Assembly: GCA_030427905.1 (NCBI GenBank)
Contig: JAUICL010000002.1
Location: forward strand, 124,001-188,000
Direction: 5' to 3'
Length of the DNA stretch: 64,000 nucleotides
Origin: Bacteroidia bacterium
Lineage (GTDB): Bacteria; Bacteroidota; Bacteroidia; Flavobacteriales_D; Cryomorphaceae
Within the stretch, counting starts at the first letter, position 1; each line of letters opens with the position of its first letter. A model generated the notes under the pieces. It had not been told where the DNA came from, did not search any database, and saw only the letters and a list, made by a program, of their open reading frames with translations. The position numbers and the translations under genes were made by a program. Shown here in pieces: positions 1-64,000 of the stretch.

Positions 1-2520
1 GACTTAAGTGATATGGTCTGGTCGACTTTCGTAGGTTCTGATGTCGATGATATGGCCTATGGTTTAAGGGTGAAAGACGATCAGTCTGTGGTTGTTACTG
101 GAGCAATAGGAGGGGTGAGCCTAGGAGGAAATGGTGACGGATTTGTCACAACTTCTGGAGTGTTTCAAGAGTCCTTCAATGGAGGTGAGAATGACGGCTT
201 TGTTCAAATTTTGTCTGAAGATGGTTCTACAATCGAGTTAAGCACTTTCGTGGGTATGGATGGATCAGACAAGGCTATGTTCATTGACATTGACAGTAAC
301 CAAGATATTTGGCTTTACATGGATAGCGGAAGTGATTGGGTAACTTCAGATGGTGTTTATGGAGACGGTGAGGGCAATTTGGTTGTACAAAAGTTGTCGA
401 GTGATCTTTCGTCAATACTGATAACTTCAAGACTTGCCCCTGATGGAGAAGGGAACGCCACGGGAACTCCAGTAGCATTTATGGTTGATCTCTGCAATGG
501 AGTATATACAAGCGCTTACGGAGTGAGTTCAGCTTTTACGGCAAGTGAAGACGCACTGTTCGAAACTGGTGGATTTTACCTAGCGGCTTTCGCTCCAGAT
601 ATGACAGGGCTTGAGTATGGGACTTATTATACAGGAAATCATGTAGATGGTGGTACATCGAGATTTGATCCGCAGGGTGTTGTTTATCAAGGTGTGTGTT
701 CTGGTAGTGGTTTTAATACAACAGACGATGCATGGGCTACCACCCAGCCACCAGGGTGGGATATTGGAGTTTTCAAGATCGATTTTGAAATAGAAACAGT
801 AAATGCAGTGGCTGGAGCTGCTGGACAGCTTTCAGGATGTGCTCCCCATACCGTTTCGTTCGATAATTTTAGTTCCGGAGAAGCAGAGTATACCTGGCAT
901 TTTGGCGATGGTCAAACAAGTAACGAATTCGAACCAGAGCATCTTTACCCTATTCCAGGCGATTATTTGGTCATGCTCGTGGCCCACGACCCGATGAGTT
1001 GTAATGTGAGCGATACTGCATTGATCCCCATTACTGTTTTACCAGAAGTTGATTTCATAGCCGATTTCACTGCAAATATCGACTGTGAAACCGGTGTTTT
1101 GACTATAACTGATAATTCTGAAGGTCCTGCTGATATTGAGTACGAATGGGCCATGGGTGACGGAACAATTCTAGTTGACGAAAGTCCAGTATACACGTAT
1201 GATAATCCAGGTGAGTACGACATCGTGTTAACTTTGAGAAGTGAGGCATGTAACCAGGAGATGGAAGCCACTCAATCTGTTATCTATTTGCCTGATGTTG
1301 ATGCCGATTTTGGAGTTGGCATAGTCGATATTTGCGACAGTTTTACGATTCAAGTTGGAAATCAAACGCTTGATGGGCTGGAGTATAGCTGGTATATGGG
1401 AGATGGGAGTATAGTTGAATCGACCGAGCCATTGTTTGAATATACATACGATGCTGCTGGAGAATACGACATCATGCTCGTTGCAACCAACCCGAAGACA
1501 TGTAATCTTGCTGATACGGCCTACCAAACCATTGTACTCGACCCTCCACCTATTCTCAACCCAGAAATTTCTATAACCCAAGCAGGATTTTGCAAGGATC
1601 TCGAATACCAGGCAAGTGTCTCGCTAGACGGCCCTTTTTCGACTATTCAATGGTTTGTGGATGGTGCAGATGCAGGTGTTGATCTAACTATTTCTGGAAA
1701 TGTAAGTCAAGAAGGAGATAAGGCAGTTCAAGTTATCGTTACGGACCCAATATGTGAACATGAGTTTGCGAGTGCTGTGAACTTTACGTTCTACGAGTAC
1801 CTCGGATTTGAACTTCCATTTCAGTTATACCTGTGCTACTATCAGGATTTTCTCACACTCGATGCAACGGTAGAATTTGAAGAAGCCACCTACATTTGGA
1901 CACCTGGCGGTAGTGATGAGCCAATTCTCGATGTAGATACCCCAGAAGATTATTCCGTGGAAGTCGGATACAACGGTTGTATAGAAGTTCAGTCTACACT
2001 AGTGAATCCTGGAAATGAACTTCCGTTGGCATTTGAAGAAGTCATCTGTCAAGGTCAAGAGAACCCTGTTACGTTTCAAGACCCCTTCAATGTTGTTGAA
2101 TCTGTTATTTGGGATAGTGGCGAAACGAGTTTTGATATCGTAGTCTATGAACAAGGGTATTATCCCTTTACAGCACTCGATATGTTCGGCTGTACCCAGC
2201 GTGATAGTTTACTTGCGATAGCTCGTGACGATGAACCGAGCGTGGAAGTTCCAAACATTTTCACACCAAATGGAGATGGCTTTAATGATGTGTTTCAAAT
2301 AACGGGAGAAGACTTGGTTTACTACGACTTGTCTATCTACAATCGTTGGGGAACACTCGTTTTCCATACCGATCAGATTTATGGGCCTTGGGATGGTAGC
2401 ATGGATGAAACGTCGGGTGATGATGGGGGAGATGGTGTGTACACCTATGTGTTGAGGTATCGCGATTTTTGCGATCAAGGCGACAAGTACGAAACAGGGA
2501 CAGTCAGCGTTACCAGATAA
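1..2520 (+). CDS. PKD-domain protein with T9SS type B (gliding, CHU_C) sorting domain, 5'-truncated
   Basis: The reading frame is open from the first base, so the true start lies left of the window; 839 codons are visible. The first ~250 residues carry SBBP-like beta-propeller blocks (repeats around 'DGFVTTSGVFQ' and 'DGFVQI'). Three PKD-like modules follow, marked by WHFGDG (near base 895), YEWAMGDG (near 1142) and YSWYMGDG (near 1384), each ending in a GDY/GEY-type strand. The C-terminus has the 'VPNIFTPNGDGFNDVF' signature (near 2248) and a final Ig-like strand, which is the type B sorting domain of the type IX secretion system. Such proteins are exported across the outer membrane and attached to or released from the cell surface. 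The specific ligand cannot be inferred. Acidic, low-lysine composition fits an extracellular protein. Confidence 0.93.
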   Translation, partial: DLSDMVWSTFVGSDVDDMAYGLRVKDDQSVVVTGAIGGVSLGGNGDGFVTTSGVFQESFNGGENDGFVQILSEDGSTIELSTFVGMDGSDKAMFIDIDSNQDIWLYMDSGSDWVTSDGVYGDGEGNLVVQKLSSDLSSILITSRLAPDGEGNATGTPVAFMVDLCNGVYTSAYGVSSAFTASEDALFETGGFYLAAFAPDMTGLEYGTYYTGNHVDGGTSRFDPQGVVYQGVCSGSGFNTTDDAWATTQPPGWDIGVFKIDFEIETVNAVAGAAGQLSGCAPHTVSFDNFSSGEAEYTWHFGDGQTSNEFEPEHLYPIPGDYLVMLVAHDPMSCNVSDTALIPITVLPEVDFIADFTANIDCETGVLTITDNSEGPADIEYEWAMGDGTILVDESPVYTYDNPGEYDIVLTLRSEACNQEMEATQSVIYLPDVDADFGVGIVDICDSFTIQVGNQTLDGLEYSWYMGDGSIVESTEPLFEYTYDAAGEYDIMLVATNPKTCNLADTAYQTIVLDPPPILNPEISITQAGFCKDLEYQASVSLDGPFSTIQWFVDGADAGVDLTISGNVSQEGDKAVQVIVTDPICEHEFASAVNFTFYEYLGFELPFQLYLCYYQDFLTLDATVEFEEATYIWTPGGSDEPILDVDTPEDYSVEVGYNGCIEVQSTLVNPGNELPLAFEEVICQGQENPVTFQDPFNVVESVIWDSGETSFDIVVYEQGYYPFTALDMFGCTQRDSLLAIARDDEPSVEVPNIFTPNGDGFNDVFQITGEDLVYYDLSIYNRWGTLVFHTDQIYGPWDGSMDETSGDDGGDGVYTYVLRYRDFCDQGDKYETGTVSVTR

Positions 2521-2569
2521 AAAAATGCCCCCGAAACTTCTGAAGTTTTCCTTCAGCGTTTCGGGGGCA
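2519..2569 (-). terminator. Rho-independent terminator of lpdA (possibly bidirectional)
   Basis: A 12-bp perfect stem (2526-2537 with 2558-2569, TGCCCCCGAAAC/GTTTCGGGGGCA) contains an inner CTGAAG/CTTCAG helix. On the - strand it is followed by a run of T (2525-2521), as expected for the end of lpdA. The + strand side is less T-rich, so termination of the PKD gene here is possible but weaker. Confidence 0.85.
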
Positions 2570-2591
2570 ATTCGTTTGCGATTTGATTCGC

Positions 2592-3980
2592 TTATAAGTG
2601 AATCACTTCATCGTATGCAGCGGCTGCCGCTTCCATAATCGCTTCGCTGAGCGTTGGGTGCGGGTGTACCGTCTTGATGATTTCGTGACCGGTTGTTTCT
2701 AGTTTTCGGATGGAAACCAATTCAGCAACGAGCTCGGTAACATTGGCTCCGATCATATGACCACCGAGCAACTCTCCGTACTTGGCATCGAATACCAATT
2801 TTACAAATCCTTCAGGATGTCCGGCAGCTTTGGCTTTTCCAGAAGCTGAGAATGGGAATTTTCCAACCTTCACTTCGTAACCGGCTTCTTTGGCATCTGC
2901 TTCAGTCATACCCACGCTACCCACTTCAGGCATGCAGTACGTACAGCTTGGAATATTTCCGTAGTCGATTGGCTCTACATCCATACCTTTAATCTTCTCA
3001 AGTGTAAGAATAGCTTCGGCACTAGCCACGTGAGCTAGGGCAGGGCCAGGGATACAGTCTCCGATGGCGTAATAGCCCGGGATATTGGTCTTGCAAAACT
3101 CATCAACTTGAATAAATCCGCGGTCTGTGGCGATTCCTACGTCTTCAAGCCCAATGTTCTCCGTGTTTGGAGCTACACCTACAGCGCTAAGTACCACATC
3201 GCACTCGATCACTTCTTCACCTTTCTTCGTTTTCACGTGTACTTTACAACCCGATCCGCTCGTGTCAACTTTCTCAACGCTAGCTCCAGTCATCACTTTT
3301 ATTCCGGCCTTCTTAAATGAGCGTCCAAGTTGTTTAGATACTTCTTCATCTTCACGCGGCACCAAATTGTCGAGGTATTCCACGATAGTTACTTCAGTAC
3401 CCATGGCATTATACACGTAGGCAAACTCACATCCGATAGCCCCACTTCCCATTACAACCATTTTCTTTGGCTGCTTTTCTAGAGACATGGCTTTTCGGTA
3501 CTCGATCACTTTTTCTCCGTCTATCGCAATGTTTGGAAGAGCTCTGGCTCTGGCTCCAGTAGCAATTACAATATGATCTGCATCGTATGTAGTCACCTTT
3601 CCATCGGCATCAGTTACATCCAGCTTCTTGCCAGGCTTCACTTTACCAGTTCCCATGATCACATCGATCTTGTTCTTCTTCATTAAGAATTCGATCCCCT
3701 TGCTCATTCCTTCGGCCACTCCACGACTTCTCTTGATCACTCCACCAAAATCAGCTTTGGCGTCTGATACTTTAATTCCGTAATCTTCGGCGTGGTTGAT
3801 GTACTCAAATACAGAAGCACTTTTAATCAGGGCTTTGGTTGGGATACATCCCCAATTAAGGCAAATACCACCAAGAGATTCGCGTTCTACCACGGCTGTT
3901 TTAAACCCAAGCTGTGAAGCTCTGATAGCGGCAACGTATCCGCCAGGACCACTACCCAATACTATTACGTCGTATTTCAT
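2592..3980 (-). CDS. lpdA: Dihydrolipoyl dehydrogenase (E3)
   Basis: 462 residues, the usual length. This is the FAD flavoenzyme that reoxidises dihydrolipoamide in the pyruvate, 2-oxoglutarate and branched-chain dehydrogenase complexes and in glycine cleavage, producing NADH in the cytoplasm. Visible features are the N-terminal FAD motif GSGPGG (residues 9-14), the redox disulfide CLNWGC (Cys40, Cys45), the NAD-binding MGSGAIGCEF segment near residue 180, the TNIPGYYAIGDC FAD motif, and the C-terminal HPHPTLSEA with the His-Glu active-site pair from the partner subunit. It is monocistronic: a strong terminator follows and the next - strand gene upstream is unrelated. The E1/E2 partners are not in the window, so which complex it serves is open. 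Confidence 0.97.
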   Translation of the reverse strand: MKYDVIVLGSGPGGYVAAIRASQLGFKTAVVERESLGGICLNWGCIPTKALIKSASVFEYINHAEDYGIKVSDAKADFGGVIKRSRGVAEGMSKGIEFLMKKNKIDVIMGTGKVKPGKKLDVTDADGKVTTYDADHIVIATGARARALPNIAIDGEKVIEYRKAMSLEKQPKKMVVMGSGAIGCEFAYVYNAMGTEVTIVEYLDNLVPREDEEVSKQLGRSFKKAGIKVMTGASVEKVDTSGSGCKVHVKTKKGEEVIECDVVLSAVGVAPNTENIGLEDVGIATDRGFIQVDEFCKTNIPGYYAIGDCIPGPALAHVASAEAILTLEKIKGMDVEPIDYGNIPSCTYCMPEVGSVGMTEADAKEAGYEVKVGKFPFSASGKAKAAGHPEGFVKLVFDAKYGELLGGHMIGANVTELVAELVSIRKLETTGHEIIKTVHPHPTLSEAIMEAAAAAYDEVIHL

Positions 3981-4144
3981 AATCTTGCGATTTTTTCAGA
4001 TCAAATTTGTGGTGCGAATTTAGGAATTATTGCGGGCAATAGGCACCGTGCTTGGTACAAAGTAATCTCGACTTAAACCACATTTAACAACTGATAAAAT
4101 AGTTATGGCCGATTAGTGCCTACTGAGCATCCCTTTGCTTTGGA

Positions 4145-5326
4145 TTAGCGCTTAGCCATCCAAGCTAAGAAAAGCGATCCGAGTCCGCATAAAAAGAATC
4201 CGACAAACAAAGGTAGTGGGTTGTCAACCAGGAATGGTCCAATAATGGCCGCAATGGGAACGGCCATCACAGTAGATACAAAGCCGCTGATAGAAGCCCC
4301 TATTCCGGCGATGTGCCCGATAGGCTGCATGGTCAAAGCTCGTATGTTTCCAAAAACAAAACCTAAGGATGTGAACTGGATTGCGAGAAATGCGAGCAAT
4401 GCGTAGAATGAAGGGAGACTTCCTCGGAAAACAACCATATAAGTCAATCCAGAAAGGGTAAAAACCACAAGAGCCAGAGTAGCTAGTTTTCGCATCCCAA
4501 ATCGAACCACGAACTGTCCGTTTGTGAAAGTGGCCATTCCCATAAAGAATGCCAGCCCTCCAAAGATGTATACAAACTCCGACTGCATTCCATACAGTTC
4601 TTGAAAGATGTATTGCGATGAACTTAAGTAAACCATAAAACTTCCGGTCATAAGGCCAGAAACTAAAGTGAACAAAACGCTGTCTTTGTGCTTAACAAAC
4701 TCCTTCGCCCCATCGAAGAAGAGCGACTTGCTCATTCGGATGCGCTTTTCGCGTGGAAGGGTTTCTTCCTGCCGATTCGAAAACCAAATAAGTAGGACTA
4801 AGGCAAAGACCATTTGAAAATAGAATACAGCTTCCCAGTTGTAAAAGTCTAAGACAAATTGCCCCATAAGCGGAGCGATCATTGGCACGAGAATAAACAC
4901 CACTGCGATAAACGACATAATCCGCGCCATGTAGTCTCCCACGTACAAGTCTCGTATAATCGATGTAGAAACGCTTCGCGGAGCTGACAGACCAATTCCT
5001 TGCAGCACCCTTCCAACCAACATCAGCTCTAGGGTGTGGGCCATAGTACAGATTAGGCTAGCGATTAGAAACAGCCCAACTCCGACGTATACGATTGGCT
5101 TCCGGCCGTAGCTGTCAGAAAGCGTACCCAAAATGAGCTGCCCAATGCCCAAACCGAGAAATATGGAAATGATGATGAGCTGAAGATCAGCGCTCTCCGT
5201 GTGATTTAGACTGTGACCTATGTCCGGAAGCCCTGGCAAAATAGCGTCAATAGACAAAGCCGCCAGGGACATGAGACCCGCCATTAGAGCAATGAATTCT
5301 ATTTGAGCTATTTTCTTCGGGGGCAT
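4145..5326 (-). CDS. Bcr/CflA-type MFS multidrug exporter
   Basis: 393 residues with about 12 predicted hydrophobic segments, the layout of the DHA1 drug:H+ antiporter branch of the major facilitator superfamily. The loop 2-3 motif GTLSDSYGRKPIV (near residues 67-79) and the TM1 stretch with SIDAILPGLPDIG are typical of Bcr/CflA exporters (bicyclomycin, sulfonamide, chloramphenicol class). The actual substrate cannot be read from sequence. It stands alone, with 164 bp to lpdA and a ~660-bp gene-free spacer on the other side. Confidence 0.88.
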   Translation of the reverse strand: MPPKKIAQIEFIALMAGLMSLAALSIDAILPGLPDIGHSLNHTESADLQLIIISIFLGLGIGQLILGTLSDSYGRKPIVYVGVGLFLIASLICTMAHTLELMLVGRVLQGIGLSAPRSVSTSIIRDLYVGDYMARIMSFIAVVFILVPMIAPLMGQFVLDFYNWEAVFYFQMVFALVLLIWFSNRQEETLPREKRIRMSKSLFFDGAKEFVKHKDSVLFTLVSGLMTGSFMVYLSSSQYIFQELYGMQSEFVYIFGGLAFFMGMATFTNGQFVVRFGMRKLATLALVVFTLSGLTYMVVFRGSLPSFYALLAFLAIQFTSLGFVFGNIRALTMQPIGHIAGIGASISGFVSTVMAVPIAAIIGPFLVDNPLPLFVGFFLCGLGSLFLAWMAKR

Positions 5327-5564
5327 CCCGTTTGGTTGTTTAGGAGTGCAAATGACCGAATTCCGATTGTCCCTACCTATTTTATCTGAGTGCTCGTTTT
5401 GATATGGGTATTGGATTTAGCTATGAATCGCTTTGTAGCGGGGGAGTGGTTGTACCAAGTTTTAAGTACGAAGCTGCGCTGCGGTTTTTATCAGTGAAAA
5501 ACGATCCACCTTCACAGCTCAGCATTGTTTCGGTGGATGAAAAAGTGATAAGTGAAAAACTGAA

Positions 5565-5596
5565 TGTCCCTGATTAAAGTTGACCGCTGCTCCGTA
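5565..5596 (-). repeat. 32-bp interspersed repeat (copy 1 of 2), inverted relative to 62149-62180
   Basis: The 32 bases here are the exact reverse complement of 62149-62180. An exact match of this length between spacers 56 kb apart is not expected by chance. It abuts a GC-rich CCGCC/GGCGG palindrome. No coding role is seen. Confidence 0.9.
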
Positions 5597-5654
5597 TTTC
5601 CGCCTAAGGCGGAGCTGCGGTATTCCTTCAAAAATCGTTAATCGATGTTCCTTG

Positions 5655-5810
5655 TTCTGAAATCAAAATAAGGGTTTAGCTTTTTTAAGCACCACACTGT
5701 CGCCGAAGCTTGCGCCACCGCTGGAGCTAGGGCGGCACGCGGTTAGCGTAGGAGCCACAAAGGCGCGAAGGTCACAGAGATGCACAAAGACTCTCTGTGT
5801 GTTCTGTGGT
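5655..5810 (-). repeat. ~156-bp interspersed repeat (copy 1 of 2), inverted relative to 61568-61729
   Basis: Reverse-complement similarity to 61568-61729 runs over the whole stretch. It includes a perfect 30-base block (5731-5760 against 61628-61657) and conserved flanks (TTCTGAAATCAAAA at one end, CTGTGGT at the other). The part holding repeated CACAGAG/CTCTGTG words is the most diverged. No reading frame is conserved between copies, so this looks like a non-coding dispersed repeat. Confidence 0.88.
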
Positions 5811-5967
5811 GAAAGAATTTGGGATGTTCTGAGCGGCAAACCCCATTAATGAAAACAGTCAACTGTATTTAGGGAAGTGCACCCAGTCCCATAAGGGACA
5901 GACCATGGGTAATTATATGCGAAAATCAAGAATTGTACTCTAGCCCTAAAATTCCCACTTCCTTTCT

Positions 5968-5975
5968 ACATTTGG
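5968..5975 (+). promoter_or_regulatory. Possible -7 box (TACATTTG) of the M61 peptidase gene
   Basis: It matches the Bacteroidota -7 consensus TAnnTTTG, 14 bases upstream of the ATG at 5990. No TTG -33 element at normal spacing is evident, so the call rests on the -7 box alone. Confidence 0.4.
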
Positions 5976-5989
5976 GGAAAATCTCAACC

Positions 5990-7720
5990 ATGCTTTCATA
6001 TCAAGTCGCGATAAAGAATCCCGCTCAATACACCCTCGAAGTACAGCTCAGTTTTGTTGCAGCTGTAGACAATCCCACCATCCGTATGCCACACTGGCGG
6101 CCTGGTAGGTATGAGTCTGGTAACTTTGTTCGCAATGTGGTTGGGTTAGAAGTACGTGCTGAGTCGGGCGGCGAAGTGTGGAAGTCAGAGCCAGAACAAT
6201 GGACCATTAAAGCGAAGATTGGTGAGCGGATCCACGTTTCGTACGATTTGTTTTCGAATGATTTGACAGCTGGAAACACCTATGCTGATGAAGATCTTTT
6301 CTTGCTCAATCCAGTCAATGCGCTCGTATATCCCGAAGGGATGGATGATGCCGATGTAGAGCTGAAACTCGAATTGCCCGATAATTGGAAGGTGTGTACT
6401 TCTATGTCAGAACAAAGTCCAGGCATGTTTTCCTGTGCAGGAGTCCAAAAGTTGATGGATACACCTTTTCTGGCAGGCCCGAGCATTGAGACCCTGACTT
6501 ATCGCGTTGACGACATTCCCTATTACATCCACGTTTATGGAGAGATCGCATTCGATCGGGATAAAGTGCTCGCTGACTTTGAGGGGTTTACGCGAGCTCA
6601 GGTCAAAGCTTTTGGCAGTCTGCCTGTAGATCAGTATCACTTTTTGATCATCATGACTCCCCACCGATCTTACCATGGTGTAGAGCACGAAGCAAGCACG
6701 GTCATTACGCTTGGAAAAGCTGACGAATTTAATGAGCGCCCGCGATACAAGGAGTTGATTGGGATTTCATCGCACGAGCTCTATCACACTTGGAACGTTA
6801 AAGATCTGAGACCAAAAGACTGGACACCATATGACCTTACTGGTCCCGATTACTCCCGGCTGGGATATGTAGCCGAAGGGGTAACGACATACATGGGCGA
6901 TTTTATGCTTTGGCAGGGTGGAGCCTTTTCTGACCAAGATTTCTTGCAAGAGCTATCCACTCTGGTAAGACGCCATATGGACAACGAAGGGATGTTCAAT
7001 CTTTCATTGGCCGACTCTTCAATCGATACCTGGGTGGATGGATATGGTGTTGGAACGCCGAGACGCAGGGTGAGCATTTATGTGGAAGGTGCTCTGCTTG
7101 CTTTGGTTTGTGATATCTGGCTGATGAAAGAGTCTAATGGTAAGCGATCCTTGAATGAGGTGATGAAGGAGATGTTTGAAAAGTACGGCAGTCAAAAGGG
7201 CTATACCGAATCGGAGTATTGGGAAGCGATGAGCGCTGGAAGCGATCTCGACTGGGATGGGTTGAAGGCTGATGTGGTTGACGGAAAAGGTAAGCTTATC
7301 GATATCGTTTCAGATGCCCTGACTTGGGTAGGCTTGGAAATCGAAGCTTTTTCAAAGCATACCTGGGAGTCGAAATTTGGGTTTTCAGTGGTGCTTCAAG
7401 ATGAGCAATGCCGGGTGGTGAATGTCCTAGAAGGCTCGCCGGCATACCAGGCCGGTTTAGTGCATGGCAACATCATCGAGAAAGTTGGGGGACAAGAACC
7501 CAAGGAGATCTTTGAACAAGGGGGCGAAATGGATGATGAGCTCAGTCTTGATGTAAAGTCTGGATTTAGAGAAAGATACTTGTTCTTGAAAGCCGATGGC
7601 GAAACGTGGCTTCAAGACTACAAAGTCGATCATGCTTCTGAGCCTACTCCACACTTTGAATCATGGAAAACTGTGTTGAAATCATTCGATGCTAATTCTG
7701 AGATTACAGCTAATAAATAG
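5990..7720 (+). CDS. M61 family glycyl aminopeptidase-like metallopeptidase with PDZ domain
   Basis: 576 residues from the ATG at 5990; an in-frame TTG 57 bases upstream lies on the far side of the putative -7 box and is less likely. The N-terminal third is the beta-rich M61 N domain. The zinc site is HELYHTWN (His262, Glu263, His266), followed by EGVTTYMGD, where the third zinc ligand and the family's conserved acidic residues lie. A PDZ-like domain sits near residues 462-510 (GSPAYQAGLVHGNIIEKVGG). M61 enzymes cleave N-terminal Gly or Ala residues. No signal peptide is visible, so a cytoplasmic location is likely. The next gene starts 26 bp downstream and may be co-transcribed. Confidence 0.9.
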   Translation: MLSYQVAIKNPAQYTLEVQLSFVAAVDNPTIRMPHWRPGRYESGNFVRNVVGLEVRAESGGEVWKSEPEQWTIKAKIGERIHVSYDLFSNDLTAGNTYADEDLFLLNPVNALVYPEGMDDADVELKLELPDNWKVCTSMSEQSPGMFSCAGVQKLMDTPFLAGPSIETLTYRVDDIPYYIHVYGEIAFDRDKVLADFEGFTRAQVKAFGSLPVDQYHFLIIMTPHRSYHGVEHEASTVITLGKADEFNERPRYKELIGISSHELYHTWNVKDLRPKDWTPYDLTGPDYSRLGYVAEGVTTYMGDFMLWQGGAFSDQDFLQELSTLVRRHMDNEGMFNLSLADSSIDTWVDGYGVGTPRRRVSIYVEGALLALVCDIWLMKESNGKRSLNEVMKEMFEKYGSQKGYTESEYWEAMSAGSDLDWDGLKADVVDGKGKLIDIVSDALTWVGLEIEAFSKHTWESKFGFSVVLQDEQCRVVNVLEGSPAYQAGLVHGNIIEKVGGQEPKEIFEQGGEMDDELSLDVKSGFRERYLFLKADGETWLQDYKVDHASEPTPHFESWKTVLKSFDANSEITANK

Positions 7721-7746
7721 GATATTGTAGTACCAAATTTCAACCC

Positions 7747-8280
7747 ATGACTGAACAATTAGACGAATTTCAAGCAGCGATGGCCAATAAGCGCCCAACA
7801 TTTCTAACAGTGCTTTGCATTCTCACCTTTATTGTAAGTGGTTTCATGACCTTGGCTGGAATATTTGGAATAGGTACCGCCATCTTTATGGATCAAACGG
7901 GAATGGATGACACCATTATGCAAATGGAAGATTCGATGAACGAAATGCCGATGGACGAAATGCCAAGCTGGTTTGAAGGATTGTTTGAATCTTCTCTGGA
8001 ACTTGCGCAAATCGAAATAGCCAACGCACTTTCACTCGCCGTAATTGGATTTATAGCGGCTCTACTTTCTTTGCTGGGTGGAGTTATGATGTACAATCAG
8101 AAGAAAAAGGGATACTACCTTTACATTGGATCGAAAGTTCTCGGAGTCCTTGGTCCGCTTATCATCTTGGTCTCAAGTGGGGTTGGATTCATGCTTCTCA
8201 GCATCTCAATATTCTGGCCATTATTCTGGGCTGTTGTTTTTATTGTGCTCTACGGAATGAACCTCAAGCACATGCGCTAA
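7747..8280 (+). CDS. Small multi-pass membrane protein, paralogue of the next gene
   Basis: 177 residues, function unknown. After a short polar N-terminus (TEQLDEFQAAMANKR) there is a hydrophobic segment at residues ~18-45, an acidic Met-rich loop (about residues 50-72, with two EMPMDEM-like repeats), and three more hydrophobic segments ending in LYGMNLKHMR. The same N-terminal 'R/K-TFLTVLCxLTFI' block and the same terminal NLKHMR occur in the following gene, so the two are tandem duplicates. The divergent, charged extracytoplasmic loop is the main difference. No family name can be assigned safely. Confidence 0.8.
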   Translation: MTEQLDEFQAAMANKRPTFLTVLCILTFIVSGFMTLAGIFGIGTAIFMDQTGMDDTIMQMEDSMNEMPMDEMPSWFEGLFESSLELAQIEIANALSLAVIGFIAALLSLLGGVMMYNQKKKGYYLYIGSKVLGVLGPLIILVSSGVGFMLLSISIFWPLFWAVVFIVLYGMNLKHMR

Positions 8281-8356
8281 GCGGAAATTTCGGAATTACT
8301 CAAATTATCAACTTAAGCTTACGCATGCTTCTTAAACCACATGCGGCTCTTTTTCG

Positions 8357-8875
8357 ATGGATGAATTCGAAGCGGCATTAGGCAAGAACAGAAAGCGATC
8401 AACCTTCCTGACCGTACTTTGTGTGCTTACCTTTATCGGTAGCGGTAGCCTGGTTTTGCAGAAATTAAGTTTCGAATTACTTCCAGCATACCTCATAAGT
8501 ACGAAGGGGCCGGAATATCCCGATGAGCAAGAAGTATGGGCGAATGATTCACCGAATGATGGTTCTTCGTCATTACACGGCTCCTTTTTTGATGCTGCCA
8601 ACCATCTGATCAATAGGGAGCTGGAGTATGCTCTTCCACTCGTGTTGATTGGGATATTCTCTTGCCTCGTTTCTCTCGGCGGGGCACTCTTAATGTTCAA
8701 TCAGAAGAGAATAGGCTACTACCTTTATATTGCGGCGAAGGTGTTTGGAACCATCGGTACACTTTGGATCTACGACTTTAGTGGAATGGTTCTTTTCTTG
8801 CTTGGGGGTCCTATGGTTGCGCTCGCTATCATTTTTATCTCGCTTTACGGCGCAAACCTCAAGCACATGCGCTAA
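8357..8875 (+). CDS. Small multi-pass membrane protein, tandem paralogue of 7747-8280
   Basis: 172 residues from the ATG at 8357. It shares with its neighbour the cytoplasmic start (DEFEAALGKNRKRSTFLTVL), the positions of four hydrophobic segments, the FNQKRIGYYLYIAAKVFG stretch (YNQKKKGYYLYIGSKVLG in the neighbour) and the C-terminal YGANLKHMR. The loop between segments 1 and 2 differs completely. Function is unknown. Its stop codon overlaps the end of the convergent ridA gene by 4 bases. Confidence 0.8.
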   Translation: MDEFEAALGKNRKRSTFLTVLCVLTFIGSGSLVLQKLSFELLPAYLISTKGPEYPDEQEVWANDSPNDGSSSLHGSFFDAANHLINRELEYALPLVLIGIFSCLVSLGGALLMFNQKRIGYYLYIAAKVFGTIGTLWIYDFSGMVLFLLGGPMVALAIIFISLYGANLKHMR

Positions 8876-9252
8876 GCTGGAATCTCGGCTATCGCTGAGA
8901 TTTCGACATTGGCACCGGCGGGTAGCTTTCTGACTTCTACCGTTTCCCTGGCGGGATATGGCTCGGAGAAAAAGCTTCCATACACTTCATTCACTTCTGA
9001 GAATGCCCCCATATCCAAAAGGAAAATGGAACATTTGATGATGTTGGAAAAGTCCAGTCCCTGAGATTTTAAAACGCCTTCCAGGTTTTTCATCACTCGG
9101 GTGGTTTCCGATTTAAGATCGGATTGCTCCATTTCACCCGTTTCTGGATTGATGGCTACTTGACCGCTGATATAGAGCGTTGAGCCCGAAATCATGGCTT
9201 GGCTGTAAGGGCCAATTGGAGCTGGGGCTGATTTGGTAAATACGTTTTTCAT
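8872..9252 (-). CDS. ridA: RidA family reactive intermediate/imine deaminase
   Basis: 126 residues, full length for the YjgF/YER057c/UK114 family. RidA hydrolyses reactive enamine/imine intermediates made by PLP enzymes such as threonine dehydratase, protecting other PLP enzymes. The signature lies in the C-terminal half: PARETVEVRKLPAGANVEI contains the conserved catalytic Arg (the PAR-x-x-V-x-V context of Arg105 in the archetype) and the Glu of the VEI segment, so deaminase activity is likely retained. It is divergent from the MBL hydrolase gene across a 41-bp spacer with a -7 box on this strand. Confidence 0.95.
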   Translation of the reverse strand: MKNVFTKSAPAPIGPYSQAMISGSTLYISGQVAINPETGEMEQSDLKSETTRVMKNLEGVLKSQGLDFSNIIKCSIFLLDMGAFSEVNEVYGSFFSEPYPARETVEVRKLPAGANVEISAIAEIPA

Positions 9253-9280
9253 ATTCTCTTCAAGGCTGATTAACTTTAAG

Positions 9281-9288
9281 CAAAACTA
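9281..9288 (-). promoter_or_regulatory. -7 box (TAGTTTTG) of ridA
   Basis: A perfect TAnnTTTG match on the - strand, 28 bases upstream of the ridA ATG. The 41-bp divergent spacer must hold promoters for both genes. On the + strand only an imperfect TAACTTTA is seen for the MBL gene. Confidence 0.5.
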
Positions 9289-9293
9289 TTGAT

Positions 9294-10691
9294 TTGAAAA
9301 TTCAATTCTTAGGTGCCGCCCGAACGGTAACGGGCTCTTGCCACTTGATAGAACTCAATTCGGGTACCAAAATACTGCTTGATTGTGGCATGTACCAAGG
9401 TAAAGAAAGTAAAGGTGGACAGGCTAATAAAGATTTTAAATTCGATGCTTCGAGTATTGATGTCGTCTTTTTATCTCACGCTCACATCGACCACTCAGGC
9501 TTGATTCCAAAATTGGTGAAAGAAGGATATTCTGGCCCAATTTACTGCACTCATCCCACAGAATCGCTTTGTCAAATCATGCTGGCTGACTCGGCCTACA
9601 TCCAACAAAACGATGCACGGTTTGCCCGCAAACACGGGCTGGAAGAGCCGGAAGAAGAACCGCTTTACGAGATAGACGATGTGGTTGCGACCATGGAGCT
9701 GTTTGCTCCGCTAGAGTATGGCAGGTGGATAAATCTGACGGAAGAAATCACCGTCATGTTCACCTACGTCGGTCATATTCTCGGAAGCGCTTGCGTCAAT
9801 CTTAGGCTAAAAGAAGGGAAGAAAACCCACCGCGTAGCTTACACAGGCGATATCGGAAGGAAGGAACATCAAATAATCAAGAACCCTGAGCCTTTTCCAC
9901 AAGCCGAAGTCATCATTACTGAAACCACCTATGGAGACAGGCTCCACGATGAAATCGGTAGCACCGAAAAGCAGTTGTTGAAAATCGTCCAGGAAACCTG
10001 CGTAGAAAACAAAGGAAAGCTCATCATTCCGGCATTTAGTCTTGGGCGCACTCAAGAAATAGTCTATGCGCTCGACAGGCTCGAAACCGAGGGCAAGCTC
10101 CCACCTATCAAAGTTTTTGTAGATAGCCCATTGAGCACCAATGCCACCGAAATTGTGAAGGCGCATCCTGAAGGCTTCAATGATCGAATTAAAAAGTACA
10201 TGGAGAAGGACAGCAACCCATTTGGATTTAATGGCTTGCACTACATCCGCGAAGCCAAGTATTCTAAACTCATCAACACTCTTCAAGAGCCGTGCATTAT
10301 CATTTCCGCCTCGGGTATGCTCGAGGCGGGAAGAATTCTCCATCACCTCGCTAACAATATCGAAGACAAGCGAAACACCATTTTGATTGTAGGGTATTGC
10401 GAGCCTTCATCGCTGGGTGGTCAACTCCGAGCAGGAGCCGAAAGAGTTAAAATATACGGAAGGGAATACCAAGTAAAAGCTCAGGTCAAAACCATCGATT
10501 CGTACAGCGCTCACGGCGACTATGCCGAGATGATCGACTATCTCAAGTGCCAAGAACCGCATCTTGTAAAGCACCTTTTCCTGGTCCACGGCGATTATGC
10601 AGTCCAAGAAGCGTATCGGCAGCATCTAAGCGACAATGGCTTTCACCATATCGAAATTCCCAGTTTGGGTGAAGTTGTTGATGTATCTTAG
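9294..10691 (+). CDS. MBL-fold/beta-CASP hydrolase (RNase J/CPSF-like superfamily)
   Basis: 465 residues, starting at a TTG codon (family members begin MKIQFLGAARTVTGS, which fits this start). The metallo-beta-lactamase motif 2 is HAHIDHSG. Further motifs are the GHILGSA segment with another metal-binding His, and an aspartate in YTGDIG. The beta-CASP insert follows (SLGRTQEIVYAL, then SASGMLEAGRILHHL), with a terminal SAHGDYAEMIDYL. This architecture marks the exo-/endonuclease-type beta-CASP group related to archaeal and eukaryotic CPSF73-like proteins. RNA is the expected substrate but is unproven for bacterial members of this type. ccmB begins 6 bp after its stop, so it may be the first gene of the ccm run. 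Confidence 0.9.
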   Translation: MKIQFLGAARTVTGSCHLIELNSGTKILLDCGMYQGKESKGGQANKDFKFDASSIDVVFLSHAHIDHSGLIPKLVKEGYSGPIYCTHPTESLCQIMLADSAYIQQNDARFARKHGLEEPEEEPLYEIDDVVATMELFAPLEYGRWINLTEEITVMFTYVGHILGSACVNLRLKEGKKTHRVAYTGDIGRKEHQIIKNPEPFPQAEVIITETTYGDRLHDEIGSTEKQLLKIVQETCVENKGKLIIPAFSLGRTQEIVYALDRLETEGKLPPIKVFVDSPLSTNATEIVKAHPEGFNDRIKKYMEKDSNPFGFNGLHYIREAKYSKLINTLQEPCIIISASGMLEAGRILHHLANNIEDKRNTILIVGYCEPSSLGGQLRAGAERVKIYGREYQVKAQVKTIDSYSAHGDYAEMIDYLKCQEPHLVKHLFLVHGDYAVQEAYRQHLSDNGFHHIEIPSLGEVVDVS

Positions 10692-10697
10692 CGGCCA

Positions 10698-11363
10698 ATG
10701 TGGAATGAAGTAAGAGCCATTCTGGCTAAGGATATTCGCATGGAATGGCGGCAGCCCCATGCCTTGGGGAGTATTTTTCTCTATGTCTTTGCTTCCATTT
10801 TTGTGGCATACATGGGGTTTAAGAGAATTGTGGATGTGCCCACATGGAATGCCCTGTTTTGGATCATTGTATTGTTTGCCGCTTTTAATGCCGCTTCCAG
10901 GGCATTTGCAGTAGAGCATCATGGCCGTAAACTTTACCTGTACAGCATCGCGCGTCCAGAGAGTGTCATCATAGGCAAAATGGTGTACAATGCGCTTCTG
11001 ATGCTCGTTATGGTCGGTGCTGGAGCGATCATTTACGGCGTGATGATGGGAACTGATGTACTTCGCGAAGCTCATATGTTGAGCTTTGTTCTGGCCTTGA
11101 CTCTTGGCGCCATCGGCTTGGCCTTCGTGCTCACCCTTATTGCCGCGCTCGCGGCACAAACCGACAATAATATTGGATTGATGGCCATCCTGGGTCTTCC
11201 CGTTATCCTTCCTTTCTTGCTGATTCTCATACGGTTTTCAAAAAACGCCATAGATGGAATTGCTTGGTCGGCAAACGGCACCTATGCTTGGCAATTATTG
11301 GCAATTGCCATCCTGTCTCTAGGCCTTTCTTATATATTATTTCCGTACCTTTGGCGCGAATAA
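10698..11363 (+). CDS. ccmB: Heme exporter permease CcmB
   Basis: 221 residues with about six transmembrane segments. It is the membrane subunit of the CcmAB ABC transporter, which powers release of holo-CcmE during cytochrome c maturation (System I). Family features are the N-terminal KDIRMEWRQPHALGS, FNAASRAFAVEHHGRKLYLY in the first cytoplasmic loop, and the closing hydrophobic hairpin. It lies between the MBL hydrolase and ccmC (12-bp gap). The ATPase partner CcmA is not in this window, so it must be encoded elsewhere if the system is complete. Confidence 0.94.
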   Translation: MWNEVRAILAKDIRMEWRQPHALGSIFLYVFASIFVAYMGFKRIVDVPTWNALFWIIVLFAAFNAASRAFAVEHHGRKLYLYSIARPESVIIGKMVYNALLMLVMVGAGAIIYGVMMGTDVLREAHMLSFVLALTLGAIGLAFVLTLIAALAAQTDNNIGLMAILGLPVILPFLLILIRFSKNAIDGIAWSANGTYAWQLLAIAILSLGLSYILFPYLWRE

Positions 11364-11375
11364 TTTCAAGGGTTT

Positions 11376-12413
11376 ATGTCTCATTATTGGTGGAAAATTC
11401 TTTCTGCTATTCTAGTGCTCTCGTCCATTGTTTTTGGCTTAATGGCTCCCTTGGCTCCAGGTATTCCTTTTGCCACTCCAGATCAGTTAAACAATGGGGT
11501 GACTTCGGTGACCGTGGTTGGTTACAATACGCATTTTGCAGAAGCTGAAGAAAGCTTGCAAGTGTGGGTGACTAACGGTGATGCTACTTTCTGTCCTTAC
11601 GAAGTAGCGGTGGTCGATGACACACATCTGCGTGCAACCTTCAGTATTACCGAAGAACTAGCAGATGCGTTTTTTGACCTTTACATCAACAACGCAATTG
11701 ACGGAACAAGGCATCTTCCAAGCGCATTCCTTCAGAATGGCCTCGAAGTTGTTGATAATCCGAGACCAACCGAAAAATGTGTTTCCGACCTTGAAGCAGG
11801 TCTTGACGCGTACAATTTTCCCAATCAGCCTATTCTCAACGAAACGATAAGAAATCTGCTATTTCATGTTCCGAGCTGGTTTGCCATGATCTTTGTCATG
11901 TTTGTTTCATTGTTGTTTTCCATTCAATACTTGAGCAAAGGAGATTTTAAAGCCGACATTGCCGCTACAAGTGCCGCTAAAGTGGGGCTGATTTTTGCCA
12001 CCATTGGCTTGGCCACAGGTAGTCTCTGGGCGCGGTTTACTTGGGGAGCCTGGTGGGTTAGCGACCCTCGATTAAACGGGGCTGCTATCGCCTTCTTGAT
12101 CTATTTGGCCTACTTCGTACTTCGCTCTTCGGTAAATGATGAAGAAAAGGCAGGTCGCTTAGCTGGCGTGTACAATATCTTTGCTTTTGTAATGATGTTG
12201 CTGTTTGTCATGGTGTTGCCGCGTATGTCAGAATCGCTTCACCCCGGTGTGGGTGGAAACCCGGCTTTCAGTCAATACGACTTGGATGATAATTTAAGAA
12301 TGGTGTTCTATCCAGCAGTTTTTGGGTGGATCGGGATGGCGATGTGGATGTACCAACTCCAGCGAAGAGCGAGTGTGTTGGCATACAATCGCCTCATGAA
12401 ATTGAATGCATAA
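11376..12413 (+). CDS. ccmC: Heme handling protein CcmC with a long extracytoplasmic insertion
   Basis: 345 residues, against roughly 220-250 for proteobacterial CcmC. The core is standard: the tryptophan-rich WGAWWVSDPRL motif between two helices, one periplasmic heme-ligand His in FHVPSWFAM and the other in ESLHPGVGGNP. CcmC loads heme onto CcmE. The extra length is an N-terminal block of ~130 residues between TM1 and TM2 (about residues 25-155), rich in Asp/Glu/Asn and containing one cysteine in CPYEV and one in KCVSDLE. It lies on the outer face of the membrane. It ends 2 bp before the ATG of the ccmD-like gene. Confidence 0.92.
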   Translation: MSHYWWKILSAILVLSSIVFGLMAPLAPGIPFATPDQLNNGVTSVTVVGYNTHFAEAEESLQVWVTNGDATFCPYEVAVVDDTHLRATFSITEELADAFFDLYINNAIDGTRHLPSAFLQNGLEVVDNPRPTEKCVSDLEAGLDAYNFPNQPILNETIRNLLFHVPSWFAMIFVMFVSLLFSIQYLSKGDFKADIAATSAAKVGLIFATIGLATGSLWARFTWGAWWVSDPRLNGAAIAFLIYLAYFVLRSSVNDEEKAGRLAGVYNIFAFVMMLLFVMVLPRMSESLHPGVGGNPAFSQYDLDDNLRMVFYPAVFGWIGMAMWMYQLQRRASVLAYNRLMKLNA

Positions 12414-12414
12414 G

Positions 12415-12627
12415 ATGAAGAAATTTCTATATATCACCCTAGCTATGCTCGCTTCTGTAAGCGGAGTGATGGCTCAAGCAGAACCCACTTGGTTGGAAAA
12501 CACCATGTACGCATCGGGAAAGATTAATGTGGTAATTGGAGTAGGTGTGATCATGTTTCTCGTTTTGGTAGGGTACATGGTGAGCATCGATCGAAAGTTG
12601 AAAAAACTAGAAGAAGGAGATAAATAA
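12415..12627 (+). CDS. CcmD-like small membrane protein
   Basis: 70 residues from the ATG at 12415; an in-frame ATG 9 bases earlier overlaps the end of ccmC and gives a poorer N-terminus. It begins with a signal-peptide-like segment (KKFLYITLAMLASVSGVMAQ), then a short soluble part, one strong transmembrane helix (residues ~38-56) and a charged cytoplasmic tail IDRKLKKLEEGDK. Position between ccmC and ccmE, size, and the helix plus basic tail match CcmD, which stabilises the CcmC-CcmE complex and is too short for confident homology. The additional signal-peptide-like start is unlike proteobacterial CcmD. Confidence 0.72.
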   Translation: MKKFLYITLAMLASVSGVMAQAEPTWLENTMYASGKINVVIGVGVIMFLVLVGYMVSIDRKLKKLEEGDK

Positions 12628-12634
12628 AATTTTG

Positions 12635-13039
12635 ATGAAAAAAACACACATCATAGCGATCATAATTATGGCCCTGGCTATTGGGTTTATGATTACGTCG
12701 GTGTCTGATTCGAGCTCGTACGCTGACTTTGAAGAAGCATTTGACAACCCTGAGAAGGAGTACCACGTGGTTGGGGTACTCGACAAAACGGCCGATATTG
12801 TTTACAATCCGGAAGTTGATCCAAACCTCACCGTTTTCACCATGATTGACAACAACGGCGAAAAGAAGACTGTAAACCTTTACAAAAGCAAGCCGCAAGA
12901 TTTTGAGCGTTCGGAATCGGTAGTCCTTATCGGACAGGCTCACGAAGGTGAGTTTCACGCCACCGAAATGCTTATGAAATGCCCTTCCAAATACAAGGAA
13001 GAAGGCAAATTCGATATCGAAGAAACGGCTTCAAGGTAA
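12635..13039 (+). CDS. ccmE: CcmE heme chaperone, CxxxY variant
   Basis: 134 residues from the ATG at 12635 (an in-frame TTG lies just before it). One N-terminal membrane anchor is followed by the OB-fold soluble domain. CcmE takes heme covalently from CcmC and passes it to CcmF. In the classic protein the heme is bound by the His of a 'KHDENY' motif. Here the aligned segment is MLMKCPSKY, so the heme-binding position is Cys116 with Tyr120, the CxxxY form known from archaea and some other bacteria. Position between the ccmD-like gene and ccmF supports the call. The stop codon is 1 bp before ccmF. Confidence 0.9.
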   Translation: MKKTHIIAIIIMALAIGFMITSVSDSSSYADFEEAFDNPEKEYHVVGVLDKTADIVYNPEVDPNLTVFTMIDNNGEKKTVNLYKSKPQDFERSESVVLIGQAHEGEFHATEMLMKCPSKYKEEGKFDIEETASR

Positions 13040-13040
13040 T

Positions 13041-15851
13041 ATGACATATATCGGAGAACACCCTTTTGTAGGGCAGCTCGGTGATACGTTAATGATAGTT
13101 TCCATCGTTGCAGCATTGCTGGCGATGGTTTCTTACATATTGGCGCACCGTAGTGGAGAAGACTGGTACAGAAAACTAGGGCGTGCAGCATTTACGGTTC
13201 ATTCCTTTGCCCTTGTGGGCGGGGCTGTGACCTTGTTTTGCATGCTCTTCAACCAGTATTTTGAATACGATTACGTGTGGAAGCACGCCAATAAGAATAT
13301 GCCGTTGCGGTATATTTTCTCGTGTTTTTGGGAAGGAAAAGAAGGGAGTTTTATCCTTTGGAGCTTTTGGCATGTCGTACTCGGAAATGTCTTAATGCGG
13401 ACGGCGAAGTCTTGGGAAAATTTGACTATGGTTGTCCTTGCCGCGATGCAGGTGTTTCTTGGAGCGATGGTCCTAGGGGTCTACATCTTTGATCTCAAAG
13501 TAGGAAGCTCTCCATTTACTTTGATCAGGGAATTGCCCGAAAATGTGGGCTTGCCATGGACCACCATGCCCGACTATCTGGAGCGTATACCAACATTCCA
13601 GAATGGACGCGGACTTAATCCACTCCTTCAAAACTACTGGATGACCATTCACCCGCCTACCTTGTTTTTAGGGTATGCATCTACCATTATTCCATTTGCT
13701 TTTGCATTGGCAGGACTTTGGAGCGGAAAGCTGAAAGAGTGGATCAGACCGGCTATTCCTTGGGCATTCTTTTCAGTTTCGGTACTTGGAATCGGTATTT
13801 TGATGGGGGGAGCCTGGGCCTATGAAGCACTGAGCTTTGGTGGTTTTTGGGCGTGGGATCCAGTAGAAAATGCCAGCCTGATTCCCTGGCTCACAATTGT
13901 TGGGGCGGCCCACGTCATGGTGGTTAATAAGCGCAAGAATAAGTCGCTTTATACCGTGCTGTTCCTGACACTGATCACTTATGCTTTAGTGTGGTACGCT
14001 TCATTCCTGGTACACTCGGGTGTGTTGGGTGATACGTCCGTACACTCCTTTACCGGCGATGGTTCAATGCGTCAGCACCTGACTATCTTGCTCACTATCT
14101 CGGTGGTAAGTGTGACATCTTTGCTTATCGACCGAAACCTGCGTCTCCTATTTCTGGGTGCAAGCGCCTTTTTGCTTATTGTAGGCCTTGCAACCGACCA
14201 TGAAATAGCAACGATAGTGGCCTATCTCGGAATGGCTATTGCCTTGCTATTGGTTGCATACAAAAAGATATTTCCGAAGCCCGATACGGAAGAGCCACTC
14301 TGGTCTCGCGAGTTTTGGATTTTTATCGGAGCGCTAGTTCTCCTACTTTCAGGAGTACAGATAGCACTCGAAACGTCAAAACCGATTTGGAATATTCTGG
14401 CCGAACCCTTCGCCCAACCGCTTATGTCTCTAGCTGATCTCACTGGGATTGACGGATTAAGAGCTCTGGCAGAAGGGAAGCTCGCGCCGCACAGCGATCG
14501 CATTCAGCACTTCAATAAATGGCAGATCCCATTTGCCTTCATCATTACCTTCATCGTTGGGTTTGGGCAGTTTTTGCGCTATGGAAAGAACCAATTCGGC
14601 GCCTTTGTAAAGAAATTGTCTTTATCGCTTCTCGTTTCGCTGGCCATTACCATCGCTTGGGCGGTAAAACTTGAATTTTACGGAAAGGAGTATCTCTACG
14701 GGGTCTTACTGTTTACCTGCATTTTTGCCGTGGTAGCCAATATCGACTTCTTGATCAGAGTACTTCGTGGCAAGTGGAAAGTTGCCGGTGCTTCTGTGGC
14801 CCACGTGGGCTTCGCAATGGTAATGCTAGGGGCGCTGATTTCAACCGGGCGCTCCGACAAGATTTCTGAGAATGGTAGCCGTTTTGATATTGCATCCCTC
14901 AACGAAGACTTTAAAAACAACGAAGACATCCTGCTTTTTATTGAAGACACCGTACCAATGGGCCCATACTATGTGAGCTACAATGGGCGCTCGAAAGAAG
15001 GCGTGAATGTATATTACGAAGTCGATTACTTCGAGCGGGTTCCAAGAACGTACAAGATGGGGGATCGCGTAATCTCTCGTGGGGCCATTTTTACCGCTAA
15101 TCAAGATCACACACCAGGCCCTGATTTCATTATCGATCAGGCGAAGTGGGATTTGGTTGAAGACCCGAGAGAAATCGATGTGGAATCCTTGAAACGATGG
15201 TCGCCTTACAAAGCAGGTGAGCACCTTTTCACCCTCCACCCGAGAATCCAGCTCAATCCGGAGTTTGGTAACGTGGCTGAGCCATCTACGAAGCGCTATT
15301 GGTCGCACGACATCTACACGCATGTGCGCTGGGCAGAACTCGAAGTAGACTCAGATGCTACCGGATTTAGAACGGGGATTGAAGTGAAGTTGGCCGTTGG
15401 AGACACCGGTTTTGTTGGAACGACTATGGTGCGCCTGAATGAACTTTCCCTCCTGAAAACCGAAGAAGAGCGGGAGAAATTTATGGTGGCAGAGAATGAC
15501 CTTGCTGTAAGAGCACTGATTGGAGTAAAAGACGGAAAGGGAAATGTGTATGAAGTTGAGCCCCTCTATATTTTGCGCGATTCTGTATTGCCAATTCCCG
15601 ACCCAGTCATCCAAGATGAACTAGGACTGAGATTTAACTTTTCGGAAATAGACCCAAGTACCGGAAAACATACATTTACCATCGCGGAGCATGTTTCGAA
15701 TAGAAAGGAATTTATTGTTCTCCAGGCTATTCAGTTCCCAATGATTAATATTCTTTGGATCGGTTGTATTGTGATGTTCATCGGAACGGTGATGGCCATC
15801 GCTCATCGAATCAGAGAGTCGAAGAGAATTGCATCAAATGGAAGAAATTAA
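13041..15851 (+). CDS. ccmF: Cytochrome c heme lyase subunit CcmF
   Basis: 936 residues, longer than proteobacterial CcmF (~650), mainly through a large soluble C-terminal region before the last helix. Multi-pass membrane protein of the heme ligation complex. Landmarks are WEGKEGSFILWSFWH (residues ~96-110) and the tryptophan-rich heme-binding motif GGFWAWDPVENASLIPWL (near 266-283). His residues in the flanking loops (NYWMTIHPPTLF and VHSGVLGDTSVHSF) are likely heme ligands. The region from about residue 600 to 905 is periplasmic, and a final helix near residue 910 is followed by a basic tail. The following DUF2520 gene starts inside its 3' end (14-bp overlap). Confidence 0.94.
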   Translation: MTYIGEHPFVGQLGDTLMIVSIVAALLAMVSYILAHRSGEDWYRKLGRAAFTVHSFALVGGAVTLFCMLFNQYFEYDYVWKHANKNMPLRYIFSCFWEGKEGSFILWSFWHVVLGNVLMRTAKSWENLTMVVLAAMQVFLGAMVLGVYIFDLKVGSSPFTLIRELPENVGLPWTTMPDYLERIPTFQNGRGLNPLLQNYWMTIHPPTLFLGYASTIIPFAFALAGLWSGKLKEWIRPAIPWAFFSVSVLGIGILMGGAWAYEALSFGGFWAWDPVENASLIPWLTIVGAAHVMVVNKRKNKSLYTVLFLTLITYALVWYASFLVHSGVLGDTSVHSFTGDGSMRQHLTILLTISVVSVTSLLIDRNLRLLFLGASAFLLIVGLATDHEIATIVAYLGMAIALLLVAYKKIFPKPDTEEPLWSREFWIFIGALVLLLSGVQIALETSKPIWNILAEPFAQPLMSLADLTGIDGLRALAEGKLAPHSDRIQHFNKWQIPFAFIITFIVGFGQFLRYGKNQFGAFVKKLSLSLLVSLAITIAWAVKLEFYGKEYLYGVLLFTCIFAVVANIDFLIRVLRGKWKVAGASVAHVGFAMVMLGALISTGRSDKISENGSRFDIASLNEDFKNNEDILLFIEDTVPMGPYYVSYNGRSKEGVNVYYEVDYFERVPRTYKMGDRVISRGAIFTANQDHTPGPDFIIDQAKWDLVEDPREIDVESLKRWSPYKAGEHLFTLHPRIQLNPEFGNVAEPSTKRYWSHDIYTHVRWAELEVDSDATGFRTGIEVKLAVGDTGFVGTTMVRLNELSLLKTEEEREKFMVAENDLAVRALIGVKDGKGNVYEVEPLYILRDSVLPIPDPVIQDELGLRFNFSEIDPSTGKHTFTIAEHVSNRKEFIVLQAIQFPMINILWIGCIVMFIGTVMAIAHRIRESKRIASNGRN

Positions 15852-16620
15852 AAGTGTAGCTATCATAGGCGTTGGGCGAGTTGCTCAACACATTGCCACC
15901 GAGTTGTACGCAAACGGCGTTATTATCGCTGGAATTTTTGCCAGAGACAAGGAAGAAGCAAAGCGCTTGGCAGCCAAAGTGAAGTCGCCGGTAATCGATA
16001 AACTCGGCAAGCGCATCGCCGCCGATATGATTTTACTTGCCGTGAGCGACGATGCTATTCAGGAAGTAGCTGAAGAGCTGGGAAACCAAAAGGCGCTCGT
16101 GGCTCACACATCAGGAGCCGTGCCCATGTCTGAGTTACCGGACACACTTCGCCGTGCCGTGTTTTATCCCCTACAGAGCTTCTCTATCGACAAGCAAATA
16201 GTTTGGGAAAATGTGCCTTTTTGTATCGAAGCCGAGAATGATTGCGATGTGAATGCACTTGGCGGACTCGCTGAACGCTTGTCAAACCGCGTTTTTGTTC
16301 TGAGTTCACAACAGCGAAAAACGCTACATCTTGCAGCTGTCTTCGCGAATAACTTTGGAAATTTGATGTTCGAATTTTCGGAAGAATTACTTTCCAAAGG
16401 CCAAATTAGTCATGAGATTCTTCATCCGTTGATTCTAGAAACGGCCAACAAAGTGCTGATGCAAAAAGCGTCTGAATCGCAAACAGGACCAGCATCTCGC
16501 GGCGACATTGAAACCATTAAGGCCCACCAAGAGTTGTTGGGTACCGACAATATTTACCGGCAGGTATACGATTTGCTCACTGGCGAAATTTACAAGAGAA
16601 ACCATGGAAAAGAGCTATAA
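15838..16620 (+). CDS. Rossmann-fold DUF2520 domain protein
   Basis: 260 residues from the ATG at 15838; an earlier in-frame TTG is less likely. The N-terminus has the dinucleotide-binding pattern VAIIGVGRVAQHIATEL. The C-terminal half is all-alpha and matches DUF2520, a domain related to the dimerisation domain of ketopantoate-reductase-type dehydrogenases. The substrate is unknown. It overlaps ccmF upstream by 14 bp and kdsC downstream by 17 bp, so translation of the three is probably coupled. This gene next to kdsC, a UbiA protein and maf is, to my recollection, a common Flavobacteriia arrangement. Confidence 0.85.
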   Translation: MEEIKSVAIIGVGRVAQHIATELYANGVIIAGIFARDKEEAKRLAAKVKSPVIDKLGKRIAADMILLAVSDDAIQEVAEELGNQKALVAHTSGAVPMSELPDTLRRAVFYPLQSFSIDKQIVWENVPFCIEAENDCDVNALGGLAERLSNRVFVLSSQQRKTLHLAAVFANNFGNLMFEFSEELLSKGQISHEILHPLILETANKVLMQKASESQTGPASRGDIETIKAHQELLGTDNIYRQVYDLLTGEIYKRNHGKEL

Positions 16621-17128
16621 AGAGCTGCTTCCCAGTATCAAAACTATCGTGCTTGATTTCGATGGCGTGTTTACCAACGGTACAATTCAAATTCACGGCG
16701 ATGGTACCTTCACCCGCACAGCCAATGTGAAGGATAGCTACGCCATTCAATACGCTGCTAAGAAAGGATTTCGCGTGGCGGTCTTATCGGGTGGAAGCCT
16801 TGAAGCTCTCGCACCGGTTTTGTCCAATCTTGGAGTGGATGAAGTCATGTACAAATCTCATCGGAAAAAGGAGAAGTTGGTGGCCTATATGGACAAGCAC
16901 CAGCTAAAAAGTGAAGAAATCCTTTACATGGGCGATGATATTCCCGACCTTGAAGTGCTTCAAATGGTGGGGGTGGCAGCATGCCCATCGGATGCAGTTC
17001 AAGAAGTGAAAGCGGTTTGCCATTACGTTTCGCATAAAGGAGGGGGAGCAGGATGTGTCAGAGATGTGATTGAGCAAGTCATGAAAGTGCAGGAAAAATG
17101 GCTGGATCAGGACGCATTTGTATGGTAA
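16604..17128 (+). CDS. kdsC: KdsC-like HAD phosphatase (KDO 8-phosphate phosphatase)
   Basis: 174 residues from the ATG at 16604, which lies inside the preceding gene. KdsC removes phosphate from 3-deoxy-D-manno-octulosonate 8-phosphate to give KDO for lipopolysaccharide. HAD motif I is DFDGVFTNG (Asp18, Asp20), motif II is the Ser in VLSGG, motif III is a Lys in YKSHRKKEKL, and motif IV is MGDDIPD. The small cap-less size is that of the tetrameric C0-type KdsC group. No other KDO gene is near, so related C0 phosphatases (for other sialic-type sugars) cannot be excluded. Confidence 0.87.
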   Translation: MEKSYKELLPSIKTIVLDFDGVFTNGTIQIHGDGTFTRTANVKDSYAIQYAAKKGFRVAVLSGGSLEALAPVLSNLGVDEVMYKSHRKKEKLVAYMDKHQLKSEEILYMGDDIPDLEVLQMVGVAACPSDAVQEVKAVCHYVSHKGGGAGCVRDVIEQVMKVQEKWLDQDAFVW

Positions 17129-17131
17129 AAA

Positions 17132-18130
17132 ATGAGTAGTTCGTTCGTTCAATTTGTAAAACTCACCAGGCCGTTAAACCTTGTGATCATTGCCTTGACC
17201 ATGTGGTTGATGAGGTATTACGTCATCAGACCTTTGGTGGAAGTGAATGGATATGAGCTGCAGTTTCCTTTGTGGAAGTTTGGCCTGCTAGTTTTGTCAA
17301 CCATCTTGATTGCAGCAGCTGGAAATGTGATCAACGACTACTTTGATCAGCGTACCGACCGAGTTAATAAGCCCAAGAACATTATTGTTGGGGTTCATGT
17401 CAAGCGACGCGTTGCCATGCTAGTTCATCAAGTATTCAATGCCCTGGGGTTAGCGATCGCTGTATATGTTTCTTGGAGTATCGGAAATTGGAACTTAAGC
17501 ATCATCAGCTTTTTTGCCGCGGGGACCCTTTGGTTTTACAGCGTTCAATTCAAGAAAGATCTCTTTATCGGAAATCTGCTAATTGCATTTCTGGCCGGCT
17601 TGGTACCCATTTTGGTTGGGGTTTATGAAATTCCTTTGCTCGTCAAGGCCTATGGTCAGGAAGTATCGCAATACTTTTCGCTCGAAAGACCAGATGAAGA
17701 CCCTATGATCTATTTCAAGATGATGTTTTATTTCATTCTGGGATATGCCGGCTTTGCATTCTTCTTGAATCTTATCAGGGAAATCCAGAAAGATATGGCC
17801 GATGTGAAAGGCGATATGCGCATTGGGGCACGCACCATTCCGCTGGTTTATGGTCTTCGGAAGTCAAAGCGGTTGGTTTCCGCATTGGTTGTTGCAGCAA
17901 TCATCGTTTTGGTTATTCTCGAGCAGCAAGTCGTTGATGACGATTATTCCTTGGCCTATTTGCTAGGCGCGATTGTTCTCCCGCTTTTGCTGAGTCTTCG
18001 AATGAATTCGATCGCTGTGAGGCGGCAGCAGTTTGTGCGTGCAGGAAACTTCTTGAAATGGGCCATGTTGGGCGGTTTGCTCTACAGCGTTGTTCACTAC
18101 TACATCTATTACGCCGATGTTGTTGGATAA
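17132..18130 (+). CDS. UbiA-family prenyltransferase (geranylgeranylglycerol-phosphate synthase-like)
   Basis: 332 residues with eight or nine hydrophobic segments. The first Asp-rich motif is NDYFDQRTD (Asn68, Asp69, Asp72, Asp76; NDxxDxxxD). The second is KDMADVKGD in the later cytoplasmic loop. Both bind the Mg-diphosphate of a prenyl donor. Flavobacterial homologues are usually named after the archaeal-type geranylgeranylglycerol-phosphate enzyme, but the true acceptor in these bacteria is uncertain. It follows kdsC by 3 bp and overlaps maf by 14 bp. Confidence 0.85.
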   Translation: MSSSFVQFVKLTRPLNLVIIALTMWLMRYYVIRPLVEVNGYELQFPLWKFGLLVLSTILIAAAGNVINDYFDQRTDRVNKPKNIIVGVHVKRRVAMLVHQVFNALGLAIAVYVSWSIGNWNLSIISFFAAGTLWFYSVQFKKDLFIGNLLIAFLAGLVPILVGVYEIPLLVKAYGQEVSQYFSLERPDEDPMIYFKMMFYFILGYAGFAFFLNLIREIQKDMADVKGDMRIGARTIPLVYGLRKSKRLVSALVVAAIIVLVILEQQVVDDDYSLAYLLGAIVLPLLLSLRMNSIAVRRQQFVRAGNFLKWAMLGGLLYSVVHYYIYYADVVG

Positions 18131-18701
18131 CTTGAAAAAATACAAGATCGTACTCGGAAGTCAGTCGCCGCGTAGAAGAGAGTTGTTGGCTGGGATGGAT
18201 ATCGAATTTGAATCGCGTGTGAGCGATGCCGATGAATCTTTCGACCCCAAGATGCCGATGACCGAGATTCCAGAATTTCTGGCTCTGCAAAAGGCGAAGG
18301 CCCTCGAGTCGGGTCTGAGCGAAGATGAACTCCTGATTACATCCGATACCATCGTTTGTCTGGATGGGAAGATCTACAACAAACCAGAATCTGAAGAAGA
18401 AGCAGTAGGCATGCTCACCGAATTAGCTGGAAAAACCCATACGGTAATTACCGGCGTGTGCATCAAAACGGCCCATGAAGAGCGCGTGTTTCACGATTCT
18501 ACGGAAGTGACATTTACACCGCTTACGCAAGATGAGATTCTAAATTATATCCGGAAATGCCAACCTTACGACAAGGCCGGTTCATACGGAATCCAAGAGT
18601 GGTTGGGGTATGCGGCCATTGATCGCATTAACGGATCGTTTTACACTGTGATGGGGCTGCCGACTCAAAAACTGTATCAAGAACTCAAAAAGATCAAGTG
18701 A
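18117..18701 (+). CDS. maf: Maf-type nucleoside triphosphate pyrophosphatase
   Basis: 194 residues from the ATG at 18117, inside the end of the UbiA gene. Maf proteins hydrolyse dTTP/UTP and modified pyrimidine triphosphates to monophosphates and are linked to septum formation. Signatures are LGSQSPRRRELL at the start, the conserved Glu in DADESF, the SDTIVCLDG segment, and YDKAGSYGIQEW near the end. Its stop TGA shares the A with the ATG of bshB1 (TGATG), indicating translational coupling. Confidence 0.93.
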   Translation: MLLDNLKKYKIVLGSQSPRRRELLAGMDIEFESRVSDADESFDPKMPMTEIPEFLALQKAKALESGLSEDELLITSDTIVCLDGKIYNKPESEEEAVGMLTELAGKTHTVITGVCIKTAHEERVFHDSTEVTFTPLTQDEILNYIRKCQPYDKAGSYGIQEWLGYAAIDRINGSFYTVMGLPTQKLYQELKKIK

Positions 18702-19423
18702 TGAAGCTCGATATTTTAGCCATAGCTGCCCACCCCGACGATGTGGAACTCGCTGCAGGGGGAACGCTCAGAAAAGCGATTCTTGCTGGAAAAAAAGTAG
18801 GGATTTTGGATCTGACCCAAGGTGAAATGGGCACGCGTGGAACTCCTGAAATCAGAGCTGAAGAAGCTGCGGCTGCCGCCGAGATTCTTGGTCTATCGAT
18901 GAGAGATTGCGTCGGATTGCCTGACGGGTTTTTGGAAAATTCGAAGGAGCAGCAGATGGCCATCATTCCATTTATCCGAAAGTATCAGCCTACCATTGTA
19001 CTCACCAATGCACTAGACGACCGACATCCAGATCATGGAAAAGGATCAAAGCTCGTATCCGATGCCTGTTTTTTGGCTGGATTGAGAGCCTTGCCTACCT
19101 ATGATAGCGACGGCAACGACCAAGATGCCTGGCGTCCCGACTATGTTTACCACTTCATACAAGACCGCTATATCCAGCCCGACTTCATCGTGGATGTCAC
19201 AGACGTGTGGGATGATAAAATGAAGTCGATTTTGGCTTACAAGAGCCAGTTTCACGCGGATGAAAATTCCGATGAGCCCGACACACCCATTTCCACTCCC
19301 GATTTCGTTGAGTTTCTAGATGCTCGGGGCAGAGAGTTTGGTCGGAATATCCGTACCACATACGGCGAAGGATTTAACGTGGAGCGCCCGCTAGGAGTGC
19401 GCTCGCTAGATGATTTGATTTAG
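18701..19423 (+). CDS. bshB1: Bacillithiol biosynthesis deacetylase BshB1
   Basis: 240 residues of the PIG-L/LmbE zinc deacetylase family. It removes the acetyl group of GlcNAc-malate, the second step of bacillithiol synthesis, or acts on bacillithiol-S conjugates. The zinc motif AHPDDVELAAGGTL (the HPDD core) and the second metal/catalytic segment DRHPDHGKGS are clear. The ending RTTYGEGFNVERPLGV is typical of the BshB1 branch. It is the last gene of the overlapping run that begins upstream with the ccm genes. Confidence 0.93.
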   Translation: MKLDILAIAAHPDDVELAAGGTLRKAILAGKKVGILDLTQGEMGTRGTPEIRAEEAAAAAEILGLSMRDCVGLPDGFLENSKEQQMAIIPFIRKYQPTIVLTNALDDRHPDHGKGSKLVSDACFLAGLRALPTYDSDGNDQDAWRPDYVYHFIQDRYIQPDFIVDVTDVWDDKMKSILAYKSQFHADENSDEPDTPISTPDFVEFLDARGREFGRNIRTTYGEGFNVERPLGVRSLDDLI

Positions 19424-19536
19424 GCTGTCATTTCCCTCATTTATCCGCTGAAGTTTTAGCATAAGCGGACTTATCCGCCGTAGTCATACGTAGGCGGAAT
19501 TCCGAACTCCCCACTCGCCATTCCAAACTACTCATG

Positions 19537-19576
19537 CTGACGCTCCCGCTGGTCGGTCACCACTGCTTTGCAGCTC
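19537..19576 (+). repeat. ~40-bp interspersed repeat R40, copy near bshB1/copA junction
   Basis: The unit runs CTGACGCTCC...GGTCGGTCACCACTGCT...GCAGCTC. Related copies lie at 61431-61470 and 61476-61508 (- strand) and at 62108-62148 and 62196-62236 (+ strand). The neighbouring bases 19442-19496 hold several TCCGC/GCGGA words forming short palindromes. The 170-bp spacer between the converging bshB1 and copA contains nothing else. Confidence 0.8.
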
Positions 19577-19593
19577 CCCACTCATCACTTCCT

Positions 19594-21690
19594 TCATTTC
19601 AACCGCTTCACCTTCAATCGAAGCGAGTTTCCGATTACCACAACATCGGAGAAAGCCATGGCAAGGGCCGCCACCATTGGGTTTAAGAAACCGAAAGCTG
19701 CGATAGGTATAGCGATTAAGTTGTACGAAAGCGCCCAGAATAGATTCTGTTTGATCGTGATATAGGTGTGTTTTGAAATCAGGTGAGCGCGTTTCAGACC
19801 GTCCATCGGATCGGATGAAAGAATAGCAATCCTCGCAGCATCACTGGCCAGAGCTGTAGCTCCTTTTGGTGAAATACCAACGTGAGCGAGAGATAGGGCA
19901 GGGCCGTCGTTTATTCCATCTCCCACCATAGCGACAAGTTCTTTCTTGGAAGCCGCTTCGATGCGATCGAGTTTTTCTTGGGGAGAAAGACTTCCTGCCC
20001 ATTTTGAAATGCCAAGTTCTTCGGCGGTGGATTTGACTTTAGAATCGCGGTCACCAGAGATGAGTTCGGTCACTACATCGGCAGAGTTGTAATACGCGAC
20101 CATTTCGCGAGCTCCTTCCAGTACTTTGTCGCGGATAAGGTAAGACGCCACAGTCACTCCATCGATTTCAAGTGCGAGATCGGCATCGGCGTTGGTGCAA
20201 CGACCAAAGCGAACTGATTCACCAGAAGCTGTTTTTGCGGTCATTCCCCGGCCTTTTTCTTCGCGGGTATCGGTGAGAGCTTCTGGGGGGAAATCACCAA
20301 ACTCTTTGAGAAAGGAACTCGCTATGGGGTGTGCTGAATGTTGTTCTATGGCGTGGATAATGGATTTGGCTCGATCGCCAATGCTGTTCTCTACTTCAAT
20401 GATTTGAAAATCACCTGAAGTTAGTGTTCCCGTTTTGTCAAACAGAATCCGCTTTACCTTGGCAAATCGCTCCAGAGTTGAGCCACCTTTGATCAGGATT
20501 CCGTTTTTGGCCGCTCTTCCCACACCAGCTACCACTGCAGTGGGGGTGGCCAGCCCCATCGCACATGGACAGGAGATCACCAGAACAGCCACTGCGTTCA
20601 TCAAAGCATGGGTAAGTCCTATTTCTCCAAAAAAATACCCGATGGTAAATGTCAGCGCAGCAATGACGAGAACAGCTGGAACAAAAACTCCACTCACCCG
20701 ATCGCCAAATTTCTGAATATCGGGTTGATCTTTTCGAGCCTTTTTTACCAGCTCGATGATCTGTTGCAGGGTCGAATCCTTAGCCGGGGCTTTGGCGATC
20801 ATCCGCAAGTTTCCATTTACGAGTGTCGTGCCCGAATAAACAGCTCTTCCTTCTTCAAGAGCGTTTGGAAGGCTCTCACCAGTGATCGCCGACTCGTTCA
20901 CTTCACCCGATCCACTTAGTACAACTCCATCAACAGGGATCTGATCTCCTTCGTTGATCTGGAGCTCATCACCCGGTTTCACGCCAGCAGGATCGGTTTC
21001 AAATATTTTCTCCGTTTTTCCAACTCGCATCACAATCCGGGCCACGTGCGCTTGCATTTTGTCAAGTGCCTGCACATTTTTAGTGGTTTGCTGCACAGAG
21101 CGGTGTTCGAGAACATTCCCCAGAAGTACTAGCGAAATAATGGTAGTAGCCGTTTCGAAGAATAAGAAATTGTGCAGTTCGGGTGTCCCGGCATGCATAT
21201 ACCACCCCACAAGGCTGTACAAAAAAGCACTGCTCGAGCCGATGAAAATTAACACGTCCATATTGGCCATTCCGGCCCTGAGTGAGCCCCATGCTGATTT
21301 TCCAAAATGTAGGATACCCAAAATGAAAACTGGAAGGGCGAGAGCGAGTTGCACCCATGGATTGTTGATCCACCAGTGGTGGGGCACAAACATGTGCATG
21401 AATAACGGAACGGAGAAGATCAGCGAGAAGATGAACTTTTTCTCAATCGAGCTCAAGCCATTTTCTACTATCGGTGAGCTATCGTCCTTTACGGTATATC
21501 CCAGCTTTTTGATCTGGGCAATCGCCTTGTCCGTTTCCCTTTCAGAAGGGGAGGAGAAGCTCACTTCACCGTCAATAAAGTTGGCGTCGGCATCATCGAA
21601 ACCGATTTGCTTTAAGGATTTAGAGATCCCCAAAGCACAATTATTGCAGGTCATTCCATCGACCTTTAAGGATACTTCTTCGCCAGTCAT
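19594..21690 (-). CDS. copA: Heavy-metal P1B-type ATPase, copper exporter
   Basis: 698 residues. One N-terminal HMA domain with the metal-binding motif MTCNNC (Cys15, Cys18), eight expected membrane helices, and the A-domain motif TGES. The transmembrane CPC (near residues 374-376) is diagnostic for Cu+/Ag+ transport. The phosphorylation site is DKTGTLT (Asp418), and GDGINDGPAL is the hinge motif. It exports cytosolic copper; in this phylum such pumps also supply copper for oxidases. The N-terminal segment between the HMA and the first helix is short. No CopZ or CueR-type regulator lies beside it, so regulation is unclear. Confidence 0.93.
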   Translation of the reverse strand: MTGEEVSLKVDGMTCNNCALGISKSLKQIGFDDADANFIDGEVSFSSPSERETDKAIAQIKKLGYTVKDDSSPIVENGLSSIEKKFIFSLIFSVPLFMHMFVPHHWWINNPWVQLALALPVFILGILHFGKSAWGSLRAGMANMDVLIFIGSSSAFLYSLVGWYMHAGTPELHNFLFFETATTIISLVLLGNVLEHRSVQQTTKNVQALDKMQAHVARIVMRVGKTEKIFETDPAGVKPGDELQINEGDQIPVDGVVLSGSGEVNESAITGESLPNALEEGRAVYSGTTLVNGNLRMIAKAPAKDSTLQQIIELVKKARKDQPDIQKFGDRVSGVFVPAVLVIAALTFTIGYFFGEIGLTHALMNAVAVLVISCPCAMGLATPTAVVAGVGRAAKNGILIKGGSTLERFAKVKRILFDKTGTLTSGDFQIIEVENSIGDRAKSIIHAIEQHSAHPIASSFLKEFGDFPPEALTDTREEKGRGMTAKTASGESVRFGRCTNADADLALEIDGVTVASYLIRDKVLEGAREMVAYYNSADVVTELISGDRDSKVKSTAEELGISKWAGSLSPQEKLDRIEAASKKELVAMVGDGINDGPALSLAHVGISPKGATALASDAARIAILSSDPMDGLKRAHLISKHTYITIKQNLFWALSYNLIAIPIAAFGFLNPMVAALAMAFSDVVVIGNSLRLKVKRLK

Positions 21691-21816
21691 TGATACAAAG
21701 GTAAGCCTCGCAGACTTATCTCTGACTGAATTTATCGATCAGACAATTGAAAAAAGTGGGGCAAAAATGTTTTCATAATAGATAGATTGATTAATTTCGC
21801 ACTCTCATTTTTACAC

Positions 21817-21891
21817 GGTGGTTGTAGCTCAGTTGGTTAGAGCATCGGATTGTGGTTCCGAGGGCCGTGGGTTCGAATCCCATCTTCCACC
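21817..21891 (+). tRNA. tRNA-His (GTG)
   Basis: Complete cloverleaf: G-1 at 21817, D arm GCTC/GAGC, anticodon arm TCGGA-TTGTGGT-TCCGA with anticodon GTG, and T arm GTGGG-TTCGAAT-CCCAT. The discriminator is C73, paired with G-1, as is typical for tRNA-His. CCA is not encoded. In the acceptor stem, positions 5-68 and 6-67 read as U-U, an unusual double mismatch. An intrinsic terminator starts 13 bases downstream. Confidence 0.95.
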
Positions 21892-22026
21892 CGACCGTTG
21901 AAAAAGCTCCGATGAAAGTCGGAGCTTTTTTTCTGCCCAAAAATTTGCGAGAGCGCGCTCTCAGGCAAATTTTTGGGCAGAAAAAACTACGATCGGCTTT
22001 TGGGCCGATCTTTTTTTCAACGGTCG
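21892..22026. repeat. Nested palindrome with three hairpins, directly after tRNA-His
   Basis: A perfect 14-bp outer inverted repeat (CGACCGTTGAAAAA at 21892-21905 and its complement at 22013-22026) encloses three hairpins. Hairpin A is AGCTCCGA/TCGGAGCT followed by T7. Hairpin B is an 18-bp perfect stem (21931-21948 with 21965-21982) with a 14-base self-complementary GAGAGCGCGCTCTC at its tip. Hairpin C is GATCGGC/GCCGATC followed by T7. The whole 135 bp could fold as a four-way cruciform. Hairpins A and C look like + strand terminators; the function of B and of the outer stem is unknown. Confidence 0.9.
21905..21932 (+). terminator. Rho-independent terminator of tRNA-His
   Basis: 8-bp stem (21905-21912 with 21919-21926) and a run of seven T (21926-21932). 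It forms the first hairpin of the larger nested palindrome. Confidence 0.85.
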
Positions 22027-22090
22027 AGTCATCCCCTCAACTGAAGTGGACTCTGCTGAATTTTTTGTTTGAACAACTACTTTGCGTGTT

Positions 22091-22930
22091 CTAGCCTCGA
22101 GCTGAAAGTAGCTCTTCAATCCTTTTAAAGATCCCTGAAAGTAAATTAGCGAAGTCTTCTTCAAACCCTAGAACTTCATGTTTTTCCTTGATCTTATCAT
22201 GGATAAATGTGGCTTGATAATCTATATTCATTACCATTTTAAAGACGGACTCTGAGTCAATTACGAATCGCGTATTTGCATCATTTACAGCGTCAACGCT
22301 AATTAACGTATCTTTTTTATTGACACTATCAATAAACGACTGGTCTATGTATCCTGCATTATGAACAAGGATGTGTCTTAGCTCCCAAGTCGACTCCATC
22401 AATTCATAAGATCCATTATCTAGAGAGTCTTTGAGATTGCCAATATGAAAATATTTGCTCAAAAATAATGTCCAATTTTGATAACCCCCTTTCAGCTTCT
22501 TCGAGATTACCTTATTGATTATCATCACTTCAATCTCATCAGATCTCTCTAGTAGTTCTTTGTATTTAAATTCACCTTCAAAAGCGCGTAAAAGATGCTG
22601 GTTCATGCCAAGAGTTTCTTTTAAAAAATTTGATAAAAACATTTCAAATACGCTGATACATGAAAGTAGAATGTGTGAATTTAAAACTTGTAAATATGGC
22701 TTGTCCTTTTCACTCTTCTTAGGATCCAGAATCCCTTTTAGAGCTTTTACTTCTACATACCCTGAATCCCAAATATTCTTGTTTTCTCCATATCTAGATT
22801 CAAAGGACTGTAGCCAGAAGCTGAGGATATTATAGATCTCAGTTTTAAATAGTAGTAAGTCACTGTTATCGGAATGCTCGAACCGTGAAATACTTCGGAC
22901 AAATCTTTTATATTGGGCGAAGCCATCCAT
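22091..22930 (-). CDS. HEPN-like hypothetical protein
   Basis: 279 residues, all-alpha in appearance, with no membrane segment or signal peptide. The C-terminal half has ELRHILVHNAGYID, where Arg185 and His190 form the R-x4-H motif of HEPN domains with the usual following Asn. HEPN proteins are often metal-independent RNases in toxin-antitoxin, abortive-infection or RNA-processing systems. The N-terminal part (residues 1-100) has no recognised motif. No antitoxin or nucleotidyltransferase partner is adjacent. The gene is AT-richer than its neighbours and sits alone next to a tRNA, both consistent with horizontal gain. Family assignment is inference from one motif. Confidence 0.65.
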   Translation of the reverse strand: MDGFAQYKRFVRSISRFEHSDNSDLLLFKTEIYNILSFWLQSFESRYGENKNIWDSGYVEVKALKGILDPKKSEKDKPYLQVLNSHILLSCISVFEMFLSNFLKETLGMNQHLLRAFEGEFKYKELLERSDEIEVMIINKVISKKLKGGYQNWTLFLSKYFHIGNLKDSLDNGSYELMESTWELRHILVHNAGYIDQSFIDSVNKKDTLISVDAVNDANTRFVIDSESVFKMVMNIDYQATFIHDKIKEKHEVLGFEEDFANLLSGIFKRIEELLSARG

Positions 22931-23441
22931 AATTTCTCACTTTTATGCCGCTTAAATTAGTCAAATATTATTGTTGATTCGCACCGCGGGGTCTACTCCT
23001 ACAGTCCTGATATCACTTCGCTAAGTTGCAACTCTGCGGAATATCCTTCAATCTTAAAACCAATTCGGGCTTATTAACGACCACGCTATACGTTGCACTA
23101 ATCGCGCGGCAGCGGAGGAGTTATTCCCATTCTGCTATGCAGTATTCTCGAAGCATAAATTCTAAACGAACGTTAAATCGGACATTTTTTAGATGGTATG
23201 CATTCCTACCATTTTCCGATTTTATCGAATTAATGGGAGCCTACATCGCCGAAGACGCTTATTTGATGTGCAAAAATTGGTAAAGTGGATCCAAAAACTT
23301 CGCAAGATTCTTTACACATTCAATTTTTGATTTCTGTTAAATCTTACTATAATTGCATAGGACTTAGGGTTAAGCACGTTGCGAAACTATTAATCCTTGG
23401 ACCTGATTAGCCTATATGTTTAGTTTGTTTAATGTTTAGCG
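22931..23441. other. AT-rich gene-free spacer
   Basis: About 570 bp separate the HEPN-like gene from usp. Short open frames (for example + strand 23026-23283 from a TTG) have no recognisable similarity, unnatural composition and no start signal, and are not called. The stretch ends in a strong + strand terminator although no + strand gene is seen, so a small transcript is possible. Confidence 0.5.
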
Positions 23442-23474
23442 AAAGGAAAGAGTCTCTCTTTCCTTTTGTTTTTT
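23442..23474 (+). terminator. Orphan + strand intrinsic terminator
   Basis: An 11-bp stem AAAGGAAAGAG/CTCTTTCCTTT (23442-23452 with 23456-23466) with a 3-base loop, followed by TGTTTTTTT. The T-run lies on the + strand side only, so it does not fit the convergent usp gene. No + strand gene precedes it. Confidence 0.65.
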
Positions 23475-23503
23475 TACAACATTTTACAAACCGAACAGAC
23501 TGT

Positions 23504-24319
23504 TTAGGCCTTCATTACAAGCACCGGAAGTGCAGCGGTCTGGATGATTTGCTGCGTAACTGATGAGTGAAACAGACCGGTGAAGAAATCGTAACTGTGA
23601 CGTACGGCAACCATCAAATCTGGCTTAAACTCTTCGATAGCTTGATTGATTCCATCCTCGACATTTTCGTTCTCCAGAATTTCAAAACTAGCGTAATCCT
23701 TCCCGATAATGCGTGCGACTTGAGATTTGTACTCTGAAAAGTCTTGATCTTTGCTTCCATCGGTAATGTGAACAAATCGAGTCTGACAGTCGAATTGATT
23801 GCAGAGCATGGCGAGTACTTCAAAAGGGGTTTCGTCTTTCGATACTTTCATATCGGTAGCGAAGAGAATCTCTTTGACCGGTTTGTAAGGAGATGTTGAT
23901 GGCACTACGAGCGTTGGTAGGTCCATATTTCTGGCAACTGCTGCCGAATTAGTTCCGAGCCATTTTTCAGAAAATCCACTAGCTCCGTGGGTTCCCATCA
24001 CAACCATATCGCTGTCCTTTTCGTTGGCGTGTCTTCTGACAACATCCACTACAGAACCGTGCTCCACCTTAAATTGAAAATCGACCTTGCTAAACAAACC
24101 ATCAGCTTCCATCCGAGTTTTGAGCTTAACCACTTCTTCTTTGGCGTTTTTCTCGAGCATCTCACTGATATCTACCATTACTGTAGATCCAGCAGAAGGC
24201 ATGCTATATGCGTGGATCACATCGATTGACCCATCGAAGGCTTTGGCAATCTCTACCGCGTGTTTTAAGGCGTTATATGCTCCGTCAGAAAAGTCAGTTG
24301 GGACGATTAATTTTCTCAT
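23504..24319 (-). CDS. Tandem universal stress protein (UspA)
   Basis: 271 residues made of two Usp domains (about 1-143 and 148-271). The first carries the ATP-binding pattern G-x2-G-x9-G-T (GTHGASGFSEKWLGT). The second lacks this pattern (AVRHSYDFFTGLFHSS), so only one nucleotide site is expected. Usp proteins act in the cytoplasm in stress survival; partners are unknown. It is transcribed on its own, with ~125 bp up to citrate synthase. Confidence 0.92.
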   Translation of the reverse strand: MRKLIVPTDFSDGAYNALKHAVEIAKAFDGSIDVIHAYSMPSAGSTVMVDISEMLEKNAKEEVVKLKTRMEADGLFSKVDFQFKVEHGSVVDVVRRHANEKDSDMVVMGTHGASGFSEKWLGTNSAAVARNMDLPTLVVPSTSPYKPVKEILFATDMKVSKDETPFEVLAMLCNQFDCQTRFVHITDGSKDQDFSEYKSQVARIIGKDYASFEILENENVEDGINQAIEEFKPDLMVAVRHSYDFFTGLFHSSVTQQIIQTAALPVLVMKA

Positions 24320-24405
24320 GTTTTCAGTTATTGGTCGGACTAAGTTCTCCTAAGTCAAAGATAGTGTCAGCCTTCTATTTGCCCAAGAATTTCAAAGTTT
24401 TCATA

Positions 24406-24437
24406 AAAAAATAAAGGCCGCTTAACAAGCGGCCTTT
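24406..24437 (-). terminator. Rho-independent terminator of gltA
   Basis: 11-bp stem (24413-24423 with 24427-24437, AAAGGCCGCTT/AAGCGGCCTTT) and, on the - strand, a following ATTTTTTTATG tract. It lies 9 bp after the gltA stop. Confidence 0.9.
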
Positions 24438-24445
24438 TCAATGAT

Positions 24446-25735
24446 TTATTCTCTGTCTTCTAGTGGAACGTAATTTCTGAGATTGGCTCCAGTGTAGATC
24501 TGACGTGGTCTTCCAATTGGCTCTCCTTTTTCGATCATCTCTTTCCACTGAGCGATCCATCCTGGAAGGCGTCCAATAGCGAAAAGCACCGTAAACATCT
24601 CTGTAGGGATACCGATTGCACGGTAAATGATACCCGAGTAGAAATCGACGTTAGGGTAGAGTCCACGCTTCACGAAGTACTCGTCCTTAAGCGCTACTTC
24701 TTCGAGTTGCTTGGCAATTTCGAGAGCTTTATCATTAACTCCCATTTTACTCAAGACTTCATCGCAAGACTTCTTAATGATAGTAGCTCTTGGGTCGAAG
24801 TTTTTGTAAACGCGGTGTCCGAAGCCCATTAGTCGGAAAGAATCGTTCTTGTCCTTGGCTTTGTCGATCCATTTTTGAAGATCGCCACCGTCCTTCATAA
24901 TCATCTCGAGCATCTCGATTACCGCCTGGTTAGCACCACCGTGTAGTGGACCCCAAAGTGCAGAAACTCCAGCTGAAATAGAAGAGTATAAGTTGGCTTG
25001 TGATGAACCAACAATTCTCACCGTACTCGTTGAACAGTTTTGCTCATGGTCGGCGTGAAGAATCAATAGTTTGTTGAGTGCATCAACTACCACTGGGTCT
25101 ATCTCGTAATCTTCACTTGGCACAGCAAACATCATGTAGAGGAAGTTCTCTACATAGTTTAGGTTGTTATCAGGATAGATGTACGGGTGCCCTTTGCTCG
25201 ACTTGTACGAAAGCGCTGCGAGAGTTGTGATTTTGGCGATCAATCGGTGGATTGTCAAATCAACGTCTTGCACCGAGCGATTCGGGTTTTGAGACTGCGG
25301 GTAGAATGTACTCATCGATGACAGCATCGAAGAAAGAATACCCATTGGGTGAGCATTCGATGGGAAGGCTTCGTAAAAGCGCTTCATATCTTCGTGAATC
25401 AGCGTGTGATTCGTGATGCTGTTTGAGAAGTAATCCATTTGCTTCTCATTAGGCAAATCGCCGTAGATGAGTGCATATGCTACTTCAAGAAAATCAGACT
25501 TTTCAGCCAGCTGTTCAATTGGGTAACCTCTGTAGCGCAAAATTCCCTTTTCTCCATCTAGAAAAGTGATGGCTGATTGGGTTGCACCCGTGTTTTTATA
25601 GCCCGGGTCAAGGGTGATCAATCCAGAGTTTGCTCTGAGTTTTGAGATGTCAATCGCGATCTCGTTTTCAGATCCTGTTACGATTGGTAGTTCGTGGGTT
25701 TCTCCATTGACAATTAGCTTCGCTGTGTCGTCCAT
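24446..25735 (-). CDS. gltA: Citrate synthase (type II)
   Basis: 429 residues, the length of the NADH-sensitive hexameric type. It condenses acetyl-CoA and oxaloacetate to citrate, entry of the TCA cycle. Catalytic segments are HADHEQNCSTSTVR (first His), GPLHGGANQAV (substrate His), and GFGHRVYKNFDPR with the conserved His-Arg. The catalytic Asp is in YPNVDFYSG. It has its own terminator, and a TATCTTCG box near 25770-25777 (one mismatch to the -7 consensus) may be its promoter. Confidence 0.97.
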   Translation of the reverse strand: MDDTAKLIVNGETHELPIVTGSENEIAIDISKLRANSGLITLDPGYKNTGATQSAITFLDGEKGILRYRGYPIEQLAEKSDFLEVAYALIYGDLPNEKQMDYFSNSITNHTLIHEDMKRFYEAFPSNAHPMGILSSMLSSMSTFYPQSQNPNRSVQDVDLTIHRLIAKITTLAALSYKSSKGHPYIYPDNNLNYVENFLYMMFAVPSEDYEIDPVVVDALNKLLILHADHEQNCSTSTVRIVGSSQANLYSSISAGVSALWGPLHGGANQAVIEMLEMIMKDGGDLQKWIDKAKDKNDSFRLMGFGHRVYKNFDPRATIIKKSCDEVLSKMGVNDKALEIAKQLEEVALKDEYFVKRGLYPNVDFYSGIIYRAIGIPTEMFTVLFAIGRLPGWIAQWKEMIEKGEPIGRPRQIYTGANLRNYVPLEDRE

Positions 25736-25812
25736 TTTTGTATCGGAAATATTTTATTGAAAATCGGCACGAAGATACTAAACTAAACGCTTTTTTCGGG
25801 ATGATTTATAGA

Positions 25813-25850
25813 ACAAAAAAAACCGGAAAATCCAAAAGGAAAATCCGGTT
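25813..25850 (-). terminator. Rho-independent terminator of the thioredoxin-like gene/POT operon
   Basis: Stem AACCGGA/TCCGGTT (25821-25827 with 25844-25850), extended by an inner TCC/GGA pair, then a T-run on the - strand (25820-25815). It closes the operon that runs from the DPP-IV gene to the thioredoxin-like gene. Confidence 0.8.
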
Positions 25851-25873
25851 AAGTATTTTCAGTATGCGGGATC

Positions 25874-26404
25874 TTAATTCTGTCCGGTATACTCTTGCCA
25901 AGTTTTTTCTTTGTAAATGTCCTCTCCAAAGAAGGTTAGGATCGGCATGATTTGCTCTGGCTTCTGAAGGCCTTGTACTGGCGCCAAAATTTGAAAATTT
26001 TCATCCATGTACACGATAGTTGGGTAGGCTATACGGCCTTGAGCAGGTGCGATAGCTTTGGTCAAATCGTGGGTGCTGTTTCGGCCTGCACGATTCGGGT
26101 CGTATCCTTCGTTTTTGTATACCGTTCCCTTAAAATCAACTGGTGTTGGACTCTCAGCATCGAATTTTATAGCGTAGTAGTTTTCGTTTACGTAGTCAAC
26201 CACTCCCTTGTCGTGAAATGTGGTTTTATTCATGATTTTACACGGACCACACCATTGCGTATATACATCGACCATTACTTTTCGTGGCTCTTCAGCCATC
26301 TTGGCTTCTACTTCGTCCCAGCTTATCCACGTAATTTCATTGGAGTGTTGTTGAGCAAAGCTTAGTAGGGGAGAGATTAGGAGTAATAGGAATAGTTTCT
26401 TCAT
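25874..26404 (-). CDS. Exported thioredoxin-fold protein (WCGPC)
   Basis: 176 residues with a clear signal peptide (KKLFLLLLISPLLSFAQQ). The thioredoxin active site WCGPCK lies at Cys52-Cys55. It is followed by a long insertion (about residues 80-125, with PNRAGRNSTHDLTKAI) before the cis-Pro segment AYPTIVYMDE. The likely role is a periplasmic thiol-disulfide oxidoreductase. It lies 48 bp after the POT transporter and may be the last gene of that operon, although a functional link is not evident. Confidence 0.87.
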   Translation of the reverse strand: MKKLFLLLLISPLLSFAQQHSNEITWISWDEVEAKMAEEPRKVMVDVYTQWCGPCKIMNKTTFHDKGVVDYVNENYYAIKFDAESPTPVDFKGTVYKNEGYDPNRAGRNSTHDLTKAIAPAQGRIAYPTIVYMDENFQILAPVQGLQKPEQIMPILTFFGEDIYKEKTWQEYTGQN

Positions 26405-26452
26405 GGTTTTTTCTTAATTGAGCATTAATCTTATGCAAAAACGATGCCTTGA

Positions 26453-28201
26453 TTAGCGCACTCCATGCATGAGTTTCTTGATCACCGGATTGAAGACAAA
26501 TGCTATAAATGCTGCCCCCAAAGATACAATGGTTAGCATCCAAAAGAAATAACTAATCCCGTTTTCGTCGGCTACCCGATCTATATTCTCTCCAAATTTA
26601 CCGGCACCTTTCATTCCTATCGCTACGGCAAGGTTCCAAAGACCGAACATCAAAGCGATCATTCGCGGCGGTACGAGTTTACTTACGTAAGAAAGTCCAA
26701 CTGGCGAGATACAAAGCTCGCCCATGGTGTGGAACAAGTATACCAACACGAGCCACATAATGCTCACTGATGCCGTTTTGGCCCCAGGTTCTATTCCACC
26801 AGCACCAAAGGCTACACAGGCCATTCCCAGAGCTAGCAAGAGCATACCTATACCATATTTTGAATTGGCAGATGGGTTGTACTTGCTTTCCCACCATTTC
26901 GAAAATAGCGGGGCTAGCGTGATGATAAAGAGAGAATTGAGTGTGGCAAACCACGAAGCCGGTATTTCAAAACTATCCTGGCTAAACTGGTCGTAAACTT
27001 TCCACAAGCCTATTGCCCATACAATCACAAAACTCAAGGCGAGGATGATGTTAGAAAGGGAGTACTTGGCGAAAGTCTGTCGAAAAAGAAGCACAAGAAC
27101 CCACGTGATCACGACTAATGGCACTAGGGTCATCAGCATGTCTACTATTTTGAAAATCATTCCAGCGCTTCCATCCAGCGTTCTGTCGGTATAATCGCGA
27201 GCAAAAATCGTTAGCGTTCCCGGCGACTGCTCAAAAATGGCCCAGAAAATAACAGTCAATGATGCGAAGAAGGTAACCGCAATAAGCTTTTCTCGGGTAG
27301 TTTTAGAGTACTGAGAAAGGCGATAAACCACAAGGCCCAAGAAGAGTGCCAGCCCGACTAAAATGGTAACGTTGTTGCCGGCGAAGCCAAAGACTTCAAA
27401 GTCGAAGATGTTGATGGCCCCTTCGGAAATAAGAGCGACAGGCTCGAAAATGATCCAAACCAAACCTAGAATCACCATAACAGCGATCAAGCCTAGCTGG
27501 CCCATCGTGAACGGTACACGCTTATCGTTGTCTTGATTTTTGAAATCAGTCACATCGTCTTTATTAGGCTTCAGGCCGATGGTACCAAAGATGTTTTGGG
27601 CAAACCAAAACTGGAGCATCCCGAAGAGCATGAAAACTCCGGCGAGCCCGAATCCCCAGCTCCAACCAACTTTTTCGCCAAGGTATCCACACAGCAAAAT
27701 TCCAAAGAACGCTCCTGCATTTACACCCATATAGAAAATGGTATAAGCACCATCCTTCTTCTCGGGTTTGTAGTGGTACATCTCAGATATGATGGACGTG
27801 ATGTTGGGCTTGAAAAAACCATTTCCAAATACTAAGAGTGCGAGACCTAAGTAGATGAAAAAAGGTGTTTCGACGGCCATAGAACCATGACCCAGTGTCA
27901 TGAGTAAGGCACCGATTACAACGGCCCATCTAAATCCTATGACTTTGTCGGCCATATACCCACCGAGTAGAGTGGATAGGTAAACCAGACCAACGTACGA
28001 GCCAAATAAGGCCATGGCGTGCTCTCGCGGCCAGCCCCATCCCTCGTCCAAAAGCGAAGCAGTAAAGAATAGTACCAGTAGGGCGCGCATTCCATAGAAT
28101 GAGAACCGCTCCCACATCTCAGTAAAAAAGAGTACAAACATCCCCGAAGGGTGTCCGAGTACTTTGGATTTAAATAGTTCTTCGGTAGATGCCTGATCCA
28201 T
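26453..28201 (-). CDS. Proton-dependent oligopeptide (POT/PTR2) transporter A
   Basis: 582 residues with more than 12 hydrophobic segments. The POT signature ExxER on TM1 is present as EMWERFSFYGMRALL, and the family's FKPNITSIISEMY segment (GxxxKPNI type) is clear. POT permeases import di- and tripeptides with protons. It is a paralogue of the gene just upstream (9-bp gap), from which it differs by longer middle loops. It is co-directional with a DPP-IV peptidase. Confidence 0.93.
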   Translation of the reverse strand: MDQASTEELFKSKVLGHPSGMFVLFFTEMWERFSFYGMRALLVLFFTASLLDEGWGWPREHAMALFGSYVGLVYLSTLLGGYMADKVIGFRWAVVIGALLMTLGHGSMAVETPFFIYLGLALLVFGNGFFKPNITSIISEMYHYKPEKKDGAYTIFYMGVNAGAFFGILLCGYLGEKVGWSWGFGLAGVFMLFGMLQFWFAQNIFGTIGLKPNKDDVTDFKNQDNDKRVPFTMGQLGLIAVMVILGLVWIIFEPVALISEGAINIFDFEVFGFAGNNVTILVGLALFLGLVVYRLSQYSKTTREKLIAVTFFASLTVIFWAIFEQSPGTLTIFARDYTDRTLDGSAGMIFKIVDMLMTLVPLVVITWVLVLLFRQTFAKYSLSNIILALSFVIVWAIGLWKVYDQFSQDSFEIPASWFATLNSLFIITLAPLFSKWWESKYNPSANSKYGIGMLLLALGMACVAFGAGGIEPGAKTASVSIMWLVLVYLFHTMGELCISPVGLSYVSKLVPPRMIALMFGLWNLAVAIGMKGAGKFGENIDRVADENGISYFFWMLTIVSLGAAFIAFVFNPVIKKLMHGVR

Positions 28202-28210
28202 AGTGATTAA

Positions 28211-29803
28211 TTATGCAAGTGATTGTTCTGTTGCTTCGCCGATGTCGGCTACATTTTCCTTTTCAAGATCTTCAGCTCCATGGGTTAGTCTTTTAAGTGG
28301 TTTAAGAAGCAAAATCACTAAAAGTCCAAAGATCACAGTGAAAATGGTGATTCCGGCAAAAATGGTGTATTCACCAAATTCTGATGCAGACTCCCCAAGA
28401 AGGCCAGCTACTTTATTTCCAAGACCAGTGGATGCAAAGTAAAGTCCCATCATGAGTGAGGCATATCGTACCGGTGCTAGCTTGGTAACAAATGAAAGAG
28501 ATACAGGTGACGAACACAACTCACCAATGGTATGGAAAAGGTAAGCAAGAACAAGCCAGTACATTGCTGAGCCTGAACCTGCAACGCCTTCTACAACTGG
28601 CCCACTTTTCTCAAAATCCATTGTCGCGAACACCATGAAGATGAAACCAAGGCCCATAATTATAGTACCTGTAGCCATTTTGAAAAGTGATGAAGCCTCC
28701 TTGTTTTTAAGTTTTCTTGAAGCCCAGAAATTAGCAACAACAACTGCAAACAAAATAATAAATCCAGCATTCAAGCTCTGGAACCATATTGTGGGAACTT
28801 CCCACCCAAACAGGTTTCGGTTGGTATAGTCATTAGTAAATAGGTTCATGAGACCTCCTGCTTGTTCGAAAGCTCCCCAGAATACAATAACTAACAAGAA
28901 TGATAGAAGAACAACGAGGAATCTATCCTTCTCAATCTGTGATCTCAAACTTTTGTATATCATCATCAACATACCCACGAGAAGAGAGAGGAAGATGAAA
29001 AGAGCAACATAGCCCCAATGATCAATACCTGTTAATACAAATCCACCATAGTATATTGATACCGCGATAAGAATCACCACGAGCAACAGATGCTTACTAG
29101 ACTTTAAGAGATCTTGGAAAAGTTTTGAAATAGGAACTTGATCCTTCTTTTCCTCAACTGATGTTTTGTTACCCACATGTACGAGGTATTTTTGACCGAA
29201 AACATACACAAGAAGGCCCAAAAGCATTCCAATGCCTGCAAGTCCAAACCCAGCATGCCAACCCCATTTGGCGACTACCAGACCAACAGTAGTAGTAGCC
29301 AATAATGATCCTGTATTGATTCCGATATAGAAAATACTGAAACCCTTATCCCTTCTTATATCCTTAGGACCATACAATCCACCAACCATCGTCGAAATGT
29401 TCGGTTTCAACATACCAACACCTAGTATAATCAGTATCAAACCAGTAAAGAATGCCCACGTCTCCTCGATTGCAAGTGTTCCGTGACCTAGCACTAGGAT
29501 AATGGCACCTATCATGACGGATTTTTTTTGGCCAATTAGCTTATCTGCTATCATTCCACCAGGAATCGACATTAGGTAAACGAGCATCGTGTACCACCCA
29601 TATAACTTCAGGGCATCAGCATTTGACCAACCTAACCCAGGGCCTGAAGCATCAGTAAGTTCAGCGGCCATGTACAAGGTTAGCAGACCTCTCATTCCGT
29701 AGTAACTGAATCTTTCCCACATTTCTGTGAGAAAGAGTACGTACAGACCAATTGGGTGTCCAAATAGTTCTCTGTCTTTTGGTTCTAAAGTAGTGGTGCT
29801 CAT
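28211..29803 (-). CDS. Proton-dependent oligopeptide (POT/PTR2) transporter B
   Basis: 530 residues of the same family as its neighbour: EMWERFSYYGMRGLL with the ExxER motif, and MLKPNISTMVGGLYG. It starts 2 bp after the DPP-IV stop, so the two are almost certainly translated from one message. Two different permeases may divide peptide size or affinity between them. The last ~20 residues form an acidic cytoplasmic tail. Confidence 0.93.
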   Translation of the reverse strand: MSTTTLEPKDRELFGHPIGLYVLFLTEMWERFSYYGMRGLLTLYMAAELTDASGPGLGWSNADALKLYGWYTMLVYLMSIPGGMIADKLIGQKKSVMIGAIILVLGHGTLAIEETWAFFTGLILIILGVGMLKPNISTMVGGLYGPKDIRRDKGFSIFYIGINTGSLLATTTVGLVVAKWGWHAGFGLAGIGMLLGLLVYVFGQKYLVHVGNKTSVEEKKDQVPISKLFQDLLKSSKHLLLVVILIAVSIYYGGFVLTGIDHWGYVALFIFLSLLVGMLMMIYKSLRSQIEKDRFLVVLLSFLLVIVFWGAFEQAGGLMNLFTNDYTNRNLFGWEVPTIWFQSLNAGFIILFAVVVANFWASRKLKNKEASSLFKMATGTIIMGLGFIFMVFATMDFEKSGPVVEGVAGSGSAMYWLVLAYLFHTIGELCSSPVSLSFVTKLAPVRYASLMMGLYFASTGLGNKVAGLLGESASEFGEYTIFAGITIFTVIFGLLVILLLKPLKRLTHGAEDLEKENVADIGEATEQSLA

Positions 29804-29805
29804 AT

Positions 29806-32067
29806 TTATAAATTGTCCTTAATAAAGTCAGTCATTTTAGTGTAGAGGTGGTAGCGCGTATTGCCACCGTATATGCCGTGGTTCTTATTCGGATAAATAA
29901 ACAGGTCGAACTGCTTATCTGCCGCCACGAGCGCATTGATCATTTCCATTGTGTTTTGGTAATGCACATTGTCGTCGGCCGAACCATGTACCAATAGATA
30001 ATGTCCTTTCATTTGGTCCACAAAATTGATCGGAGAGTTTTGGTCATACCCATCCGCATTTTCCTGTGGGGTGCGCAAAAACCGCTCGGTGTAGATCGAA
30101 TCGTAGTACCTCCAGTTGGTAACAGGCGCCACAGCGATGCCAAGTTTAAAGTATTCTGCACCCTTAGTCAAGCAGAGCGAGCTCATATAGCCACCATAGC
30201 TCCAGCCCATAACACCTATGCGCTCTGAATCAATGAAATCCATGCCGCCAAAATGCTTTGCCGCATCGATCATATCTTCTGTTTCGAGTTTTCCGAGTTG
30301 GAGATAGGTACTGTGCTTGAAGTCGCGACCCTTCCGCATCGTTCCTCGGGGATCTACTGAAACGATAACGTAGCCTTGCTGAGCCAGCATCTGATGCCAG
30401 AAATAATTTGATCCACCCCACGAATTGGTCACAGTATTACTTCCCGGGCCTCCGTAAATCATAAACATGACAGGATAAGACTTGCTCGGGTCGAAGTCGG
30501 CTGGTTTGATCATCCAGTAGTTTAGCTCGTGACCAGCTTCTGTCTGGTAAACGCCAAATTCCTTTTCAAGAATTTTATACTCAGCTAAGGTAGAGCGAAG
30601 ACTCTCGTTTGTTTTTAGATCTCTTTGCTTTTTACCGCTCGAAGCGTACAATGCAATGTGGTATGGCATTGCAGCACTCGACTCAAAATTGATAAAGTAG
30701 TCGTATGACGCGCTAAAGTTGGCATCGTTGGTATGTCCGTTTGGGGTGAGCTTATTCAAGCTAGCCGACATGTCTGCCGATGGAACAACAGGTTTACCTG
30801 TTTTTTTGTGCTTCTTGAGCGCCGATCCAAAGCTGAGACTATACACTTCTTGGCCTATTGAATTCTCGATGGCTGCTGAAAAGTAGAGTGTTTGGTTTGA
30901 AGTATTTGCTCCGTAAAATTCAATCACTTCCCAATCGCCTTTGGTGAGCTGAGCCACTTCTTCGCCTTCCATATTGAATATATAGATGTGGTTCCAGCCA
31001 TCTTTCTCACTATTCCAGATGAAATTCTCTCCATCTTCCAGGAAGATCAGATTGTCGTTTACTTCAATATATGTTTCAGCGGTTTCACTGTAAATTTCTT
31101 TCAGGGGCAATAGGCCTGGGTTCACGTCTTTCATATCGGCCGTGAGAATCTCCAAATGGTTTTGGTGGCGATTCATCCGCAAGATCGAAACCACATTGTC
31201 ATCTCGAGTCCATTTTATTCGAGGGATGTACTGATCGTTTTCGTGATTCACATCTAGCTCGTAGTGCTTTCCACTGCTCAGTTCAAAAAGTTTGACTTGA
31301 ACTTGAGAATTCTTCTCACCCGCCTTTGGGTACTTGAAATCGTATATTTCGGGATACAAGCCGTTGTAGTACTTCATGCTAAACTCCCGCACATCGGTCT
31401 CATTAAATCGGTAGTAAGCTATTTTGGTGCCTTCGGGAGACCAGTAAAAACCACGGTGGAAACCGAATTCTTCTTCGTATACCCAATCTACAGCGCCATT
31501 AATAATCTCGCCCCACTTGCCGTCCGTAGTCACTGCAATTTCATTGCCCGAATCCAGGTCTTTAATAAAAAGGTTGTTATCGCGAACAAAAGCTACCTTA
31601 TTTTCGGTAGGAGAGAAGTCAGCCAATTGCTGCTTTCCATTTGAGAAGTCTGTGATGGGCTCCACTTTGCCAGAGGCTAAATCGGCAGCGAAGTAGTTTG
31701 CCTTAGAACTTCTTCTGTATATCGCTTCTTGACTTGTAGCTAAAAGAATTTTGGTCTCATCGCTATTGAAGGTGTAGTCTGAGAAGCTCAAGGCGCCATT
31801 TTCAGAACGGGGTAAGGCAGACGATTTAAACAATGTGTCGATGGCTTCACCTGTTTTGTACTTGTATTTTACAATGGCCGCACCACCGGAAGTCCTGACC
31901 TGGCTCGTGTAATGCTGACCATCTTTCATACTCCGCAATCCGGAAACGTATTCTGAGCGGAAAGTGCCATCTCTCCATATATCACTTAGGGTGATTTCCT
32001 TCTCTTGAGCAAGCATTTGGATGCTGGTCAGGCAAGCCAATGCGAAAAGCCAAAACTTTCGATTCAT
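29806..32067 (-). CDS. S9 family peptidase, dipeptidyl peptidase IV
   Basis: 753 residues with a signal peptide (NRKFWLFALACLTSIQMLAQ), so it acts in the periplasm or at the surface. An eight-bladed beta-propeller precedes an alpha/beta hydrolase domain. The catalytic Ser is in GWSYGGYM (Ser623), the Asp in SADDNVHY (698-699) and the His in KNHGIYGG (His730). The DPP-IV-specific glutamate pair that holds the substrate amino end is visible as VYEEEFGFHRG near residues 192-202. The enzyme releases X-Pro or X-Ala dipeptides, which suits the two peptide permeases encoded right after it. Confidence 0.95.
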   Translation of the reverse strand: MNRKFWLFALACLTSIQMLAQEKEITLSDIWRDGTFRSEYVSGLRSMKDGQHYTSQVRTSGGAAIVKYKYKTGEAIDTLFKSSALPRSENGALSFSDYTFNSDETKILLATSQEAIYRRSSKANYFAADLASGKVEPITDFSNGKQQLADFSPTENKVAFVRDNNLFIKDLDSGNEIAVTTDGKWGEIINGAVDWVYEEEFGFHRGFYWSPEGTKIAYYRFNETDVREFSMKYYNGLYPEIYDFKYPKAGEKNSQVQVKLFELSSGKHYELDVNHENDQYIPRIKWTRDDNVVSILRMNRHQNHLEILTADMKDVNPGLLPLKEIYSETAETYIEVNDNLIFLEDGENFIWNSEKDGWNHIYIFNMEGEEVAQLTKGDWEVIEFYGANTSNQTLYFSAAIENSIGQEVYSLSFGSALKKHKKTGKPVVPSADMSASLNKLTPNGHTNDANFSASYDYFINFESSAAMPYHIALYASSGKKQRDLKTNESLRSTLAEYKILEKEFGVYQTEAGHELNYWMIKPADFDPSKSYPVMFMIYGGPGSNTVTNSWGGSNYFWHQMLAQQGYVIVSVDPRGTMRKGRDFKHSTYLQLGKLETEDMIDAAKHFGGMDFIDSERIGVMGWSYGGYMSSLCLTKGAEYFKLGIAVAPVTNWRYYDSIYTERFLRTPQENADGYDQNSPINFVDQMKGHYLLVHGSADDNVHYQNTMEMINALVAADKQFDLFIYPNKNHGIYGGNTRYHLYTKMTDFIKDNL

Positions 32068-32359
32068 AAGTGTTTTCCTCTAGGCAGGTTGGAATGTAGC
32101 CGGTGAATATATGAAAAAGGCTTTAGACCTGATGAATTCGACATTCACGGTAAATGTGATGTGTTGAAAACCTACGCCATCAGGCACTCTTGGAGAAAAG
32201 GGGAGAATTGATACCCCCTTTAGGGGGTGTTGTCTATTTCCGTATAGAGAATGATTATGACTCCTTAAAATACTGGGATTTAAAGGGGTTTGAGAAAAAA
32301 TAATCGGTTTGGGTCAAAAAAAAACATGAAACCGACAAGGAAGTAAGCCTTTTTTGTTC
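32068..32359. other. Gene-free spacer upstream of DPP-IV
   Basis: It contains a short GC hairpin ACCCCC-TTTA-GGGGGT (32213-32228) and A-rich tracts near 32320. It must hold the DPP-IV operon promoter on the - strand, but no good -7 box was recognised. The right part of the spacer holds the candidate RNA listed next. Confidence 0.5.
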
Positions 32360-32367
32360 TATCTTTG
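32360..32367 (+). promoter_or_regulatory. -7 box (TATCTTTG) of the candidate RNA
   Basis: A perfect TAnnTTTG match, placed 6 bases before the first base of the structured region. No correctly spaced TTG -33 element is seen. Confidence 0.45.
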
Positions 32368-32373
32368 AAGTCA

Positions 32374-32460
32374 CTTGGAAAACGATGGCTCGGAAGTCCC
32401 CTATCTTTCATCGTCTCACTCTAAATCATGACTTTCGAGTTTATCCCAAGATAGTTTTTC
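32374..32460 (+). ncRNA. Candidate small structured RNA
   Basis: No good reading frame is present, but several helices fit together. A closing stem CTTGG/CCAAG (32374-32378 with 32446-32450) encloses ACGATG/CATCGT (32382-32387 with 32409-32414) and a small hairpin ACT-TTCG-AGT with a UUCG loop (32431-32440), giving a three-way junction. A T5 tract follows the closing stem. A -7 box lies just upstream and a second strong hairpin just downstream. It does not match tmRNA, RNase P or SRP RNA as far as I can tell. A lineage-specific sRNA, including a 6S-type RNA, is possible. Confidence 0.35.
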
Positions 32461-32471
32461 TGTTTCATAGC

Positions 32472-32505
32472 CCTAAAAACCCTTCAAACGTGGAGGGTTT
32501 TTAGG
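32472..32505 (+). terminator. Hairpin after the candidate RNA
   Basis: 11-bp perfect stem CCTAAAAACCC/GGGTTTTTAGG (32472-32482 with 32495-32505). The downstream side carries its T-run inside the stem, as in many Bacteroidota terminators. It could serve the candidate RNA on the + strand or read-through from AI-2E on the other. Confidence 0.55.
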
Positions 32506-32659
32506 TGTCTTGATCCCTCCTTAATCATTTCTTGAGCTTTAAAGTGCTGATATGTCAGGTGTTAGGCTTGTGGTTTTGCTGTTGGTTCATCTCTCAATGG
32601 AGACTATCATTTCAGGAAGAAAGAGACGCTTCTGGGCTATCCAGACTCACCCGAGTAAT

Positions 32660-33754
32660 TTACCCGCGGTTTTTTAACCGATCTAGAATCATGAACTTAT
32701 TGTTTAGCTCAATGAAAACTATTCGCAAAAAAGCGTAGACAGGTATTGCTGCGATCATTCCACCCACTCCGCCTATGGTACCGGCTATTAGTATAACGAT
32801 GAAAATTTCGAGCGGATGTGCGTTGATGCTGTTCGAAAAAATGGTGGGTTGAAAGAGGTAGTTGTCTAGAAGCTGTGTAATCCCAAAAACGGCAACCATG
32901 CCAAGCATTTTGGGCTGAATAACTGCTGCAAAACTTGCGTCTATATTGTTGGCGACTAATATGAATAAGCCGAAGGCAAATCCGATCCATGGCCCCAAGT
33001 AGGGTACCAAATTTACAATTCCCGTGAACACAGCTATTAATAGCGCATTCTTTACTCCCAAGATGGAAAGACCGATAAAGATACAAGTGGATATAGCTAT
33101 GATTTGAATCACCAAACCAAGAAAATACCTCGACAATGTTTTACGTGTATTCGTCAGGATCTCAACAAAACTGGGCTCTAGCTTTGATGGAGTGATCCGA
33201 ATGATCAAACGAGATAGCATGTGTTCGTCCTTCAAAAAGAAGAAGGAGATGAATGCAATAGAAAACAAGGCTATCAAGAAATTCCCAAAAGCCCCAACGA
33301 GTGAATTGAAGATATTCGGAATCAAAGACATATCAATGGTGTTGAATAGATAGCTGATAAACTCGGTGTCTGTTTCTTGCCCCTTGTTTAGGTTGAATCT
33401 GATGAGCAGTTCGTTAATGGATTCCACAGCTGGAGCCAGCGAAGCCTTCACTTTATCGAGGTCAATCTCCGACAAGAGTTGCGCTTCAGTAAATACCATG
33501 GGCAGAAACGTACCAAACAGCGTACCTACTGCTCCGAAAATGACAAGTATAGTAAGTCCTGCAAGGACACCATCTGGCATTTTTTTCCCTTTTATTTCGA
33601 TTCGTTCGAGTAGATGGAAAACCGGTCGGCCGATCAAGGCAACCACTGCAGAGAAGAGAATGTACAATATGATAGTGGTAGACTGGTAGACAATCCACCC
33701 AACCAAAAAAATGAAGCCGAGAAGTAAAAGGAGTTTCAGCGTTTTAGCAACCAT
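32660..33754 (-). CDS. AI-2E family transporter
   Basis: 364 residues of the PF01594 family (YdiK/PerM/TqsA type) with about eight hydrophobic segments: a pair at the N-terminus, a soluble helical part near residues 95-140, and a C-terminal bundle. Landmarks are NLVPYLGPWIGF and the final GTIGGVGGMIAAIPVYA. Members export diverse small molecules or act in Na+/H+ exchange; only some handle the AI-2 signal, so the substrate is unknown. It is divergent from the hemolysin-III gene. Confidence 0.9.
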   Translation of the reverse strand: MVAKTLKLLLLLGFIFLVGWIVYQSTTIILYILFSAVVALIGRPVFHLLERIEIKGKKMPDGVLAGLTILVIFGAVGTLFGTFLPMVFTEAQLLSEIDLDKVKASLAPAVESINELLIRFNLNKGQETDTEFISYLFNTIDMSLIPNIFNSLVGAFGNFLIALFSIAFISFFFLKDEHMLSRLIIRITPSKLEPSFVEILTNTRKTLSRYFLGLVIQIIAISTCIFIGLSILGVKNALLIAVFTGIVNLVPYLGPWIGFAFGLFILVANNIDASFAAVIQPKMLGMVAVFGITQLLDNYLFQPTIFSNSINAHPLEIFIVILIAGTIGGVGGMIAAIPVYAFLRIVFIELNNKFMILDRLKNRG

Positions 33755-33812
33755 GCAGCGATTATTAGTTGATCAAATTAAGGTATTCTTAACGATATGG
33801 ACGAATAGAGCG

Positions 33813-33820
33813 TATTTTTG
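33813..33820 (+). promoter_or_regulatory. -7 box (TATTTTTG) of the hemolysin-III family gene
   Basis: A perfect TAnnTTTG match 30 bases before the ATG at 33851. No clear -33 TTG is seen at normal spacing. Confidence 0.5.
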
Positions 33821-33850
33821 TACCGTTTTTTTATTGAACCAGATAGCCCT

Positions 33851-34483
33851 ATGTCGGAATATAGTTTAGCTCACGAGCGATTGAATGTTGGGACACATGT
33901 CGTGGGCATGCTGTTTGGTTTAGTGGGTTTTCCACTACTCACCTCGCGGTTTGTTCTGGCGTCTGAAATTCCCTGGTGGATGGCTATGGGAGTTATATTC
34001 TATGGGATTACCTTTCTCATGGTGTTTTCCTTTTCATCTCTCTATCACGCAGCCAAATCGTCAGATAGAAAGGCGAAATTCAAAATGTGGGATCACGTGA
34101 GTATTTACTTCCTTATTGCCGGTTCTTACACCCCGTTTTTACTCCGCTATTCGGAGGGAAATGACGCGTTCTGGATGCTGTCGGTGATGTGGGGCTTGGC
34201 TCTACTAGGGACCATTTTTAAGGTTTTCTACACTGGGCGGTTTCGCGTAGTCTCAACAGCTATTTACCTCGCTATGGGCTGGCTTATTGTTTTCACTCCC
34301 GATTCATTTAAAGCAAACCTACCCGACGAACAAATCCTTTGGATTGCCATAGGTGGTGCCTTTTATACGCTGGGGGTCGTGTTTTATCTCGTTAAAAAGA
34401 TTCCATACCACCATGCCATTTGGCATATTTTTGTTTTGGCTGGAGCAGTGGCACACTTTGTGGCTGTTTGGAAAATGGTCTAA
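33851..34483 (+). CDS. Hemolysin III/PAQR family membrane protein
   Basis: 210 residues from the ATG at 33851, chosen because family members start with a short 'SLAHERLN' cytoplasmic segment. Seven hydrophobic segments are visible. The three zinc-binding motifs of the family are present: SSLYHAAKSSDRK in TM2, MWDHVSIYFLIAGSYTPF, and HHAIWHIFVLAGAVAHF near the end (His pair). The bacterial role is likely membrane-lipid or fluidity homeostasis; hemolytic activity is not implied. Its last 4 bases overlap the end of the convergent MATE gene. Confidence 0.9.
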   Translation: MSEYSLAHERLNVGTHVVGMLFGLVGFPLLTSRFVLASEIPWWMAMGVIFYGITFLMVFSFSSLYHAAKSSDRKAKFKMWDHVSIYFLIAGSYTPFLLRYSEGNDAFWMLSVMWGLALLGTIFKVFYTGRFRVVSTAIYLAMGWLIVFTPDSFKANLPDEQILWIAIGGAFYTLGVVFYLVKKIPYHHAIWHIFVLAGAVAHFVAVWKMV

Positions 34484-35811
34484 TCTACTGCCCGATAGTT
34501 CTTGTAAAAGTGGATGTACAGACCACCTGATCTTACCAGCATCCAGGCTAAAAAAGCTATCCATATCACTACCAAGCTCTCTTGATACATGTTGAGCAGG
34601 AGTAGAGCTGGCACGAACCCCGCAAGTGTAGCAGCAATCAGGACATTTCTCAAGAATTTAGTTTCTCCTAAGCCTTTGTAAACTCCGTCGAACCCAAAGG
34701 CAATCGCGTTAAGGGGTTGAGATAAAGCTACGATCCAAAAGATGGAATGAAACGCAATGAGTACATCCAGATCGGCGGTAAAAATCTGACCGATAAAAGA
34801 CTGAGCAAGTAGGTAGATGGCTCCTAATCCAGCTCCTACACCGATTGATATTTTGACAATTTTCATCCCAAGGGGCCACACCAGTTCACGTGCATTTGCT
34901 CCGAGGAGTTTCCCGGCCACGGCATTTCCGGCTAAAGCATACCCGTCGATAAAAAACGATGAGAACAACCAAATATTCATTGCGATGGTGTGCGCCGCGA
35001 TCGAAGCTGCGCCGTAGCCTGTGGCGTACCTAATGGCGAGGTAAAATGTCAGATTTAAAAGAATGGTGCGAATAATCAAGTCGAAACTCATACCTGCCAA
35101 CCATTTGAAGGCTGGATTTATCTTCAGCACGAGTTTCAAATCAAACGGAGTTTTCTTAACGAGATACCATAGTGAAATAGCAAACATGGTGACTTGAGCT
35201 ATAAAGCTTGCCCAGGCAGCGCCCTTCACACCCAGAGCGGGAATAGAATCGCCAATCCCAAAAATGAGTAGGTAATCCAGAGCGAGGTTGATTCCGGCAC
35301 CGATCAAAGAGATACGCATAGCCCAAGAAGTGTTTTGGTAGCCCCTAAAGACGCCAAAAAGCATGAGAAGCCCGAGCGTAAATGGGTATCCCAGCGCTCT
35401 AATTTGATAATAGTCTACGCAGTGCTCAAGAACTTCTCCTTCAGCGTTGTAAAAATTGAAAATCTGATCGGCGAAAGGTAGGGTTAACAATATGCAGCCA
35501 ATGCCTATAAACATATTGGCTACAATGGCTTGTGGCACCAGGGTCTTGATAGAATCGATATCATTGGCACCGAGCCTGCGACTCACAATTGCCGAGATGG
35601 CTGAAAGGGATTGTGAAAGTATCCACACCATCATCAAGTAAAAACTACCTGAGATGCCCACGGCAGCAAGCTCTTCTGTGCCTACACGCCCTACAAAGGC
35701 CGTATCGGCAAGCGAAATAAGTGGTTCAGAAATACCAGAAAGGATGGCTGGAATAGCCAGTCGATTCAGGTTCTTCCCTGAGAGAGATTTTGATAGGTCT
35801 CGCTTGTTTAC
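34480..35811 (-). CDS. MATE family efflux transporter, no conventional start codon
   Basis: The first usable start (GTG at 35661) gives only 393 residues, but the frame stays open upstream and encodes a typical MATE N-terminus (GKNLNRLAIPAILSGISEPL, then SLADTAFVGRVGTEEL). The gene therefore really begins near the end of the DUF4412 gene, giving ~443 residues, the normal size with 12 helices. No ATG, GTG or TTG exists there. The best-placed codon is GTA at 35811-35809, overlapping the DUF4412 stop (GTAA); a former GTGA stop/start overlap is likely. MATE proteins export drugs or metabolites with Na+ or H+. Either initiation is non-canonical or the gene is recently crippled. Confidence 0.85.
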   Translation of the reverse strand, partial: VNKRDLSKSLSGKNLNRLAIPAILSGISEPLISLADTAFVGRVGTEELAAVGISGSFYLMMVWILSQSLSAISAIVSRRLGANDIDSIKTLVPQAIVANMFIGIGCILLTLPFADQIFNFYNAEGEVLEHCVDYYQIRALGYPFTLGLLMLFGVFRGYQNTSWAMRISLIGAGINLALDYLLIFGIGDSIPALGVKGAAWASFIAQVTMFAISLWYLVKKTPFDLKLVLKINPAFKWLAGMSFDLIIRTILLNLTFYLAIRYATGYGAASIAAHTIAMNIWLFSSFFIDGYALAGNAVAGKLLGANARELVWPLGMKIVKISIGVGAGLGAIYLLAQSFIGQIFTADLDVLIAFHSIFWIVALSQPLNAIAFGFDGVYKGLGETKFLRNVLIAATLAGFVPALLLLNMYQESLVVIWIAFLAWMLVRSGGLYIHFYKNYRAVD

Positions 35812-36554
35812 TTCGATAGTCCGTCGAGTTGCATGCCCTGGGGCATGTTCATAAACATGTATCCAGCTGTTTTGATATCCGTAACCTGGTTTAGATTGTA
35901 CTCATTAACCGTGGTTACAGAAAGTATTTCTCCGTTGGTGTCTTCCATCACAATCTGCACCACCCCGCCTTCTGGCAGTTTGTCGGCACCTACCGAAGAA
36001 CCAGGAATACTGTTTTGACCGATGGCAAACTCCGACATCGCTTCCATCCAAAGTGAGCTTACATCTTTCGACATCCAGAGCTTATGCGTTTCCTTATCGT
36101 TGTTGTCTTTTAGAACGTACTCTTCACAAGCATAGCCCGATATCTTCTTTTTTTGACCTGTTTTTTCGAAGGTGAATTCATCGGATTCCGATTGGTCTGA
36201 TTGCATCATTTGTTGATCGTCAATGGCAGTCACAACCCCGATTTTTTGCCCATTGTTTTCGAGCAATGTGATCATTTGAAGCTTCTCCGTATCCATAATG
36301 ATCATGTTGCTATTTCCCTTGTCATCGAGTTCCATTCCAATGATGGCGCCATCAGAGAAAAGAAAGGTCAAATCTTCTGTCTGCTTGACTTTTCCGTTCT
36401 TATACATCTCTATCTGCAATTTTACATTGTGGTCAAAAGTGTATGACTCTTGCACGTCGGCAGGAGTTTGCCCAAAAGGCATATTGCTCATATCTTGAGC
36501 AAATGACGAAATACTTAAGACTAAACTGGTAATGGTTGAAATTAAGATCTTCAT
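35808..36554 (-). CDS. DUF4412 domain exported protein
   Basis: 248 residues from the ATG at 36554, which places a clean signal peptide (KILISTITSLVLSISSFAQ) at the N-terminus; a longer frame upstream has no support. The mature part is beta-rich with repeated acidic turns. The family is common in Bacteroidota and its function is unknown; it is expected in the periplasm or outer membrane. The conserved centre holds KKISGYACEEYVLKDN with a cysteine. The stop overlaps the start region of the MATE gene. Confidence 0.82.
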   Translation of the reverse strand: MKILISTITSLVLSISSFAQDMSNMPFGQTPADVQESYTFDHNVKLQIEMYKNGKVKQTEDLTFLFSDGAIIGMELDDKGNSNMIIMDTEKLQMITLLENNGQKIGVVTAIDDQQMMQSDQSESDEFTFEKTGQKKKISGYACEEYVLKDNNDKETHKLWMSKDVSSLWMEAMSEFAIGQNSIPGSSVGADKLPEGGVVQIVMEDTNGEILSVTTVNEYNLNQVTDIKTAGYMFMNMPQGMQLDGLSK

Positions 36555-36611
36555 GATTTTAGGTTTTGGCTTAGCAAATGTGCGCAATTTGATCAAACAA
36601 ACAACAAGTTT

Positions 36612-38489
36612 CTATCCGTCGTAATCGATATCGAGATCGAATCGCTTTTTGAGCTCAATCAAGACGGGATTGTCCTTGGCCATAGCTTCAAATTTTTTCT
36701 GCGGTTCGTACAGACTGTCTCCATCGTCGGTCTCTTCTTCATCAATGATCACGTCAAGAATGATCTTAAAGTTTTGCAAATCTTCTCGGATGTATTCGAG
36801 CAAGTTGGCCTTATCGTGATCTAAATCCTGTTTCTGTACGTGGTTGTCAACTAGGTATTCTACCTTGTAATCATCCTTGAGGATGGGCTTGTGCTTCGAA
36901 AGTGTAGCGAAGTAGCTTTGCTTGTCTTGTTCTTTAATGCCTTTGGCGTATCGATCCCACGAAGCCCAGAGTTGGGCCATATTAAAATCATTGACCGGCT
37001 TGCCTTCTTGAAAGCTGTTTTGATCAAAAACCGCAGCTTCGTCATTCGAGAAGCTTGATTTTTTCTTTTGGGTGCCGATGTCATTGAGCGATGGCAACCC
37101 ACGCGATTTGAGACCCGAGAGTTTGCTGCCAATTCCCCCTTTCCGGGCTTGGTTTCCAGCCGCAGGTTTTGGTTTGGGTGGGGCTTGCGTTTCTTGCGTA
37201 GGTTTCACTTCCACCTCAGGGCTGGCGGGAGTCGTGGATTTGGGTTTTTCCGGTTTAGGAGGTTCGGGTGCCGACTCCTCTACAGCCACTTCCTTTTCCA
37301 CTTTTGGTGGAATATAGGGCTCCGGTTTGGTTGAAACAGGCTCAGGACTTGACGGCGCTTTTTGCACCGGTTCCGATTGGATTGGCTCTGCTACTTGCTC
37401 AGGCTGGTCGTTTTTTTTTTCGCTCACGCCCCGCGTAAGCTCACAAATATTGAGAAGAGCTATTTCCACCAGCAGCCGCTGATTCTTGCTTCCTTTAAAT
37501 TGGGCATCTACGTCGCTCAATATGTTGAGCGCATTCAAAATAAACCGCGGATTGCAGGCTTTTGACTGCTCGGCATATTTCACCTTAATATTTTCACCCA
37601 CTTCCATGATGGCTGCAGTGCGCTCCGATGTACAGAACAGAAGGTTTCGGAAGTGGTTGGCCAGTCCAGAGACAAAATTGTGTGCATCAAACCCCTTGTT
37701 GATGATGGTGTTGAGCAAAACGATGGTACCAGACCTATTATAAGAAAGGAAGAGATCTGTCATCTGGAAATAGTAATCGTAATCGAGAATGTTCAGATTT
37801 TCGATCACCGCCTCGTAGCTCACCTTATTTCCAGCAAAGCCCACTACTTGGTCGAAAATAGAAAGCGCATCACGCAGAGCTCCATCTGCTTTTTCAGCGA
37901 TGATGTGCAAGGCGTCATTTCCCACTTCTACACCTTCTTCCACGGCTATTTTCGACAGGTGATTCACGATGTCATTGATCTGAATTCGATTGAAGTCGAA
38001 TATCTGACACCGCGATAATATGGTCGGAAGAACCTTGTGCTTCTCCGTGGTAGCCATAATGAAAATGGCATAAGGTGGGGGCTCTTCGAGCGTTTTCAGA
38101 AAGGCGTTGAATGCACTCGTGGACAGCATGTGCACCTCGTCGATGATATAGACTTTGTACTTTCCAACTTGTGGTGGGATCCGCACCTGATCGATCAGGT
38201 TTCGAATCTCATCTACCCCATTGTTCGAAGCGGCGTCGAGCTCAAAAATATTGAAGGCGTAGTCTGAATCCGGATGCTCACCATCTTGGTTTCGCTCGTT
38301 GACCACACGGGCCAAGATACGAGCACAGGTCGTTTTACCCACCCCACGTGGCCCGCAAAACAAAAAGGCCTGAGCTAGGTGGTTGTTCTCAATAGACTTG
38401 AGAAGCGTTTGGGTAATACTTTCTTGCCCCACGACAGTATCGAATGTCTGGGGTCTGTATTTTCTGGCGGAAACGACGAAATCTTCCAT
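36612..38489 (-). CDS. dnaX: DNA polymerase III tau/gamma subunit
   Basis: 625 residues from the ATG at 38489, the start that fits VSARKYRPQTFD. It is the clamp-loader ATPase and replisome organiser. Walker A is GPRGVGKTT (residues 46-54), Walker B is IIDEVHML, and the SRC sensor motif is in TILSRCQIF. The four-cysteine zinc module between Walker A and FELDAASNN is absent: the segment is short and has no cysteine pairs. Domain III ends near residue 350 and is followed by a Pro/Glu-rich linker and the tau-specific C-terminus. The A10 run at the junction is described separately. It is divergent from rpsF. Confidence 0.96.
   Translation of the reverse strand: MEDFVVSARKYRPQTFDTVVGQESITQTLLKSIENNHLAQAFLFCGPRGVGKTTCARILARVVNERNQDGEHPDSDYAFNIFELDAASNNGVDEIRNLIDQVRIPPQVGKYKVYIIDEVHMLSTSAFNAFLKTLEEPPPYAIFIMATTEKHKVLPTILSRCQIFDFNRIQINDIVNHLSKIAVEEGVEVGNDALHIIAEKADGALRDALSIFDQVVGFAGNKVSYEAVIENLNILDYDYYFQMTDLFLSYNRSGTIVLLNTIINKGFDAHNFVSGLANHFRNLLFCTSERTAAIMEVGENIKVKYAEQSKACNPRFILNALNILSDVDAQFKGSKNQRLLVEIALLNICELTRGVSEKKNDQPEQVAEPIQSEPVQKAPSSPEPVSTKPEPYIPPKVEKEVAVEESAPEPPKPEKPKSTTPASPEVEVKPTQETQAPPKPKPAAGNQARKGGIGSKLSGLKSRGLPSLNDIGTQKKKSSFSNDEAAVFDQNSFQEGKPVNDFNMAQLWASWDRYAKGIKEQDKQSYFATLSKHKPILKDDYKVEYLVDNHVQKQDLDHDKANLLEYIREDLQNFKIILDVIIDEEETDDGDSLYEPQKKFEAMAKDNPVLIELKKRFDLDIDYDG
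37411..37420 (-). promoter_or_regulatory. A10 slippage site in dnaX, likely gamma-subunit signal
   Basis: Ten consecutive A on the coding strand at codons Glu357-Asn360, right at the end of domain III. With one A added, the frame reads KKKRPA then TGA (363-residue product). With one A removed it reads TTSLSK then TAG (365 residues). Either slip gives a protein with domains I-III only, equivalent to gamma. Transcriptional slippage on an A9 run does this in Thermus dnaX, and E. coli uses a ribosomal frameshift. No strong downstream stem was searched for beyond inspection. Confidence 0.65.
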
Positions 38490-38608
38490 GAAAAAAATTG
38501 GGTTCACAAAGATATAATTCTACCCCTTGAACACGGTCAGAATTGACGTGGATCGTAGATGAATTATGCACAAATTTGTAACATCCATTTTGCGCACCAG
38601 AATATATG

Positions 38609-38638
38609 TTGTGAAAACAATGAATTTCACTACCTTTG
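38609..38638 (+). promoter_or_regulatory. Promoter of rpsF-rpsR-rplI
   Basis: The best Bacteroidota-type promoter in the window: TTG at 38609-38611, 19 bases, then TACCTTTG at 38631-38638. The rpsF ATG follows 43 bases later, with an AAAGGA ribosome-binding stretch before it. Confidence 0.8.
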
Positions 38639-38680
38639 CGCTCCATTTTAGATAAATCAATTATTAACAAAAAGGACGTT

Positions 38681-39025
38681 ATGACAAATCGTTATGAAAC
38701 CGTTTTCATCTTAACTCCCGTTTTGTCTGAAGATCAGGCAAAGGAAGCGGTTGCGAAGTACAAGTCACTTCTTAAAGATGGTGGAGCCAAGATTGTCCAC
38801 CAAGAAGATTGGGGCCTTAGAAAACTGGCTTACCCAATCCAAAAGAAATCAACAGGTTTTTATCACCTGGTAGAATTTGAAGCTGAAGGTTCAATGATCC
38901 ACGATCTTGAATTGGCATTCAGAAGAGATGAGCGCGTATTGCGTTTCCTCACTGTGAAAATGGAGAAACACGCCATTGCTTACGCAGAGAGCAGAAGAAA
39001 TAAAAAACAAACGGCTGAGGCCTAA
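38681..39025 (+). CDS. rpsF: Ribosomal protein bS6
   Basis: 114 residues from the ATG at 38681, preceded by AAAGGACGTT, a rare good Shine-Dalgarno in this window. The fold signatures are [11 protein letters not shown] at the start and [20 protein letters not shown] in the centre, then [13 protein letters not shown]. It binds 16S rRNA together with bS18 in the platform of the small subunit. First gene of the S6-S18-L9 operon. The usual single-stranded-DNA-binding protein and priB genes of proteobacterial versions are absent. Confidence 0.98.
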
Positions 39026-39037
39026 AACTAGAGCGAT

Positions 39038-39304
39038 ATGGCAGACAATAGCGAAATCAGATATCTTACGCCGATCAGTATTGACACTCAGAAAGAGAAA
39101 TACTGTCGTTTTAGAAAGAACAGAATCAAATTTATCGACTACAAAGACCCTAACTACCTTTTGAAGTTGGTAAATGAGCAAGGAAAAATCCTTCCTCGTC
39201 GTGTTACAGGTACTTCTATGAAGTATCAGCGCAAAGTGGCTCAAGCGATCAAAAGAGCACGTCACCTTGCACTTCTTCCTTATGTTACTGACCTTTTAAA
39301 GTAA
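39038..39304 (+). CDS. rpsR: Ribosomal protein bS18
   Basis: 88 residues with [18 protein letters not shown] and the basic C-terminal core [12 protein letters not shown]...[19 protein letters not shown], which is diagnostic. One cysteine remains of the possible zinc site, so this is the zinc-independent form. It lies 12 bp after rpsF and 6 bp before rplI. Confidence 0.98.
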
Positions 39305-39310
39305 GCGATC

Positions 39311-39757
39311 ATGGAGATTATTCTTAAACAAGATATAGAGAACCTGGGCTATAAGGACGACCTAGTGACTGTAAAGCCAGGGTATGCAAGAAATTACCTT
39401 ATTCCGAATGGAATGGCAATCAATGCAACGGCTGCTGAAAAGAAGATCCTTGCTGAGAACATGAAGCAACGCGCTCACAAAGAAGCGAAGGTTAAAGAAG
39501 AAGCAGCTAAAACAGCTGAAGCTTTGGCAAACCAAACGTTCAAAATCGGAGCGAAGGTTGGTGAGAATGGTAAGATCTTCGGATCTGTTAACACCATCCA
39601 AGTGGCTGATGCAATCGAAGCTGCTGGATTTAAGGTAGATCGTAAGCGCATCGTTATCAAAAATGAGCCGATCAAGCAGATTGGAGTATACGAAGCTGAC
39701 GTAGCACTACACAAAGAAGTTTCTCAAACGATCAAATTTGAGATCGTAGGAGAGTAA
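39311..39757 (+). CDS. rplI: Ribosomal protein bL9
   Basis: 148 residues with the N-terminal L9 signature EIILKQDIENLGYKDDLVTVKPGYARNYLIP region (residues 2-32), the long connecting helix (~41-75) and the C-terminal rRNA-binding domain. Last gene of the operon, closed by an intrinsic terminator 23 bp downstream. Confidence 0.98.
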   Translation: MEIILKQDIENLGYKDDLVTVKPGYARNYLIPNGMAINATAAEKKILAENMKQRAHKEAKVKEEAAKTAEALANQTFKIGAKVGENGKIFGSVNTIQVADAIEAAGFKVDRKRIVIKNEPIKQIGVYEADVALHKEVSQTIKFEIVGE

Positions 39758-39780
39758 GCTTCTCATCATATTGAATGAAG

Positions 39781-39815
39781 AACCCTGACATCAATTGTCA
39801 GGGTTTTTTATTTTT
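39781..39815 (+). terminator. Rho-independent terminator of the rpsF-rpsR-rplI operon
   Basis: 10-bp stem AACCCTGACA/TGTCAGGGTT (39781-39790 with 39796-39805), then TTTTATTTTT. Confidence 0.92.
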
Positions 39816-39834
39816 AGCATCATCAATTCGTGTT

Positions 39835-40764
39835 ATGGTGAGATCAATTCTGTGCAAAGTCTTATTCGTTTTCGGAGTGTGTGTTGCTTTTGGTTCTCAA
39901 AAAGCGCAAGCACAAGACTTGATCGTTACGCTGCAAGGCGATTCGATAGAATCAAAAATCAGAGAGGTTACCGACCAGTTTATTTTCTACCGGACCAAAG
40001 AGAGTAGAAAAGAAGATCTCGTTATTTCTCGCCGCGAGGTGCTCGATTTTAGGTACGGGTTTTATTCTGAGCATATTGATGACTATGAAGAAATAAAAGT
40101 TGTGGATCCCCAAAAGCACGATCGCATTCAAGTGTATGGTAGTGCCGGATATGCTCGCTCCACGGCAATCGACGAAGATGCCAATCAGGAATTCATCAAC
40201 GAGTATTTGGAAGAGCTGAAAAACGGATGGTATTTTGATGTAGGGGTCCGCGGGTACTTCACCGAAAGATTTGGTCTGGGGTTCGAATTCACCCAGTCAA
40301 AATTCAATAACGAATTGGCAAACATAGGGTTAGATTTGGATACGACGACCTATTTTGGCAATTTATCAGATCAGATTACCATGAACCACTTTGGTGTCAA
40401 TTTCATCTACCGAATTCCGTTCAAAAACTCGGGGACGAGCGTCATATTATCCGGTGGAATGGGTTATTCGACTTACACAAACGATGCTGAGTTAATCTGG
40501 GATTATACGCTAGAAGCAAGTACTATAGGGATGATGTTTAGCGGTGAGCTCGTCTTGCCCTTGGGTGGCAATGTGTACCTTCCTATAAAGCTTAAGCTAC
40601 ACAGTGTGGCTTATACCAATTTTGATATTACCTATGGCGATGCTATAGTCCGAAACCAACTGCGGCCCGTTGAATTCGAAGATATTCTCGAATCATCCTA
40701 CGAGGATGAGTTTATCTCGGGGGCAAGGCTCGAGGTCGGTGGTGGAATTTTATTCGCCTTCTAA
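39835..40764 (+). CDS. Outer-membrane beta-barrel-like protein
   Basis: 309 residues from the ATG at 39835, which gives a signal peptide (SILCKVLFVFGVCVAFGSQKAQA). The first ~70 mature residues are a small domain (DLIVTLQGDSIESKIREV) common in Bacteroidota exported proteins. The rest alternates polar and aromatic residues in beta-strand fashion with G-rich turns (YFDVGVRGYFTERFGLGFEF, GGMGYSTYTNDAE), and the last residue is Phe, as expected for an outer membrane barrel. The function is unknown. It overlaps the end of the convergent antiporter gene by 15 bp. Confidence 0.75.
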   Translation: MVRSILCKVLFVFGVCVAFGSQKAQAQDLIVTLQGDSIESKIREVTDQFIFYRTKESRKEDLVISRREVLDFRYGFYSEHIDDYEEIKVVDPQKHDRIQVYGSAGYARSTAIDEDANQEFINEYLEELKNGWYFDVGVRGYFTERFGLGFEFTQSKFNNELANIGLDLDTTTYFGNLSDQITMNHFGVNFIYRIPFKNSGTSVILSGGMGYSTYTNDAELIWDYTLEASTIGMMFSGELVLPLGGNVYLPIKLKLHSVAYTNFDITYGDAIVRNQLRPVEFEDILESSYEDEFISGARLEVGGGILFAF

Positions 40765-42000
40765 AGCAAGGTTTCCCTCGTCAGATGCAGTGCTCCCATT
40801 TTCTGAACTAGCACTTTCTTCACTCGTTTCCTTCTCTTTAGTGGTAGCTACCAGGCCATATGTCATAATCAAACTCGTGGCTAGGATTACAAAGAGTAGC
40901 AAACCATCGGCTGTGTCGCTAAGGCGCATGGAGTCGGGGATGGAGTAAAACAGAAGTATGCTAATCAACCCACGAGGGCTGATAAATAACAAGGGCAAAA
41001 GCCTAGACTTGGAAACATACTTGAGGTAAAGACCCCTCACTACATAGATGATTCCGACTATGATTAGTCCGTTCATGAGCACCGACAGGCTGAGTAGCGA
41101 ATTGATATCCATGTTGTATCCGAAAATCAAGAAAAAGAAAGTCCGAATAATAAATGCGCTTTCGGCAGTCAGAAGCAAAAACTGATTCAAGTCGTTCCGC
41201 AACTTATCGTAGAGCAGGTATTTCTTGAATTTGGCAATTGGAATCATCTCGGCGTTGTTCAAAAACAACCCAAGGAAGAGTACCACAATAAGCGATGATA
41301 GATGGTAGTACTTTCCGATGGCGTAGACCAGAATAAGAAGCGACAAGATCAAGAAGAACTTGATGTGATGGGTAATCCGCTTCATGAGAAAGAGAAATAC
41401 GATCGAAATAACCTGCGCAAACACCAAGGTGATGATGGTGTCTTGGGTTAGGTTCAAGTAGCTTTTTATACCGTATGTCTCATTCTGAATGGCAAAGTTG
41501 AAGAACATGATTCCGAGTATGTCGGAAAAGGATGAGTCGTAGATGACAAATTCCCGATCGGCTTTATTCAAATCTGCTACCGAAGGAATGGCAATGGCCG
41601 AACTAATGATGCCCAGCGGGATGGAGTTTACTAAACAGGTTTGAAAGGGCAGGTGGGTGACATACCTAAAAATAAATGTGATAACGAGCGAAGTGGCAAT
41701 CAGGATAAAAAAGGCTGAGCCAAAGGTCTTTCGAATAAGCTTGAGTTTGTCTTTCTCAAACCTGAGCTCGAGCGCTCCTTCTAGTACGATGAGTACAAGC
41801 CCCACTGTACCAATTACGGGCAATGCCTGGCTTACGTTGAGCGAGTCAATACCAAAGTAGTGAAGGATGTACTGAAGTCCCAGACCCGTTCCAAACAAGA
41901 GTAAAACTGAAGGAATCTTAGTTCTCTTAGCTACTAAGTCGAAGATGTAAGAAAATACAACGACTAAGCTTAAGAAAATGAGTATGTAAGTAGTATCCAA
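40750..42000 (-). CDS. Cation:proton antiporter (CPA family)
   Basis: 416 residues, about 12 hydrophobic segments and a short acidic Ser-rich tail (EESASSENGSTASDEGN). The N-terminal transmembrane half has IPSVLLLFGTGLGLQYIL and LVLIVLEGALELRF, the pattern of NhaP/KefB-type sodium or potassium/proton exchangers. The ion-binding acidic residue is probably in SSFSDILGIMFFNF. No TrkA-type regulatory domain is attached. The ion is not determined. The Na+ economy implied by the Nqr operon makes Na+/H+ exchange plausible. Confidence 0.87.
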   Translation of the reverse strand: MDTTYILIFLSLVVVFSYIFDLVAKRTKIPSVLLLFGTGLGLQYILHYFGIDSLNVSQALPVIGTVGLVLIVLEGALELRFEKDKLKLIRKTFGSAFFILIATSLVITFIFRYVTHLPFQTCLVNSIPLGIISSAIAIPSVADLNKADREFVIYDSSFSDILGIMFFNFAIQNETYGIKSYLNLTQDTIITLVFAQVISIVFLFLMKRITHHIKFFLILSLLILVYAIGKYYHLSSLIVVLFLGLFLNNAEMIPIAKFKKYLLYDKLRNDLNQFLLLTAESAFIIRTFFFLIFGYNMDINSLLSLSVLMNGLIIVGIIYVVRGLYLKYVSKSRLLPLLFISPRGLISILLFYSIPDSMRLSDTADGLLLFVILATSLIMTYGLVATTKEKETSEESASSENGSTASDEGNLALEGE

Positions 42001-42105
42001 TAAAAGCCGCTAACAAAAGTCACGAATGTAAGATATCCGTTCCAGACTTATTAAATCTAAAACGGATAATTCATCTTACAACACGTCTTGGAAGAACATG
42101 TTTGG

Positions 42106-42264
42106 TTAAAAAAATACCATGGTAAACGCGGCCGATGACGACATCACCAGAACGAGAAGTACAATCAAAAGTTTGTACCTAAAAGTCGCGCTAATCTCGC
42201 CTACGGCGTCTGGGAAAAGGAATACGTAGATTTTATCTACCGCTTTCCTGATGTAAGTAGACAT
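42106..42264 (-). CDS. 52-residue single-pass membrane protein
   Basis: A complete small frame (ATG at 42264, TAA at 42106). It starts with a basic amphipathic segment (STYIRKAVDKIYVFLF), has a soluble stretch (PDAVGEISATFRYK) and ends in one hydrophobic helix (LLIVLLVLVMSSSAAFTMVFF). A good promoter (TTG, 17 bases, TAGCTTTG) lies 55 bases upstream on the same strand. Function unknown, family not recognised. Length alone is weak evidence, so conservation should decide. Confidence 0.6.
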   Translation of the reverse strand: MSTYIRKAVDKIYVFLFPDAVGEISATFRYKLLIVLLVLVMSSSAAFTMVFF

Positions 42265-42318
42265 ACAGCACTAGGTTTTGGTTGGTTTGGTTGTTAACAA
42301 ATTAACATTTGTTCGCTA

Positions 42319-42346
42319 CAAAGCTAGCAAAAAAATGGGGAACCAA
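42319..42346 (-). promoter_or_regulatory. Promoter of the 52-residue membrane protein gene
   Basis: On the - strand: TTG (42346-42344), 17-base spacer, TAGCTTTG (42326-42319). Both elements match the Bacteroidota sigma-A-type consensus. Confidence 0.6.
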
Positions 42347-42535
42347 GGCCAAACAAGGCCTGATCTGAAAGCTTAATACCAATGACCGATTGGCTTAACA
42401 ATTTCTTTAAATTCAAGGGGTTCCGATCAGTTTTCCAATTCTTAAAAGGTTTTATGGATCACAGAGATGGGTTGCTGGTCTTTGCCTTTAAATTTATTAA
42501 CAGGGATAAAAAGATGTAGGATAGTATCGTCTAAA

Positions 42536-42826
42536 TTACTCGTCGAGAATGACAAAAATCTCTTCGTTCTCGCGTTTCATTTTGTACTGCTCGCGTGCAA
42601 ATTTTTCAAGCGACTCCTTGTTGGTCGTCAACTCAATGGTTTGGTTTTTCGCATTCTCCGTGTCGGCCTTCAGGTATTCCATTTGCTCGTGGAGTTGACC
42701 GATTTCGTATCTGATCTTCATCTGCGAAATCAAATCGTGCGAATGAAAAAACGTGATATACACAAAAACCCCAATCAAGGTTAGTGCATATCGGTTTTTA
42801 AGAATCTTGGGAATGCGCTGTTGCAT
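42536..42826 (-). CDS. FtsB/DivIC-like septum formation initiator
   Basis: 96 residues: short cytoplasmic N-terminus, one membrane helix (residues ~13-28, ALTLIGVFVYITFF), then a coiled coil of heptads (about 32-75, YEIGQLHEQMEYLKADTENAK) and the conserved end LEKFAREQYKMKRENEEIFVI. This matches the septum formation initiator (DivIC/FtsB) family, which links FtsL and FtsQ in the divisome. The segment EKFAREQYKM is the characteristic one. It is preceded by pruA on the same strand, but a terminator separates them. Confidence 0.9.
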   Translation of the reverse strand: MQQRIPKILKNRYALTLIGVFVYITFFHSHDLISQMKIRYEIGQLHEQMEYLKADTENAKNQTIELTTNKESLEKFAREQYKMKRENEEIFVILDE

Positions 42827-42857
42827 GTGTTAAAAGTACAGGTTATGGATGCGTTCA

Positions 42858-42892
42858 AAAAAAGAAGGCCCCTATTTTATAAACAGGGGCCT
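42858..42892 (-). terminator. Rho-independent terminator of pruA
   Basis: 8-bp stem AGGCCCCT/AGGGGCCT (42866-42873 with 42885-42892) and, on the - strand, TCTTTTTTT. Confidence 0.85.
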
Positions 42893-42913
42893 ATTCAATT
42901 TATTGTGGTCTAT

Positions 42914-44542
42914 TTACCCCAAGAATGGGTATCGGTAATCAGTTGGTGGAACGAGTGTTTCCTTGATTGTTCGTGGCGAAACCCAGCGCAACAAGTTTAG
43001 GTAAGACCCGGCTTTATCATTGGTTCCAGATCCTCGAGCACCACCAAATGGCTGCTGACCTACTACGGCTCCCGTTGGCTTGTCGTTAATGTAGAAATTA
43101 CCCGCAGCGTTCTCAAGAGCTTTGGCAGCTTTGGCAATGGCGTAACGATCTTTTGAGAAGATTGCTCCTGTCAAAGCGTACTCCGAAGTTTCATCAACCA
43201 ATGTGAGAATCGAATCAAAATCTTCAGCGTCGTAAACGTAAATAGTGATCACTGGACCAAAGATTTCTTCGCACATGGTTCTGAACTTTGGATTCGTTGT
43301 GACCACTACCGTTGGCTCGATGAAATATCCTTTCGAACCATCGTAATTTCCTCCAGCTATGATTTCCGCATCCTCCTGCGTTTTGATAAAGTCAATGTAC
43401 CCTGTGATTTTGTCGAATGAGCGCTTATCAATTACGGCATTCACAAAGTTTTTAAAGTCTTGAGGGGGACCCACTTTGAATGAATTCACATCGGCAACCA
43501 CCTGCTCTTTTACTTCATCCCAAATATTGTTTGGAATATAGGCTCTTGAAGCTGCTGAACATTTTTGACCTTGGAATTCGAATGCACCACGCGAAATAGC
43601 TGTAGCCACCTCTTTGGCGTTGGCGCTTTTGTGTGCTACTATAAAGTCTTTTCCACCAGTTTCACCTACTATGCGTGGATACGTTTTGTAAAGGTCAATA
43701 TTGGTTCCTATTTCCTTCCACAAAGCCTTGAATACAGCGGTAGATCCGGTAAAGTGAAGACCAGAAAAATCAGGGTGCTTAAATACCACATCTCCTGCCA
43801 CTGGTCCATCCACGGTTACCATGTTGATGACTCCATCGGGAAGGCCAGCTTCTTTGAAAATCTTCATGATCAAGTTGGCTGAGTAAATTTGAGTGTCGGC
43901 TGGTTTCCAAACACACACATTACCCATCATGGCAGCAGAAGCAGGGAGGTTGGCCGCAATAGCTGTGAAGTTGAATGGCGTGATGCAAAACACGAACCCT
44001 TCAAGAGGACGATACTCCATTCTATTCCAAATACCAGGTGAGCTAATTGGCTGGTTCTGGTAAATTTCTTCCATGAAATACGCATTGAAACGCAAGAAAT
44101 CGATCAGCTCACAAACTGCATCAATTTCTGATTGAAAAGCATTCTTACTCTGAGCCACCATCGTAGCAGCATTCATTTCGTAACGGTAAGGACCCGCTAT
44201 CAAGTCTGCCGCTTTCAAGAAGATAGAAGCGCGGTGCTCCCAGCTTAGACTTGCCCACTCAGATCTGGCATCTAAGGCAGCATCAATAGCTGCATTTACA
44301 TGGCTGGCATCTCCGTAATTACCACGCCCTACTACCTTCCCATGATCAAATGGAGGAGTTAGGTCAATTTTGTTATTCGTTCGCACTTCGTCACTACCGA
44401 TATACATCGGGACGTCAATAGGGTCTTGTGTGTACAAGGTGTTGAATGCACTTTCGAGTTTTGCTCTCTCTGGCGATCCAGGTGCATAGTCGAAAACAGG
44501 TTCGTTTACTGGAAATGGTATCTGATATACTCCTTTTGGCAT
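42914..44542 (-). CDS. pruA: L-glutamate gamma-semialdehyde (P5C) dehydrogenase
   Basis: 542 residues, the length of the group-1 P5C dehydrogenases. It oxidises glutamate semialdehyde to glutamate with NAD+, the second step of proline breakdown. The catalytic Cys is in FQGQKCSAASRAY, the general-base Glu in GETGGKD, and the cofactor site includes FTGSTAVFKALW. No proline dehydrogenase (PutA/PRODH) gene is next to it. It is divergent from the large sensor kinase, with a -7 box 35 bases upstream of the ATG. Confidence 0.95.
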   Translation of the reverse strand: MPKGVYQIPFPVNEPVFDYAPGSPERAKLESAFNTLYTQDPIDVPMYIGSDEVRTNNKIDLTPPFDHGKVVGRGNYGDASHVNAAIDAALDARSEWASLSWEHRASIFLKAADLIAGPYRYEMNAATMVAQSKNAFQSEIDAVCELIDFLRFNAYFMEEIYQNQPISSPGIWNRMEYRPLEGFVFCITPFNFTAIAANLPASAAMMGNVCVWKPADTQIYSANLIMKIFKEAGLPDGVINMVTVDGPVAGDVVFKHPDFSGLHFTGSTAVFKALWKEIGTNIDLYKTYPRIVGETGGKDFIVAHKSANAKEVATAISRGAFEFQGQKCSAASRAYIPNNIWDEVKEQVVADVNSFKVGPPQDFKNFVNAVIDKRSFDKITGYIDFIKTQEDAEIIAGGNYDGSKGYFIEPTVVVTTNPKFRTMCEEIFGPVITIYVYDAEDFDSILTLVDETSEYALTGAIFSKDRYAIAKAAKALENAAGNFYINDKPTGAVVGQQPFGGARGSGTNDKAGSYLNLLRWVSPRTIKETLVPPTDYRYPFLG

Positions 44543-44577
44543 AGTTCCGCGTTTTAAATTGATGCGTTTTGAAAGTG

Positions 44578-44585
44578 CAAAAATA
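44578..44585 (-). promoter_or_regulatory. -7 box (TATTTTTG) of pruA
   Basis: A perfect TAnnTTTG match on the - strand, 35 bases upstream of the pruA ATG; no well-placed -33 TTG. Confidence 0.5.
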
Positions 44586-44646
44586 GTAAAATCTCACGCC
44601 TTGTTTGGTGGGATTAATTGGACTGGAAAACTCTGTATGTAATCAT

Positions 44647-44654
44647 TACATTTG
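44647..44654 (+). promoter_or_regulatory. -7 box (TACATTTG) of the sensor kinase gene
   Basis: A perfect TAnnTTTG match 17 bases before the TTG start at 44672. The nearest TTG upstream (44618-44620) is 26 bases away, longer than usual. Confidence 0.45.
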
Positions 44655-44671
44655 AGGCATAACCAGCTATT

Positions 44672-47600
44672 TTGAAACAACCTTCACTCTTAATGCTTTG
44701 CATCCTTCTGTGGTTGTCATCTCTGACTGCCGTATCTCAGGATGTGCAATTTGAGCATATATCCCTGACCGAGGGCTTGTCTCAAGCTTCAGTCACCTGT
44801 CTGCTTCAAGACGAAGAAGGTTATATCTGGATTGGAACCCGCGATGGGTTGAATCGATACGATGGGTATGATTTTGATGTGTACCGAAACTCGCGGTTTG
44901 ACACAACTATAATTTCAAACAACTACGTTACCGCTCTTTTTCAGGATTCGAAAGGTTTTCTCTGGGTAGGCACGGCAAATGGATTGAACCGAATCAATCT
45001 AAAAACATTCGAGTCCAAATCATTCTTCAGAGAAATCAACGACAATTCATCCCTTTCGAGCAGTTTCATTCGAAGTATTGGAGAAGATGGTTCAGGTAGG
45101 CTATGGGTAGGAACTGACAATGGTTTGAATAGGCTGGAAAGAAGGTCAGGAGATTTCACACACTTTAATAGTATAGAAGGAGATAGCTCGAGTTTAATTG
45201 GAAATGTGGTGAACGATATGGTTTTAGATCACAACGGCACAATGTGGTTCGGAACAAATGGAGGGCTGAATAGATGGACTGGAGCTGACTTTGAACGATT
45301 TCGGAAGCGCTTTGATAGCCCCGGAGGGTTACCGACAAACCAGATTTTATCGTTTTGCAGTCATGGCGAAAAAGGAATCTGGATTGGTACAGACAAAGGG
45401 TTGATTAAATGGGACTTTGATCGAGAATCTTTCTCGTCTATCGATATACAGTTTCCGATGAATGGTGAAGACCTGGTGGTCAATGATGTCTATGAAGATC
45501 GTTCAGGTACTATTTGGCTAGGAACAAACTCGGGCCTAGTAGTCGGAACTGTCGGATCAGAGAATCAAAAAGAGTTCGAGTGGCGGATTTATAGAAATTC
45601 ATCTCGTTCCTTTTCAACACTTCCAGCCGACAATGTAGTGGCCTTGCTGGAAGATGAATCCGGATTGATGTGGTTTGGTACCGAAACCGCCGGAATTGCC
45701 ACGCTCAATCAAAGAGCCCTTCAGTTTAACTCAGTAAACTATCCGATCGACGATGGTTTCAGACCTGGACAAAATCGCATATTCGATTTTCAAGAAGTGA
45801 GACCATCTGAGATTTGGCTGGGAACAGGGCAAGGTTTGGCAATCTACAACTGTGAGAAGCAAGAGACCGTTTTTTTGAAGGATTCGGCAGATCACCCGCT
45901 AAGTAATTTGCTCGCTCCTGTGCATGTCATTACACTGATGGGTGATTCGCTTTTGTGGTTGGGTACCAGTGGAGAAGGATTACTCTCATTTCATTTGAAG
46001 TCTCAGTCAGTACTGAAATACGAGTTCCGGGGGAATTTGAATGAACTGGTCAATCATCGCATAAACTATATTCTTCCTGATACATCAGGAATTCTTTGGT
46101 TGGCTACTTCTGGGAATGGCTTGGTGTGTTTTAACAGCACCAATTCAAGTTACCAATCATACGGTTTTGATGTGTCTAACCCAGCTAGCGTGAAGGATGG
46201 AAACATTCATACTTTGGCCTTCGGCGATTCAAGTTGTATATGGGTTGGAACGGGTAATGCTGGCTTGTATAAGTTTGATAAGGCTGAAAGGACGTATGTA
46301 TTTCCCAATGATGAAGTGCGGAATATCATCGGTTCTATCGGGATCAATGATCTTATGGTGAGTAAGAATGGTGAACTTTGGGTGGCCACAGCTGGAGCTG
46401 GTTTGTTTTGTGTAAACCGAGCAGAGCGTGTGGCTAGTTTTGGGCGAGATCGAGGATTAGCTAGCGATGTCGTGCTGTCGCTTCTAGACGGTGGTTCTGG
46501 GAATATTTGGATGAGCACAAATCGCGGAGTATCTGTATTCAATTCCGGAACCCAGTTGTTTAGAAACTTTAGTGAGCAAAACGTACTCGGGCGAAACACT
46601 TTTTTTGCTCGTAGTGCTGCAAGAGATAGCAAGGGATCCTTGTTTTTTGGTGGGGGGAATGGATTTGAGTTCTCAAATTCATCAAACCTGAAGACCAATT
46701 ATTTTGCCCCACCTACTGTCATTACCGGCTATCAGATTATCGATGAATCAAACGTCAACGATCAAAATGACCTGGCAGATCTCTTACTAGACACAATCTA
46801 CGTAGATTACAATCACTCTGGAGTTACATTCGAATATGCTGCATTAAGTTTTCAAGAAGCTGAGAAGAACCAATATGCATACAGGCTTCAAGGGCAGTTT
46901 GACAAATGGCGCTACGTAGGCGATCAACGTCATGTCACCTTTCTCGATCTCGAGCCCGGCGATTACGTCTTTGAGGTAAAAGGGGCTAATAACGATGGGG
47001 TATGGAGTGATGATACGGCCAAGCTGCATGTGTTTGTAAAGCCGGCCGTTTGGCAAAACGTTTGGTTCCAATCTTTTGTGATCATCGCACTTCTCACCAT
47101 AGTCTATCTCCTTTTTCGCATCAAGGTGAGGGCTCAGAACATTAGAAATCAAGAGTTGGAAACGGCCGTGAAAGAGCGGACAAAGCAGATATCAGAAGAG
47201 AGAGATACCAATGCAATCTTGCTCAAAGAAGTTCACCACCGAGTTAAGAACAACCTTCAGATTATTGTCAGTTTGCTCAACCTTCAGAATAGGTTTATCG
47301 ATGATCCCCAATTTGCTTCAGTCTTTACGGAAGTTCAGAATAGAGTGCGGTCCATGTCGCTCATCCACCAGAAAATGTACCAGACCAAGGACCTTCAAAC
47401 AGTAAATCTGGAAGAGTATATTACTGATTTGGCTGGTAATTTACTTTGGACTTATAATCTAGAGCAGGAGATTGATTTGCAGGTTGATGTGAAAGTAAAT
47501 CGCTTTAACTCAGATACCCTGACACCTCTCGGTCTGATTATCAATGAAGTGATCTCAAACGCTCTCAAATACGCTTTTGAAGAAGGGCAAAAGGGTGTCG

Positions 47601-47821
47601 TTTTTGTCCGGATTTTTCACTTAGGGCAGGGCGTGCGATACCGAATGATCATTGGCGACAATGGTGTGGGTATGTCCAAGGAAGAATGGGCTGAACACAG
47701 CGAGTCCTTCGGAATCGAGTTAATCAATGCCTTGGTTGAACAGCTTATGGGAACCATCGAATTGCTGGAAAACGAGCCTGGCACGGTCTACCAGGTCGAC
47801 TTTATGGACCATGATTCCTGA
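44672..47821 (+). CDS. Two-component propeller sensor histidine kinase (HisKA_2)
   Basis: 1049 residues from the TTG at 44672, chosen over the ATG at 44693 because it gives the signal peptide a basic n-region (KQPSLLMLCILLWLSSLTAVSQ). The exported N-terminal ~660 residues are two-component regulator propeller repeats (IWIGTRDGLNRYDGY, LWVGTANGLNRI and others). Next come a Y_Y_Y domain (AYRLQGQFDKWRYV) near 730-790, one transmembrane helix (~795-815), a short coiled coil, HisKA_2 dimerisation with the phospho-His in VHHRVKNNLQ (~854), and an ATPase with NEVISNALKYAF and GDNGVGMS. The response regulator is not adjacent. It is probably a polysaccharide or other nutrient sensor; the ligand is unknown. 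Confidence 0.93.
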   Translation: MKQPSLLMLCILLWLSSLTAVSQDVQFEHISLTEGLSQASVTCLLQDEEGYIWIGTRDGLNRYDGYDFDVYRNSRFDTTIISNNYVTALFQDSKGFLWVGTANGLNRINLKTFESKSFFREINDNSSLSSSFIRSIGEDGSGRLWVGTDNGLNRLERRSGDFTHFNSIEGDSSSLIGNVVNDMVLDHNGTMWFGTNGGLNRWTGADFERFRKRFDSPGGLPTNQILSFCSHGEKGIWIGTDKGLIKWDFDRESFSSIDIQFPMNGEDLVVNDVYEDRSGTIWLGTNSGLVVGTVGSENQKEFEWRIYRNSSRSFSTLPADNVVALLEDESGLMWFGTETAGIATLNQRALQFNSVNYPIDDGFRPGQNRIFDFQEVRPSEIWLGTGQGLAIYNCEKQETVFLKDSADHPLSNLLAPVHVITLMGDSLLWLGTSGEGLLSFHLKSQSVLKYEFRGNLNELVNHRINYILPDTSGILWLATSGNGLVCFNSTNSSYQSYGFDVSNPASVKDGNIHTLAFGDSSCIWVGTGNAGLYKFDKAERTYVFPNDEVRNIIGSIGINDLMVSKNGELWVATAGAGLFCVNRAERVASFGRDRGLASDVVLSLLDGGSGNIWMSTNRGVSVFNSGTQLFRNFSEQNVLGRNTFFARSAARDSKGSLFFGGGNGFEFSNSSNLKTNYFAPPTVITGYQIIDESNVNDQNDLADLLLDTIYVDYNHSGVTFEYAALSFQEAEKNQYAYRLQGQFDKWRYVGDQRHVTFLDLEPGDYVFEVKGANNDGVWSDDTAKLHVFVKPAVWQNVWFQSFVIIALLTIVYLLFRIKVRAQNIRNQELETAVKERTKQISEERDTNAILLKEVHHRVKNNLQIIVSLLNLQNRFIDDPQFASVFTEVQNRVRSMSLIHQKMYQTKDLQTVNLEEYITDLAGNLLWTYNLEQEIDLQVDVKVNRFNSDTLTPLGLIINEVISNALKYAFEEGQKGVVFVRIFHLGQGVRYRMIIGDNGVGMSKEEWAEHSESFGIELINALVEQLMGTIELLENEPGTVYQVDFMDHDS

Positions 47822-47846
47822 GTGAATTAGAATGCCCACATTGGGA

Positions 47847-47871
47847 ACTGCCTTACAGCCTTAAACTCCAT
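47847..47871 (+). repeat. Direct repeat, left copy
   Basis: 22 of 25 bases match 48653-48677; the last 16 (CAGCCTTAAACTCCAT) are identical. The pair flanks the lipoprotein gene. The 292-bp spacer around it shows no gene. Confidence 0.7.
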
Positions 47872-48113
47872 GGCGGCGCTGGTGTTTTTGAATCTCACCA
47901 TCAGCCATTGATTGGGCACAGTTTTAATTTCCGCTGGTTATATTTGTAAGCCCGAATAGTGAGAGTGGCTTGACAACCAGTGGATTAGCTATGCTGTCCA
48001 AGACAAGGCTGTACTGCAATTCGTGGCAGACTCAAACATCAACGCGCATTTTCAGTTTTCGACAAGTCAATTTCTGGGTACTTTCAGTATCAAACTTACA
48101 ATCCGTTTACCCT

Positions 48114-48614
48114 ATGGTAAGATCCGCTACGTTCGTTATAATAATTGCGATAATGGGTTCCTGCACATACAGAACGCACGAAGTAAATGGCGAGAGAGTC
48201 TTTGTGGGTTCCCCGCATAGATTGTTCAAAGAGTCGGATAGCAACTACTATGATATACTTGATACAAATGCCGTTTATTATGAAGCCAACTTTAAACACG
48301 GGTCTTGTTTAAAGTTTGATCCCGATGGTTGGTTGACCAGGTTTACTTTGATTAAAACCGATTCTCTTCATGTTTCGCCCGAATCCGCTTATAGGGGCAG
48401 GTACTGCGTGAAGCAAAACAAGATCAAGATCGAACTATTCTGGCCTGGTGACACCTATTTTGAGAACCAGCAACTGCGCAGAGTGGATAACGGGATCATA
48501 AGAGGAGATTCTTTAATACTAAAGGCTCGGAACGGGCAACCAGGACTGTATGTCAAATCTCAACGGTATTATGTTGAGAGCGGCGTAATAAAAGAGCGCG
48601 ACACCGCGGAGTGA
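48114..48614 (+). CDS. Putative lipoprotein of unknown function
   Basis: 166 residues from the ATG at 48114; a longer frame upstream lacks natural composition. A basic start and hydrophobic core lead to IMGSC, a lipobox with Cys17 as the likely lipidated residue. The rest is a small beta-rich soluble domain (FKHGSCLKFDPDGWLTRF, YRGRYCVKQNKIKIELFW). No family recognised. The stop codon lies in the loop of a 7-bp hairpin (CCGCGGA/TCCGCGG, 48604-48626). Near-identical 25-base direct repeats flank the gene, which may mean it was inserted as a unit. Confidence 0.7.
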   Translation: MVRSATFVIIIAIMGSCTYRTHEVNGERVFVGSPHRLFKESDSNYYDILDTNAVYYEANFKHGSCLKFDPDGWLTRFTLIKTDSLHVSPESAYRGRYCVKQNKIKIELFWPGDTYFENQQLRRVDNGIIRGDSLILKARNGQPGLYVKSQRYYVESGVIKERDTAE

Positions 48615-48652
48615 TCATTTCCGCGGGGTTTAAACCACACGGTGCGATCAGA

Positions 48653-48677
48653 ACAGCTTTGCAGCCTTAAACTCCAT
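48653..48677 (+). repeat. Direct repeat, right copy
   Basis: Partner of 47847-47871 (22/25 identical). It ends just before the 3' end of apaG. Confidence 0.7.
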
Positions 48678-48699
48678 CACTCACAAGCTCTGAGCTTGC

Positions 48700-49086
48700 T
48701 CAATTCAGCTTATGCGGCACCATCAAGAGAAACTCAGGGATCTCGACTTCAAATTTTTCATTCGTTTCGAGATTCTCCATAATGTAGTACCCACACATTT
48801 TTCCCGTGTCGGTTCTGAAGTCACATGAAGATCTGTAGGCAAAAGATTCACCAGGCAAGATGATAGGCTGCTCGCCGATAACACCTTCCCCATCTACCTC
48901 TCGCGACTGGGTGGTGCTGTCGATGATGTGCCAGTGCCTTCTCAAAAGCTGAATAGGGAATTCGTTTTTGTTCTCTATTTCAATCTTATAAGAAAACATG
49001 AAGAGCTCATTTTCTGGATTTGAAAATCGGTCTTCATAAGAACAATCAATCGAGATGTTAATGCCTGATGTAAGTGCTGTTGTCAT
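48700..49086 (-). CDS. apaG: ApaG-like protein
   Basis: 128 residues from the ATG at 49086, which gives the usual TTALTSGINISIDCSYEDR start. Single fibronectin-III-like ApaG fold with conserved SYKIEIENKNEFPIQLLRRHW, GVIGEQPIILPGESFAYRS and MCGYYIMENLETNEKFEVEIPEF. The family is linked to Mg/Co homeostasis and diadenosine tetraphosphate levels in enterics, but the biochemical role is unproven. It stands alone here. Confidence 0.94.
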   Translation of the reverse strand: MTTALTSGINISIDCSYEDRFSNPENELFMFSYKIEIENKNEFPIQLLRRHWHIIDSTTQSREVDGEGVIGEQPIILPGESFAYRSSCDFRTDTGKMCGYYIMENLETNEKFEVEIPEFLLMVPHKLN

Positions 49087-49154
49087 TTGTTTTTGCCTTC
49101 GCTTAAACAAGATTAAGCAATTGGTAGCTATTCTGGAGTTTCTTTAATGTTAAT

Positions 49155-50459
49155 TTATTGACCAGAACTATTGAATAATTTATATCCTACCAAGCGGTGG
49201 CAAAAATTGCGCTGGTCCTTGAAATACACAAACACCTGATAATCATTTTCGGTAACCGAGTGATTTCCTTCTGTAAGTAGCGTGTTGGGACTGCCCTGGC
49301 TGTTTGAATCCCACAAGAACTGATAATTGTAGTACCCTTGTTTTAGCAGTTTAGTAAGCGTGTAAAAGCTCCCGTCAGCATTGTACTCAAGCTTGGTTTG
49401 ATTGTTTAAATCCCAATTCGAAACTTGACCAAAAAGGTAAAGATCACCAGCGCCAAACATGGCATCTACAGGAAAGTAAAAGTGAACCCAAACGTAGTCT
49501 GCTTCGGTATGAGCGTTCACCATATCGTCGTTCTTGATCAGCGTTTTTCCGTTTATATCGGCATCAAAGACGTATTTCTGGTATGCCCTCGGCTCATCAT
49601 CGGCCATGTAAATGTGGTACCCGTCATTGAGCAACTGCACGTCTCTCACTTCTTCTGAGCGATATTGAACGCTCTTAGCATCCAATTTTCGAAATTCGTT
49701 GGTTCCGTCAAAGCTCACCGTTCCCGGCATGTCGTACATGAGTTTTGACCCATTTGTAAAAGAAGGTTTTAGGTTCTTTTTGGCATTGTCCCATCGATAG
49801 TTTTGCACCACCACTACTTCTATTTCTTGGTAGGGGTTCAGGCTGCCCACTTTGTTGACATCTATGCTCATGTCCACTTCCTGATTGTACTGACGTAGAG
49901 CCACTATGCGCGATGGAATCACTTTCGTGTCGATCTGAGCCAACGGTTCGCTCACCATAAATCGCGCAGTAAGTACCACTTTTTCTGGATCTCGGTCTTC
50001 AAATACACGGATAATGTAGTTTCCGCTCTGCGTTATTTGAATCCGATCGTTCGGAAACTCGACCCTGTAATTCGTATAGGGAATCAGGGTGTTGAAAGAG
50101 AGCTCGTAATCGTTGATCTGGTCATTTTCATACCCTTCTTGAAAATCGTACTTATCGAGTTCCGATGACTTCCAGTCGTAAGTGCAATGCTCAAATTCGT
50201 AGTACAGATCTTTTACATTGTCTGAAAGGTCGTCGAAGCGCAGTACGAGCTGTTGGTTCCCATTAAGGTTTATAACTGGTGGAGAAAGCTCGGATCCCGT
50301 GCCGTGAATCAATATGGTGTGGATGTCGGGCGAGAACGATTCCGTTTTATATACATCTTGGGCTGCGGTTGTATGTCCCCAAAAACAGGTAGTAAGTACT
50401 GTCAGAACTGTGCTGTGGATTTGCACTTTGCGAAAGATGAGTGATAAGCCTTGTTTCAA
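49155..50459 (-). CDS. Type IX secretion system plug-domain protein (DUF5103)
   Basis: 434 residues from a TTG at 50459; no ATG lies near, and the start gives a basic n-region and signal peptide (SLIFRKVQIHSTVLTVLTTC...TTAAQ). The mature protein is beta-rich and fits the DUF5103/T9SS plug family, with LRFDDLSDNVKDLYYEFEHC, the FQEGYENDQINDYELSFNT region and a C-terminal Ig-like part (YNADGSFYTLTKLLKQGYYNYQF). Plug proteins close the SprA translocation pore in the outer membrane. This connects with the T9SS-sorted protein at the left end of the window. Confidence 0.88.
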   Translation of the reverse strand: MKQGLSLIFRKVQIHSTVLTVLTTCFWGHTTAAQDVYKTESFSPDIHTILIHGTGSELSPPVINLNGNQQLVLRFDDLSDNVKDLYYEFEHCTYDWKSSELDKYDFQEGYENDQINDYELSFNTLIPYTNYRVEFPNDRIQITQSGNYIIRVFEDRDPEKVVLTARFMVSEPLAQIDTKVIPSRIVALRQYNQEVDMSIDVNKVGSLNPYQEIEVVVVQNYRWDNAKKNLKPSFTNGSKLMYDMPGTVSFDGTNEFRKLDAKSVQYRSEEVRDVQLLNDGYHIYMADDEPRAYQKYVFDADINGKTLIKNDDMVNAHTEADYVWVHFYFPVDAMFGAGDLYLFGQVSNWDLNNQTKLEYNADGSFYTLTKLLKQGYYNYQFLWDSNSQGSPNTLLTEGNHSVTENDYQVFVYFKDQRNFCHRLVGYKLFNSSGQ

Positions 50460-50539
50460 ATCTTATTAAGAATAAATCTAAATTAAAAAGGGTGGTTTCA
50501 TACGAGCGAATCTCGTGTAATTCGATTGAAAACTATTGT

Positions 50540-50547
50540 TAATTTTG
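50540..50547 (+). promoter_or_regulatory. -7 box (TAATTTTG) of the nqr operon
   Basis: A perfect TAnnTTTG match 28 bases before the nqrA ATG. The upstream TTG (50526-50528) is only 11 bases away, too close for a normal -33, so the upstream element is unclear. Confidence 0.55.
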
Positions 50548-50575
50548 CAGCCAAATTTTAAAGGACTTCCTACGC

Positions 50576-51925
50576 ATGTCAAAGGCCATAAAAGTAAAGA
50601 AAGGCGTCGACATTAAACTACTTGGAGCAGCAGAAAGAAAAGTTTCTGATGCGGGAAAATCGAGAGTTTATGCAATAAAACCTGCTGACTTTACGGGAGT
50701 TATTCCGAAGCTTGCTGTTAAGCAAGGCGATGAAGTAAAAGCAGGATCGACATTGTTTTTTGACAAGAACAACCCCGATGTTAAAATCGCTTCGCCCGTG
50801 AGTGGAGAAGTGGCAGAAATTAAGCGCGGAGCTAAGCGAAAAATCTTAGAAGTGCGCGTACTTGCCGATTCTACGAACAATTACGAAGCCTTTACGCCTT
50901 ACAATGGCGGAGATCGCGACACCTTGGTAAAAACCATGCTCGACATGGGACTTTGGCCATTTGTTATTCAGCGTCCTTATGGGGTGATCGCAAATCCGGT
51001 CGATACTCCACGCGACATTTACATCTCTGGTTTTGATTCAGCACCACTTGCAGCCGATTATTCATTTATGTTGAATGACCGCAAAAGCGATTTTCAAGCT
51101 GGTATCAATGCCCTTTCAAAACTTACTTCAGGAAAGGTTTTTGTAGGTACGCGTAACGGCGATACCTTCTTCAACCAAATCAATGGAATTGAAACTTTTA
51201 CTGTTTCAGGTCCACACCCTGCTGGTAATGTTGGCGTTCAAATCCACTCTACAGCACCTATTAATAAAGGTGAAACCATCTGGACAGTGAATCCAATCGA
51301 TGTTGCTTTGATTGGAAAGTCGCTTTCTGAAGGTAAATACAGAGCGGAGCGCATAGTGGCTTTAGCTGGTTCTGAAGTGGCCGCTCCACAGTACTACAAC
51401 ACCATGATTGGTGCCGATATGAAAACGGTAGTTGAAGGAAAACTATCAGGCGACAATGTGCGCATCATCAGCGGAAACGTGCTTTCGGGTAGTAACGAAG
51501 GGATGGAAGGATCGCTAGGAGCATACAGTCACGTTATTTCGGCGATTCCAGAAGGAAATCAGCGCCAGTTCTTCCTTACAAAAGGATGGTTAGGCCCTGG
51601 ACTTTCAAAGTTTAGTATTTCAAAAGCATACCCAGCGTGGTTGATGAAAAACAAAAAGTACCGACTCGATACCAACCTAAATGGTGAAGAGCGCGCTTTT
51701 GTTGTAACTGGAGAGTTGGAGAAAGTATTTCCATTTGATATCTACCCGATGCAGCTTATCAAAGCCATCATGATTAATGATATCGACGCCATGGAAAAAC
51801 TCGGTATTTACGAAGTTATTCCTGAAGATTTTGCCCTTTGTGAAGTGGTTTGTACTTCGAAGATCAACATTCAGGAAATTGTTGAAAATGGTCTTCTTGA
51901 CCTGAGAAAAGAGTTTGCATCATAA
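50576..51925 (+). CDS. nqrA: Na+-translocating NADH:quinone reductase subunit A
   Basis: 449 residues, peripheral subunit on the cytoplasmic face of the Na+-NQR complex, near the quinone site. Typical segments are the N-terminal KAIKVKKGVDIKLLGAAE, FFDKNNPDVKIASPVSGEV, GPHPAGNVGVQIHSTAP and the conserved NVLSGSNEGMEGSLGAYS. The operon order A-B-C-D-E-F is the standard one. The gap to nqrB is 6 bp. Confidence 0.97.
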   Translation: MSKAIKVKKGVDIKLLGAAERKVSDAGKSRVYAIKPADFTGVIPKLAVKQGDEVKAGSTLFFDKNNPDVKIASPVSGEVAEIKRGAKRKILEVRVLADSTNNYEAFTPYNGGDRDTLVKTMLDMGLWPFVIQRPYGVIANPVDTPRDIYISGFDSAPLAADYSFMLNDRKSDFQAGINALSKLTSGKVFVGTRNGDTFFNQINGIETFTVSGPHPAGNVGVQIHSTAPINKGETIWTVNPIDVALIGKSLSEGKYRAERIVALAGSEVAAPQYYNTMIGADMKTVVEGKLSGDNVRIISGNVLSGSNEGMEGSLGAYSHVISAIPEGNQRQFFLTKGWLGPGLSKFSISKAYPAWLMKNKKYRLDTNLNGEERAFVVTGELEKVFPFDIYPMQLIKAIMINDIDAMEKLGIYEVIPEDFALCEVVCTSKINIQEIVENGLLDLRKEFAS

Positions 51926-51931
51926 TTCTGA

Positions 51932-53137
51932 TTGAACGTGAAAGCACTTGAGAATTTATTAGATAAAATCAAACCTTCCTTTGAGAAAGGAGGCAAGTTT
52001 GAGAAGTTTTACCCGGTGTACGACGCCCTCGAAACGTTTGCGTTCGTGCCCGATCACACCACTTCAAAAGGAGCCCACATCAGAGATGCAATCGACCTGA
52101 AGCGTACCATGTTTATGGTGATCGTTGCCATGGTCCCAGCTCTTTTGTTTGGAATATACAACACCGGATATCAACACTTCACTGCCTTGGGCATGGATGC
52201 AAGTTTTGGTGAGATGGTTGGATTTGGACTTTGGAAAGTTCTTCCACTCATTATCGTTTCCTACGGAGTTGGTCTCGGAGTAGAATTCATTTTCTGCATC
52301 ATTAAAGGCCACGCCATCAATGAAGGGTTCCTGGTTTCCGGAATGCTTATTCCACTTATCATGCCGATGGATATTCCATTGTGGATGGTAGCCGTAGCGA
52401 CCGCTTTTGCTGTATTGATCGGTAAAGAAGTTTTCGGTGGAACGGGAATGAACATCGTAAACGTTGCCCTTACAGCACGTGCTTTCTTGTTCTTTGCTTA
52501 CCCTACAAAAATGTCGGGTAACAAAGTATGGGTCAACACAGATGGTGGTACCGCAGTAGATGGATACACTGGAGAGACCTTATTGTCGCAAGCTATCGAG
52601 CAGGGTGCAGCCTTCACCGATATTACTGGTAAGCTTTACGGCTCTATCGACGATAGTTTTATGGCTTCTTTCCTTGGGTTTATCCCAGGTTCTATTGGAG
52701 AGACTTCCACGCTAGCTATCTTGATTGGAGCGGTTATTCTCCTTGCTACTGGTATCGCGAGCTGGAGAATCATTCTTTCTGGTTTGATTGGTGGAGCTGT
52801 GATGGGACTCATCTTTAACTTCATCGGACCTGCATACTTCCCAGATAACCTTTACCTGCAAGTGCCGTGGTGGCATCAGCTCGTGATGGGTGGATTTATG
52901 TTTGGAGTAGTCTTTATGGCAACTGATCCAGTTACCGCAGCTCAAACCGAGCGTGGAAAAATCATCTACGGATTCTTGATTGGGCTATTGGCTATCCTTA
53001 TCCGTGTGGTTAACCCGGCTTACCCTGAAGGTATCATGATGGCTATTCTCTTTATGAACGTAATGGCCCCAACCATTGATCACTACGTGGTACAGGCTAA
53101 TATCAATAAAAGACTCAAACGACTTAAAACGGCTTAA
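51932..53137 (+). CDS. nqrB: Na+-NQR subunit B
   Basis: 401 residues from a TTG (a GTG two codons later is the alternative); TTG gives the usual length. Multi-pass membrane subunit that carries riboflavin and a covalently bound FMN. The flavinylated Thr is expected in GETSTLAILIGA (residues 257-268). The KRTMFMVIVAMVPALLFGIYN helix and NVALTARAFLFFAYP are characteristic. The flavin transferase ApbE is not in the window. Confidence 0.97.
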   Translation: MNVKALENLLDKIKPSFEKGGKFEKFYPVYDALETFAFVPDHTTSKGAHIRDAIDLKRTMFMVIVAMVPALLFGIYNTGYQHFTALGMDASFGEMVGFGLWKVLPLIIVSYGVGLGVEFIFCIIKGHAINEGFLVSGMLIPLIMPMDIPLWMVAVATAFAVLIGKEVFGGTGMNIVNVALTARAFLFFAYPTKMSGNKVWVNTDGGTAVDGYTGETLLSQAIEQGAAFTDITGKLYGSIDDSFMASFLGFIPGSIGETSTLAILIGAVILLATGIASWRIILSGLIGGAVMGLIFNFIGPAYFPDNLYLQVPWWHQLVMGGFMFGVVFMATDPVTAAQTERGKIIYGFLIGLLAILIRVVNPAYPEGIMMAILFMNVMAPTIDHYVVQANINKRLKRLKTA

Positions 53138-53138
53138 G

Positions 53139-53885
53139 ATGGCATTAGATAGAAATAGCAATGCATTTACGTTCGGATTTGCCATCATCATGGTGGTAGT
53201 AGTAGGAGCAATTCTCTCTTTTGCTTCTATGTCGCTGAAGCCACGGCAGGTAGAGAACAATATCAAAAAGGATATGATGAGTATTCTGAGCGCAGTTGGA
53301 GTTGAATCTAATCGCCAGAATGCTGAAGAACTCTTTTACGAATACATCAAGGAGCGCAAGACCTTAAACTACCAAGGTGAAGAGATCGAAACGCGAGAAG
53401 GTACGATCGACGCTAAAGATGCGGGCGAGCCTTTTAATGTTGATGTAAAGAAAGAGTACAGAAACCCAAAATTGGCGGCAGAAGAGCGCAATTACCCACT
53501 TTATGTGGCCAGTGTGAATGGTGAAGAAGTAGTCGTAGTTCCTGTAGTAGGAAAAGGGCTTTGGGGTCCAATTTGGGGCTATGTTGCCCTCGAAGGAGAC
53601 TACAATACAGTATACGGGGCTACCTTCGATCACAAAACAGAGACACCTGGTTTGGGAGCTGAGATCAAAGAAGATTTCTTTGAAGAGCCATTTAAAGGCA
53701 AGAAAATCTACGACGAATCAGGAGAGCTTGTATCCATCACCATCAAGAAAGGTGGAGCAGATCCAAGCGACGAGCACGCGGTAGACGCCATCACTGGTGG
53801 TACCATTACGTCAAACGGTGTAGGAGAGATGCTCGATCGTTCCTTCGCCGTGTATGACAAGTACTTTGAAAAGAAAAAATCCTAA
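53139..53885 (+). CDS. nqrC: Na+-NQR subunit C
   Basis: 248 residues from the ATG at 53139. One N-terminal helix (FTFGFAIIMVVVVGAILSFA) anchors a periplasmic FMN-binding domain. The covalent FMN site is AITGGTITSNGV (Thr222), equivalent to the S/T-G-A-T motif with Gly in place of Ala. The GYVALEGDYNTVYGATFDHK and TETPGLGAEI segments are typical. FMN attachment requires ApbE. Confidence 0.97.
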   Translation: MALDRNSNAFTFGFAIIMVVVVGAILSFASMSLKPRQVENNIKKDMMSILSAVGVESNRQNAEELFYEYIKERKTLNYQGEEIETREGTIDAKDAGEPFNVDVKKEYRNPKLAAEERNYPLYVASVNGEEVVVVPVVGKGLWGPIWGYVALEGDYNTVYGATFDHKTETPGLGAEIKEDFFEEPFKGKKIYDESGELVSITIKKGGADPSDEHAVDAITGGTITSNGVGEMLDRSFAVYDKYFEKKKS

Positions 53886-53899
53886 ATATCTGAACTACA

Positions 53900-54598
53900 A
53901 TGAGCACAGAAGTAGCAGAAAAGGAAGTAGTAAAAGAAGCGGTTCCAAAGGAGCCCTTGTTTAGCGCTAAAAATAAGCGCCTGCTTACAGATCCATTGAA
54001 TGACGATAACCCGATCACAGTTCAGGTATTGGGTATATGTTCGGCGCTAGCCATTACGGTACAGGTGCAGCAAGCGGTAGTTATGTCGCTGTCTGTATTG
54101 TTCGTAATGCTTTTCGGAAACATGATTATCTCGATGTTGAGAAACACGATTCCATCGCGAATTCGAATCATCGTTCAGCTAGTCGTTGTCGCATCGCTTG
54201 TAATCTTGGTAAACGAACTCTTGAAAGCCTTCCTTCCAGATATCTCTGAGAAGCTTTCGGTATTCGTAGGACTGATCATTACCAACTGTATCATCATGGG
54301 GCGTTTTGAAGCCTACGCAATGGGTAACAAAGTTTTCCCATCGGCACTTGATGGAATTGGAAACGCTATTGGTTACGCTTGGATCCTTGTAGCGGTAGCC
54401 GTGGTTCGTGAGATCTTCGGTTCCGGAGCAATTAGCTTCCCAGGCCTTGGTCAGGTGAAGTTCATCCCACAGAGCTTTTTCGAAGCGGGATACATGAACA
54501 ACAACTTGATGATCCTTCCCCCAATGGCTTTGATCACGGTAGGGGTGATTATCTGGATTCAGCGTTCGAAGAACAAAAAACTTATTGAAGAGAACTAA
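53900..54598 (+). CDS. nqrD: Na+-NQR subunit D
   Basis: 232 residues, six hydrophobic segments. NqrD and NqrE form the pseudo-symmetric pair that makes the Na+ channel and binds a 2Fe-2S centre through cysteines between them. Cys positions are in VLGICSALAITVQ and LIITNCIIMGRFEAYAMGN, matching those sites. The extended N-terminal ~30 charged residues are cytoplasmic. Confidence 0.97.
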   Translation: MSTEVAEKEVVKEAVPKEPLFSAKNKRLLTDPLNDDNPITVQVLGICSALAITVQVQQAVVMSLSVLFVMLFGNMIISMLRNTIPSRIRIIVQLVVVASLVILVNELLKAFLPDISEKLSVFVGLIITNCIIMGRFEAYAMGNKVFPSALDGIGNAIGYAWILVAVAVVREIFGSGAISFPGLGQVKFIPQSFFEAGYMNNNLMILPPMALITVGVIIWIQRSKNKKLIEEN

Positions 54599-54617
54599 AC
54601 CTAAGATTTAGAGAATT

Positions 54618-55232
54618 ATGGAATCATTAAACATATTCGTCAAGTCGATCTTTATCGACAACATGATTTTCGCATACTTCTTGGGTATGTGTTCTTACCT
54701 CGCCGTTTCTAAAACAGTGAAGACTGCGGTAGGTCTTGGTGCAGCGGTAATCTTTGTACTTGGAATCACCGTGCCGATAAACTATTTGCTTGAAAACTAT
54801 GTTTTGAAAGAAGGAGCACTTCAATGGGTTGACCCAAGCTTGGCATCAGTCGACCTGAGCTTCTTGAGCTTTATCATGTTTATCGCGGTTATCGCATCTA
54901 TGGTTCAATTGGTAGAAATGATCGTTGAGAAGTTTGCCCCAGCGCTTTACGGAGCACTTGGTATCTTCCTTCCACTTATCGCTGTAAACTGCTCTATTTT
55001 GGGTGGTGCCTTGTTTATGCAAGAGCGTCAGTACACCAGCATTGGTGATGCTACTGTGTTTGGGCTTGGAAGTGGAGTTGGTTGGTTCTTGGCAATTGTT
55101 GCCATTGCAGCTATTAGAGAGAAAATTCGCTACTCAAATGTTCCGGCTCCATTGCGCGGATTGGGTATCACATTTATTATTACAGGTCTCATGGGTATCG
55201 GTTTCATGGCCTTTATGGGAATTGAGCTTTAA
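54618..55232 (+). CDS. nqrE: Na+-NQR subunit E
   Basis: 204 residues, six hydrophobic segments, paralogue of NqrD. Starts with [30 protein letters not shown] and has [19 protein letters not shown], whose cysteines contribute to the intramembrane iron centre shared with NqrD. Followed 28 bp later by nqrF. Confidence 0.97.
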
Positions 55233-55260
55233 CCAAAGACTGTAAAAAGAAAGAGAAATT

Positions 55261-56559
55261 ATGAGCGTTACGATATTATCTACAATCGCCGTTTTTTTAG
55301 TCGTTGTTTTGCTACTTGTAAGCTTGTTGCTTTTTGCAAAATCTAAGCTTTCTCCATCTGGTTTGATTAAGATGGAAATCAATGGTGAAAAAACGATCGA
55401 AGTTGAAGCTGGAAACACCATTCTTTCAACCCTAGGTGAAGAGAAAATATTCTTGCCATCAGCTTGTGGTGGTGGGGGTACATGTGCCATGTGTAAGTGT
55501 CAGGTGCTAGAAGGTGGTGGAGAGATTCTTCCGACTGAAGCGCCTTACTTCTCAAGAAGCGAAATTGCGAACAACTGGAGACTTGGTTGCCAGGTGAAGG
55601 TGAAGCAGGACATGAAGGTTCAGATTCCAGAAGAGATTTTTGGAATTAAGAAATGGGAATGCGAAGTAGTGAGCAACTACAACGTGGCATCCTTTATCAA
55701 GGAGTTTGTTGTAAAACTTCCTGAAGGAGAAAACCTCGACTTCGAAGCGGGTGGATACATCCAGATCGATGTACCGCCAATCACAGTTGATTTTAAAGAT
55801 ATTGATATCACTTCTCACCCTGAGTTGCAACGCGACCCGATGGACTTCAAAGGTGAGTGGGATAAGTTTGGTCTTTGGGATCTGAAAATGAAGAACCCAG
55901 AACTGATTTTCCGTGCATACTCGATGGCAAACCACCCTGCTGAAGGAAACATCGTGATGCTGAACATCCGTATTGCCACTCCACCATGGGATCGACAGAA
56001 AAACCAGTGGATGGACGTGAATCCTGGTATTTGTTCATCTTACGTTTTCTCGAGAAAGCCAGGCGACAAAGTGACCGTTTCAGGACCTTATGGTGAATTC
56101 TTCATCAAAGAGACTGATGCTGAAATGCTTTACATCGGTGGTGGAGCGGGAATGGCACCTATGCGTTCTCACTTGTTCCACTTGTTCCACACCTTGAAGA
56201 CGAACCGTAAGGTGTCTTACTGGTACGGTGGACGTTCGAAGCGTGAGCTTTTCTACCTTGATCACTTCCGTGAGATCGAAAAGCAATTCCCGAACTTTAA
56301 GTTTCACGTGGTGCTTTCTGAGCCACTACCTGAAGACAATTGGGTAGAGAAGAAGAGCGTTGATGATACCGAAGGTGATGGATTTACAGGGTTTGTTCAC
56401 CAGGCCGTAATCGATCAGTACTTGTCTAAGCACGATGCGCCAGAAGATATCGAGTTTTACTTTTGCGGACCACCTTTGATGAACGCAGCCGTATTGAAAA
56501 TGTGTGATGATTGGGGCGTTCCTGAAGAGAACGTTTCATTCGATGACTTTGGTGGTTAA
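55261..56559 (+). CDS. nqrF: Na+-NQR subunit F (NADH-oxidising diaphorase)
   Basis: 432 residues: one N-terminal helix, a ferredoxin-type 2Fe-2S domain with CGGGGTCAMC (Cys69, Cys75, Cys78) plus Cys110, and a ferredoxin-reductase module with FAD motif RAYSMAN and NADH motif GGGAGMAPMRSH. It is the entry point of electrons into the complex. The C-terminus ends YFCGPPLMNAAV...FDDFGG as expected. Last gene of the operon, ended by a terminator. Confidence 0.97.
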   Translation: MSVTILSTIAVFLVVVLLLVSLLLFAKSKLSPSGLIKMEINGEKTIEVEAGNTILSTLGEEKIFLPSACGGGGTCAMCKCQVLEGGGEILPTEAPYFSRSEIANNWRLGCQVKVKQDMKVQIPEEIFGIKKWECEVVSNYNVASFIKEFVVKLPEGENLDFEAGGYIQIDVPPITVDFKDIDITSHPELQRDPMDFKGEWDKFGLWDLKMKNPELIFRAYSMANHPAEGNIVMLNIRIATPPWDRQKNQWMDVNPGICSSYVFSRKPGDKVTVSGPYGEFFIKETDAEMLYIGGGAGMAPMRSHLFHLFHTLKTNRKVSYWYGGRSKRELFYLDHFREIEKQFPNFKFHVVLSEPLPEDNWVEKKSVDDTEGDGFTGFVHQAVIDQYLSKHDAPEDIEFYFCGPPLMNAAVLKMCDDWGVPEENVSFDDFGG

Positions 56560-56579
56560 TCAACCCCAAATAGAGATAT

Positions 56580-56612
56580 TAAAAAACCCTGATCATCGAT
56601 CAGGGTTTTTTT
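56580..56612. terminator. Bidirectional terminator between nqrF and the 56.6-kb gene
   Basis: 10-bp stem AACCCTGATC/GATCAGGGTT (56585-56594 with 56598-56607) with T-runs on both sides (TTTTTTT on +, TTTTTT on -). It serves nqrF and the convergent gene. Confidence 0.9.
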
Positions 56613-56623
56613 GTAATGAGAAT

Positions 56624-57115
56624 TTACTTCGCTCGTTCCATGCCTTTATGAACGATCCTTTTAAGTTTCTTCGGTTTCTTCGTCCCGATAAAAAGCCTTC
56701 TACCGTTTTTCGTGAGAATGTGAATTCCACTTCTTCCAGTTAAGGTGTACTTCTTCTCAAGCCAAAATGGCATGTACCGGTTTGGTTGCTCAATCGTCAA
56801 ATCTGGGCTCGACGATTCACACTTGGCGATCATATTCCATTCTAATTGGTCAGAGCCACCAAATGGTAGCTTTTTTACTTTAAGACCTTTCTTCGAGCTT
56901 TTAATTAGAATACGGGTATGTGTCAAGTACCAGAGGCTACCGAGACATACCAGTATTCCAAGTGAGATGATAACTAAGGTCGATACATCATAGCCATCAC
57001 TTAAAAAGAGCTCATAAGTGATGAGGTATGCCAAGTAAAAACTCAAGGTTCCCAGCAAGATGGGCATGGCCAAATCTTTTGGACGCGAGGTTTCGATGTA
57101 AGAAAGTTTAGACAT
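56624..57115 (-). CDS. Small membrane protein, possible bacterial PH-like domain
   Basis: 163 residues. Two hydrophobic helices near residues 17-38 and 45-66 (MPILLGTLSFYLAYLITY, TLVIISLGILVCLGSLWYL) are followed by a ~95-residue cytoplasmic domain of basic beta-rich character (KGLKVKKLPFGGSDQLEW, YTLTGRSGIHILTKNGRRLFIGT). The layout recalls YdbS/PH-type proteins, but no specific motif confirms it. Function unknown. Converges on nqrF. Confidence 0.72.
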   Translation of the reverse strand: MSKLSYIETSRPKDLAMPILLGTLSFYLAYLITYELFLSDGYDVSTLVIISLGILVCLGSLWYLTHTRILIKSSKKGLKVKKLPFGGSDQLEWNMIAKCESSSPDLTIEQPNRYMPFWLEKKYTLTGRSGIHILTKNGRRLFIGTKKPKKLKRIVHKGMERAK

Positions 57116-57264
57116 AATAAATCACTTTTTGTGTGTATGTATTATAAGCAAAATTTATGCCTAGTCAAAATAGCCCCTGAAAGGCTTATGAACAGTGGGC
57201 TGGTGGTTACCAGCCTGAAAGGCATAATGTGATGAGTGGTGTACTAGCAAATTTACCCTTTTTT

Positions 57265-57272
57265 TACATTTG
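57265..57272 (+). promoter_or_regulatory. -7 box (TACATTTG) abutting the mscS start
   Basis: A perfect TAnnTTTG match that ends 4 bases before the ATG at 57277. Normal spacing would put transcription start at or next to the start codon, implying a leaderless or nearly leaderless mRNA. Confidence 0.45.
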
Positions 57273-57276
57273 CGCT

Positions 57277-58548
57277 ATGCAAGAAGCCGAATCGAATTTT
57301 GCGCTGTTTATCGAAGAGTGGCTACACCAGAGTATGGGTGTAGACCAGGAGATGACTCAGCTTATTAAAATGATCATACTTGTCTGCCTAACCCTACTAG
57401 TAGCCCTGGTTTGCTGGTGGATTGGTCAGTTCTTTATAAACCGAGTGATCGATAGAATGGTGAAGCGTACATCCACCGATTGGGATGATGTACTGCATGA
57501 GAAAGGGGCTTTCAGAAAGCTGGGGCACATCATTCCCGTGATTGTCATTTCATCTGTTTTACCGGTCGCATTTTCAGATTATCCCGATTGGATACCGATG
57601 ATGCGAAAGGTGCTCGATGCCCTGGTAGCACTGGTTATCATCCGACTTATCGTCGCAGTGATTTCAGCAGCAAACACCATTCTTTCCACATCTGAGAAAT
57701 ACAAGGATAAACCCGTAGCCAGTTTCACACAGCTCGCTAAACTTCTCGTGTGGTTTATCGGTGGAATCATCATCATTTCGATCGTCTTGGGACGTAACCC
57801 CATTTTCCTATTTAGTGCCCTTGGTGCGGTTTCGGCGGTGTTACTCTTGATTTTCAAAGACACCATCCTAGGCTTTATTGCCAGTGCGCAGCTTGCGGTC
57901 AATGATATGATCAGACTTGGCGACTGGGTATCAGTCACCAAGTATGGCGCAGACGGAAATGTTATTGAAATCAATTTGACGACAGTCAAGGTCCGAAACT
58001 GGGACTACACCATTTCTACCGTGCCAACTTATTCTTTCGTTACCGATAGTTTTAAGAACTGGCGTGGGATGGAAGAAGGTGAAGGAAGGCGTATCAAACG
58101 AGCTTTCTACATCAAAGTCTCATCCATTAAGTTTTGTACTCCTGAGATGCTCGAAAAAATGAGCGGAATTTCATTAGCTACGGCGCATATTTCAAACAAA
58201 GAGATGGAAATACAAGCCGACAATGCTGCCAGGGCCATCGATACTTCCTTGGAAGTGAATGGAAGGAAACAAACTAACCTCGGTATTTTCAGAGCTTACC
58301 TATTGAACTACCTCAAACAAAACGAACATATAAACCAAGACATGACCTGTATGGTGAGGCAATTGGATCCCACTCCAAACGGTGTGCCCATCGAAATCTA
58401 TTGCTTCTCACGCGTGAAAGCATGGGTGGCCTATGAAGGCATCCAGGGCGATATTTTCGACCATGTCTATGCAGCTGTCAAGTACTTCGATCTCGAGATA
58501 TTTGAAAGCCCGACAGGAAGTGACTTTAAAAAACTAGCAAATGGCTAA
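57277..58548 (+). CDS. MscS-type mechanosensitive ion channel
   Basis: 423 residues from the ATG at 57277; an upstream in-frame ATG would include the -7 box and a hydrophobic but odd leader. N-terminal helices lead into the pore helix and conserved beta domain ([28 protein letters not shown], then MIRLGDWV and [27 protein letters not shown]), as in MscS/YbdG. It opens under membrane tension to release solutes. The C-terminal ~130 residues form the vestibule. The AIM24-like gene overlaps its end by 8 bp. Confidence 0.92.
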
Positions 58549-59353
58549 CCTCATGAGAAACCACGAAATAGACTTTCACATTATCGGCGAAGAAATGCAA
58601 TGTGTGGAGATCGAACTCGATCCGCAAGAAACCGTTATCGCTGAAGCGGGATCACTAATGACGATGGACGACGCCATCGAGATGAAGACCATTTTCGGCG
58701 ATGGATCAGATAAAACGAGTAGCCTTTTAGGCAAGGTTTTTTCTGCGGGAAAGCGCGTATTGACTGGCGAAAGTCTGTTCTTGACCTCATACACCAATAT
58801 GGGCTATGGAAAGCGAAAGGCCACTTTCGCAGCACCGTATCCGGGTAAAGTCCTTCCCTTTGATCTTTCCAGACTCGATGGAAAAGTGATTTGCCAGAAG
58901 GATGCTTTTCTCTGTGCAGCCAAAGGTGTTGCCGTGGGTATTGAATTTCAAAAGCGGATTGGTGTTGGACTTTTCGGTGGAGAAGGATTTATCATGCAAA
59001 AACTGGAAGGTGACGGACTCGCCTTTGTGCACGCGGGTGGAACCATTATTGAGCGTAGCTTAAACCCAGGTGAAACGCTACGCGTAGATACGGGATGTCT
59101 CGTGGCTTTCAGCTCGGGAATTGACTACAATATCGAAATGGTGAAGGGAATTAAGAACGCATTTTTCGGTGGAGAAGGACTCTTTTTAGCGACTCTTTCG
59201 GGTCCGGGAAAGGTGTGGATTCAAAGTTTGCCTTTCAGCCGTCTCGCCGACCGCATAATTGCTTCAGCACCTAAAATGGGCGGGAAGCGCAAGGGAGAAG
59301 GAAGTATCTTAGGTGGCCTCGGCGACTTGCTCGATGGCGACAACCACTTTTAA
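58541..59353 (+). CDS. AIM24/TIGR00266 family protein
   Basis: 270 residues. Beta-rich protein of the AIM24 family with [38 protein letters not shown] and [19 protein letters not shown]. The family occurs in many bacteria, and a yeast member functions in mitochondrial inner-membrane architecture; the bacterial role is unknown. The start at 58541 (ATGGCTAA overlap with mscS) is preferred; an ATG 4 codons later is possible. The overlap suggests translational coupling with the channel gene. It converges on the M28 gene with 4 overlapping bases. Confidence 0.88.
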
Positions 59354-60723
59354 TCTCTGATTGCAGTTGGAATTCCGTGCTTGTCTATCAAGTAGAGAAT
59401 TGATGCCATAGACGCCGCACCTAGCTCCAATTCACGCTGATTTACATTTTCAAAAACATCGTTTGATGTGTGGTGAACATCAAAGTACCGCTGCGGATCG
59501 GGAACAAATCCGATGAGAGGCGTTCCCTGGGCTTTGAGTGGGTTGATATCCACTCCTCCATACCCTTTTCGAATGAAATGGATGTTAAAAGGCTCGAACA
59601 GCGATTCCCATTCGGCCAGATAAGCTATTTGGCCTTCAGGTGCATCTACTGAAAAACCCCGGGGCGCAAACCCACCGCGATCGCTTTCCATGGCTGCTAT
59701 GTGTTTTTCGCCATTTGCTTTTGCTTCTTCGGCATAAACGGTGGCTCCACGAGCCCCACATTCTTCGTTCATAAAAAAGACGCATCGCAGGCTATGTCTC
59801 GGGCGGATGTTCAATTCCTTAAGAATTCTCAGCGCTTCCATCGACTGGATAACACCGGTTCCATCGTCGTGCGCTCCTTCGCCAACATCCCAGCTATCAA
59901 GGTGCCCACCGGTTACTACGTATTGATCGGGGTATTCGCTTCCGGTGATCTGACCAACTACGTTGTAAGAAGTCACATCGGGTAGATAGTGACAATGCGA
60001 TTCGAGCTGGAGCTCCGTGTTCGGATTTTCTTCGAGAAGCTGTGACAGTTTAAAGGCTGAATTGGTGCTCAAGGCAAATGCCGGGATGCTGTCAATTCCT
60101 TCAGGGTGCGCCATAACGCCGGTGTGTGGAAAATCGTCGGCTCTCAGTCCTAAGGAGCGCATCACGTATGCGATGGCACCTTTTGATGATGCGATAGAAG
60201 GGCCGATTGATCTAGCACCGGCACATCCACCATAAGCCCCGAATGTGTCGATAAGCTTCGGGTTCATGGGCTGGTTTACAAAAGCAATTTTCCCTTCGAG
60301 CGAACCATCAGGCGCTGATTTCAATTGCTCCAGAGTAGAAAACTCTACCACTCCGGCTGTGATTCTACCCGAAGTTCCTTTCGAAAACCCGATAGCGAGA
60401 ACATCTAGGGTATCTCCTAAGGATGTGGCGCAAAACTCCTTCTCACCACGAATCCAGCGCTGCACATCTACGGGCTGGGTCCAAACGCTATCAAATCCGT
60501 AGGCTTCCATCTTCTCCACCGACCATTCCACCGCTTTTTGAGCATTCTCAGACCCCGTCATCCGCGGGCCTATTTCCTTGCAGAGATAGCGCAAGTCTTC
60601 ATAGGCCTTCCCTTCTGTTAAGGCATAGTCGTAGATCGATCGCAGTTGAGCAGGGTCGTCTTGCGAGAATGCTGGTTTGAAATAAGAACAGAAAATGAAA
60701 AAGCAGAGTAGGATTTTATTCAT
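59350..60723 (-). CDS. M28 family exopeptidase (carboxypeptidase Q-like)
   Basis: 457 residues from the ATG at 60723, which yields a signal peptide ([20 protein letters not shown]), so the enzyme is exported. A PA-type inserted domain is followed by the M28 zinc site: GGHLDSWD (zinc His), GAHDDGTG (bridging Asp), and [10 protein letters not shown] (general base and zinc Glu). The [15 protein letters not shown] segment supplies the last His. It likely cleaves small peptides outside the cytoplasm. Confidence 0.92.
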
Positions 60724-60988
60724 GGTCATTCGTAATGCGCCACAAGATGGCAAATTCTCGATAAATGACTTTATGATTTGAACCCCTCAATTTGTCTTCA
60801 CTTCTAATTGCACCATTCCAGCACAGCGATGTACAAGTTTTTTTCACAGTTCTTCCCAAGAAACCACGCGATGCGTTCTCTGCTATTCGCGCGGTAGCGC
60901 GAATACGAATTGGATCAGTTTGCACAAAAGTGCTGTGTCTTCTAAGGAATATGCATTTGATGATTTCGTCTTTTTCCATCTGGCTCTT

Positions 60989-61167
60989 GTCCCGCTAGGG
61001 ACTACCTATCGGTAACCCGACAGTAACAAGTCTTGGAATGCGTGCCGTCAGGTACGCCCTGTGACTTTCCGAAGCACTCCATCTTGGCCGCTATATAGGT
61101 AGTGCCTGACGGCACATTACTCCCGTACAAGATGATTTAATTACCCATAGATAGTCCCTAGCGGGAC
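60989..61167. repeat. Nested inverted-repeat element
   Basis: The outer pair is a perfect 16-bp repeat (60989-61004 GTCCCGCTAGGGACTA with 61152-61167). The inner pair is 13/14 bp (61042-61055 GTGCCGTCAGGTAC with 61102-61115). Short CTACCTAT/ATAGGTAG words lie between. The arrangement resembles a small MITE-like or REP-like unit. Confidence 0.8.
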
Positions 61168-61207
61168 TGAGTACTAGTAAAATAAGATCGATCTGGAAAA
61201 GACACGA

Positions 61208-61287
61208 GCCCTGAAAGGGCAGTAGATTCTAACATTCGGTGAAACCGAATGCGATGGATGCGATCTGGGAAAAAGCCCTGTAAGGGC
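61208..61287. repeat. Three short hairpins with 3-base loops
   Basis: GCCCT-GAA-AGGGC (61208-61220), ATTCGGT-GAA-ACCGAAT (61234-61250), GCCCT-GTA-AGGGC (61275-61287). All have 3-base loops. They resemble REP palindromes, but no RAYT-type transposase is in the window. Confidence 0.75.
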
Positions 61288-61430
61288 GAGACCAAACGAA
61301 TGGCCAATGAATAATTGAAAATTGACGACTGCGGAGCAAAGGCCAGCATTTATCAAGGAAGTACGAAGTATTATGTGCTAGGTATTAAGACTGGGACATT
61401 CACTAAAAAGCATTGACCATTTTGATTTTA

Positions 61431-61470
61431 GAACTGCGAAGCAGTGGTGACCGACTGCAAGGAGCGTCAG
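61431..61470 (-). repeat. R40 repeat, copy 2
   Basis: Reverse-complement copy of the unit at 19537-19576, with GCAGTGGTGACCGAC and GGAGCGTCAG matching. It stands in tandem with the next copy. Confidence 0.75.
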
Positions 61471-61475
61471 TACAA

Positions 61476-61508
61476 GAAGCAGTGGTGACCGACTACAAGA
61501 AGCGTCAG
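61476..61508 (-). repeat. R40 repeat, copy 3 (shorter)
   Basis: GAAGCAGTGGTGACCGACTA...GAAGCGTCAG repeats copy 2 at a 43-45-bp offset, missing the outer few bases. Confidence 0.72.
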
Positions 61509-61567
61509 TACAGGGAACACCGAAGAGCCAATTCTTCACTTATAATTAATCGCTTTTCACTCCTTAA

Positions 61568-61729
61568 ACCACAGAGCACTCAATTCTCACAGAGAATCTC
61601 TGTGGAACTCTGTGCCCTTTGCGGCCTTTGTGGCTCCTACGCTAACCGCGTGCCGCCTTAGCTCCAGCGGTGGCGCAAGCTTCGGCGACAGCGTGGTGCC
61701 CATTTTAGCTCACCGTTTTGATTTCAGAA
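61568..61729 (+). repeat. ~160-bp interspersed repeat (copy 2), inverted relative to 5655-5810
   Basis: It has CACAGAG/CTCTGTG-rich DNA on the left, then a 30-base perfect block (61628-61657) and a near-perfect block CAGCGGTGGCGCAAGCTTCG shared with the 5.7-kb copy. It ends TTTTGATTTCAGAA. Confidence 0.88.
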
Positions 61730-61893
61730 GTGATCACCAATTAAAAAACATCGCAAATCGACAATCGTTAATCGGTGTTCAATATTCAACTATTCTTAGC
61801 GTCGACTTCAAACAGAGAAGCAGACCTATATCATCATCCAGCGCAGCCCATATGATAAGGAAACTAAGAGCTCTAGGCTACTAGTATAATCTC

Positions 61894-61970
61894 ACGGTCT
61901 CCAGACGGTCTCCTTACGGTCTAGTGACGGTCTAGTGACGGTCTTAAGACGGTGTTATTGCGGTCAACCT
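61894..61970 (+). repeat. 11-bp tandem array, seven units
   Basis: ACGGTCT-nnnn begins exactly every 11 bp at 61894, 61905, 61916, 61927, 61938 and 61949 (last two diverge in the tail), plus a degenerate unit GCGGTCAACCT at 61960. The period is about one DNA turn. Confidence 0.85.
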
Positions 61971-62107
61971 ATGGGTTGATTCCGTTTCAAATAAGAGTCA
62001 GAGCTGTGACATCCAAGGAGATGCTTTTTCACAACACTTCATTTATGATCTCGAATTGGGTGTGGTACGAGCCTACCTTCTTAAATCGCCCGTCGTTATC
62101 AGGGGTG

Positions 62108-62148
62108 CTGACGCTCCTTACAATCGGTCACCACTGTTGCGCAGCTTC
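62108..62148 (+). repeat. R40 repeat, copy 4
   Basis: CTGACGCTCCTTACAATCGG then TCACCACTGTTGCGCAGCTT. It is directly adjacent to the 32-bp repeat at 62149. Confidence 0.75.
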
Positions 62149-62180
62149 TACGGAGCAGCGGTCAACTTTAATCAGGGACA
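62149..62180 (+). repeat. 32-bp interspersed repeat, copy 2
   Basis: Exact reverse complement of 5565-5596. It is bracketed by two R40 copies, whereas the 5.6-kb copy has none beside it. Confidence 0.9.
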
Positions 62181-62195
62181 TACGCATTCCTAATA

Positions 62196-62236
62196 CTGAC
62201 GCTTCCTGCGGTCGGTCACCACTGCTGTACAGTTTC
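62196..62236 (+). repeat. R40 repeat, copy 5
   Basis: CTGACGCTTCCTGCGGTCGG then TCACCACTGCTGTACAGTTTC, closest to the 19.5-kb copy. Confidence 0.75.
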
Positions 62237-62392
62237 TAATTCCAACATTTTTAATTACTTACTCTATGTGCCTAATGCTTTGTACGTGATACATTCCATA
62301 TTCAGTTTCTTAAGGCGTTCAACTACGAACCGGGAATTCCAGCGATAAATAACATCACATTTCCCCTTAACATCTATTTCCACCTTACTTCG

Positions 62393-62400
62393 TATTTTTG
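62393..62400 (+). promoter_or_regulatory. -7 box (TATTTTTG) of the nitroreductase gene
   Basis: A perfect TAnnTTTG match 18 bases before the ATG at 62419; the TTG -33 element is not evident. Confidence 0.5.
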
Positions 62401-62418
62401 CACCCTTTCAGAACGAAT

Positions 62419-63006
62419 ATGAAGTACGATCTTAGTGAAGTAACAGAGATAATTCGCAACCGCAGAACCATCTACCCGGAGCAGTACACTGACCGTGTGG
62501 TGCAAAAAGACATGGTGACGAATATTCTAAACAACGCTATCTGGGCACCGACGCACAAGCGCACGGAACCTTGGCGTTTTAAGGTGTATTCGGGAGAAGG
62601 AAAGCAAAAATTGGCCACCATCTTGGCTTCTGCGTACAAACAATTGACTCCAGCAGATCAGTTTAATGAATCTAAGTTGGAGAAGCTTCAGCGCAGAATT
62701 GAGCGTACTTCTGTCATCATCATGATGACGATGAAGCGGTCGGAGAAAGTTACCATTCCCGAGATTGAAGAAGTAGAAGCGGTTTCGTGTGCCGCACAAA
62801 ACATCATGCTCACAGCCACAGCTTATGGATTGGGAAGTTTCTGGTCTTCACCTAAATTTATTTACGATCCACGGTGCTCGGAGTTGATGGGCTATGCCAA
62901 AGAAGACGTGGTGATGGGATTCATGTATCTGGGATATCCAGAAGTAGCTTGGCCCAAGAGTCACCGCAAACCGCTAGAATACGTTACGGAGTGGATTGAT
63001 GGCTAA
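62419..63006 (+). CDS. Nitroreductase family FMN oxidoreductase
   Basis: 195 residues from the ATG at 62419. N-terminal IIRNRRTIYPEQY with the FMN-binding Arg cluster, NAIWAPTHKRTEPWRF (substrate/FMN segment), and the C-terminal CAAQNIMLTATAYGLGSFWSS plus VMGFMYLGYPEVA. This is the NADH/NAD(P)H-dependent nitroreductase fold, homodimeric with two FMN. The physiological substrate is unknown. Followed by an 8-bp overlapping gene. Confidence 0.92.
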   Translation: MKYDLSEVTEIIRNRRTIYPEQYTDRVVQKDMVTNILNNAIWAPTHKRTEPWRFKVYSGEGKQKLATILASAYKQLTPADQFNESKLEKLQRRIERTSVIIMMTMKRSEKVTIPEIEEVEAVSCAAQNIMLTATAYGLGSFWSSPKFIYDPRCSELMGYAKEDVVMGFMYLGYPEVAWPKSHRKPLEYVTEWIDG

Positions 63007-63340
63007 GTCGGGCGTGACATACCGTAATTTTGAGCCGCATGAACGGCAGCGCAGTTATCTGGTTTTCTATTTTCACGCCAAGGAAGTGGCAGACTACTTT
63101 GAAAGCTGCTTGATTGAGCAAGAATTACCCTATGAAAGGGGCGAGGGGAGAGACTTTATCAAGAAGCATTTATTCGGAATTCATCTCAAGCACAAAGAGA
63201 AGGCGGTTGAGATTAATGATCATACCAACGAGTTCTTCCGGAAGCCTTTTTTGGGTGATGATAGAATAAAGTATGGAGTACTTATTTTTACCGCTTTAAT
63301 CATCGCCATGGCACTAGTCGGTTATTTTTTGCGTTCATGA
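62999..63340 (+). CDS. Small tail-anchored protein of unknown function
   Basis: 113 residues from the ATG at 62999, inside the nitroreductase stop region (ATGGCTAA). The N-terminal ~85 residues are soluble and charged, with YLVFYFHAKEVADYFESCL and KHLFGIHLKHKEKAVEIND. One hydrophobic helix at the C-terminus (YGVLIFTALIIAMALVGYF) likely anchors it in the membrane with the soluble part in the cytoplasm. No family recognised. The overlap couples it to the nitroreductase. Confidence 0.75.
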   Translation: MAKSGVTYRNFEPHERQRSYLVFYFHAKEVADYFESCLIEQELPYERGEGRDFIKKHLFGIHLKHKEKAVEINDHTNEFFRKPFLGDDRIKYGVLIFTALIIAMALVGYFLRS

Positions 63341-63364
63341 GTAACTCTTCCGACCTTTATCCGT

Positions 63365-64000
63365 ATGAAATCGAGACCCTTTAAACTTATACGTATGATC
63401 AGAGTAGCGCTCTTCTTCGTACTGTCCCTGATTTCATTGGCGAGTTTCGCCGTGGACGGAGATCCGCAAAAATCTAAAAGAGACACATCTTTAGCCGTTG
63501 TCGTTTATGACGCTTCGGCCAAATTTATCCCCGATGTAAACTACGATGTAGTCGATTACTCAGCGATGATCGATTCGCTGGTTATGCTCGACACCGTTCC
63601 TGTTTCGTTGGTCAATCAACTGAATATCTATCGCATGCTGGCTGATAAAGAGCCCGAAGAGCTCGAAGCAGTCATCGACAGCATCTTTGAGTCTAATCAT
63701 GTACCCATGCCCGTACTTAATGCGGTCAATATTTACATGAATGCCATGGGCAATTCGCTTATGGCGCCTACTGGTTTCTACGCGTATGTACCCAATGCGG
63801 GGAGTGAAAAACCTGGTGGTGATTTTTATTCCAACTGGAATACTCAAGTTCCCAACCCGAGCCGGAATAATTTGGCAGAATTTGACTCAACATTGAAGCT
63901 TCTGCTTGTGGATACTACACAGAACTGTGGCTTCCATCCGCCATTCCGCGGCGTGGTTACCTCGCATTTTGGGTGGCGATACGGAAGGAATCACAACGGT
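63365..64000 (+). CDS. M23 family metallopeptidase, 3'-truncated by window end
   Basis: 212 codons are visible from the ATG at 63365; the ATG at 63395 is an alternative that gives a shorter signal peptide (IRVALFFVLSLISLASFA). The mature protein begins acidic and Pro-poor. The last residues are CGFHPPFRGVVTSHFGWRYG then RNHNG, the start of the LytM/M23 domain with its first zinc His in RNHNG. M23 enzymes cleave peptidoglycan cross-links. The catalytic HxH end is outside the window. Confidence 0.85.
   Translation, partial: MKSRPFKLIRMIRVALFFVLSLISLASFAVDGDPQKSKRDTSLAVVVYDASAKFIPDVNYDVVDYSAMIDSLVMLDTVPVSLVNQLNIYRMLADKEPEELEAVIDSIFESNHVPMPVLNAVNIYMNAMGNSLMAPTGFYAYVPNAGSEKPGGDFYSNWNTQVPNPSRNNLAEFDSTLKLLLVDTTQNCGFHPPFRGVVTSHFGWRYGRNHNG

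Follow-up and report, generated by a model that had tools for sequence, protein, structure and literature searches.

The 64,000-nucleotide stretch of DNA analyzed here, hereafter called the window, carries a 135-bp palindrome directly behind a tRNA-His gene. An earlier note on this DNA left open whether the palindrome is a stack of bidirectional terminators or a small mobile or structural element. Which of these two descriptions fits the locus, and where such a structure might come from, are the questions examined below.

Architecture of the palindrome behind tRNA-His

The sequence between positions 21892 and 22026 is predicted to fold into a closed four-arm structure in which an outer inverted repeat surrounds three hairpins (Table 1). 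The plus strand yields a folding energy of −85.0 kcal/mol, compared with −39.6 kcal/mol (SD 4.1) for shuffled sequences (z = −11.1; 0 of 200 shuffles as good), and the minus strand yields z = −10.4. The nested triple-hairpin palindrome described in the earlier note is therefore real, as are its position directly after tRNA-His, its perfect 14-bp outer repeat, and the T7 runs that close two of the hairpins. The central stem, which had been given as 18 bp, is indeed perfect but is 22 bp long (21927–21948 paired with 21965–21986), since the T-tract after hairpin A pairs with the A-tract before hairpin C. Its tip occupies 21949–21962 and is followed by a 2-nt bulge; both the tip and the 3′-side bulge are seen again in relatives. 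When inverted repeats within the window are ranked, the central arms are the longest and the outer arms are number 6.

Table 1. Features of the tRNA-His locus, with positions counted from the first nucleotide of the window
Feature	Position	Strand	Basis or remark
tRNA-His (GTG), T-loop GTTCGAATC; host gene of the putative cassette	21818–21892	+	ARAGORN, Rfam tRNA
Outer arm, 5′ side, CGACCGTTGAAAAA	21892–21905	+	14 bp perfect with 22013–22026
Hairpin A (21906–21925) and T7 (21926–21932); predicted intrinsic terminator of the tRNA transcript	21906–21932	+	Fold; G-T and A-C counts
Central hairpin, 22 bp, T-tract/A-tract base, tip GAGAGCGCGCTCTC, AG bulge on 3′ side	21927–21986		Sequence, fold, inverted-repeat search
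Hairpin C (21991–22010) and T7 (22011–22017)	21991–22017		Terminator scan of both strands, fold
Outer arm, 3′ side, TTTTTCAACGGTCG	22013–22026	+	Pairs perfectly with 21892–21905, 14 bp
Linker AGTCATCCCCTC, resembling the C-rich linker of other His-linked units	22027–22038	+	Compared by eye
279-aa ORF, AT-rich, convergent with tRNA-His	22091–22930	−	No Pfam or PADLOC match

According to the terminator scan, hairpin C resembles a terminator when read on the plus strand, and its minus-strand complement is likewise followed by a T-run. In an Rfam search only the tRNA reached its gathering score, and the palindrome corresponds to no known Rfam family. Sub-threshold matches of the long hairpin to potC and to microRNA precursors were weak and were judged to be chance. 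A second nested set of inverted repeats lies elsewhere in the window (60988–61167; GTCCCGCTAGGGACTACCTATCGGTAA and related arms), and its sequence is, as far as seen, unrelated to the tRNA-linked element.

The gene that follows the palindrome is AT-rich, as had been observed before (GC content of 0.34–0.35 compared with 0.45–0.51 upstream). A link to a HEPN gene is unsupported: neither Pfam nor PADLOC matched the ORF to HEPN or to any other family, and other copies of the element adjoin other genes.

Related units behind other tRNA genes

A search of the whole genome for further copies fails by sequence but succeeds by structure. In a blastn search of its own genome the palindrome matched itself only, and its 30-mer core was absent from the genome contigs searched. 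One 16-mer of the palindrome occurs in 21 viral contigs, probably by chance. When the 160 nt behind tRNA-His were compared in relatives, several genomes were found to carry four arms written in other letters, and others carry a plain terminator; two further early matches lie behind tRNA-Val and tRNA-Leu. In a five-sequence alignment, 19 of 34 pairs are altered on both sides, whereas shuffled controls give a mean of 8.4 and slid controls 2–4. The four-arm architecture is thus kept behind tRNA-His and other tRNAs with compensatory changes.

A covariance model was built from five sequences and is biased toward the family of the window. At E ≤ 1e−5 it finds nine sites in the same genome, eight of them directly behind a tRNA (His, Ser-TGA, Glu, Gly-GCC, Pro-GGG, Val, Arg-ACG, and Arg-TCG). 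The ninth belongs to Arg-TCG, where a second unit stands in tandem 177 bp after the first. A tenth unit, behind tRNA-Pro(TGG), was recovered by folding the DNA behind the tRNAs of this genome. Nine of its 35 distinct ARAGORN tRNAs, one of the 35 being a doubtful call, consequently bear a unit. Under the model, no plain terminator elsewhere scores better than E = 0.5.

A match at E = 0.1 is present in 28 of the 40 relatives examined. At E ≤ 1e−5 these genomes hold 58 sites after matches on both strands are collapsed, and 53 of the 58 begin between −5 and +15 nt from the 3′ end of a tRNA on the same strand. The five exceptions are the tandem second unit, a unit displaced from tRNA-Pro by a GIY-YIG cassette, an opposite-strand match at tRNA-Pro, and two sites with no tRNA nearby. 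In a further set of 22 loci, 17 lie directly behind a tRNA, and the other five comprise one second unit reached twice, one site at a contig end, and two sites away from a tRNA. At E = 1e−5 the model, with this bias, matches only 37 of the 299 Flavobacteriales genomes and seven of 40 named genomes. There is good support for placing the palindrome in a family of tRNA-linked cassettes. Simple terminator stacking, which according to the earlier note would be indicated by a lack of other copies and by relatives that keep hairpin A alone, predicts the opposite of what was found.

For analysis of the complete unit, 69 sites were examined. Two had been found by folding and 67 were chosen from model matches (window-family sites at E ≤ 6.2e−4, one at 0.0019, and selected others). 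Sixty-one of the 69 lie beside a tRNA, one of these matching on the other strand, and 58 elements were parsed by arm, three of the 61 being left out.

The parsed elements permit a test of the strand on which pairing matters. If pairing is needed in a plus-strand RNA, then G-T mismatches should be tolerated and A-C mismatches should not. Because the elements are related, the counts that follow are not independent. Arm A has 24 G-T and 1 A-C, the central arm 34 and 15, hairpin C 27 and 23, and the outer arms 6 and 18. The strong excess of G-T among the non-Watson-Crick pairs of arm A indicates that it behaves as a plus-strand RNA terminator. The other arms favor no consistent strand, which fits a palindrome that acts as DNA, or one subject to repair across its arms, better than a single RNA. 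Of the two descriptions considered at the outset, the element is the better reading, and the terminator is apt for hairpin A only.

Some units have neighbors worth recording. About 600 nt downstream of the tRNA-Pro-GGG gene of this genome (G000:C1:278283), the unit is followed by an ORF that, judged by eye and by its FFCGAGG motif, looks like a DNA cytosine methyltransferase and might be a defense gene. Five draft contigs (G001:C84, G007:C392, G004:C18, G001:C164, and G005:C36) stop shortly after units, which is expected if repeat arrays break short-read assemblies.

Tails, tRNA copies, and GIY-YIG genes at sister loci

At the sister loci, the four arms are followed by a linker and then by a tail, which is a T-arm with a hairpin in place of the T-loop. 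One such T-arm reads GGGTTCGAATCCC in the tRNA and GGGATCA...TAATCCC in the tail. In the tail T-stem, the nucleotide outside the GG fits the unit's own tRNA in 28 of 34 cases (shuffled mean 16; 0 of 10,000 shuffles as high); the strict tail motif is absent from 27 of 61 units. Directly after the tail, five of the 61 units carry a 17- to 18-nt copy of the tRNA 3′ end, and no clear copy is present in the remaining 56. Across loci, the 3′ end of the adjacent tRNA fits the following DNA better than do the ends of other tRNAs (464 versus 401, SD 9; 0 of 2000). No signal of the 5′ part of the tRNA was detected in the linkers.

In the genome of the window, a copy of the tRNA 3′ end also lies between the tandem units of Arg(TCG), and at Pro(TGG) an ordinary terminator comes directly after such a copy. 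The latter layout gives the impression of a unit pushed in between the tRNA and its former terminator. Tandem arrays follow 42 of the 61 units, with periods mostly from 96 to 178 bp. They often start at the tip of the central hairpin; in that case only the 3′ half of the four-arm structure is repeated, and its 5′ half occurs a single time. Downstream from the window palindrome no tail motif was found, no tandem array is present, and no second tRNA-His 3′ end within the window exceeds chance. The tail hairpin expected after the linker has decayed or been lost in this copy, which lacks a tRNA-end copy of its own and is classed by likeness as a relative of the complete units.

In relative G004, a GIY-YIG ORF separates tRNA-Pro from its displaced four-arm unit. 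Three of nine GIY-YIG matches in the genome of the window lie just behind a tRNA (-Ala, -Asp, and -Asn). Among 16 relatives, chosen mostly because they hold elements or a tRNA-trailing GIY-YIG gene, 15 of 41 free-standing GIY-YIG ORFs trail a same-strand tRNA by no more than 400 nt. The same placement is seen for 13 of 43 ORFs, among the matches listed, in 18 additional genomes to which this selection did not apply. These counts omit ORFs over 250 aa, which by length were judged to be of the UvrC or exonuclease type. With 40 tRNAs, a 400-nt reach on one strand, and 3.5 Mb of sequence, we calculate that about 0.2% of the ORFs would be placed there by chance. Most of the ORFs are not linked to a tRNA (26 of 41, and 30 of 43 among the matches listed).

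A partial copy of the same tRNA follows the tRNA-linked ORF in 12 of 18 cases, and in seven of 13 among the matches listed for the further genomes. In several of these copies, one loop is replaced by a hairpin. The tRNA-linked ORFs group in part by tRNA type (18 changes compared with 23.4 in shuffles; 0 of 200), with one origin for Pro-TGG, one for Ala-GGC, and nearly one for Asn. No such grouping is evident for the Asp- and Met-linked ORFs. Those with a T-loop junction (Pro, His, and one Met) fall in one clade with 86/90 support, which also holds an Asp ORF without a remnant.

Four-arm and GIY-YIG cassettes are stacked behind tRNA-Pro in opposite orders in relatives G003 and G004, an arrangement that hints at independent insertion events in a single place. 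None of the four-arm units was seen to contain a GIY-YIG ORF; the genes occupy separate, stacked cassettes. The T-loop motif GTTCSAWTY is present in 56 of 61 element-bearing tRNAs and in all nine such tRNAs of the genome of the window, its tRNA-His among them. It is permissive rather than decisive, because it also occurs in 14 of 23 cassette-free tRNAs of this genome.

Individual GIY-YIG loci show further peculiarities. At the tRNA-Asn gene of the genome of the window (L067, G000:C5:443900–445200), a decayed GIY-YIG ORF is flanked by partial tRNA-Asn copies that hold inserted TCCCG..CGGGA hairpins. At two other tRNA-Asn loci (L336 and L323, in G012 and G036), the GIY-YIG ORF overlaps the next tRNA-Asn remnant, its C-terminal end (..LVRV..) running into the D-arm. 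Paired GIY-YIG ORFs occur near one tRNA at L352 (G008:C85), L384 (G016:C103), and L393 (G016:C73), the G008 pair being upstream of tRNA-Arg(ACG). A literature search, which covered few subscription journals and preprints, returned no tRNA-linked GIY-YIG genes on bacterial chromosomes and no TLR-type units in Bacteroidota.

Origin of the units and comparison with known systems

The four-arm architecture and its covariation, the linkage to tRNAs, the tails and tRNA-end copies of sister loci, the arrays, and the linkage to GIY-YIG genes are direct observations. The explanation that we favor is that the palindrome probably forms the core of the first unit in a non-autonomous tRNA cassette of the TLR type, whose origin would lie with GIY-YIG endonucleases. 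A full unit, as found at sister loci, runs from the tRNA 3′ end through the four-arm structure and linker to a tail hairpin, made from the T-arm of the same tRNA with an interrupted T-loop, and then to a copy of the tRNA 3′ end unless this has decayed. Such a cassette would come to lie between the tRNA and whatever follows it, and the tRNA would stay intact, since the cassette would bring along a tRNA 3′ end of its own. It would also supply a plus-strand terminator in the form of hairpin A. Either selection or repair across the palindrome could keep the outer arms, the central hairpin, and hairpin C palindromic, and units could expand into tandem arrays. Both origin and amplification may be due to T-loop breaks made by GIY-YIG endonucleases encoded in the same slot at other tRNAs, with the four-arm unit serving as the noncoding partner of the GIY-YIG cassettes. 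We infer that such breaks produced the family.

Other scenarios also could explain parts of this pattern. A bidirectional terminator stack without any mobility, serving to shield a convergent gene and a highly transcribed tRNA gene from each other, would suit hairpin A and its T7, which resemble a normal terminator with a plus-strand RNA bias, as well as a hairpin C that is terminator-like on both strands and the convergent order of tRNA-His and the next gene in the window. However, a stack of this kind has no need of perfect outer arms or a 22-bp central stem, and a minus-strand bias is missing from hairpin C. In addition, the tails copy the T-stem of their own tRNA, arrays of further units follow, and 26 of 35 tRNAs in this genome manage without a unit. 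We therefore regard a terminator stack as unlikely.

Less likely still is that the units are mini-islands, remnants of ICEs or phages that a tyrosine recombinase had integrated into tRNA 3′ ends. Islands integrated at tRNAs have the tRNA 3′ end directly repeated at their flanks, and at several loci such a repeat flanks the unit. But the flanking copy starts inside the T-loop, beside an inserted hairpin, and is not an unchanged core, and the same four-arm core is found at many different tRNAs. We assign a similarly low probability to a functional tRNA-trailer RNA made by read-through of hairpin A. The outer arms lean in the opposite direction from such an RNA, hairpin A with its T7 should halt most transcripts, and the linkers and stems of units behind different tRNAs are, by eye, not conserved in sequence. 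This must be set against the covariation of 19 of 34 pairs and the excess of G-T over A-C in the central arm, and E. coli offers precedents for trailer RNAs in the rrnB TLR sRNA and 3′ETS-leuZ (PMC8144298). The cassette remains the explanation that we prefer, and it can be compared with several known systems.

Intrinsic terminators share with the element a G+C-rich hairpin, a T-run, and apparent action in plus-strand RNA, all seen in hairpin A; for termination, however, one of the four arms would suffice. REP/BIME and MITE-like palindromic repeats are short, palindromic, and dispersed and have a bulged hairpin, like the tRNA-linked units. The units differ in that copies within one genome share no sequence and that their position is bound to tRNA 3′ ends. 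Inverted repeats in bacteria and the homing endonucleases of T4 are the subjects of PMC10434271 and PMC2988022, respectively.

A closer parallel to the GIY-YIG loci is provided by the free-standing GIY-YIG homing endonucleases of T-even phages. According to PMC13096335, their genes lie beside tRNA genes, and the enzyme SegB cuts tRNA genes, prefers the motif RAWTSGAAC, and drives tandem amplification after cutting. On the other strand this motif is GTTCSAWTY, so that the site inside tRNA genes reads as the T-loop. The phage system differs from the loci described here in residing in phage genomes rather than chromosomes; moreover, the four-arm unit carries no such ORF, and cutting in the present case is putative.

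The TLRs of E. coli comprise 22 genes at ten loci, with 18–19 bp that match the end of the upstream tRNA or rRNA; known for decades, they have no accepted origin and most have no known function, according to PMC8144298. They resemble the present units in lying directly behind tRNA genes as tandem units (178 bp at tyrT/tyrV; same source). We read the E. coli tyrV locus and found three 178-bp units whose 19-nt copies follow an interrupted T-arm and begin at the same T-loop A (AATCC...). In both systems hairpins interrupt the T-arm, and the tRNA 3′-end copy that closes the unit starts from the same nucleotide. The E. coli unit does not fold into a closed four-arm start, and the likeness is one of junction and unit layout. 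Location directly downstream from a tRNA or rRNA is shared by the window copy and 53 of the 58 strong sites, whereas the tRNA 3′-end copy at the unit end is found in sister units (five of 61) and not in the window copy, and tandem units are found at 42 of 61 loci and not at the window locus. Assignment of the family to the TLR type rests on the sister units and the junction.

A broader proposal, which we put forward tentatively, is that TLRs, reported in E. coli since 1978 and unexplained, could be a general product of homing into tRNA genes by GIY-YIG endonucleases that are each specialized for a single such gene. Breaks in the T-loop, or in the anticodon or D arm, would be repaired in a manner that leaves cassettes with a spare tRNA 3′ end and a terminator. 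The four-arm palindromes would then be noncoding satellites of these cassettes that amplify to form arrays behind roughly one in four tRNA genes of a genome. The same T-loop junction occurs in another phylum, where the four-arm core is conserved and the slot is also used by GIY-YIG genes that group in part by tRNA type; this gives TLRs a concrete and testable origin. It also suggests that tiny cassettes, and not only large islands, can home into tRNA 3′ ends.
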